Shown here in pieces: positions 1 to 29,475 of a DNA stretch of 29,475 nucleotides (its first letter is position 1; each line of letters opens with the position of its first letter). The notes beneath the pieces were generated by a model. That model was not told where the DNA came from. It made no database searches and saw only the letters and a list, made by a program, of their open reading frames with translations. Source of the DNA: a virus. The stretch is taken from IMG/VR virus record IMGVR_UViG_3300042312_000144, positions 1-29,475 of that record. The stretch is one strand, 5' to 3'. Both the position numbers and the translations under genes were made by a program.

Positions 1-166
1 AGGCAATTATATATATAAGCACCATTGGACTATCAGCTGCTACACCAATTTCCACAGAAAATATTTTAGCAAAAAATGCTGTTAATAACCAACATAAACA
101 AGTATTAACTACTATAATAGCAGTTACTACTATTGGAAAAAGAAATGTTTTTTGTAAAGGATTCAT
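1..166 (-). CDS. Small membrane protein, N-terminal part only (runs off left edge)
   Basis: Read leftward from the ATG at 166-164, the frame is open for 55 codons to the window edge. The protein begins MNPLQKTFLFPIVVTAII and residues about 8-35 form one continuous hydrophobic segment (Ile, Val, Leu, Phe, Ala). A short polar stretch follows, then a second hydrophobic run (MVLIYIIA) at the edge, so one or two membrane helices are visible. The leader is A+T rich without a Shine-Dalgarno, as in the other genes here. I do not recognise the family. A small inner-membrane protein near the edge of a phage late block could be a holin or superinfection-exclusion protein, but nothing in the sequence decides this. 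The C-terminus lies outside the window. Confidence 0.55.
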   Translation of the reverse strand, partial: MNPLQKTFLFPIVVTAIIVVNTCLCWLLTAFFAKIFSVEIGVAADSPMVLIYIIA

Positions 167-214
167 AATTTTATATTTATTTAGTTAATAATTTGTTTTT
201 AATTTGAAGAGATA

Positions 215-229
215 GTGAGAATAACTCAC
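215..229. other. Short perfect inverted repeat upstream of the membrane-protein gene
   Basis: GTGAG, a 5-base spacer (aataa), then CTCAC, inside the 167-257 gap between the terminator at 258-278 and the leftward start at 166. It could be a repressor site or a leader hairpin. No promoter matching the host-type consensus is visible for the leftward gene, so the role is a guess. Confidence 0.3.
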
Positions 230-257
230 ATCAAACACAACTCTGTTAATATTATGT

Positions 258-278
258 AAAAGGGCCCAAGAAGAGCCC
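258..278 (-). terminator. Rho-independent terminator, leftward
   Basis: On the minus strand GGGCTC (278-273), loop TTCTT, GGGCCC (267-262) form a 6-bp stem with one G-T wobble, followed directly by TTTT (261-258). It lies just past the stop at 288-286 of a leftward open frame and about 90 bases before the next leftward gene, so it separates two minus-strand units. Confidence 0.75.
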
Positions 279-285
279 ATTATTA

Positions 286-453
286 TTATCTAACTTCTAT
301 TTCTTGTAATACATAAAAGGATTTAGTTCCTAATGATATACAAGTTTTATTCTTTATGTATTTACTAAAGTCACCATTTAGTAATAACAAATAAGTTTTC
401 TGTTTCTTTATCTTTGCATAAGTAGTACATAATGCTATATGTATTGAATTGTT
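286..453 (-). pseudogene. Leftward 55-codon frame without a usable start; possible gene remnant or non-ATG small gene
   Basis: Between an in-frame TAA at 456-454 and the stop TAA at 288-286 the minus strand is open for 55 sense codons, ending ...YVLQEIEVR. The composition looks protein-like (alternating hydrophobic and charged residues, a Tyr/Leu-rich strand LLLLNGDFSKYIKN). There is no ATG or GTG, and the only TTG would leave about 32 residues. A strong terminator follows at once at 258-278, which suggests the 3' end of a real transcript. It may be the tail of a decayed gene, a gene started at a rarer codon, or chance in A+T-rich DNA. Confidence 0.3.
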
Positions 454-533
454 TTATGTATTTTTAATATTTTAATAAAGCTCTTTTGGTGTTAATAGGG
501 TACATACCCCCACTTTCCATCACTCTTCCACAA

Positions 534-648
534 TACAATTTATTAAATTATTCTCAGTAATATGATGTTTTCATTGCGAATAATGAAATCAACATTTAAA
601 AAACACCGCAAAAACTTTTTTTCACTGAGAATAATGCAATAAATTGTA
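534..648. repeat. Three-copy 25-bp element, one copy inverted
   Basis: 534-558 is the reverse complement of 624-648 at 23 of 25 positions. The copies at 568-592 and 619-643 are direct repeats at 21 of 25 positions, sharing the core GAATAATG and starting 51 bases apart. The middle copy also contains its own hairpin (TTTCATT, loop gcgaat, AATGAAA; 569-588). The set could be folded as a large stem-loop or bound as iterated operators/iterons. Confidence 0.6.
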
Positions 649-668
649 ATAATAGATATTTTATAACA

Positions 669-690
669 ACACATATATATATATATGTGT
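669..690. repeat. 22-bp perfect palindrome of alternating purine-pyrimidine
   Basis: ACACAT...ATGTGT with an (AT)n centre, self-complementary over all 22 bases. Alternating AT of this kind can extrude as a cruciform or melt easily, which would suit an origin. It could also be a slippage-prone dinucleotide repeat with no function. Confidence 0.5.
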
Positions 691-713
691 ATTGTTTTAA
701 TTTGTTTATTATA

Positions 714-748
714 TTCCCACCCTAATATTGTGTGATATTTCCCACCCT
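714..748. repeat. Direct repeat TTCCCACCCT, two copies 25 bases apart
   Basis: Copies at 714-723 and 739-748, identical over 10 bases in DNA otherwise nearly free of C runs. The minus strand reads AGGGTGGGAA. The 25-base spacing puts them on nearly the same DNA face only roughly (2.4 turns). They may be protein-binding sites. Confidence 0.4.
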
Positions 749-756
749 TCTATACG

Positions 757-789
757 AAAAGAAACAACAGACTAAAGGTCTGCTGTTTC
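757..789 (-). terminator. Rho-independent terminator overlapping the end of the 124-codon leftward gene
   Basis: On the minus strand GAAACAGCAGAC (789-778), loop CTTTA, GTCTGTTGTTTC (772-761) pair over 12 bp with one G-T wobble, followed by TTTT (760-757). The stop codon TAG lies in the loop/stem, so the last codons of the gene are part of the terminator. Confidence 0.85.
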
Positions 790-1146
790 TTCAAGGTTAG
801 CAATAGTAAGTTTACCTGCTTGTGCTTGGTATTTATAACGATTTCTCGCATAATCCAAATCGCCTTCAAACATTGCATCATCAACAATGGATTTGCGTGT
901 ACGAAAGCTTACTAAGGAAGCACCTTCTTCAGTGATGTCAATTTTAATTTCCTTAATTCCGTCCCACTTTTGAATAAACTCATCATCTTCGTGTACATTA
1001 AATACACTCTTACCGTAGGCAAATTGATAATATCCCTTACCTTTAAAACCTTCTTTTTGGTCTGCTACAGGTGTATTACCGTCTGCATAATAAGATTTCT
1101 TAACTGCCAATCTTCTTACTTCGTCTTTTTGAACTGTTTTTTCCAT
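772..1146 (-). CDS. Hypothetical protein, 124 aa
   Basis: The family is not recognised. The protein is soluble, without a signal peptide or membrane segment. It opens with a basic stretch (MEKTVQKDEVRRLAVKKSYY), has an aromatic Gly/Tyr patch (KGKGYYQFAYGKSVFNVHEDDEF), and then a beta-like segment (IKEIKIDITEEGASLVSFRTRKS). The last third reads ...DDAMFEGDLDYARNRYKYQAQAGKLTIANLEE. It is the only complete leftward gene in the window, with its own terminator overlapping its 3' end. Its codon use is visibly richer in G and C than the late genes. A structured leader lies upstream at 1191-1261. Leftward orientation beside the late block suggests it belongs to the early or middle half of the genome. 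The start is the first ATG, with the leader A-rich and no Shine-Dalgarno. Confidence 0.75.
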   Translation of the reverse strand: MEKTVQKDEVRRLAVKKSYYADGNTPVADQKEGFKGKGYYQFAYGKSVFNVHEDDEFIQKWDGIKEIKIDITEEGASLVSFRTRKSIVDDAMFEGDLDYARNRYKYQAQAGKLTIANLEETADL

Positions 1147-1289
1147 TTTTGTAAATATTAATTGTTAATGTTTATTACGGGGGACTATCCCAACCGCCAA
1201 AATTTCAGTGGGGTTGTTAGTTGGAAGGGGCCAACTCTCCTACACATATAATGGGGGGAGTGTTTTAGAAAAAAAATTTTTTTAAAAAA
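1147..1289. promoter_or_regulatory. Divergent intergenic region with mutually exclusive hairpins
   Basis: This stretch separates the leftward 124-codon gene from the rightward late genes and contains no gene. It has three possible stems: CAACC 1191-1195 with GGTTG 1212-1216; AGTTGG 1219-1224 with CCAACT 1231-1236; and ACTCTCC 1234-1240 with GGGGAGT 1255-1261. The second and third share bases 1234-1236, so they cannot form together in full. The G+C-rich patch stands out from its surroundings. I found no host-type TAnnTTTG promoter for the leftward gene, so whether this is its transcribed leader is an inference. Confidence 0.4.
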
Positions 1290-1322
1290 TTTGGAAGATG
1301 TAAAAAATATGTTATATCTTTG
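1290..1322 (+). promoter_or_regulatory. Bacteroidota-type promoter, upstream copy
   Basis: TTTG at 1290-1293, 21-base spacer, TATCTTTG at 1315-1322, matching the TTTG-N19ish-TAnnTTTG consensus of Bacteroidota housekeeping promoters. The 11-mer TTATATCTTTG at 1312-1322 recurs exactly at 1421-1431 in the second promoter. Confidence 0.65.
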
Positions 1323-1401
1323 GCTGGGCGGGTGGGTGTGTCTATATAAGAAGAATTTCTTTCATAATATAGCATAGAATAAAAAAAATTAACAAAATGT
1401 A

Positions 1402-1431
1402 TTGATTGTAAATATTTATTTTATATCTTTG
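1402..1431 (+). promoter_or_regulatory. Bacteroidota-type promoter for the late operon, downstream copy
   Basis: TTG at 1402-1404, 19-base spacer, TATCTTTG at 1424-1431. Transcription would start near 1438, only about 7 bases before the ATG at 1445 and about 60 before the ATG at 1499. This matters for the choice of start in the first gene. Confidence 0.7.
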
Positions 1432-1444
1432 TCAAAACTAAATC

Positions 1445-1798
1445 ATGGAACCAAAAAAAATTATAGTACAAAAACTAAAGAAAGGAGGTAGTAATGATAT
1501 GGATGTTGCTATTAAGTATTATTCTATTCTATCTGCTTTAAACAATCTTAATTTAACAGAAAGAGAAATACAACTTGTTTCTTTTACAGCTATAAAAGGT
1601 AATATTACATATGCTAATGTTAGAGAAGAGTTTTGTAGAACATATAATAGTACATCTCCCACTATTAATAATATTATTTCTAAGTTAAAGAAGATGGGAA
1701 TATTTATTAAAGAAAATGGTAAGGTGAAAATTAATCCTATTATAGTGATTGATTTTAAAAAAGATGTTGTATTAAATATAAATCTTGTGCATGAGTAA
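1445..1798 (+). CDS. Winged-helix-like DNA-binding protein, first gene of the late block (117 aa)
   Basis: Residues about 35-95 read as a helix-turn-helix with wing: LNLTEREIQLVSFTAI, then NVREEFCRTYNSTSPTINNIISKLKKMG (recognition helix), then IFIKENGKVKINP as the beta wing. This is typical of small transcriptional or replication-initiation type DNA binders. As the first gene behind two tandem promoters it could regulate the late operon, or act in packaging as a small-terminase-like DNA binder (no small terminase is otherwise identified). Two starts are possible. The ATG at 1445 leaves almost no leader after promoter 1402-1431. The in-frame ATG at 1499 has the only clear Shine-Dalgarno here (AAAGGAGG, 1481-1488). 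The stop overlaps the next gene by 8 bases. Confidence 0.7.
   Translation: MEPKKIIVQKLKKGGSNDMDVAIKYYSILSALNNLNLTEREIQLVSFTAIKGNITYANVREEFCRTYNSTSPTINNIISKLKKMGIFIKENGKVKINPIIVIDFKKDVVLNINLVHE
1481..1488 (+). promoter_or_regulatory. Strong Shine-Dalgarno inside the first late gene, favouring the start at 1499
   Basis: AAAGGAGG sits 10 bases before an in-frame ATG at 1499-1501. Other genes in the window lack such a site, and Bacteroidota rarely rely on one. It may mark the true start (99-codon protein beginning MDVAIKYYSIL), or be an accident of Lys-Lys-Gly-Gly codons. Confidence 0.4.
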
Positions 1799-2141
1799 GC
1801 CTATTTCTATGTCAGTGAGAGAATGGATAGTTAAGAAGATGTCCATTAATATGATGATTCCACATAAAACAATTGATGCTGTTGTTACACATCAATTTGA
1901 TAGTGCTAATGATGCTTTGAATGTAAATAAAACTGTGGAAATTTCTGGATTTGGTAAATTTTATTTTAATGAGAAAAAAGCCATTAGACAATATGATAAA
2001 TTGTTAGCTATTAAAAAGGCTTATGAAAATATATTATTAGATGAGACACTCTCTCCAACAAAAAGAAAAAATATTATGGTTAGATTGGAGAGTGCTGAAC
2101 ACAGTATAAAAACTTTAAAACCAAGAATAAATGAGCCTTAA
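1791..2141 (+). CDS. IHF/HU-like DNA-bending protein (116 aa)
   Basis: The stretch KTVEISGFGKFYFNEKKAIRQYDK (about residues 44-67) matches the hallmark of the HU/IHF family, where a V-x-I-x-G-F-G-x-F strand leads into the DNA-binding arm. The preceding helices (MSMNMMIPHKTIDAVVTHQFDSANDALN in outline) take the place of the dimerising helices. A C-terminal helical extension of about 45 residues is longer than in bacterial HU (about 90 aa). Known crAss-like phages carry IHF-like subunits in their structural module, possibly to condense or order DNA at packaging. A second IHF/HU-like gene lies at 22783-23256. I chose the ATG at 1791; an in-frame TTG at 1785 is less likely. It overlaps both neighbours by a few bases, implying translational coupling. 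Confidence 0.75.
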   Translation: MSKPISMSVREWIVKKMSINMMIPHKTIDAVVTHQFDSANDALNVNKTVEISGFGKFYFNEKKAIRQYDKLLAIKKAYENILLDETLSPTKRKNIMVRLESAEHSIKTLKPRINEP

Positions 2142-2403
2142 TAAAATGTATGAAGGATGGAAAAATCATATTCTTCCTGAAGATAATCAAAAAGCTTTTA
2201 TAGAACATGTACATCAAAAAAGAATGAGTGTGTGTGAGTCTTGTGAATATCATTCAAAGAATCATTTTTCTATAAGACCAGATGCACATTGTACAAATTG
2301 TGGTTGTACATTGTCTGCTAAAACAAAATGTTTAACATGTGAATGCCCAATAAAAAAATGGCTTTCAGAAACACCCCCAGAAAATAATGAGCTTAATACG
2401 TAA
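2131..2403 (+). CDS. Zinc-binding small protein (90 aa)
   Basis: Cysteines are arranged as C-x2-C (CESC, about residues 35-38), then C-x2-C-x-C (CTNCGC), then C-x2-C-x-C before a final Pro-Ile-Lys-Lys-Trp, a pattern of two or more zinc knuckles. The N-terminal 30 residues (MSLNKMYEGWKNHILPEDN...) are helical and polar. This cysteine layout ending in a KW motif is familiar from small uncharacterised phage proteins, but no biochemical function is known to me. It overlaps the upstream gene by 11 bases and the downstream gene by 17 bases, so it belongs to the same translationally coupled string. A role in protein or nucleic-acid binding is likely; anything more precise would be a guess. Confidence 0.65.
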   Translation: MSLNKMYEGWKNHILPEDNQKAFIEHVHQKRMSVCESCEYHSKNHFSIRPDAHCTNCGCTLSAKTKCLTCECPIKKWLSETPPENNELNT

Positions 2404-2623
2404 AATTCCATTAAACACTCTTATTAGCATTCTTGAAAATATTTATAACAGCGGAGCTAATTATGTAGATATACAGGGAGAAACAGATGATAGTGGTGTT
2501 CCTCAAGACACTATTATTTTTTCAGTGCGCCCAGAATATATGTGTGATGAAGAAGAAGAAGACAATGATGATGAATGTAAAATAAAAACTCTTTCTGATG
2601 AAGAACTAAATGAATTAATATAA
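2387..2623 (+). CDS. Acidic small protein, unknown function (78 aa)
   Basis: The N-terminal part (LNTLISILENIYNSGANYVDIQGETDDS) reads as a helix followed by a strand, then QDTIIFSVRPEYM as a second strand. It ends in a very acidic tail (CDEEEEDNDDEC, then LSDEELNELI). The whole is a small alpha/beta protein with a negatively charged C-terminus. Family not recognised. The ATG lies 17 bases inside the previous gene, and its TAA shares an A with the next ATG (TAATG), the tightest form of coupling. An acidic tail beside DNA-binding neighbours might mimic DNA or contact basic partners; this is speculation from charge alone. Confidence 0.6.
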   Translation: MSLIRKIPLNTLISILENIYNSGANYVDIQGETDDSGVPQDTIIFSVRPEYMCDEEEEDNDDECKIKTLSDEELNELI

Positions 2624-2898
2624 TGGCAAGAACAAATTACCATCGTCGAATTATAAAAACATTTGAGAGTTTAAAAAAGTCTCATCCTACATATAATATA
2701 GGAAGACACATTTCTACAGCATTAGATGGATATGACGATATATGGGGAGTAAATGATAAAGAATTTCTCTTTGCTTTAGAGAAATATGAACTAGAATTGA
2801 ACATGGACATAGATCATATTGATCAGGAAGAGATAGAAAAAATAATAAAAGATGGCATGAATTTGGAGAGAACATTGTTCGAAGAAGAGGAGGAATAA
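2623..2898 (+). CDS. Hypothetical protein (91 aa)
   Basis: A mostly helical, soluble protein starting with a basic patch (MARTNYHRRIIKTFESLKKSHPTYN) and ending with an acidic one (LFEEEEE). Between them is an Asp/Gly/Trp-containing turn (GYDDIWGVNDKEFLFALEKYELEL) and a helix (DQEEIEKIIKDG). No known motif is visible. It starts at the ATG overlapping the previous stop and is followed by a 24-base gap, the first real gap in the string. It is presumably co-expressed with the packaging genes. Confidence 0.6.
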   Translation: MARTNYHRRIIKTFESLKKSHPTYNIGRHISTALDGYDDIWGVNDKEFLFALEKYELELNMDIDHIDQEEIEKIIKDGMNLERTLFEEEEE

Positions 2899-2922
2899 TA
2901 ACAATATAATACTAACTACATA

Positions 2923-3297
2923 ATGGAAGATATAATAGATGAAATAAATCATTCAGGTGGAATACCAGCTTGTGGATCAGAAACTATTTGTGAGACAATG
3001 CAAGATTTTTTAGATAAAGATATTGATATTGTTAGGTATGAAGATAGAATGATAAGAATGGGCCTTGATCCAAATGATACGAATGCAAAACAATTAGATG
3101 AATTTCTTGGAGAAGAAGATGGATCATATGATGAATATCTAAGAATCAAAAGAGATAACTTAAGAGAAATTGTTTATCAAGAAGATAGGATTCAAGAACT
3201 TATATCTAAGATGAAAGAACACATGTTAACAATTAAAGAATCAAAAGAACAAATCAACTTAGCTTTTGAAAAATACATATCATTACAATGGCAGTAA
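2923..3297 (+). CDS. Hypothetical protein with C-terminal coiled coil (124 aa)
   Basis: Residues 1-75 are acidic (IIDEINHSGGIPACGSETICETMQ, then LDKDIDIVRYEDRMIRMGLDPND). From about residue 85 a heptad-like helix runs to the end (REIVYQEDRIQELISKMKEHMLTIKESKEQ), suggesting an oligomer. The leader TAACTACATA immediately before the ATG recurs in front of 8386 and 11477 (see findings). The end overlaps the next gene by 10 bases. Family not recognised. A small coiled-coil protein two genes before TerL could be a small-terminase-like or packaging accessory protein, but no DNA-binding motif is seen here. Confidence 0.6.
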   Translation: MEDIIDEINHSGGIPACGSETICETMQDFLDKDIDIVRYEDRMIRMGLDPNDTNAKQLDEFLGEEDGSYDEYLRIKRDNLREIVYQEDRIQELISKMKEHMLTIKESKEQINLAFEKYISLQWQ

Positions 3298-3620
3298 AAA
3301 AGAACACATACGTTTCTGCAGAACTTGATTGGGCAGAAGCACAGTTATCATCCTGGAAGGAGTATGTTGATGCTAACCCATTACACCTATTAAAGGATAG
3401 AATAGAGTGGAAGCCTACATCTAAAGGAGGAATGCTTCCTATGGTGATTGCAAGTATTGAAGCTCAAGGTAAGTTTGTACAGGAAACAATGAAGAATTAT
3501 TTAGCTCTATTAGAACAAGTAGATAAACTACGTGAGAAAGAAGAAGCTAAGAAGATAGAAACTAGAGGTGGTGCTGAGCTTGGCTCTATGGCAGAAGACT
3601 TCTTAAAAGGTAGAGGATAG
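3288..3620 (+). CDS. Hypothetical protein directly before TerL; small terminase candidate (110 aa)
   Basis: The protein is helical and soluble. A conserved-looking Trp-rich start (LDWAEAQLSSWKEYVDANPLHLLKDRIEWKPTSKGG) is followed by a long helix (IEAQGKFVQETMKNYLALLEQVDKLREKEEAKKIE) with coiled-coil character, and a short charged tail ending FLKGRG. Position (one base before TerL), size and coiled-coil oligomerisation helix fit a small terminase subunit. However, no helix-turn-helix is obvious at the N-terminus, and the small subunit of crAss-like phages is not well established. The call is therefore an inference from context. It ends with TAG at 3618-3620, showing that TAG is a stop in this genome. 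Confidence 0.55.
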   Translation: MAVKKNTYVSAELDWAEAQLSSWKEYVDANPLHLLKDRIEWKPTSKGGMLPMVIASIEAQGKFVQETMKNYLALLEQVDKLREKEEAKKIETRGGAELGSMAEDFLKGRG

Positions 3621-3621
3621 A

Positions 3622-5646
3622 ATGAATTTACACACTATAGAATATAAGGATTGGTTCATCAATCAGAGCAGAATTCCAGATGAGAGTTCAGAAGAGTATA
3701 GAGCATTCTTTAATTTCCATAAAGAGCTTTGTATGAATGGTGCTATGATGGATGGACAATACATCAATCCATTTCTATATTGGCATTTAAATGTTTGGCA
3801 TACAGAGGTGGATGTCATAGATGAATATGGTAGAATAAACCAGAAGTATGCTAATCCATTACTTAGAGATAATGAGTGGTTGGTTACAAACGAAATAGAT
3901 AGAGCTCATAAGGAGAAGAAAGGCCTAGTTATACTAGGTATTAGACGTTTTGCTAAGTCTGTTATTGAGGCATCATATATAGGTCAAGGAGCTACATTTG
4001 ATGAGAACTCACAAAACATTATTGCAGGACTGAATGCTCCCGATATAAAGCTTATTACAGATAAGATTGACAAAGGACTTAACTTCCTACCTAAAGCTTG
4101 GAGATGGCAGAGGGTAGAGGATAACTGGAAAAACCAAGTTACTCTAGGGATTAAGACTAAGGCAGGAGAGAGAATACCCTTCTCTCAGATTCTTATTAGA
4201 AACTTAGATGGTGGTAACAATGAAGAGGCTATTGCAGGTACTAAACCTCGTAGACTTATCATTGATGAGATAGGAAAAGGATCATTCCTTAGAGGACTTC
4301 AAGCTGCTATACCAGGTTTCACAACACCATTTGGTTGGGGATGTTCTCCAATTCTTACAGGTACAGGTGGGGATATGAAGATGTTCATGGATGCAAAGAG
4401 CTTAATGTTCGATGTTGAGAACTTCAACTTCCTAGAATACAATAATGCAAAGGATGATAAGAGAGTGCATGGATTGTTTATATCACACAAATATAGAATG
4501 GAAGCTAAAGAGCCATCTTCTCTTGGTGCTTTCTTAGAAAAGCCAGAAGGAAGTTCTCTATATCAAGTTAAGATGATGGTGTCTAATGAAGACAAAGCAA
4601 CAGAGATTACCAACACCAATCTAGAGAAGCTTAAAAAAGCTGGTGACAGAATGGCTTATTTAAAAGAGAAGATGTACTATCCACAAGAAGTTGATGATAT
4701 ATTTTTAAATGAGGATACAAACATATTTGATATTGAAGCAGCTAAACGTCAGAAAGCTAGATTATTAAATCAAGAAAGAACAGGAACACCAGTTATTCTT
4801 TATGATGATGGACAAGGAGTTAAACATGAGTTTACAGACAAACTACCTATTTCCAATTTTCCATTAAAAAATACAGATAGAAAAGATGCCCCTGTAATTA
4901 TATATGAGTTTCCAATTGACACTCCTCCTTATGGATTATATGTAGCAGGAGTTGACCCTTATAGACAAGGAAAATCTGCTTATAGTTCTTCTTTAGGCTC
5001 TGTATACATATATAAACGTATGCATAGTATTTCTGGAGAAAAATACCAAGATATGTTTGTTGCTAGTTATTGTGCTAGACCAGACAAAAAAGAAACTTGG
5101 GAAGAACAAGCAAGATTATTAATTAAGTATTATAATGCTCGTACATTATGTGAAAACGATGAGATTTCTTTTATAGATTATATGATTTCTAAAGGAGATC
5201 AACATTATTTAGAAAGACAACCAGATTGGTTAAAAGAAATAGTTCCTAATACAACAGTGAGGAGAGATTTTGGTATTCATAGGTCTGCAGAAAAGATTAG
5301 AGATTTTTTACATGGATGTCTTAAGAAATATACAGAAGAATCCATACATATAGAAAAAGATGCTGATGGAAACATTATATCAGAAACCAAAGGAATGTCA
5401 AAAATATTTGACCCAGTTCTTTTAGAAGAAATGATACAATATAATGAACAAGGAAACTTTGACCGTATTATTGCTGCAGAACTTGCAATAGCCTTAGCAA
5501 TGAAACTAGATCCCATAATGGGAAAAATAGGAGGAGAACAAGATGTAAGAATACAATCAATGTTTAAGAAGAACAAAAAAAATACACTGTTTACAGAAAG
5601 CAGAACAATGTTTAACACACCTAAGAAAAATAAACTATTTATATAA
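3622..5646 (+). CDS. terL: Terminase large subunit (TerL), DNA-packaging motor
   Basis: The protein has 674 residues, the usual size for a large terminase with ATPase and nuclease domains. ATPase: an atypical Walker A (GIRRFAKS, residues 106-113) after a hydrophobic strand (GLVIL), and Walker B LIIDE (212-216), whose Glu is the catalytic base. Nuclease (RNase H-like fold): strand YVAGVDPY with candidate metal ligand Asp445; a middle acidic segment (ENDEISFID); and near the C-terminus FDRIIAAELAIALAMK with Asp614. It would translocate genome DNA into the prohead through the portal encoded next, and cut the concatemer. Coupling is tight: it starts 1 base after the preceding stop, and its TAA overlaps the portal ATG (TAATG). 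The Arg-rich, Gly-poor Walker A variant resembles other crAss-like TerL proteins as far as I remember. Confidence 0.93.
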   Translation: MNLHTIEYKDWFINQSRIPDESSEEYRAFFNFHKELCMNGAMMDGQYINPFLYWHLNVWHTEVDVIDEYGRINQKYANPLLRDNEWLVTNEIDRAHKEKKGLVILGIRRFAKSVIEASYIGQGATFDENSQNIIAGLNAPDIKLITDKIDKGLNFLPKAWRWQRVEDNWKNQVTLGIKTKAGERIPFSQILIRNLDGGNNEEAIAGTKPRRLIIDEIGKGSFLRGLQAAIPGFTTPFGWGCSPILTGTGGDMKMFMDAKSLMFDVENFNFLEYNNAKDDKRVHGLFISHKYRMEAKEPSSLGAFLEKPEGSSLYQVKMMVSNEDKATEITNTNLEKLKKAGDRMAYLKEKMYYPQEVDDIFLNEDTNIFDIEAAKRQKARLLNQERTGTPVILYDDGQGVKHEFTDKLPISNFPLKNTDRKDAPVIIYEFPIDTPPYGLYVAGVDPYRQGKSAYSSSLGSVYIYKRMHSISGEKYQDMFVASYCARPDKKETWEEQARLLIKYYNARTLCENDEISFIDYMISKGDQHYLERQPDWLKEIVPNTTVRRDFGIHRSAEKIRDFLHGCLKKYTEESIHIEKDADGNIISETKGMSKIFDPVLLEEMIQYNEQGNFDRIIAAELAIALAMKLDPIMGKIGGEQDVRIQSMFKKNKKNTLFTESRTMFNTPKKNKLFI

Positions 5647-8234
5647 TGGCAATTATACGTTACACTAAAGACGCTACCATACGGTATGCATACTTAAACA
5701 TCTTCCCTGATCAGTTTAAAACTGAAAAGGAAAAGAAAGATGAGAGTTGGATAAAAAATACAATGGATTATTTTGCAAATAAAGCGTATGCTGAGTATAT
5801 TAAAAATAGAGATACCTTTGTTAAGAACTACGATCTTATGAAAGGTATTCTTCGTATGGAAGATTTTTATCAAGAACCAGAGGTGAAAAGTTTTACAGAC
5901 ATGCTTACATCTGATTTAGAACTTCCTGCTTATGTAAAAATGTATTCAATTATAACCACACCTGTTAATGAATTAGTAGGAGAGATTTCTAAAAGACCAG
6001 ATACATTTAGAGTGAAAGCTTTTGATGATGATAGTAAGGCAGAAGAGCTACAATTTAAAACAGAGACATTACAAAATTTTATAATAGCTCAGGCTAGACA
6101 AAAGCTTGTAGAAAAAGCTGCTATGGCTGGAGAAGAAATAGATGAAGAAGAATTAGAGCAACTCACAATGGAACAAGTACAAGATGAGTTAGATAGTTAT
6201 ACGTCTATAGCAGAAAAATGGGCTAACCATGTTCTTACTTGTCAAAAAGCTGAGTTTAATTTAAAAGAAAAGTCTGAAGATGCTTTTAGAGATATGTTAA
6301 TATCCGCTAGACAATTCTATCATATATATGAGGACAATTCAAAATCTGGTTTTAATATAGAAGTAGCCAATCCAAAAAATACTTGGTTTCTTACCACACC
6401 TGATAGAAAATGGATATCAGACCCTACAGGTAGAGCCCAAGGTGCTTATGCAGCAGGTACAGTACAAGTTATGGAGCTTTCAGAAATTATTGAAAGTATG
6501 CCAGATATTACAAAAGAAGAAATTGATCACTTACGAAGCTCTCTTCAAGACTATGGATTAATTAATGTTAGAGAATCTAATTTAGGTAATCCTAATATAT
6601 CTCCAGGTATAGATTCTGTTAACTATGATACATTTGATCCATTAGTGTTACAAACACGTATGATTATTGAATCAGAAATGAAAGAGAATAATGATGGATT
6701 ACGAGACTTTTTAGGATTAACATCTAATGTGTCTTCATTTGGATACAAGTATGTTGTTGTAAAATCTTATTGGATTTCTAAGAAAAAAATAGGTAAGTTA
6801 ATTTATACAGATGAAATGGGTAATGAGCAGTCAATGCTTGTTGATGAAAATTATAAATCAAAAACCATTCCTACACAAATCTCTTTAGAATGGGGATGGA
6901 TTAATGAATGGTATCAAGGAACAAAAATTGGTCCAGACATCTATCATGTTAAACCATTTAAACTATTAAATTATTGCCCTATTATAGGTACAACATTTGA
7001 GGTGAAAAATACAGAAGCTAAAAGCTTAGTAGATTTAATGAAACCATTTCAAGTGATATATAATGTTGCTATGAACCAACTTTACAAACTTCTTGAAAAG
7101 GAAGTAGGTAAAGTACAATTAATGTCATTAAGACATATTCCTATTCCTAAAGATGGAGATACACAAGATGCTTTAGACATATGGGAAATGGAAGCACGTA
7201 ATAGAGGAGTGGTATTTGTTGATGACTCCCCAGAAAACTTAAAAGCTCCTAGTTCTTTTAACCAATTTACAGCACTCGATCTTACAAGAACACAAGAAAT
7301 ACAGTCTAGATATTCATTAGCTCAACAAATGAAAATAGAATGTTGGGAACTTGTTGGTATGTCTAAACAAAGAATGGGGTCTGTTTCTGCCTCTGAAAGT
7401 GCTACAGGGGTAAACACTGCTGTTCAACAAAGTTATTCTCAAACAGAACCTTTGTTTGTTGCTCACGAATATGTTTTAGGACAACTATATCAAGCTATAA
7501 TTGATGCTGCTTTATATATAGAAAGTGCTAAACCAGAAAGCACTCTTTCATATATTACAAGTGAAGGAGAATCTGCCTTTGTTCAAGTGAATGGATCAGA
7601 TATTAAGTTTCGTGATTTAAAAGTGTTCCTCACTAATAGACCTGAAGACACACAAATGTTTAATGAACTTAGACAACTTTCTCAGGCTCTTATTCAAAAT
7701 GGTGGCACACTTTATGATGTAGTAGAATTATACACTACTAAGTCTATGAGAGATATGAAGAAAACATTCAAAGATCTTAGAGACAGACAAATTGCTCAAC
7801 AAGATCAAGCTCAACAGCTTGAACAACAAAAACTTCAACAACAAGCTGAACAAACTCAAGCTCAAATGCAACAAGCTATGCAACTTGCTCAAGAGAAACA
7901 AGCTAACGATGATTACCAAAGAGAACTTGATAGACAATCTAAAGAGAAGATTGCTATCATACAAGCTACAGGATTTGGTAAAGTGGAATCAGAAGATGTT
8001 AACGAAAATTCTATTCCTGATGTATTAGAGATGAGTAAACTAGCACAAGCTGAAAACAAAGCCTCTAAAGACTATTTAACCAAAATGGCTGATATACAAT
8101 CTAAGAATAAACAAGCCAATGATAAAATGAGTATTGAAAGAGAAAAACTAAAAGTGGCTAGAGAAAATATGGTTAATGATGAAAAAATAGCTAAAATAAA
8201 TGCTAGTAATAGAGCAAATAAAGCTAAGAAATAA
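5646..8234 (+). CDS. Portal protein (862 aa)
   Basis: Position immediately after TerL and length (crAss-like portals are about 800 residues, longer than most) support the call. Early on it has a helical clip/wing-type region (NAYAEYIKNRDTFVKNYDLMKGIL in outline; ELPAYVKMYSIITTPVNELVGEISKRP at about 95-121). The middle is rich in Trp/Tyr and beta strands (YKYVVVKSYWISKKKIGKLIYTD). There is a long stem-like helix (SLVDLMKPFQVIYNVAMNQLYKLLEKEVG) and a conserved-looking segment ending MSKQRMGSVSASESATGVNTAVQQSYSQTEP. Residues about 715-775 are an extreme Gln-rich coiled coil, followed by a charged C-terminal helix ending in Lys. The dodecameric portal would form the DNA channel and bind the ring proteins. 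The Gln-rich coil may form the barrel inside the head. Confidence 0.88.
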   Translation: MAIIRYTKDATIRYAYLNIFPDQFKTEKEKKDESWIKNTMDYFANKAYAEYIKNRDTFVKNYDLMKGILRMEDFYQEPEVKSFTDMLTSDLELPAYVKMYSIITTPVNELVGEISKRPDTFRVKAFDDDSKAEELQFKTETLQNFIIAQARQKLVEKAAMAGEEIDEEELEQLTMEQVQDELDSYTSIAEKWANHVLTCQKAEFNLKEKSEDAFRDMLISARQFYHIYEDNSKSGFNIEVANPKNTWFLTTPDRKWISDPTGRAQGAYAAGTVQVMELSEIIESMPDITKEEIDHLRSSLQDYGLINVRESNLGNPNISPGIDSVNYDTFDPLVLQTRMIIESEMKENNDGLRDFLGLTSNVSSFGYKYVVVKSYWISKKKIGKLIYTDEMGNEQSMLVDENYKSKTIPTQISLEWGWINEWYQGTKIGPDIYHVKPFKLLNYCPIIGTTFEVKNTEAKSLVDLMKPFQVIYNVAMNQLYKLLEKEVGKVQLMSLRHIPIPKDGDTQDALDIWEMEARNRGVVFVDDSPENLKAPSSFNQFTALDLTRTQEIQSRYSLAQQMKIECWELVGMSKQRMGSVSASESATGVNTAVQQSYSQTEPLFVAHEYVLGQLYQAIIDAALYIESAKPESTLSYITSEGESAFVQVNGSDIKFRDLKVFLTNRPEDTQMFNELRQLSQALIQNGGTLYDVVELYTTKSMRDMKKTFKDLRDRQIAQQDQAQQLEQQKLQQQAEQTQAQMQQAMQLAQEKQANDDYQRELDRQSKEKIAIIQATGFGKVESEDVNENSIPDVLEMSKLAQAENKASKDYLTKMADIQSKNKQANDKMSIEREKLKVARENMVNDEKIAKINASNRANKAKK

Positions 8235-8272
8235 TAGAAATAGTTAAAAAAATTGTTTCTTATAGGGGAACA

Positions 8273-8295
8273 AATAATATTAATGCTATATTATT
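8273..8295. repeat. A+T-only inverted repeat between portal and scaffold genes
   Basis: AATAATAT, 7-base loop (taatgct), ATATTATT: an 8-bp perfect stem just after the portal gene and about 30 bases before a promoter. There is no T tract, so it is unlikely to terminate strongly. It may be an operator or chance. Confidence 0.3.
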
Positions 8296-8326
8296 CACAA
8301 AATTAAACCAATTTGACTAAAATCTC

Positions 8327-8357
8327 TTTGATATTAAATATTGTTGTTATACATTTG
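8327..8357 (+). promoter_or_regulatory. Bacteroidota-type promoter for the scaffold/capsid genes
   Basis: TTTG at 8327-8330, 19-base spacer, TACATTTG at 8350-8357: a full match to TTTG-N19-TAnnTTTG. It lies in the only sizable gap (151 bases) of the head block and ends 28 bases before the ATG at 8386. This would allow extra transcription of scaffold and major capsid genes, which are needed in high copy. Confidence 0.75.
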
Positions 8358-8385
8358 TCTTTAATAAACCAAAAATAAACTACAT

Positions 8386-9594
8386 ATGGCTGATAATTTA
8401 GATAACTTTAGTATTCAGGATACTATGGAAATGGGTATGGGTAACCAAGAATTACTTAATGACTTATTTTCTCCTGAAACCTCAACATCAAACCCAGAAG
8501 ATGTTACACCTATTATTAAGGATGCTGAACCTCCTGTTGCTCCTGAAGTACCAGAAGTAAAAAAAGGTAAGGACATTATTCCTCCTAGAAGTGTTGATGG
8601 TAAAACAGATGAAGAAAAAGGAGAAGGACAATCATTAATTGCTGATTTTTTTAGTGATGAATCAGATGATGATGCTCCAGCACCAAAACCACCAGTTACT
8701 ACAAATGATGATGCTCCACAAGGTACACAATTTACTGCACTTTCAAACGACCTTTTTAAATTAGGTGTATTTACTAGTGAAGAAGGAGAAGAGCAAGAAA
8801 CTATAACCACTGCTGAAGAGTTTTTAGAAAGGTTTAACAATGAAAAGAAAAAAGGTGCATCTGAATTGGTGCAAAACTTTATTTCACAATTTGGGGAAGA
8901 TTATCAAGATGCTTTTGAAGCCATATTTGTAAAAGGTGCCAACCCTAAAGAATACTTTAGTGTATATAACCAAGTAGTTAATTTTGCTGAAATGGATATT
9001 TCAGATGAAAGAAACCAAGAAAAAATAATGAAACAAACACTTACGGATCAAGGGTTTGATCCTGAAGATGTAGAAACAGAAATTGAAAGGTTAAAAAACT
9101 ATGGAGATTTAGAAAGTGTAGCGGCTAAACATCACAAAGTGTTAGTTAAAAAAGAAGCTACAAAACTCCAAGATATAGAAATAAAAGCTGAACAAGAACT
9201 TAGACAAAAAGCTGCTATTAAAAATCAGTATATAACTAACGTACAAACCATCTTACAAGATAAGATAAAACAAAAAGAGTTTGATGGTATTCCTATCAAC
9301 CCTAAATTAGCAACAGAACTACAAGACTTCTTATTAGTTGATAAGTGGAAAACTCCTTCAGGAGAAACACTTACAGACTTTGATCGTGCTATTCTAGATA
9401 TGAAGAGACCAGAAAACCACGCAATGAAAGTTAAATTAGGTCTTCTTATGAAGATGTTAGAAAAAGACCCTACATTATCAACTATACAAAAAACAGGAAT
9501 AACTAAACAATCTAATGAACTGTTTGGAGAAGTTGCAAGACAAGTAACAAGAGAAAAAACTACTGGTGCTAAAACTAATGCATGGTCTTTATAA
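8386..9594 (+). CDS. Putative head scaffolding protein (402 aa)
   Basis: It lies between portal and major capsid protein, the classic scaffold position. The first 130 residues are acidic, Pro-rich and probably disordered (FSPETSTSNPEDVTP, DEEKGEGQ, SDESDDDAPAPKPP). The remainder is strongly helical and charged (ERFNNEKKKGASELVQNFISQFGEDYQDAFEAI; then KHHKVLVKKEATKLQDIEIKAEQELRQKAAIKNQ as a long helix). This make-up suits a transient internal scaffold that leaves or is degraded before packaging. No protease domain is visible in it or next to it, so how it would be removed is unknown. It has its own promoter, and the leader TAAACTACAT shared with genes at 2923 and 11477. The assignment rests on context and composition rather than a recognised motif. 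Confidence 0.65.
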   Translation: MADNLDNFSIQDTMEMGMGNQELLNDLFSPETSTSNPEDVTPIIKDAEPPVAPEVPEVKKGKDIIPPRSVDGKTDEEKGEGQSLIADFFSDESDDDAPAPKPPVTTNDDAPQGTQFTALSNDLFKLGVFTSEEGEEQETITTAEEFLERFNNEKKKGASELVQNFISQFGEDYQDAFEAIFVKGANPKEYFSVYNQVVNFAEMDISDERNQEKIMKQTLTDQGFDPEDVETEIERLKNYGDLESVAAKHHKVLVKKEATKLQDIEIKAEQELRQKAAIKNQYITNVQTILQDKIKQKEFDGIPINPKLATELQDFLLVDKWKTPSGETLTDFDRAILDMKRPENHAMKVKLGLLMKMLEKDPTLSTIQKTGITKQSNELFGEVARQVTREKTTGAKTNAWSL

Positions 9595-9628
9595 CAAAAT
9601 AATTAATAACTAACAAAAACAAATAACA

Positions 9629-11191
9629 ATGGCAATTCAAACAATCCCAGGGTTAACAGGTTTTACTTATGCTCGTGTAGCGTCTATGGACAAACGTGCT
9701 GTTGGAAAACTTACAGACTCAAATCACTTAGAGAGTTTTCACTCTACTGAGCCTGCAGATTATGATAAAAAAATCATTTCTTTATATACGCAGAGCTCTT
9801 TGTACAGCAACGACTTTTTGGACATGATTAACAAAAGCACACCTTATTACATTGATAATAATAGTGATGCTTGGAAATGGCAAATAGCTGTTCCCTACAA
9901 ATTTCCAAAAATTATTGACATTCCTGCTAGCACGCAAGATTTAATTGCTTCTGGTAAAACAGGCATTGATGGTCAAGAATTTCAATTAGTATTAGATACT
10001 AATGAGTTTTCTAAAAATGCTATCGTTTCTGTAGGCACTCGTCAATATGGTCCTAGATTTTATGTAATAAAAGATCCACAACCTTGGAACATGGGCTTTT
10101 TGTATTCATTTACATTAGTAACTGATAATCCAATTGTTGATTTTGTAAATCCTACATTCTTACAATATGGTGTTGAACTAGAATTAGTTGATGCTGCTAT
10201 TGGTGAGTTTGATCAAGATTTGTTAGGCTTACCAAGATTAGGTGAACAAATCACTATGTTTGAATCTTTAGGATCAGCATATGGATATGAGCACAAAATT
10301 ACAGAATGGGCTGATGACAAAATGATGAGAGATGCCTCTGGTAAACCTCTTGATATTTTAGTGTATGCTCCACAAAGACGTAATCAACTACCTTTAACTC
10401 GTAATGATGTTAAATGGGAACCATTTATTGAATTCTGGATGCGTAAGTCTATGATTGAGCTGAAAGTTAAACGTATGATTTGGGCTAAGCCTGGTACAGT
10501 TAAAACTAATGGTTCTAAACAAGAATTGAAACGTACATCTGCTGGTGTTTACCACAGAATGAGAAACAATGGTAACTTAGTACAATACAACAGAGGTGAG
10601 TTTTCTGCTAATTTAATTCGTTCAGTATTTGGAGACTTGTTCTACAGAAGAGTGGATGTAAAAGACAGAAGTGTTAAAATGTACACTAATGAAGCTGGTT
10701 TTGATGTATTCCAACAAGCTCTTAAAAATGATGCATTAAACTCTGGTCTTACTTTCATGGCAGATTCTGGAAACAGATATATGCAAGGTGAAGGACAACA
10801 TATCACTTACAACTTTGCATTTGATGCAATGGTTACACGTGAAACAGGTAGAGTGGAATTGATTCACTTAAAAGAATTAGATTTACCACAAACTAACTTA
10901 GAATTTGGACAAAACAAAAAAAGTACACCAGTATTTATGGTGTTTGATGTTTCTCCAATGTCTGATGGTTCAATGGTAAACAACATCCGTGAAGTACGTA
11001 TGAAGGGTGCACCTTCTATGACTTGGGGTTATATTGATGGTACTCGTCACCACTTAGGTTTTGCTAAATCTCAAGGTATGAGTTCTGCTAATAAATTCCC
11101 AGGATACGAAATCTGGATGAAAGATAGATGCGATGTATTTATTGAAGATCTTTCTAGAACTGTGTTGATCGAGGAAATCCCACAATTCTAA
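9629..11191 (+). CDS. Major capsid protein, HK97-fold type expected (520 aa)
   Basis: The size (crAss-like capsid proteins are about 490-520 aa), the place after portal and scaffold, and the higher frequency of common codons fit the major capsid protein. The start MAIQTIPGLTGFTYARVASMDKRAVGKL and a mixed alpha/beta pattern follow, with a long region DKMMRDASGKPLDILVYAPQRRNQLPLTRND and EFWMRKSMIELKVKRMIWAK in the middle (about 230-290). The end reads YEIWMKDRCDVFIEDLSRTVLIEEIPQF. No separate cleavage motif is obvious. The gene is transcribed from the promoter at 8327-8357 and followed by structured RNA and a tRNA (11204-11443) before the next gene. An A-rich leader (ACAAATAACA) precedes the ATG, with no Shine-Dalgarno. 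Confidence 0.87.
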   Translation: MAIQTIPGLTGFTYARVASMDKRAVGKLTDSNHLESFHSTEPADYDKKIISLYTQSSLYSNDFLDMINKSTPYYIDNNSDAWKWQIAVPYKFPKIIDIPASTQDLIASGKTGIDGQEFQLVLDTNEFSKNAIVSVGTRQYGPRFYVIKDPQPWNMGFLYSFTLVTDNPIVDFVNPTFLQYGVELELVDAAIGEFDQDLLGLPRLGEQITMFESLGSAYGYEHKITEWADDKMMRDASGKPLDILVYAPQRRNQLPLTRNDVKWEPFIEFWMRKSMIELKVKRMIWAKPGTVKTNGSKQELKRTSAGVYHRMRNNGNLVQYNRGEFSANLIRSVFGDLFYRRVDVKDRSVKMYTNEAGFDVFQQALKNDALNSGLTFMADSGNRYMQGEGQHITYNFAFDAMVTRETGRVELIHLKELDLPQTNLEFGQNKKSTPVFMVFDVSPMSDGSMVNNIREVRMKGAPSMTWGYIDGTRHHLGFAKSQGMSSANKFPGYEIWMKDRCDVFIEDLSRTVLIEEIPQF

Positions 11192-11203
11192 TAATAAAAA
11201 TCC

Positions 11204-11251
11204 GAGAAGAATCCCCTCAACTCCTCTCCCTCCTACGAGGGGATGATTCTC
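11204..11251 (+). ncRNA. Long hairpin in the 3' region of the capsid transcript
   Basis: GAGAAGAATCCCCTC (11204-11218) pairs with GAGGGGATGATTCTC (11237-11251): 5 bp, a 2x2 internal loop, then 8 bp, closing an 18-base pyrimidine-rich loop. It starts 12 bases after the capsid stop. There is no T tract after it, so it is more likely an mRNA-stabilising or processing structure than a simple terminator. Confidence 0.55.
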
Positions 11252-11257
11252 AACCCT

Positions 11258-11363
11258 AGTGCCTAACTAAGCATTTGCCTTAGCACCTGCACTTTAAAAT
11301 AGTAAATTAAGAGTGATGGATTGGGGTGTCCCTGGTCGCATATCCTTTCAATAGGAACACTCT
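11258..11363 (+). ncRNA. Structured non-coding segment with alternative pairings upstream of the tRNA
   Basis: GTGC at 11259-11262 can pair with GCAC at 11283-11286 (extended by TAA/TTAG, one bulged C) or with GCAC at 11289-11292 (with A-T closing). Next, AGAGTG (11310-11315) can pair with CACTCT (11358-11363), or GTGTCCCT (11326-11333) with AGGAACAC (11353-11360, one mismatch); the two share bases 11358-11360. The DNA is clearly richer in G and C than its surroundings, and no reading frame is supported. It could be the processing leader of the tRNA, a regulatory RNA, or a decayed tRNA, though no T-arm or anticodon arm is found in it. Confidence 0.4.
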
Positions 11364-11369
11364 GCAAAT

Positions 11370-11443
11370 CGTGTGGTGGAGCAGTTGGTTAGCTTGCTGG
11401 ACTCATAATCCAGAGGTCGAAGGTTCGAGTCCTTCCCACGCAA
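11370..11443 (+). tRNA. tRNA-Met(CAT), initiator (fMet)-like
   Basis: The cloverleaf is complete. Acceptor 11370-11376 with 11436-11442; D stem GAGC/GCTT; anticodon stem CTGGA/TCCAG with loop CTCATAA (anticodon CAT at 11404-11406); variable loop AGGTC; T stem GAAGG/CCTTC with loop TTCGAGT; discriminator A at 11443. Position 1 is C and position 72 is A, an unpaired C1-A72 end, and positions 11-24 are A-U. Both are identity marks of bacterial initiator tRNA. The third mark, three G-C pairs at 29-31/39-41, is only two-thirds present (GGA/TCC). CCA is not encoded (ACT follows base 72). It may be an initiator tRNA carried by the phage; the alternatives are elongator Met or, with a modified C34, Ile. 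Confidence 0.93.
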
Positions 11444-11476
11444 CTAAAATAAACCAAATTATTAAATAACTACATT

Positions 11477-12445
11477 ATGGGTAAAACAGGCAAAATTTCT
11501 ACTATTAAGAGAGAATATAATAGCTCTCAATTACAAACAATGGATAGTGGGTTAGCACAGAAAGGAATGACTAGAATCCCTGGAACAGGTGTATTCAAAT
11601 ATCCTTATAAAGAATTAGATGGTAAGTACAGAACAGGACTTGATCCAGAAGCTGCTTACATCAAACGTATCAAAGATGATACTGAAAGAGAACTTGAGAT
11701 TCAAAGAGTAACCAATCTTCGAAAAAAACTTGAAGATCAGATAGGTGATATTGATCTTGGACCACGTTCTAAGTTTTGGAATTATGGACTATCATTATCT
11801 CCAGATGATCAAACTCATGTACAAGCAGTTAAACTGATGGATGGTGATAACTATTTTGATTTATCAAATGCTTTCCAAGAAATAGCCTTTTCATGGTTAA
11901 GAGTACACCCAACCATTGCATCTTCTTACCAAGCATGGGAAAGAGGAGAATATCCAGCAGACACACAATTTTATGTAGTAGATGATGAGATAGAGAATGC
12001 AGTGATCTTCAAGAAAAAACAATTAATTAATAAAGCAATTGTTAAGTTTGATTCAATGACTCCTGAAAAGAAACGTAAAGTTGCAAGACTTTTAGGTTTA
12101 CCAGTATCAGAAGATTCAAAAGAAGAAGTAGTGTACAATTTAGTAGACAACACATTAAAACAAACTGAGTTTAAGAATGGTAAATATTCAGGATTAAATC
12201 CAGTGGAAGTGTTTAATAGGTTTGCTGACATGAAAGAAAGTTTACTCCATATTAAAGATTTAGTAAAACAAGCTGTTGCACACTCTATTTATAGAATAAA
12301 ACCTAATGGTAAAGTTTATGAAGGAGAATTTGAAATAGCTAAAGATGAGGAAGATTTAATTAAATTCCTTGCAGATGATGATAATCAAGATGAGCTATTA
12401 ACATTAGAAGGTAAATTAAAAACTAAAAAACTAGCTTCTACATAA
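11477..12445 (+). CDS. Phage protein of unknown function between capsid and connector genes (322 aa)
   Basis: The family is not recognised with certainty, but the position directly after the capsid gene and tRNA suggests a virion or assembly role. The N-terminus is polar with a KYPYKELDGKYRTGLDPEAAYIKRIKDDTERELEIQRVTNLRKKLEDQIG segment that looks like a long helix (residues about 35-95). The middle holds aromatic residues (PRSKFWNYGLSLSPDD; FQEIAFSWLRVHPTIASSYQAWERGEYPADTQFYVVDDE). The C-terminal half is helical and ends acidic then basic (LADDDNQDELLTLEGKLKTKK). The leader ATAACTACATT before the ATG repeats the motif seen at 2923 and 8386. The last codons and the stop are inside the hairpin at 12426-12458. 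Confidence 0.65.
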   Translation: MGKTGKISTIKREYNSSQLQTMDSGLAQKGMTRIPGTGVFKYPYKELDGKYRTGLDPEAAYIKRIKDDTERELEIQRVTNLRKKLEDQIGDIDLGPRSKFWNYGLSLSPDDQTHVQAVKLMDGDNYFDLSNAFQEIAFSWLRVHPTIASSYQAWERGEYPADTQFYVVDDEIENAVIFKKKQLINKAIVKFDSMTPEKKRKVARLLGLPVSEDSKEEVVYNLVDNTLKQTEFKNGKYSGLNPVEVFNRFADMKESLLHIKDLVKQAVAHSIYRIKPNGKVYEGEFEIAKDEEDLIKFLADDDNQDELLTLEGKLKTKKLAST

Positions 12446-12458
12446 GGAGCTAGTTTTT
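12426..12458 (+). terminator. Rho-independent terminator overlapping the end of the 322-aa gene
   Basis: AAAAACTAGCT (12426-12436), 11-base loop containing the TAA stop, AGCTAGTTTTT (12448-12458): an 11-bp perfect stem whose 3' arm ends in five T. The next gene starts 18 bases on without a recognised promoter, so some read-through must occur. It probably attenuates. Confidence 0.65.
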
Positions 12459-12475
12459 AAAAAACATAAAAGAAT

Positions 12476-13207
12476 ATGATACAAGTAGATAGTTTATTGT
12501 ATAAAGTAGATCAAAGATTGAATAAACTGTCAACTAATGAGCATCAAGAAATTCCTTTAGAAGACAAAATTTTAGCTTTAAATGAAGCTCAAATTAAGTT
12601 AATAAAACAAAAGATTGATGGTATTAGTACTGCTAGTCAATTGGGTCAAGATTCATTTAAAAAACGTTATGAAGATTTACAAAGTCTTATAATGAATTAT
12701 AATCACCAACCCTTAAATCTTACATTAAAAAATCTTGAACTAAATCAATGGTGTATATATGTAAATGATTTAACACCTAAATATATGTTTTATGTAGATT
12801 CATATATTTTAGCAGACAAAGGAAGATGTAAAAATAGAAAGATTTGGATTAATAGAGAGCTTGCAAAACACGGAGATTTACAATTTTTATTAAATAATGA
12901 TCATTATAAACCAAGTTTTGAATATCAAGAAACATTTAACTCAATATCGTCTAATGAAATAAGTTATTTTACAGATGGTACGTTCACTCCAAAACAAGTT
13001 TACATAATGTACATGAGATATCCTAAATATATAAATAAAGAAGGATATATAATGTTAGATGGAAATCCATCTTTTAACCAAGATTGTGAACTTGAATTAT
13101 ATTTAGAAGATGAATTGTTAGACTTAACAGTACAAAATCTAGCAATGTATACTGAAAATGCAGCAGCTGTACAAAGTGCTCAATTTAGAATACAAACAAA
13201 TGAATAA
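12476..13207 (+). CDS. Putative head-tail connector / ring-type protein (243 aa)
   Basis: An N-terminal helical region (MIQVDSLLYKVDQRLNKLSTNEHQEIPLEDKILALNEAQIKLIKQKIDG, residues 1-50) is followed by a mainly beta region with many aromatics (LNQWCIYVNDLTPKYMFYVDSYILADKGRCKNRKIWINREL). It ends with an acidic helix (DCELELYLEDELLDLTVQNLAMYTENAAAVQSAQFRIQ). A helical start plus beta domain and a C-terminal helix is the general plan of tailed-phage adaptor proteins that stack on the portal. Similar plans are seen at 22049 and 23260, fitting the several ring proteins of crAss-like tails. No single diagnostic motif is available, so the role is inferred from shape and place. It begins 18 bases after the hairpin at 12426-12458. 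Confidence 0.5.
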   Translation: MIQVDSLLYKVDQRLNKLSTNEHQEIPLEDKILALNEAQIKLIKQKIDGISTASQLGQDSFKKRYEDLQSLIMNYNHQPLNLTLKNLELNQWCIYVNDLTPKYMFYVDSYILADKGRCKNRKIWINRELAKHGDLQFLLNNDHYKPSFEYQETFNSISSNEISYFTDGTFTPKQVYIMYMRYPKYINKEGYIMLDGNPSFNQDCELELYLEDELLDLTVQNLAMYTENAAAVQSAQFRIQTNE

Positions 13208-13234
13208 ACTTTATTAACATTTAAAATAAACAAA

Positions 13235-14404
13235 ATGGCTGATTTTTCTTTAACCACGTTATTCGTGGTTCCAGTAGGGCAAACTGCACTCCCTAGCTCT
13301 GGTTCAACACAAAACTTGACTGCAGGACAAGTAGGTATTTTTAGAAGTGATTATTCAGTAGCTACTGCTGCTAATATTGCTGCATCTCCTTATTTCTACA
13401 TTGCACAAGGTAGAACAAACACTTATTTGCAAGGATCTAAAAGATCTGATAAAATTAAAGGTTGTCCATCAGGATCTGGTTGTAACTCAAATGTAACAGA
13501 ATGGTACAAAGTATCAGGATGTCCTACAGCTGCAAACCAAATTACTGATGTAACTAATTTCACTGTACAATGTGGAGAAACTATAACACTCACTTTGCGT
13601 GCTCACTCTTCTTATATTGATACTTTGTATTTCAATGGTTTTACTCGCTCAGTAACTGTACAAGCACCTTGTTGTGGTTGTGAGGATAATCCTTGCGATA
13701 ATGTAAGTGCTAATACAATAATTAACTTATTGATAGGAAAATTAAATCAAAAAGCTCCTGGTAACAACCCTGATAACATTTCTTTTTCTACATTTTATAC
13801 ATTTGAAAATGTAGGTGGAACAATTTTACGTATTACAGGAAAACCATTAACTAAATATGGTCAGCCTTGTGATGTAGCTGCATTCCCTTATGAATATGAT
13901 AGAATGTGGTTCCGTACATTTGTGTATTCAGGTCCTGCTACTACAGCTGATTTTATTGTAGATGATAATTGTAATCTTGTAGCTAATGCTGTTGTAACTC
14001 AACGTGCTTCTTATGCTTCAGGACAATCTGATGAAATTGCTCAATTAGAGAAAAACTTCTATAGCTATCAAGCAGGTTACTTGAAACATTTACATAGAAT
14101 GGTTGGATACAATGAGAACTTTGAGTCTTGGGTATCTAGTGGTGTTACTTATGACACATACTACATTAAATTTAATGAATATAATAAATCTGCATATGTG
14201 TGGGGTGATTATATCATGGAAGATTCTACAGTAATTATTGCTGCTCCAAATGCTACAACAAGTGGTATAGCTGCTGCTATAGAGACTGTATTAGAAGCTG
14301 GTTTAGGTACTGTGGTTGATAACAATGTTTGTATCACTACTACCACTACTACTTCAAGTGCTCCTGTTTCAACAACAACAACTACTTCTACCCTTATTCC
14401 TTAA
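13235..14404 (+). CDS. Virion surface protein with C-terminal Thr tract (389 aa)
   Basis: The start MADFSLTTLFVVPVGQTALPSSGSTQNLTAGQVGIF is beta-rich and lacks a signal peptide. A cysteine cluster follows (CPSGSGC, then CCGCEDNPC at about 147-155), and a large mixed domain with many Tyr/Phe (EKNFYSYQAGYLKHLHRMVGYNENFESWVSSG). The last 22 residues are Thr/Ser with Ala, Pro and Val (tract 14336-14401), ending TLIP. Similar proteins are common in phages of aquatic Bacteroidota, from memory, as abundant virion components. A capsid auxiliary or head-fibre protein is likely, given its place after the capsid block. The Thr tract forms the extreme C-terminus with no domain after it, unlike the tail genes further on. 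Confidence 0.6.
   Translation: MADFSLTTLFVVPVGQTALPSSGSTQNLTAGQVGIFRSDYSVATAANIAASPYFYIAQGRTNTYLQGSKRSDKIKGCPSGSGCNSNVTEWYKVSGCPTAANQITDVTNFTVQCGETITLTLRAHSSYIDTLYFNGFTRSVTVQAPCCGCEDNPCDNVSANTIINLLIGKLNQKAPGNNPDNISFSTFYTFENVGGTILRITGKPLTKYGQPCDVAAFPYEYDRMWFRTFVYSGPATTADFIVDDNCNLVANAVVTQRASYASGQSDEIAQLEKNFYSYQAGYLKHLHRMVGYNENFESWVSSGVTYDTYYIKFNEYNKSAYVWGDYIMEDSTVIIAAPNATTSGIAAAIETVLEAGLGTVVDNNVCITTTTTTSSAPVSTTTTTSTLIP
14336..14401 (+). repeat. Thr/Ser tract at the C-terminus of the 389-aa virion protein
   Basis: 22 codons, mainly ACT, ACC and ACA with AGT/TCA/TCT, ending one codon set before the TAA. First of nine such tracts in the window. Confidence 0.8.
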
Positions 14405-14427
14405 GAGTAAAGTTTAAACAATAACCT

Positions 14428-14466
14428 ATGCCAGGGGAAAGAGGATAACTCATATTCCTCTGGCAT
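14428..14466 (+). terminator. Strong hairpin between two virion genes; weak terminator or processing site
   Basis: ATGCCAGGGGAA (14428-14439) pairs with TTCCTCTGGCAT (14455-14466), 12 bp with one G-T wobble, around a 15-base loop. The following bases (ATTTATTAT) are T-rich but interrupted, and the next ATG is 15 bases away at 14482. It could set the ratio between the abundant upstream protein and the fibre genes. Confidence 0.55.
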
Positions 14467-14481
14467 ATTTATTATAAAAAC

Positions 14482-15045
14482 ATGCCAAATTTACAATTAG
14501 ACATATTAGTGGTTCCTACATATAGTGTACTAACACTTCGTATTGTAGATGCTTCTATATACCCTACTGATCCTCCAGTGGTGTCATCACCATCTGTTGA
14601 GATTGATGTTCCTGGTTTTGGTACAAAAATATTACCTTTTGTCCCAGGTGAAGATAATATATTTACATCCTCTACTTTAGAAATAACAGAAGAAGGCTGT
14701 AACCAACCTCTTCCTGATGGTATATATAGAATTAAATATTCTGTTGCACCTGCTTATGCTAATTATGTAGAAAAAACAATATTACGTGTTGAAAGGTTAC
14801 AAGAAAAATTTGATAATGCTTTTCTACAATTAAATATGATGGAGTGTGATAGAGCACTCAAAACACAAGCTAGTGTGCAATTAAACACAATTAATTTCTT
14901 TATTCAAGGAGCTATAGCTGCAGCTAATAATTGTGCAGAACATGAATCAAATGTATTATATGCACAAGCAAATAGTATGTTAGATAAGTTTTTAAAATCA
15001 AATTGTGGTTGTTCAGGAAATAATTATCAAATAAATTTTTATTAA
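14482..15045 (+). CDS. Putative virion/tail accessory protein (187 aa)
   Basis: Residues 1-100 are beta-rich and look like an immunoglobulin-type or jelly-roll domain (MPNLQLDILVVPTYSVLTLRIVDASIYPTDPPVVSSPSVEIDVPGFGTK; DGIYRIKYSVAPAYANYVEKTILRVE). The second part is a helical bundle (ERLQEKFDNAFLQLNMMECDRALKTQ; FIQGAIAAANNCAEHESNVLYAQANSMLDKFLK) ending CGCSGNNYQINFY. The combination of an N-terminal beta domain and a C-terminal helical, cysteine-bearing part suggests a structural adaptor between capsid or tail and fibres. It is followed by only one base before a tiny Cys-rich gene. The family is not named by me. A role in the virion is inferred from position. Confidence 0.55.
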   Translation: MPNLQLDILVVPTYSVLTLRIVDASIYPTDPPVVSSPSVEIDVPGFGTKILPFVPGEDNIFTSSTLEITEEGCNQPLPDGIYRIKYSVAPAYANYVEKTILRVERLQEKFDNAFLQLNMMECDRALKTQASVQLNTINFFIQGAIAAANNCAEHESNVLYAQANSMLDKFLKSNCGCSGNNYQINFY

Positions 15046-15046
15046 T

Positions 15047-15145
15047 ATGAAAGCAACTTGTACTTCTTGTGGAGCTAATGTAGGATGTGGATGTCAATTG
15101 ACAAATGGATTGTGTGCACATTGTGCCTCTAAAATTCTAAAATAA
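15047..15145 (+). CDS. Tiny cysteine-rich, zinc-knuckle-like protein (32 aa)
   Basis: ATG at 15047, one base after the previous stop, and TAA at 15143-15145, four bases before the next ATG. It fits so exactly between two genes that it is very likely real. It reads MKATCTSCGANVGCGCQL, then TNGLCAHCASKILK: C-x2-C, C-x-C and C-x2-C give six cysteines plus one His, enough for one or two zinc sites. It would be one of the smallest proteins in the virion block. From memory, similar short peptides recur in phages of Bacteroidota; no function is known to me. The pattern resembles a zinc ribbon, which could act as a clip between subunits or as a reducing-environment folding switch (speculative). Confidence 0.75.
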   Translation: MKATCTSCGANVGCGCQLTNGLCAHCASKILK

Positions 15146-15149
15146 AAAT

Positions 15150-15575
15150 ATGTTATCACCTAGATTAACTAATTGTCCAGAATGCGCTAACATTCCTTCT
15201 TTATTAAAGAAGATAGATTGTAAGTTAGCTGAACTTGGTAATCTTTTATACAACAATATTTCATATATGTTGAATAAACCTATTCCTTCTACTGACATCC
15301 TACAATTAATAGGATATAGAAGAATATTAATGTATAAGTATTACAACCCTACCTATGTACATAGATATTCAATATCTATGATAGCAGGTAAAGTGATACG
15401 CCTTACAGCAGGTTGTGTAAGTAGATGTAACACCCCTGAGCCTTGTATAGAAGAACCCTGTAATATTGAAGTTGTTATAAATACAACAACTTCCACTACA
15501 ACAACAGGATTATTAGATGATTTAAATAATCTATTACTAGACGATAATGATATAAATATACAAGACGATGAGTAA
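15150..15575 (+). CDS. Virion/tail accessory protein with Thr linker and acidic tail (141 aa)
   Basis: The N-terminal half starts with a CPEC motif (LTNCPECANIPSLLKKIDCKLAELGNLLYNNISYMLNKP) forming a cysteine-anchored helix pair. It is followed by GYRRILMYKYYNPTYVHRYSISMIAGKVIRL and a cysteine cluster (GCVSRCNTPEPCIEEPCN). Residues 112-119 are a short Thr/Ser tract (15483-15506), then GLLDDLNNLLLDDNDINIQDDE, a very acidic end. The stop overlaps the beta-helix spike gene by 8 bases, so the two are translationally coupled. It is probably an assembly partner or anchor of that spike. The acidic tail could be an attachment peptide. Family not recognised by name. Confidence 0.6.
   Translation: MLSPRLTNCPECANIPSLLKKIDCKLAELGNLLYNNISYMLNKPIPSTDILQLIGYRRILMYKYYNPTYVHRYSISMIAGKVIRLTAGCVSRCNTPEPCIEEPCNIEVVINTTTSTTTTGLLDDLNNLLLDDNDINIQDDE
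15483..15506 (+). repeat. Short Thr tract
   Basis: Eight codons, seven Thr and one Ser, ending in Gly-Leu-Leu. It has the same tract-then-Gly/Thr-Leu ending as other tracts in the window. Confidence 0.7.
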
Positions 15576-17142
15576 AGTAAGAGATTATGCTCAGTTAATT
15601 AATTTAACTGGTGAAGAAAAAGTGTATATAGTTCCTGAAAATCCCATCTCAGGGGTTGGTGGGTATTGGACAACTATTGATGATATAAGAGAAAATGAGT
15701 TTTTTTATGTTTTAAATGGTACTAATATTGATGATACAACTGCTCTTCAAAACTCAATTAACTTTTGTGCAGCAAACAATAAAATTCTAGTATTAAAAGG
15801 CCTTTTTAAAAGTAATACAGTTGATGTAACAAATCCAATAGAAATTGTTGGTATTAATGCAACAATTGAAAAAATAGATGATGCAAACGATATTTTAATT
15901 AATATTAATTCTTCTAATGTATCAATAGAGAATGTAGAGTTTATAGATTTTAAAGGTGTCGTTAATAGTTTTAAAAACACAATAGAAATTAAAGGTACAG
16001 TACTTACACCAATAAAAAATATCAAAATAACAAATTGTATAGCAAGAGATGGTAGAGGAACATTTGTTTGGACAGAATTTGTTCACGATTCATTTTTTTT
16101 ACATAATCAAGTTTCTAATTATGAATATGGGGGGTTTTTACACCTTTCAGCTAAAAATATAAAAACAGATAACAATATTATCAACAATATTGGTATTTCT
16201 CATAACACTGATGCTTATGGTATAGCATATACTAGAACAGAAAATGACAGTTTAATAAACTATCCCAAATCAATTAATTCAACTGCTAATTATAACAGTA
16301 TAACTAATATTCCTGCATGGGAAGCACTTGATACTCATGGCGGTGAAAATTTAGAATTTAACAATAATTTTATAGATAATTGTTTAGTTGGTATTGCTAT
16401 AGTTAACGCTGATGGTCATACAACAAATGAACTGTTTGAAGCAAATTATGTTATAGCTAAAAACAATAATATAAATAATTGTTCAAGAGTAGGTATAGCT
16501 GTTAAAGGTAATGGCATTACTACTTATGCTAAAGGCATTATAATTTCTGAAAATATTATAAAAAGGTGTGGTGTAGCTAATGATGCTAATTTTTACCCTG
16601 ATGGCTGTGCTATTTTAGTCAAAAATTTTGTAGAAAATTGTATTGTTTCTCTTAACAATATTATTGAGCCTTATCAATCTGGTATTACTGTTATTAATGA
16701 CGTATTGAATATAAATGTAATTGGCAATAATATTTCTAACACACAAACATCTGTTTTTTCAGTTAATTGGGGGATTTTAATATCTAACACAAATAATAGT
16801 GGCATTATTGCAAACAACAATATTTTAAGAAATAACTTAGCTTTAAACACCTATGTTGGTAAACGAGGTATTGCGTTTTCTTCAATTAATCATGTTAATT
16901 CATTTTTAATTCAAGGCAATAATTCTACTTATGAAATACCTTATTTAACTACTTTTTATCAAAATTCATATACTGGCTTATTGAGTGAAAACGGTGCAAA
17001 ATTATTAAGTGGTAACGGTACACCAGAGGGTTTTGTAACAGCTCCAAGAGGATCACAATTTACTAGAATAAATGGCGGTGCAAATACTACACTTTATATA
17101 AAAGAAACAGCTAGTGGTAATACTGGGTGGAGAGCAATATAA
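15568..17142 (+). CDS. Parallel beta-helix tail spike (pectate-lyase-like fold), 524 aa
   Basis: After a short head (MSKVRDYAQLINLTGEEKVYIVPEN) comes the typical 'DDTTALQNSINFCAANNK' opening of phage spikes (about 55-73), followed by 'LVLKGLFKSNTVDVTN'. Some 350 residues then show repeated strand-turn units rich in Asn (NNIINNIGISHN, ENNFIDN-type, NNNINNCSRVGIAVKG, NIIKRCG, NNISNTQTS). The Asn ladder and spacing of about 22-30 residues mark a right-handed parallel beta-helix. The C-terminus (TAPRGSQFTRINGGANTTLYIKETASGNTGWRAI) is a common trimerisation/tip module of Bacteroidota phage spikes. A role in receptor binding or glycan cleavage is likely. Catalytic acids cannot be picked out by eye. 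Confidence 0.85.
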   Translation: MSKVRDYAQLINLTGEEKVYIVPENPISGVGGYWTTIDDIRENEFFYVLNGTNIDDTTALQNSINFCAANNKILVLKGLFKSNTVDVTNPIEIVGINATIEKIDDANDILININSSNVSIENVEFIDFKGVVNSFKNTIEIKGTVLTPIKNIKITNCIARDGRGTFVWTEFVHDSFFLHNQVSNYEYGGFLHLSAKNIKTDNNIINNIGISHNTDAYGIAYTRTENDSLINYPKSINSTANYNSITNIPAWEALDTHGGENLEFNNNFIDNCLVGIAIVNADGHTTNELFEANYVIAKNNNINNCSRVGIAVKGNGITTYAKGIIISENIIKRCGVANDANFYPDGCAILVKNFVENCIVSLNNIIEPYQSGITVINDVLNINVIGNNISNTQTSVFSVNWGILISNTNNSGIIANNNILRNNLALNTYVGKRGIAFSSINHVNSFLIQGNNSTYEIPYLTTFYQNSYTGLLSENGAKLLSGNGTPEGFVTAPRGSQFTRINGGANTTLYIKETASGNTGWRAI

Positions 17143-17164
17143 ATAATTTTTAAAACAAAATAAT

Positions 17165-18247
17165 ATGACAAATTGTTCAAATTGTTATAACGGATGTACA
17201 GAAATTATTTCTGACAAATGTGTTAAATATACAGGGATAGATGTTCCTGTTTTAGGAATACAAACAGGTGATTCATTGTCACTTGTTGAACAAGCATTGA
17301 TTACATTTCTCACATCTACATTAGATGGTACAGGAGTGATAATAAATCTTGGTGATACAGTGATATGTGAACTTGTACAACAATATCTCCCTACATGTAA
17401 AGATCTTTCTATTGTAGATGTGTCAATAGCATTAATACAAGCTGCTTGTGATTTACAAGAACAAGTAGATGATGTTGTAGAAGAGCTTGCTGTTTTAAAT
17501 GCTGATTATACAATTGGATGCTTAACAGGTGTCACAGCTTCTTCAGATACACATGCTATTGTACAAGCAGTTATTAATAAACTATGTCAAGTACAAGTTG
17601 ATTTATCAGCATTAGCTTTAAATCTTTCTACAAACTATGTAAGTATAGCTAATATTAATTCTTATATTGCCGCTTATATAAATAGTGCTAATTCATTAGT
17701 GAGTGTTAAAATGATTCCTTATGTTGCAGTTCCTTATTTTAATCCTGATCTTTCAAATTTCGATGGTACAGGAGCAGGTATAGGAAACTGGGCAAAAATC
17801 TATTTATGTAATGGTGCTAATCCAGGAGTTCCTGATTTAAGAGGAAGAGTGCTAGTTGGAGCAACCACAGGAATGAATGGTGGTCCACTTAATTCTGCTG
17901 TTGACCCTGCTTTACCAGGTAATCCAGCTTATACATTAGGAACTACTACAGGTGTGAATCAAGTAACACTTGGTCCTACACAAATTCCTAGTCATGCACA
18001 CACAGCTACAGCTGTTTCTACAGATGCAGGACATACACATGCTTATATTTTTATGGCTGGTGGTTTAAATGGAGATCAAACTGTTCCAGCAGGTTCCACT
18101 CCTTATTTTTCACCTGCACCTGGAATCACTGGTTCTGCTTCTGCAAATATTACTACAACAGTAACTGTTAATCCATTTGGTGGAGGTCTTCCTCATCAAA
18201 ATAATCAACCTGCAATTGGTTGTTATTATATTATATACATACCTTAA
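17165..18247 (+). CDS. Tail fibre with collar-type C-terminal domain (360 aa)
   Basis: The N-terminal 175 residues carry paired cysteines (NCSNCYNGC) and helical, probably coiled-coil segments (LSIVDVSIALIQAACDLQEQVDDVVEELAVLN). They resemble the stems of the two following genes in outline. From about 178 the sequence becomes a tail-collar domain. It reads WAKIYLCNGANPGVPDLRGRVLVGATTG, then TLGPTQIPSHAHTATAVSTDAGHTHAYIF with the His-rich metal-binding turns, and the end GGGLPHQNNQPAIGCYYIIYIP. This matches the T4 gp12-type/Tail_Collar pattern (DLRGR...PSHxH...PHxNxQP...YII). The histidines bind metal in known members, and these domains make the receptor-binding tip. It is followed by two Cys/Thr-rich genes of the same cluster. 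Confidence 0.85.
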   Translation: MTNCSNCYNGCTEIISDKCVKYTGIDVPVLGIQTGDSLSLVEQALITFLTSTLDGTGVIINLGDTVICELVQQYLPTCKDLSIVDVSIALIQAACDLQEQVDDVVEELAVLNADYTIGCLTGVTASSDTHAIVQAVINKLCQVQVDLSALALNLSTNYVSIANINSYIAAYINSANSLVSVKMIPYVAVPYFNPDLSNFDGTGAGIGNWAKIYLCNGANPGVPDLRGRVLVGATTGMNGGPLNSAVDPALPGNPAYTLGTTTGVNQVTLGPTQIPSHAHTATAVSTDAGHTHAYIFMAGGLNGDQTVPAGSTPYFSPAPGITGSASANITTTVTVNPFGGGLPHQNNQPAIGCYYIIYIP

Positions 18248-18257
18248 AAAAATTAAT

Positions 18258-18893
18258 ATGTCATATTTACCTGTTAATCCTTGTTGTACAGATGTAATTA
18301 TACCCACTCCTTGTGGATGTTCTTCTACACCTTCTAATAATTGTGGACAAAATATGTGTGGAACTAATACATTACTATCTAGCAATGTTGTTTACAATGG
18401 ACCAGCATTATCTTGTATAGTGGCTGAACCATGTAATACATTAAATGTAGTTTTACAAAAAATAGATGAGATTATATGTAATTTAGTATCACAGATAAAT
18501 TATTTAAATATTCAAATAACTAACATCACTAATCAAGTAATTAATATAAATGGTGATATAATTAATATTTACAACACATTAGAACAATGTTGTGGCGCAA
18601 CCACTACCACTACATCTACTAGTAGTTCAACCACAACAACAACCACTACTCCCTCTTCAGAAACGTGTTCAATATATAAACTAATAGCTTCAGGACCTAG
18701 TGTTTTACCTGGAGACACCGATTGGTCAGGTGTAGATTGTTATACAAGTCTTCCAGTTGGAGGAACAGTTACAGATCTTGTTAGTATTAATACAGAATGT
18801 ATAGTTGATGGTTCATTAACATATGGTGATAAAGTAATCTTACTTGAAAGCTTATCTTGTAATACAACAACCACCACAACTACATTAATATGA
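18258..18893 (+). CDS. Tail-tip/fibre protein with Thr tracts, paralogue of the next gene (211 aa)
   Basis: The start at 18258 (MSYLPVNPCCTDVIIPTPCG) is preferred over an in-frame ATG at 18177, because that one lies deep inside the previous gene and adds a stretch unlike anything else. The order is a Cys-rich head (CGCSSTPSNNCGQNMCG), a helix with IDEIICNLVSQINYLNIQITNITNQVININGDIINIYNTLEQCC (about 68-113), a Thr/Ser tract (115-131), a small beta module (CSIYKLIASGPSVLPGDTDWSGVDCYTSL...), and a second Thr tract at the C-terminus followed only by Leu-Ile. The helix has Ile/Asn at heptad-like positions, suggesting a trimeric stem. The stop overlaps the next ATG (ATGA). Receptor binding is likely but unproven. 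Confidence 0.65.
   Translation: MSYLPVNPCCTDVIIPTPCGCSSTPSNNCGQNMCGTNTLLSSNVVYNGPALSCIVAEPCNTLNVVLQKIDEIICNLVSQINYLNIQITNITNQVININGDIINIYNTLEQCCGATTTTTSTSSSTTTTTTTPSSETCSIYKLIASGPSVLPGDTDWSGVDCYTSLPVGGTVTDLVSINTECIVDGSLTYGDKVILLESLSCNTTTTTTTLI
18600..18650 (+). repeat. Thr/Ser tract in the 211-aa fibre protein
   Basis: 17 codons of Thr (ACC/ACT/ACA) with four Ser, linking the stem helix to the C-terminal beta module. Confidence 0.8.
18864..18884 (+). repeat. Thr tract ending the 211-aa fibre protein
   Basis: Seven Thr codons followed by Leu-Ile and TGA. No module follows, and the next gene begins in the overlapping ATGA. Confidence 0.75.
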
Positions 18894-19546
18894 TTTGTCC
18901 TAGTATAAACAACACAACAATAATAGGAACAAGTGGCATTTCATATGATGCCCCACCACTTCCTTGTACAGATGTAAACACTTGTGATGGTTTAAATTTA
19001 ATATTTTCTAAATTTGACACTATTATATGTTCTGTAATAGATGATGTTGATGAAATAACAAAAAACATAACAAATCTTAATGAGCAGTTAGTAACTATAA
19101 CTGATGATATAGTTAATATTAATGAACAATTAAATATATGTTGTCCAACCACTACCACTACCACCACAGTTCCTCCCACTACTACTACCACTACTAGTAG
19201 TAGTACTACTACCACTAGTACAACATTACCACCAACTACCACTACCACTAGTAGCTCTAGCACATCTACTACTTCTACAAGCACATCTACAACATCTACA
19301 ACATCTACAAGTAGCACTACCACAACCACTACTACATCTATACCATTACTTTGTTTTCAATTAGAAATATATCCTCCATTATTTAATCCAGGAACATTTC
19401 ACGTGGTACAATATTTAGATTGTGAGGGTAAAATTCAAGTTGAAAGTGTGCCATCTGATGCAGAAATGGTAACTGTATGTTACACAGCAGTTGTATCTGA
19501 TAATCTTAATGGGGTGACAACACCTTTGTACATCTATTGTCTTTAA
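18890..19546 (+). CDS. Tail-tip/fibre protein with long Thr/Ser-rich mucin-like linker (218 aa)
   Basis: The N-terminal part mirrors the preceding gene. The two share the pattern Tyr-Xaa-Xaa-Pro-Xaa-Leu-Xaa-Cys, then LNxxxxKxDxIIC, a Thr-Asn-Ile/Leu coiled helix (TKNITNLNEQLVTITDDIVNINEQL), and Cys-Cys before the tract. Residues 87-150 are a 64-residue tract of Thr and Ser with two Pro-Pro breaks (VPP, LPP), the longest in the window. It should be extended and stiff, and is a candidate for glycosylation. The C-terminal 68 residues are a compact beta module with four Cys (LLCFQLEIYPPLFNPGTFHVVQYLDCEGK; CYTAV; YIYCL end). Presumably a tandem duplicate of 18258-18893 whose C-terminal module has been exchanged. 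Confidence 0.65.
   Translation: MICPSINNTTIIGTSGISYDAPPLPCTDVNTCDGLNLIFSKFDTIICSVIDDVDEITKNITNLNEQLVTITDDIVNINEQLNICCPTTTTTTTVPPTTTTTTSSSTTTTSTTLPPTTTTTSSSSTSTTSTSTSTTSTTSTSSTTTTTTTSIPLLCFQLEIYPPLFNPGTFHVVQYLDCEGKIQVESVPSDAEMVTVCYTAVVSDNLNGVTTPLYIYCL
19148..19339 (+). repeat. 64-codon Thr/Ser tract, longest low-complexity tract of the window
   Basis: 192 bases of mixed ACT/ACC/ACA and AGT/TCT/AGC codons. The middle contains (TCT-ACA/ACT)-like short repeats around 19263-19310. The mixture of synonymous codons shows selection on the protein, or an old expansion, rather than fresh slippage. Confidence 0.85.
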
Positions 19547-19561
19547 ACTAAAACCAATAAT

Positions 19562-20092
19562 ATGACAGTCTTAATAACACTAACAGTAGCAGGTCTAGAT
19601 TCTGGACCATTCAATCTTTATTCAAATCTTGATGGGTACACCTCAGCATTTGAAACAGGAGTTTCTAGAGTAGCATTACTTGCAGGATATTCTTCTTCTT
19701 TAGTTCCTGATTTTACAACAACTATTAGAGTGATTTCTACAGGTAATTGTACTAATTATATTGATATACCATTATATATCACTACAACAACTACTACCAC
19801 TGCAACACCTACAACAACAACTACCACTACAACAGGATTAGTTGAAGGTATTATGTCTACAACTTCTCATCCAACAGATGCATGTCCATTGTCTTTATCA
19901 CCTTCTTGGTGGTTAGGAGGTACAGGTACAATTGGTGTAGGAGGAATTGTATATACAGATTCATTAGGAACTACACCTTTTGTAGGAGATGGGAATTTTT
20001 ATAAATTAAAACTATTAAGTAGTCCAACTGTTTATAGTGCACCAGTAGATAGTTTTGGAGCAATAGGTATTCCTGTTAGTATATGTCCATAA
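19562..20092 (+). CDS. Modular small tail protein with Thr linker (176 aa)
   Basis: Residues 1-73 form a small beta domain (MTVLITLTVAGLDSGPFNLYSNLDGY, VSRVALLAGYSSSLVPD, STGNCTNYIDIPL). I have seen this pattern, ending before a Thr tract, in many phages of Bacteroidota, so it is probably a movable module. A Thr tract (residues 74-91, with Ala-Thr-Pro inside) joins it to a second beta domain (HPTDACPLSLSPSWWLGGTGTIGVGG... FYKLKLLSSPTVYSAPVDSFGAIGIPVSICP). The latter has Trp-Trp and two cysteines near its ends. It is the last gene before the terminator at 20127-20153. A tip or receptor-contact role is inferred from neighbours. Confidence 0.6.
   Translation: MTVLITLTVAGLDSGPFNLYSNLDGYTSAFETGVSRVALLAGYSSSLVPDFTTTIRVISTGNCTNYIDIPLYITTTTTTTATPTTTTTTTTGLVEGIMSTTSHPTDACPLSLSPSWWLGGTGTIGVGGIVYTDSLGTTPFVGDGNFYKLKLLSSPTVYSAPVDSFGAIGIPVSICP
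19781..19834 (+). repeat. Thr tract joining two beta modules
   Basis: 18 codons, sixteen Thr with Ala and Pro; it ends before Gly-Leu-Val. Confidence 0.8.
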
Positions 20093-20126
20093 TAAAATCA
20101 TAGTTTATTGGTTTCCTATGTTTTTG

Positions 20127-20153
20127 CTCCTCTAGATTTCTGGAGGAGTTTTT
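20127..20153 (+). terminator. Rho-independent terminator closing the fibre cluster
   Basis: CTCCTCTAG (20127-20135), loop ATTT, CTGGAGGAG (20140-20148) pair over 9 bp with one T-G wobble, followed by TTTTT (20149-20153). It is the clearest rightward terminator of the window, with no gene between 20093 and 20265. Confidence 0.9.
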
Positions 20154-20201
20154 GTTTCTAACTAACTTAATTATAAATAATTAAAGCTCTAATTAAAATT
20201 A

Positions 20202-20234
20202 TTTGGAATATATAAAAACTATTAATTATCTTTA
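20202..20234 (+). promoter_or_regulatory. Bacteroidota-type promoter opening the phosphoesterase-to-muzzle unit
   Basis: TTTG at 20202-20205, 21-base spacer, TATCTTTA at 20227-20234 (one mismatch from TAnnTTTG, at the last base). It lies between the terminator at 20127-20153 and the ATG at 20266, giving a leader of about 25 bases. It overlaps an alternative ATG at 20203, which is one reason to reject that start. Confidence 0.6.
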
Positions 20235-20265
20235 CAATATTTTTTTAACTAATATATACACATAT

Positions 20266-21513
20266 ATGTCTGAAAATCAAAATTTATTGGGCCAATTACA
20301 AGAATTATTGACACATAAAAAGAGTAAAAAATTCTATGCTGAGAGATTAGGAATAAGTGAATTTGAGGTTAATGAGTTATTAAAAGAACTTAGAGAAAAA
20401 GATAATTGTCAAAATGCAGAAATAAAAAACTACACAGAAGAAAGAAAAGTAAATGTTGAGAGAGGTACAATAGAAAGTACAATCATATCAGACTTTGATC
20501 CTAAAGATGATATTGAACTAGCTAAACTACACAAGATAAACTTAGATAAGTATGTAATTACAAACTACTGGTCTAAGATGCTACCAAGTGGAAAGTTTAC
20601 TTCCTCAGTTTTTAGTAAGTTAATATCAGATGATGAAATTATTAGAAAAGATTTAACTGAAGATATCAAAGAAATTTTTTCAACAACAGAAAAATTTTCT
20701 GGAAAAGTAAAATATCAAGAATCTGATAAAGCTTTATTTGTATATATAGCAGATGACCATACTGGGATTGATTTTAAAAACTCTTTATTTGGAAACCCAT
20801 ATACAGGAGATATATATCATAATCGTTTAAAAGAACTAGCTAAACAGATTATATCCTTAGATTATGTAATAGATACATTGTTTATAGTTAATCTTGGAGA
20901 TGAACTAGATGGTTTTAATAAACAAACTACAAGAGGTGGACATGCATTAGAATCTTTATCAAACAAAGAACAGTTTAATATTTATACTTCTGCTAGAAAA
21001 ATATTTTATGATACAATAATGACTTCTGGCTTTTTTAAAGAGGTTATTATAATAAACATAAATAACTCAAACCACTCAGGTAATGATTACTCATATATAG
21101 TAAATAAAGCATTAGAGTTTTATTTAGATGCTAGATATGGTAATATAACAATTATCAACCAAGATAAGTTTATAGACTCATATATATGGGGAGACCATAG
21201 TATTTTACTTACACATGGTAAAGATGAGAAATATATGAAGTTTGGATTTCCATTAAACTTAAATGAAAAAGTTGATTTATGGTTATTAGATTATTCTAAA
21301 AACCTAACAACCAAATACGTATCAACAATTAAAGGTGATTTACATGCTTATTCAGTTAACATAGGTAAATCAGGTAGATATATTAATGTACCTTCTATAT
21401 GTGGTGGTTCTAATTGGATAGAGCATAACTATGGTTCTTCTAATGCAGGAGCATTATTAGAAATAGTTGATAAGACAGATAAAAATATAATTTCAATACC
21501 TATATGGTTTTAA
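20266..21513 (+). CDS. Calcineurin-type metallophosphoesterase with N-terminal helix-turn-helix (415 aa)
   Basis: Residues 10-45 (LTHKKSKKFYAERLGISEFEVNELLKELRE) read as a helix-turn-helix. Further on are the five metal-binding motifs of the calcineurin-like family. They are D163-x-H165 (ADDHTG), G211-D212 (LGDELDG), N269-H270 (NNSNHSG), H317 (LTHGKDE), and G357-D358-L359-H360, where the usual GHxH has Asp in place of the first His. The set points to a two-metal phosphodiesterase acting on nucleic acid or a small nucleotide; the putative DNA-binding domain favours DNA. The start at 20266 is preferred over 20203, as the promoter lies over the latter. Placement among tail genes is odd for an enzyme. 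It may be packaged in the virion or act in DNA processing or escape from host defence. Confidence 0.75.
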   Translation: MSENQNLLGQLQELLTHKKSKKFYAERLGISEFEVNELLKELREKDNCQNAEIKNYTEERKVNVERGTIESTIISDFDPKDDIELAKLHKINLDKYVITNYWSKMLPSGKFTSSVFSKLISDDEIIRKDLTEDIKEIFSTTEKFSGKVKYQESDKALFVYIADDHTGIDFKNSLFGNPYTGDIYHNRLKELAKQIISLDYVIDTLFIVNLGDELDGFNKQTTRGGHALESLSNKEQFNIYTSARKIFYDTIMTSGFFKEVIIININNSNHSGNDYSYIVNKALEFYLDARYGNITIINQDKFIDSYIWGDHSILLTHGKDEKYMKFGFPLNLNEKVDLWLLDYSKNLTTKYVSTIKGDLHAYSVNIGKSGRYINVPSICGGSNWIEHNYGSSNAGALLEIVDKTDKNIISIPIWF

Positions 21514-22061
21514 TGGAAAATATTATTAATAGTGTTATGAAAAAATGTAATACTTGTACAAAAGTATTATCTAAAGAAAAATTTCATAAAAAAGCACAAA
21601 ATAAAGATGGTTATTCTAATACTTGTAGAAGATGTACAAGTGAAAAAGGAAAAATAAGTAGAGATAATGATCCTAATTTTTCTGAAAAACATAAATTAAG
21701 AGGATCTAAGTGGTATTCTAAAAATAAAGAAGATAAACTTTTAAAGAATAAAGAATGGAGAGAAAATAATGTATCTAAATATAGAGAAATTAATTTAAAA
21801 AGTAGATTTGGCATTAATTTAGATGATTATAATAATATTTTAATTAGTCAAAATCATTGTTGTGCAATATGTAAAAAACATATGAATGAATTTTCTTATA
21901 ATTTAGTAGTAGATCATTGTCATAAATCTGGAGAAATTAGGGGATTATTATGTAAAAAATGTAATTTAGGAATTGGTCATTTAAATGAGGATATTAATAT
22001 ACTAAATAATTCTATACTTTATTTAAATAAATATAAAAATAATAAAAAATGGCAACACTAA
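21513..22061 (+). CDS. Endonuclease VII / HNH-type nuclease (182 aa)
   Basis: Two cysteine-based parts are visible. The first is an N-terminal zinc ribbon (C12-x2-C15 and C38-x2-C41; KDGYSNTCRRC). The second is a C-terminal nuclease core with C117-x2-C120, then VDHCH (133-137), GEIRGLLCKKCNLGIGHLNED, the signature of the T4 endonuclease VII-like family. Members resolve branched DNA or act as free-standing homing endonucleases. The DNA is even more A/T-rich than its neighbours (Lys/Asn-rich protein), hinting at recent arrival. The TAA-ATG overlap (TAATG) couples it to the phosphoesterase, and its last 13 bases overlap the following ring gene. It sits inside a conserved run of tail genes, as homing nucleases often do. 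A packaging-linked resolvase is the alternative. Confidence 0.85.
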   Translation: MENIINSVMKKCNTCTKVLSKEKFHKKAQNKDGYSNTCRRCTSEKGKISRDNDPNFSEKHKLRGSKWYSKNKEDKLLKNKEWRENNVSKYREINLKSRFGINLDDYNNILISQNHCCAICKKHMNEFSYNLVVDHCHKSGEIRGLLCKKCNLGIGHLNEDINILNNSILYLNKYKNNKKWQH

Positions 22062-22774
22062 GAAAATTAGTATCAGATGTGCGTTCAACACATAAAATAT
22101 TATCAGCTGACTCTCTTATAACAGATCGTGCAATAGCTAGTGAAATAAGAAATAACGCTTTATTTCTTATTAAAAGAGAAACCAATCTTAGAAAGCTTTG
22201 GGGTACAGACACATTATTCACCACTATCCCTTGTTTAGAAATGATAGAAGTGCCTATTTCTGAGTGCTGTAATTATGTAGATGATTGTACAATAGCAAGA
22301 AGCAAATTTAAACTTCCTAGTTTATCTGAAGGTAATTACCAATATGTTATTCAAGGTGTTTATTCTATAAATGCTATGAGTGGTAAAGGAAACAAGTTAA
22401 AAGAAATAACAATAAATAGATATTTAAATCTTTTAAAACTCCCTGTAATTAAAAAAGAAACTTATTTTTGGGTTTCTAATAATTATTTATATGTAACTAA
22501 CCCAGATGTAAAAGCTGTCAGGTTTGTAGCTTTTTTTGAGGAAGATGTAAAAAATGAAATTATGTACCCTGATTGTGACTGTGGAGGTGAGCATACACTA
22601 GAAGAGATATGTCAAAACCCTTTAGACAAAAAGTTTTCTCTCCCAGGATATTTAGAGAGAGATGTTTTAGGATTAGCTTCTAAAAAACTATTAGAAACAT
22701 ATTTTTCTCTTAAAACAGATATTAGTTCAGAAGGAATAGATGGACAAGCCCCTAATTCAAAACCAACTAACTAA
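22049..22774 (+). CDS. Putative head-tail ring/connector protein (241 aa)
   Basis: The N-terminal helices read LRKLVSDVRSTHKILSADSLITDRAIASEIRNNALFLIKRETNLRKLW (residues 4-50), followed by FTTIPCLEMIEVPISECCNYVDDC with a Cys cluster and a beta domain (YQYVIQGVYSINAMSGKGNKLKEITINRYLNLL; YFWVSNNYLYVTNPDVKAVRFVAFFEEDVKNEI). A second acidic Cys cluster (YPDCDCGGEHTLEEICQNP) precedes a C-terminal helix. The opening matches, as I remember it, a conserved protein of the crAss-like structural module that is part of the tail ring stack. It overlaps the nuclease gene upstream by 13 bases and is followed by the IHF/HU-like gene after 8 bases. Confidence 0.65.
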   Translation: MATLRKLVSDVRSTHKILSADSLITDRAIASEIRNNALFLIKRETNLRKLWGTDTLFTTIPCLEMIEVPISECCNYVDDCTIARSKFKLPSLSEGNYQYVIQGVYSINAMSGKGNKLKEITINRYLNLLKLPVIKKETYFWVSNNYLYVTNPDVKAVRFVAFFEEDVKNEIMYPDCDCGGEHTLEEICQNPLDKKFSLPGYLERDVLGLASKKLLETYFSLKTDISSEGIDGQAPNSKPTN

Positions 22775-22782
22775 AATATGTT

Positions 22783-23256
22783 ATGCGTGTAAAAGTTGAT
22801 TGGAGGTCTTCTAGTAAAGATAATTATAATTTGTTTTGCAAAAAACATCCATCTATTACACTTACATATGATGAATGGAGAAATATTCTTTATACATTTA
22901 ATGAACTATTTAAAGAATATATTTTAGAAACAGGAGAAAAAGTTAAAATGCCTTTTGGGTTTGGAGAGTTTTCAATTAATAAAAAGAAAAGAAGAAAGAA
23001 AAAAGGATTAAATGATGAATTTATTAATCTTCCTATAGACTGGCAAAAAACTAAAGAAAAAGGAAAAGTAATATATAATTTTAACTACCATACAGAAGGA
23101 TATTTTTTTGGTTGGATGTGGTTTAAAATGACAGCAAGGTTTAGACATTCTGATCTTTGGTATTTTAAACCTTCCAGACTTACATCAAGACTTCTATCAC
23201 ATTACTTAAAAACCAATGATAAGTACCAACATATTTACAATCAATGGAAAACATAA
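22783..23256 (+). CDS. Second IHF/HU-like protein (157 aa)
   Basis: Residues about 52-70 (KVKMPFGFGEFSINKKKRRKKKG) resemble the HU/IHF core in which a strand V-x-[IM]-x-G-F-G-x-F leads to the DNA-binding arm. Here Met replaces Ile and a Pro-Phe-Gly-Phe-Gly run is present, followed by a strongly basic arm. The N-terminal helices (SSSKDNYNLFCKKHPSITLTYDEWRNILYTFNELFKEYILETGE) are the dimerisation part. A long C-terminal extension with many aromatics (FFGWMWFKMTARFRHSDLWYFKPSRLTSRLLSHYL) is not part of the normal fold, and makes the protein almost twice the usual length. It pairs with the shorter IHF/HU-like protein at 1791-2141. It may bind DNA in the tail region or act in packaging order. Confidence 0.65.
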   Translation: MRVKVDWRSSSKDNYNLFCKKHPSITLTYDEWRNILYTFNELFKEYILETGEKVKMPFGFGEFSINKKKRRKKKGLNDEFINLPIDWQKTKEKGKVIYNFNYHTEGYFFGWMWFKMTARFRHSDLWYFKPSRLTSRLLSHYLKTNDKYQHIYNQWKT

Positions 23257-23259
23257 ATT

Positions 23260-24228
23260 ATGAGCTACTATTATAAATATAACTTTGTATCACCAGAACC
23301 TGTTTATGCTACTGTTAAAGAAGAACTTAAAAGCTACTTTGATACAGGAGCAATAGATGACTTATTGTTTCCTACATATTTAGACAAAGCTTTAAAAAAA
23401 TTAGGAAGAACCACTTATGTAATAAGTGAAGAAGTTCTATTTATAGAAGATTTTCAAGCAAGGCTTCCAGACAATTTTTATGCGGTAAGAGAGGCTTGGA
23501 TGTGTACAGAAGTACAAGGATATCCATATCAATCAGCTAATTCATTTTATTCCCAAGCAGCTAGTGCAACCACTATACAAGTAAGTCCTGTAACATCTAA
23601 TGGAGTTCCTTGTACTAATTTAGAATGTACAACAGGTTGTCCTTCATGTATGCCAGAATTAGTACAAGCTGTATATAAAACTAATCATAGTGTAGCTAGA
23701 GGCTTCACTCATCAATATTTACTAAAACCAGGTAACATATCTGTAAGAAAAAATTGTGATGTAGAATATACATCATCTTGGGATATGCTTAGAGAAGCCC
23801 CACCTATCCATGAATTTACTCCTGGTTCTGCTAGTTATGATAGTTTTGATATTAGAGATAATAAATTTGTAACTAATTTTAGAAATGGAGTTGTTCATTT
23901 ATTATTTTATGCTACAGAATATGATGAAATAGGTAATCAACTAATTCCTGATAACTATCGTATTAGAGAATATGTAGAAGCATTTATTAAATTTAAAATG
24001 TTTGAAACTCTTACAAATCAAACTAATGATGAAACATTTAATCAGCTACAACAAAAAATGTTATATCATAAACAAGCTTATGAAGAAGCTTTTATTATGG
24101 CTGATATTGAAATGAAAAAACAGTCTCCTTGGGAGAAACAAAGAAGAATTAAAAATGATCTTAACAGATTTAATATGTACGAACTTCCTAACAGAACTAA
24201 TCGTTATGGAATAAGACGTAATAATTAA
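23260..24228 (+). CDS. Putative tail ring/hub-proximal structural protein (322 aa)
   Basis: Like other connector-type proteins here it starts with a short beta/helix unit (SPEPVYATVKEELKSYFDTGAIDDLLFPTYLDKALKKLGRTTYVI, residues 11-55), then a beta domain with the cysteine pairs CTNLECTTGCPSC. Aromatic stretches (YLLKPGNISVRKNCDVEYTSSWDMLREAP, NFRNGVVHLLFYATEYDEIGNQLIPDNYRIREYVEAFIKFKMFE) follow. It ends in a long charged helix (DEETFNQLQQKMLYHKQAYEEAFIMADIEMKKQSPWEKQRR). The last helix is typical for proteins inserted into a ring stack. The gene runs into the giant tail gene after 5 bases. A function in the tail, next to the muzzle, is inferred from the gene order of crAss-like phages. Confidence 0.6.
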   Translation: MSYYYKYNFVSPEPVYATVKEELKSYFDTGAIDDLLFPTYLDKALKKLGRTTYVISEEVLFIEDFQARLPDNFYAVREAWMCTEVQGYPYQSANSFYSQAASATTIQVSPVTSNGVPCTNLECTTGCPSCMPELVQAVYKTNHSVARGFTHQYLLKPGNISVRKNCDVEYTSSWDMLREAPPIHEFTPGSASYDSFDIRDNKFVTNFRNGVVHLLFYATEYDEIGNQLIPDNYRIREYVEAFIKFKMFETLTNQTNDETFNQLQQKMLYHKQAYEEAFIMADIEMKKQSPWEKQRRIKNDLNRFNMYELPNRTNRYGIRRNN

Positions 24229-24233
24229 TTATT

Positions 24234-27200
24234 ATGGCTGAAGAAAAACAACAAGGAAACATAAGACAAGAGTATAACAATGCTACTGTAGGACTGAATA
24301 TGGATCAATCTGTTAATCAGATTAAACCAGGTACTCTTACATATGCATTGAATGCTGCTTTGGAAAACTTTGATGCTAATTCTGTTAATTATCAGAATGA
24401 ACCAGGAAATGAGTTTTGTTTAAAATTTCCACAAGGATTTGTATTAATAGGAGATTATTTTATTGGAGAACTAAACAAACATATGTTTTTTATAACTAAT
24501 CCTATTACAGGAGACAGTCAAATAGGATATATGGATAATAATGATTGCATCTATCACAAATTAGCAGAAGGAAAATGTCTTAATTTTAATGTAAACCATC
24601 CAATACATAAAGTGGTACATAAAATTACAAACTGCACAACAGAAATATATTGGACAGATGGGTTAAACCCAAGAAGATATTTAGACATTAATAATGTTCC
24701 TTATTTACTAGCTTCTCAATCAGAATTGTGTGATCCTGTATATACAGATAGATTAGATTGTAATCAATTAAAAATACAACCTAATTTTAGTATTCCTTTT
24801 TTAAATGTTGTAGATGTAATTAGTGGAGGAGAGTTAAAAGCTGGAACTGTTCAATTTGCTATACAATATTGTGATGCTGCTGGAAATCCCTTTACATCCT
24901 ATTATTCTGTCACCAATCCCACCCCAATAGTTGATCCTGCCATCACTACAGTTAATTATGATTATAATGTAGGTAAATCAGTTGTGTTAGATATAACAGA
25001 TCTTGATACTACAGGACAATACCAATATTATAACTTAGCAGTGATTACCACTGTAAATGCTATCACTTCTGTACAATTAGTAGGTGTATATTTTATTGAA
25101 AACTCATACAACCAGGTTATTTATACAGGACAAAATGTAGAAAATATTCGTTTAGTTATTGCAGACATATTTGAAAAATATCCTTATTATGATGTTGCAC
25201 AAGATTTAACAGCTGTACAAGACATTCTTGTATGGGACAACCTTACTTCTATAGATAGAATAAATTATCAATCTATTGCTAGTCAGATAAAACTTTATTG
25301 GCAAACATATAGAATACCTAACACAGAAAATTATGCTGATGAATTAAATGCTACAAATTTACGTGGATATTTGCGTGATGAGGTGTATGCATTTGAAATT
25401 GTATTCCTTCTTAAAAATGGAAAACAAACAGATGGTTTTCATATACCTGGGAGAGAATTAGGATTTAATGATTTACAATATCCAAATGTACTAGATACAG
25501 ATCCAGATTTTATTGGAGAACCAGATCAAGGTACAAACTATAGTCCTTATTGGAAGATATATAATACAGCAACTGTAATTGGGCCTGCAACAGGAGATAA
25601 TATAGGTAATGCAACACCACATGAATATGGTGAGTTTGCTTATTGGGAATCTACAGAAGAATATCCTTGTAATGAGCTTTTGTGGGGAGATCTTGCTGGT
25701 AAACCTATTAGACACCATAAATTTCCTGATGTTTTAGTAAGTCCTATATTTGAAAATCCTATGTACACTTATACAGGAACTGAAATAACTCCTGTAATGC
25801 AAAATGATGCTGTATTTCCAATTGGTGTAAGAATAGACCCTGCACAAATTAATGCATTAATTACATCATCATCTCTTACTACAGAACAGAAAGATGATAT
25901 TGTTGCCTATAAAATAGTTAGAGGAGATAGAGGAACAAACAAATCTATTGTAGCTAAAGGAATTCTTCGTAACATTGGTTCTTATGAAAGAGAAAATCAA
26001 ACCTTTTACTACCCAAATTATCCTTATAATGATGTTAATACAGATCCTTTTTTAAATGCAAACAACAATGCATTTAATCAAATATCTAATCCTTGGTTAG
26101 TAATAAATGATGGTGTCACCCCAGTTAAAGTTAGCTATAAAGATCCCAACACAAATCAAGATGTAACAAGAGATGTGCCTCCGCTAACCACAGTTGAATT
26201 TTGCTCAACAAGTAAACCTATAGCACTAAATGGTTTACCATTAATTGGTCCTGGAAATTTTGATTCATATTTTTTAAGTGGTTGTAATAGTACAACAGGT
26301 TATCGTGCACTTTGGTCCACTCCTTTTACTAGAGATAACTCTGCTTTAGAACAAAAACAACAATGGATAAATTCTAATGGTATTTTAGGATTTGATCAAT
26401 GCAGCACTACTCATGCAATAGTTAATGTAGGAGGTAATGTTGGTAATGATTGTGTGAACACTTGGTATAATCCAGCTAAGTGTTATCCTATTGCTGATCT
26501 AGAAGATATAGAATTTCAAGATGAAGGTGTTGTACTTTTTAATAAAAGTAGAAGATCTAAACTTAGTTGTAAAATTGAAACACCTCTTTCACCATTTACT
26601 AATACATCTTTACATTATAGACAAATATTTAATTCTCCTGAAACCTCTTTTGGGCAACCTTTTTTAGGTAATGTATTAAAACTTGAAAATGTAATATTTG
26701 GTGGGGGAAAAGCACACTTTGTTGAAGTAAAAAGTAATGCTAAATATAAATTACTTACAGAAGAAGCTCAAAGAGATGCATTATTATCATCAGAAAATTT
26801 AGCTGCTATTACCACTCCATTTAATGCAGCAGCAATGTTTGCAGCTTATCAATCTTATTTAACTATTTATGTAAATGGTATCACTAGAAAAAATTATGCA
26901 TATTCATTTAATTCTATAGCTAGTTATGATTATTTTGGAAACATAAATAATGGTGTAGGTATTAAACAAAGAACAATTGATTTTACTCGTTATTTAATAC
27001 CAGGGGTTCAATCTGTGGGAGAACCAGGGGGTATAAATATAAATAACTTTGAAAGAGAAAGTTCAGTGTATATTAAAACTATAGAAGATAGAAATAATAT
27101 TCCTGTTACATCTTTTGATATTCCTAGCAATACACCAAGTCTTGTTGTGGCAGGTAATTCTATAATTACAGATTATTCTAGATTTACTATAGGAAATAGT

Positions 27201-29475
27201 AATGTATGTAACACTCCTTCTAAAGAACAAAATATAAAAGTTGTTGCTTATTATGCATCAATGAAAAATATATTTATAAACCAATGGGGGCAAATATATT
27301 CATATAACACTATTGATACAGGTTTTCAAAGAAAAGTTAATGCCACAAATACAAATATTGCTACTGTGTTTGGTGGGGATACATTTATTTCTAGATTTAC
27401 ATTTAAAACAAAACTTCCTTATTTTATTGATAATAGAGTTAATGCTCCTGATGATTCAGATATTTTTTATGATGAGATTGGTAATGTAGCTTATCCAAAA
27501 TTTTGGCATTCTGCTAGATCTATATTAAAAGATTATACAGCAAGAGGAGTAGTTATGTCAAATATTATTTCATATAAAGCACATAGTTTTGACTGTCCTA
27601 ATTATAACCCTATAACAGGTGCTATTAGTGCATCTTCTGGATCTAATAGAACATTTTATGATGGGTATTTTTATTTATTTGCATATGGTGTTCCTAATTT
27701 TTATTGTGAAACTTCTTATAATTTAGATTTAAGACAAGCATTTAATAATAGAGAAGGAGATTTTTGGCCACACGTATCTACAGGTATTCCTGATAATTGG
27801 GTTCAAGAAGACTATGTATCTATACAAAATGATAATACATATACATATAATGTAACCTTTTCTAAACAAAATAAAGAGAATACATTTACACATTTGCCTC
27901 CAGATTGGAATGATAGTTTTTGTTATACAAACTATCCATTTAGAGCCATCTATTCTGATTCTCAAAATATGGACTCTGATAACAGGGTTAATAGTTGGTT
28001 AACTTATAGATCACTATCATATTTTGATTTTCCACAAAATTATGGAAAACTTACATCATTAGATGGTATACAAAATAGAGCTATATTAGCTAGATTTGAA
28101 AATAAAACTTTATTATATGGTAATTTATTAACAATTGATACAAGTAATCCTCAAGCTGCATATGTAGGTAATCCAACATTATTTAAAGGAGCTCCTCCTG
28201 TTGATTTTGCTGAAACAGATCTTGGTTATGTAGGAAGTCAAAATAAATTTTTATTAAAAATTCCACAAGGACAAATAACAATAGATGCAAAAAGAGGACA
28301 AATATTTTTAATATCTGGTACACAAGCTGTAGATCTTTCTGCATTTGGTAGTGGTATGAATAGATTTTTTGTAGATCATTTAGCTTTTGAAATACTTAGA
28401 TATTTTCCTAAAGTTAATATAGACAATCATTATACAGGAGTTGGTTTACATGGTGTGTATGATAGTAAATTTGACAGAATTATTTTTACTAAATTAGATT
28501 ATATTCCTATTGATGTAGATGTTAAATATGATGATGTTTTACAACAATTTTATATAGAAAATGAAATAGAAGGAATTAATTTAAGAACACAAGTGTATTT
28601 AACAGACCCTGATTTCTTTTGTAATAAATCCTGGACTATCTCATTTAACATGAACACTAGGTCTTGGGTGAGTTTTCATACATATCTTCCCAATTTCTAT
28701 ATAGCAGAAAATAATTTCTTCTATTCAGGAATAAATGGATGTTGTGATGATGTTAACTTTTCTGCTTTAGTAGGTAATTTAGTTCCTCCTACAAGTACCA
28801 CCACTACAACAAGAATTATTCCTATCACCACTACAACAACAACAACAGGATTAGATTGTCAAATAGTAGGAACAGCAAATATACTATATTGTGGATTGGT
28901 AGGAAATGCTATAGTTACTACACCTCCTGCAAGTACCACTACAACAACCACATTGTGTACAAGACCAGAAGGGCTAGAATTATATGGGTTTTATACAGGT
29001 TATCAAGTAGGAGTAGATCCACCAGTTGTGTCTACAGGAAGTCTTGAAGATGCTTGTGCTGCAATTGCATACACAATTACTAATCCTTTAATTTTAACTG
29101 GATTTATAGTTATGGCTGAAAATCTTTTAATAAACACTCAGGTTTATTATGGGTATGGTACAGATTGTACACTAGTTCCTGATGGATGGTATTTCACAAA
29201 TGAAGGTCAATCTGAAGGATTTGCTTATCAAGTTTCTGGGGGAAGCATTGCACAAATTTCATATTGTAATAATAACAACACCACCACCTCTACCACTACA
29301 TTAGTTCCAGGTATTCCAGAGTGTTGTGGTGTACTACTCAGTGATAGAGATAATGTATATCTTCTTAATAATGATGGGACATTAAGTGCTTTGTCTATAC
29401 CAGGATATGTGACACCTTTAGCATCAATAGTAATAGAATTATCCACTAATAAACTATGGTCTTTAGAAAGTCAAA
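24234..29475 (+). CDS. Giant tail (muzzle-like) structural protein, 3' end beyond the window (over 1,747 aa)
   Basis: ATG at 24234 (MAEEKQQGNIRQEYNNATVGLNMDQS) opens a frame that stays open for 1,747 codons to the edge. The first ~1,500 residues are beta-rich with many Asn, Tyr, Pro and Gly and few Lys-rich helices (NFYCETSYNLDLRQ, EDYVSIQNDNTYTYN, RSLSYFDFPQNYGKL, FGSGMNRFFVDHLAFEILRYFPKVN), as in the tail-muzzle proteins of crAss-like phages. From about residue 1520 the character changes. Three Thr tracts (residues 1520-1538, 1567-1573, 1683-1689) separate small cysteine-bearing modules (DCQIVGTANILYCGLVGN; CTRPEGLELYGFYTG; PECCGVLLSDRDNVYLLNNDG). This extension looks added to a core muzzle. 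The C-terminus is outside the window, so total length is unknown. Confidence 0.75.
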   Translation, partial: MAEEKQQGNIRQEYNNATVGLNMDQSVNQIKPGTLTYALNAALENFDANSVNYQNEPGNEFCLKFPQGFVLIGDYFIGELNKHMFFITNPITGDSQIGYMDNNDCIYHKLAEGKCLNFNVNHPIHKVVHKITNCTTEIYWTDGLNPRRYLDINNVPYLLASQSELCDPVYTDRLDCNQLKIQPNFSIPFLNVVDVISGGELKAGTVQFAIQYCDAAGNPFTSYYSVTNPTPIVDPAITTVNYDYNVGKSVVLDITDLDTTGQYQYYNLAVITTVNAITSVQLVGVYFIENSYNQVIYTGQNVENIRLVIADIFEKYPYYDVAQDLTAVQDILVWDNLTSIDRINYQSIASQIKLYWQTYRIPNTENYADELNATNLRGYLRDEVYAFEIVFLLKNGKQTDGFHIPGRELGFNDLQYPNVLDTDPDFIGEPDQGTNYSPYWKIYNTATVIGPATGDNIGNATPHEYGEFAYWESTEEYPCNELLWGDLAGKPIRHHKFPDVLVSPIFENPMYTYTGTEITPVMQNDAVFPIGVRIDPAQINALITSSSLTTEQKDDIVAYKIVRGDRGTNKSIVAKGILRNIGSYERENQTFYYPNYPYNDVNTDPFLNANNNAFNQISNPWLVINDGVTPVKVSYKDPNTNQDVTRDVPPLTTVEFCSTSKPIALNGLPLIGPGNFDSYFLSGCNSTTGYRALWSTPFTRDNSALEQKQQWINSNGILGFDQCSTTHAIVNVGGNVGNDCVNTWYNPAKCYPIADLEDIEFQDEGVVLFNKSRRSKLSCKIETPLSPFTNTSLHYRQIFNSPETSFGQPFLGNVLKLENVIFGGGKAHFVEVKSNAKYKLLTEEAQRDALLSSENLAAITTPFNAAAMFAAYQSYLTIYVNGITRKNYAYSFNSIASYDYFGNINNGVGIKQRTIDFTRYLIPGVQSVGEPGGININNFERESSVYIKTIEDRNNIPVTSFDIPSNTPSLVVAGNSIITDYSRFTIGNSNVCNTPSKEQNIKVVAYYASMKNIFINQWGQIYSYNTIDTGFQRKVNATNTNIATVFGGDTFISRFTFKTKLPYFIDNRVNAPDDSDIFYDEIGNVAYPKFWHSARSILKDYTARGVVMSNIISYKAHSFDCPNYNPITGAISASSGSNRTFYDGYFYLFAYGVPNFYCETSYNLDLRQAFNNREGDFWPHVSTGIPDNWVQEDYVSIQNDNTYTYNVTFSKQNKENTFTHLPPDWNDSFCYTNYPFRAIYSDSQNMDSDNRVNSWLTYRSLSYFDFPQNYGKLTSLDGIQNRAILARFENKTLLYGNLLTIDTSNPQAAYVGNPTLFKGAPPVDFAETDLGYVGSQNKFLLKIPQGQITIDAKRGQIFLISGTQAVDLSAFGSGMNRFFVDHLAFEILRYFPKVNIDNHYTGVGLHGVYDSKFDRIIFTKLDYIPIDVDVKYDDVLQQFYIENEIEGINLRTQVYLTDPDFFCNKSWTISFNMNTRSWVSFHTYLPNFYIAENNFFYSGINGCCDDVNFSALVGNLVPPTSTTTTTRIIPITTTTTTTGLDCQIVGTANILYCGLVGNAIVTTPPASTTTTTTLCTRPEGLELYGFYTGYQVGVDPPVVSTGSLEDACAAIAYTITNPLILTGFIVMAENLLINTQVYYGYGTDCTLVPDGWYFTNEGQSEGFAYQVSGGSIAQISYCNNNNTTTSTTTLVPGIPECCGVLLSDRDNVYLLNNDGTLSALSIPGYVTPLASIVIELSTNKLWSLESQ
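28791..28847 (+). repeat. Thr tract in the muzzle-like protein, first of three
   Basis: 19 codons in two Thr blocks split by Arg-Ile-Ile-Pro-Ile, ending in Gly-Leu. Confidence 0.8.
28932..28952 (+). repeat. Thr tract in the muzzle-like protein, second of three
   Basis: One Ser and six Thr codons, followed by Leu-Cys. Confidence 0.75.
29280..29300 (+). repeat. Thr tract in the muzzle-like protein, third of three
   Basis: Six Thr codons and one Ser, followed by Leu-Val-Pro; preceded by Asn-Asn-Asn. Confidence 0.75.

Follow-up and report, generated by a model that had tools for sequence, protein, structure and literature searches.

Results

The tRNA gene and its surroundings

The window, that is, the whole stretch of 29,475 bases analysed here, is a virus record whose terminase, portal and capsid genes are crAss-like; it represents part of the genome of a crAss-like phage, of a lineage described as aquatic or environmental. 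Between its capsid gene and the following gene lies a tRNA gene (Table 1). ARAGORN, run on the whole window, calls a single tRNA, tRNA-Met(cat), at 11370-11444, and 11370-11443 scores 61.9 bits against the Rfam tRNA model (gathering score 29, E 2.5e-11). The gene begins 178 bases after the capsid stop codon, and about 33 bases separate its end from the next gene. A search of this strand revealed no terminator-like site with a T run, so that read-through transcription from the capsid gene into the tRNA is likely.

Table 1. Coordinates of the features discussed, in window positions
Feature	Position	Strand	Basis or remark
Major capsid protein gene (crAss-like)	9629..11191	+	Crass_capsid PF23898, E 1.9e-28; phrog_11589
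Long G+C-rich hairpin 3' of the capsid gene	11205..11250	+	z -2.45; without a U tract on the same strand
Three-way-junction RNA element directly 5' of the tRNA	11310..11363	+	z -2.40; also in relatives lacking the tRNA
Initiator-type tRNA(CAU)	11370..11443	+	ARAGORN, Rfam; conserved and covarying in relatives
Pair 31:39 of the tRNA (A at 11401, U at 11409)	11401..11409	+	departs from cellular initiators (PMC5143459, table 4)
Anticodon CAU	11404..11406	+	ARAGORN; kept in 21/22 distinct family sequences
Gene 3' of the tRNA (phrog_16383)	11477..12445	+	

All the marks listed in the first-pass annotation can be read in the sequence: a C1 (11370)/A72 (11442) mismatch, A11:U24 (11380/11394) in the D stem, the anticodon CAT, discriminator A73 (11443), and G-C at two of the three pairs 29-31/39-41. 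The anticodon stem consists of C27:G43, U28:A42, G29:C41, G30:C40 and A31:U39, the last being the third pair of that triplet; the anticodon loop is CUCAUAA, as in bacterial initiator tRNA, and C74 (11444) alone of the CCA end is encoded.

The three-way-junction element is strongly covarying, with two-sided changes in 12 of its 17 pairs, and has no match to any Rfam family. It has the form AGAGTG...CACTCT, carries a T-loop-like TTCRAT loop on its third arm, and is found in about 97 of 111 distinct intergenic regions between the capsid gene and the next gene, with or without a tRNA. On its 5' side (11251-11305 in the window), these regions contain optional stem-loop modules, AGTGCC...GCACT, ACTTAGT...ACTAAGT and GTAGTTACTACGC...GAGTAACTC, which are shuffled among relatives. 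Nine relatives (L006, L007, L027, L032, L050, L101, L102, L112 and L123) have some 300-500 additional bases in the interval, 5' or 3' of the tRNA, possibly ORFs such as homing endonucleases. Elsewhere in the structural region, several genes contain ACN-rich (Thr/Ser) repeats (14336-14388, 18600-18652, 19148-19335, 19781-19833 and 28794-28853). An ORF of more than 1,747 amino acids occupies 24234-29474 and continues past the record end; an alternative genetic code for 24.2-29.5 kb was rejected, as this single ORF is open in the standard code.

Presence and variation among relatives

IMG/VR contains hundreds of relatives, and related capsid proteins are encoded on at least 598 stretches there. 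A tRNA occupies the slot that separates capsid gene and next gene in 51 of the 154 loci having both flanking genes, or, counted by distinct capsid sequences, in 36 of 118. The distance from its end to the next gene is 28-35 nt in 46 of the 51 loci and about 500 nt in the other five. On the capsid tree, presence is clustered yet patchy (13 parsimony changes, against a shuffled mean of about 31). Since most relatives are without it, the tRNA gene is dispensable. The first-pass annotation had called its location inside the structural block unusual; within the family this position is a conserved one, but a location in the structural block is not unique to it, as other phages (cr60_1, Bradleyvirinae) have initiator-type tRNAs adjoining terminase genes.

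In near-complete relatives (about 110-119 kb), the slot tRNA is the only canonical tRNA, or there is none, besides degenerate Leu-like elements. These tRNA-like elements (L284 241-310, minus strand; L286 225-319, minus; L292 228-302, plus; L293 226-322, minus) have good acceptor and T arms, a Leu-like D arm and odd anticodon arms, and are mostly called as tRNAs without a standard anticodon or with conflicting ones. No phage-encoded peptide deformylase, a possible partner of the tRNA, was found in 18 relatives.

Within the family, the tRNA exists in 22 distinct sequences, which fall into several body types, and all 22 have a 1-72 mismatch (C.A, A.A, U.U or G.A); relatives that restore this pair, which the first-pass annotation would have taken as refuting its proposal, were therefore not encountered among them. 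Among the 17 distinct sequences that could be aligned, the covariation score is 0.470, against 0.185 in shuffles (0/500 shuffles reach 0.470), and two-sided changes number 57 cells against 18.6. In these 17, the 1-72 columns are always unpaired although both letters vary, and G30:C40 is invariant, while 29:41 and 31:39 vary, always as pairs, in a compensatory manner. Pairing in the family anticodon stems is kept at 96%. Because 22 distinct versions are present at the same site and their cloverleaf covaries, the window tRNA gene is real, far beyond chance, and selection acts on its fold, its anticodon and its 1-72 mismatch.

Stem triplet and D arm, on the other hand, vary much across the family. 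A11:U24 is found in the window tRNA and in relatives that share its body type; in the L022-type, L038 and L291 tRNAs it was read by eye, one inserted base shifting the automatic alignment. Three relatives with the window's body (L246, L038, L022) have the stem triplet AGG/CCU. Exceptions occupy the same slot: the L033 and L045 types have U11:A24 with stem mismatches, and in the L006 type the D arm is abnormal. The tRNAs of L033 (4732-4804) and L045 (4729-4800) have other bodies, with a TTTAGTGTAA D arm, a GGG/CCC stem, and mismatches in the acceptor and T stems. They nonetheless keep CAU and the 1-72 mismatch, an apparent case of gene replacement converging on initiator marks. The single family sequence without CAU has the anticodon CGT (L055/L056/L144; L055 5161-5235, L144 18176-18250), which would read ACG, and keeps a mismatch, A1-A72. 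We found no ACG starts in this lineage: those L144 starts that can be read in alignment with window starts are all ATG, the others being unaligned there.

Initiator or elongator

In the published counts for tRNAs with anticodon CAU (PMC5143459; 4,438 bacterial initiators, 5,479 elongators), C.A at 1:72 occurs in 3392 initiators and 3 elongators, and A11:U24 in 4430 of the 4,438 initiators and none of the 5,479 elongators, 99.5% of which have a paired 1:72. Our own collection, a tally that left out a few tRNAs whose start ARAGORN had placed one base early, agrees: the 31 cellular initiators are all of mismatch type or U:A at 1:72, with GGG/CCC or AGG/CCU stems, and the 33 elongators have C11:G24 and a nearly always paired 1:72. 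Of the features of a bacterial initiator, the window tRNA has the 1-72 mismatch, A11:U24, CAU within CUCAUAA, and A73; where an elongator Met or Ile2 tRNA has a paired 1:72 and C11:G24, it has C.A and A:U. The initiator identity proposed at first pass is thus upheld by positions 1-72 and 11:24.

The stem mark fared less well. Two G-C pairs are indeed present, but the triplet is GGA/UCC, which is neither the three G-C pairs of initiators nor one of their three minor cellular variants; it is a triplet of elongator Met and Ile2, found in 918 published elongators (335 Met, 583 Ile2), in none of the 4,438 initiators (PMC5143459), and in none of our 31. By its ends and D arm, the window tRNA is therefore initiator-type, with an elongator-like stem triplet, and since the defining three G-C pairs are lacking, we file it as a variant rather than a standard member. 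The AGG/CCU of the same-body relatives, which is the second cellular initiator triplet (PMC5143459) and which we also observed in the initiator-type tRNAs of Prevotella and cr60_1, links it to ordinary initiators. Bacteroidota initiators (Prevotella, Parabacteroides) are likewise without a templated CCA, in agreement with PMC5143459.

Stems of other viral initiator-type tRNAs

The first-pass annotation placed initiator-type tRNAs in a few large phages. They seem commoner: 286 phage records contain something resembling the tRNA region, a number that includes matches not individually confirmed as initiator-type. Two patterns, with the D arm fixed and the stem free, were run on viral contigs, and the counts below refer to the non-family matches listed for the first. 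These are at least 106 distinct viral tRNAs, and 37 of the 106 have a triplet outside the four cellular ones. All five pairs are kept in 99-100% of these stems, and G30:C40 in 102 of 106. The same pattern in Bacillota gives 71 matches in 51 of 199 genomes, 69 with GGG/CCC and two with AGG/UCU. A base other than G stands at position 31 in 20 of the 106 viral matches listed and in 0 of the 71 cellular ones (Fisher p 1.7e-5), a comparison that is not host-matched.

On the cellular side, Bacillota and Planctomycetota were covered directly; Bacteroidota, Pseudomonadota and candidate phyla are represented through the table of PMC5143459. The pattern search found no position 31 other than G in the 199 Bacillota genomes, nor did a looser pattern in 119 Planctomycetota genomes. 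A general initiator pattern matched cellular genomes in Chlamydiota, Planctomycetota and Bacillota alone, and a cellular pattern built on the long D loop and the TGGA/TCCA stem of the window tRNA had no match in the GTDB contig collection. On these counts, rebuilt anticodon stems are common among the initiator tRNAs of viruses and almost never seen in those of cells.

Discussion

Proposed role

We consider that the gene probably encodes a functional phage initiator-type tRNA (tRNA-fMet-like) that adds to or replaces fMet-tRNA late in infection, with nuclease evasion as the likeliest reason for its odd stem. The mechanism, for which we infer expression, charging, formylation, initiation and evasion, would run as follows. 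The tRNA would be transcribed together with the region from capsid gene to next gene, excised by the host's RNase P and 3' nucleases, and completed with CCA by the host. Host MetRS would charge it, given CAU and A73; because its 1-72 end is open, it would be formylated, and it would be kept off EF-Tu. IF2 would then place it in the ribosomal P site, where 16S rRNA would grip G30:C40 and G29:C41, and the phage tRNA would thereby supplement or supplant fMet-tRNA in late infection.

The altered stem bears on the last steps. The pairs 30:40 and 29:41 are contacted by 16S rRNA, and a swap of G30:C40 lowers initiation 20-fold in E. coli (PMC11497404); a tRNA with G29:C41, G30:C40 and A31:U39 should therefore still be accepted by the P site, if perhaps with lower efficiency. 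The bond between A38 and C39 of tRNA-fMet is where VapC toxins cleave (PMC4105405), and this cleavage is sequence- and stem-loop-specific (PMC8522696). A changed 31:39 pair (29:41 in relatives) would thus leave the 16S grip largely intact and alter the stem beside the A38/39 bond, and may make the tRNA resistant to initiator-cutting nucleases; relaxed selection could also account for the change. The suggestion made at first pass, that the phage tRNA stands in for a host initiator lost to nucleases, is plausible, and the altered stem gives it a more specific form.

It has long been asked why phages carry tRNAs. The near-complete relatives, with a lone initiator tRNA or none, speak against codon compensation: as codon usage cannot explain a lone initiator, such genes isolate two other hypotheses, supply at initiation and escape from host tRNases. 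Of most interest, in our view, is the general stem pattern, which predicts that viral initiator tRNAs initiate and resist VapC-type 38/39 cutting, and which is open to a simple cleavage and initiation test. That bacterial viruses widely carry initiators rebuilt at 29:41 and 31:39 through compensatory change, with G30:C40 kept, the window tRNA included, and that these still initiate yet escape VapC and other initiator-specific tRNases, is a generalization that we put forward tentatively, as possible and still doubtful. These natural variants, which keep G30:C40 and relax the two other pairs, also bear on which of the 'universal' G-C pairs are needed.

Alternative explanations

Three other scenarios are considered: drift, a processing signal and an elongator. 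In the first, an ordinary initiator is a spare copy next to a sufficient supply from the host, gained and lost by recombination and drifting under relaxed selection, and the odd stem brings no advantage. The patchy presence on the capsid tree, the high variability of stem triplet and D arm, and the occurrence of similar tRNAs in many phages would fit. However, pairing is retained at 96% in family anticodon stems and at 99% in the other viral ones among the matches listed, G30:C40 is nearly invariant, and the family never loses the 1-72 mismatch, which together indicate that selection on function is present. Moreover, variation is confined to two pairs, one of which adjoins a known nuclease site. 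We therefore regard drift as rather unlikely, though the best placed of the three.

The gene might also be a tRNA-like processing signal, at which RNase P and RNase Z cut the capsid mRNA from that of the next gene, decoding being irrelevant. Such a role would account for the fixed distance to the next gene, for the location 3' of other structured RNA, for the use of one slot by several unrelated tRNA bodies, and for the change of anticodon to CGT in one lineage. A cut site alone, however, needs neither CAU nor the 1-72 mismatch, a mismatch that in fact lowers 5' processing (PMC5143459), and two thirds of distinct relatives do without the tRNA. This scenario appears improbable to us.

An elongator tRNA-Met or lysidine-type tRNA-Ile2 that lost its first acceptor pair by chance would explain the GGA/UCC triplet, and Rhizobium phage RHph_Y65 has an elongator-type Met tRNA with a matching anticodon arm, but this reading is already strongly contradicted, and very improbable, given the complete absence of A11:U24 from published elongators and the rarity of an unpaired 1:72 among them, a mismatch conserved in the family through changes on both sides, and the initiator triplet of the same-body relatives.

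Comparison with known systems

With bacterial tRNA-fMet of metY/metZ type, the initiator-type tRNA of the window shares CAU, C.A at 1-72, A11:U24, A73, G29:C41 and G30:C40; it differs in having A31:U39 where the cellular tRNA has G31:C39. The crAss-like phage cr60_1, Stenotrophomonas phage QDWS359 and Janthinobacterium phage Donnerlittchen share A11:U24 and CAU with it. They have a single tRNA or a few near their terminase genes, with GGG/CCC or AGG/CCU stems, in slots 5' or 3' of the large terminase gene, whereas the window tRNA lies 3' of the capsid gene.

Phage tRNAs changed near tRNase sites have been proposed to escape cutting, and tRNA-fMet was reported there to be generally avoided (van den Berg et al. 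2023, PMC10264068). Relative to cellular initiators, the window tRNA too is changed near a known VapC-type cut site. It differs from these phage tRNAs in that it is initiator-type, its anticodon loop is intact, and the change affects the 31:39 stem pair next to the 38/39 cut. In the stems of its family relatives, 29:41 is changed as well as 31:39, as opposed to the loop changes of the tRNAs in PMC10264068. With the loop intact, a change at 31:39 would offer a second route of escape while the same codon is read.

Finally, A31:U39 is also part of the E. coli 3GC mutant (U29:A41/C30:G40/A31:U39, PMC10486304), and C30:G40 is the change in the M1 mutant (PMC11497404). The window tRNA keeps G30:C40, unlike M1, and, unlike 3GC, it retains both G29:C41 and G30:C40, the pairs contacted by G1338 and A1339.
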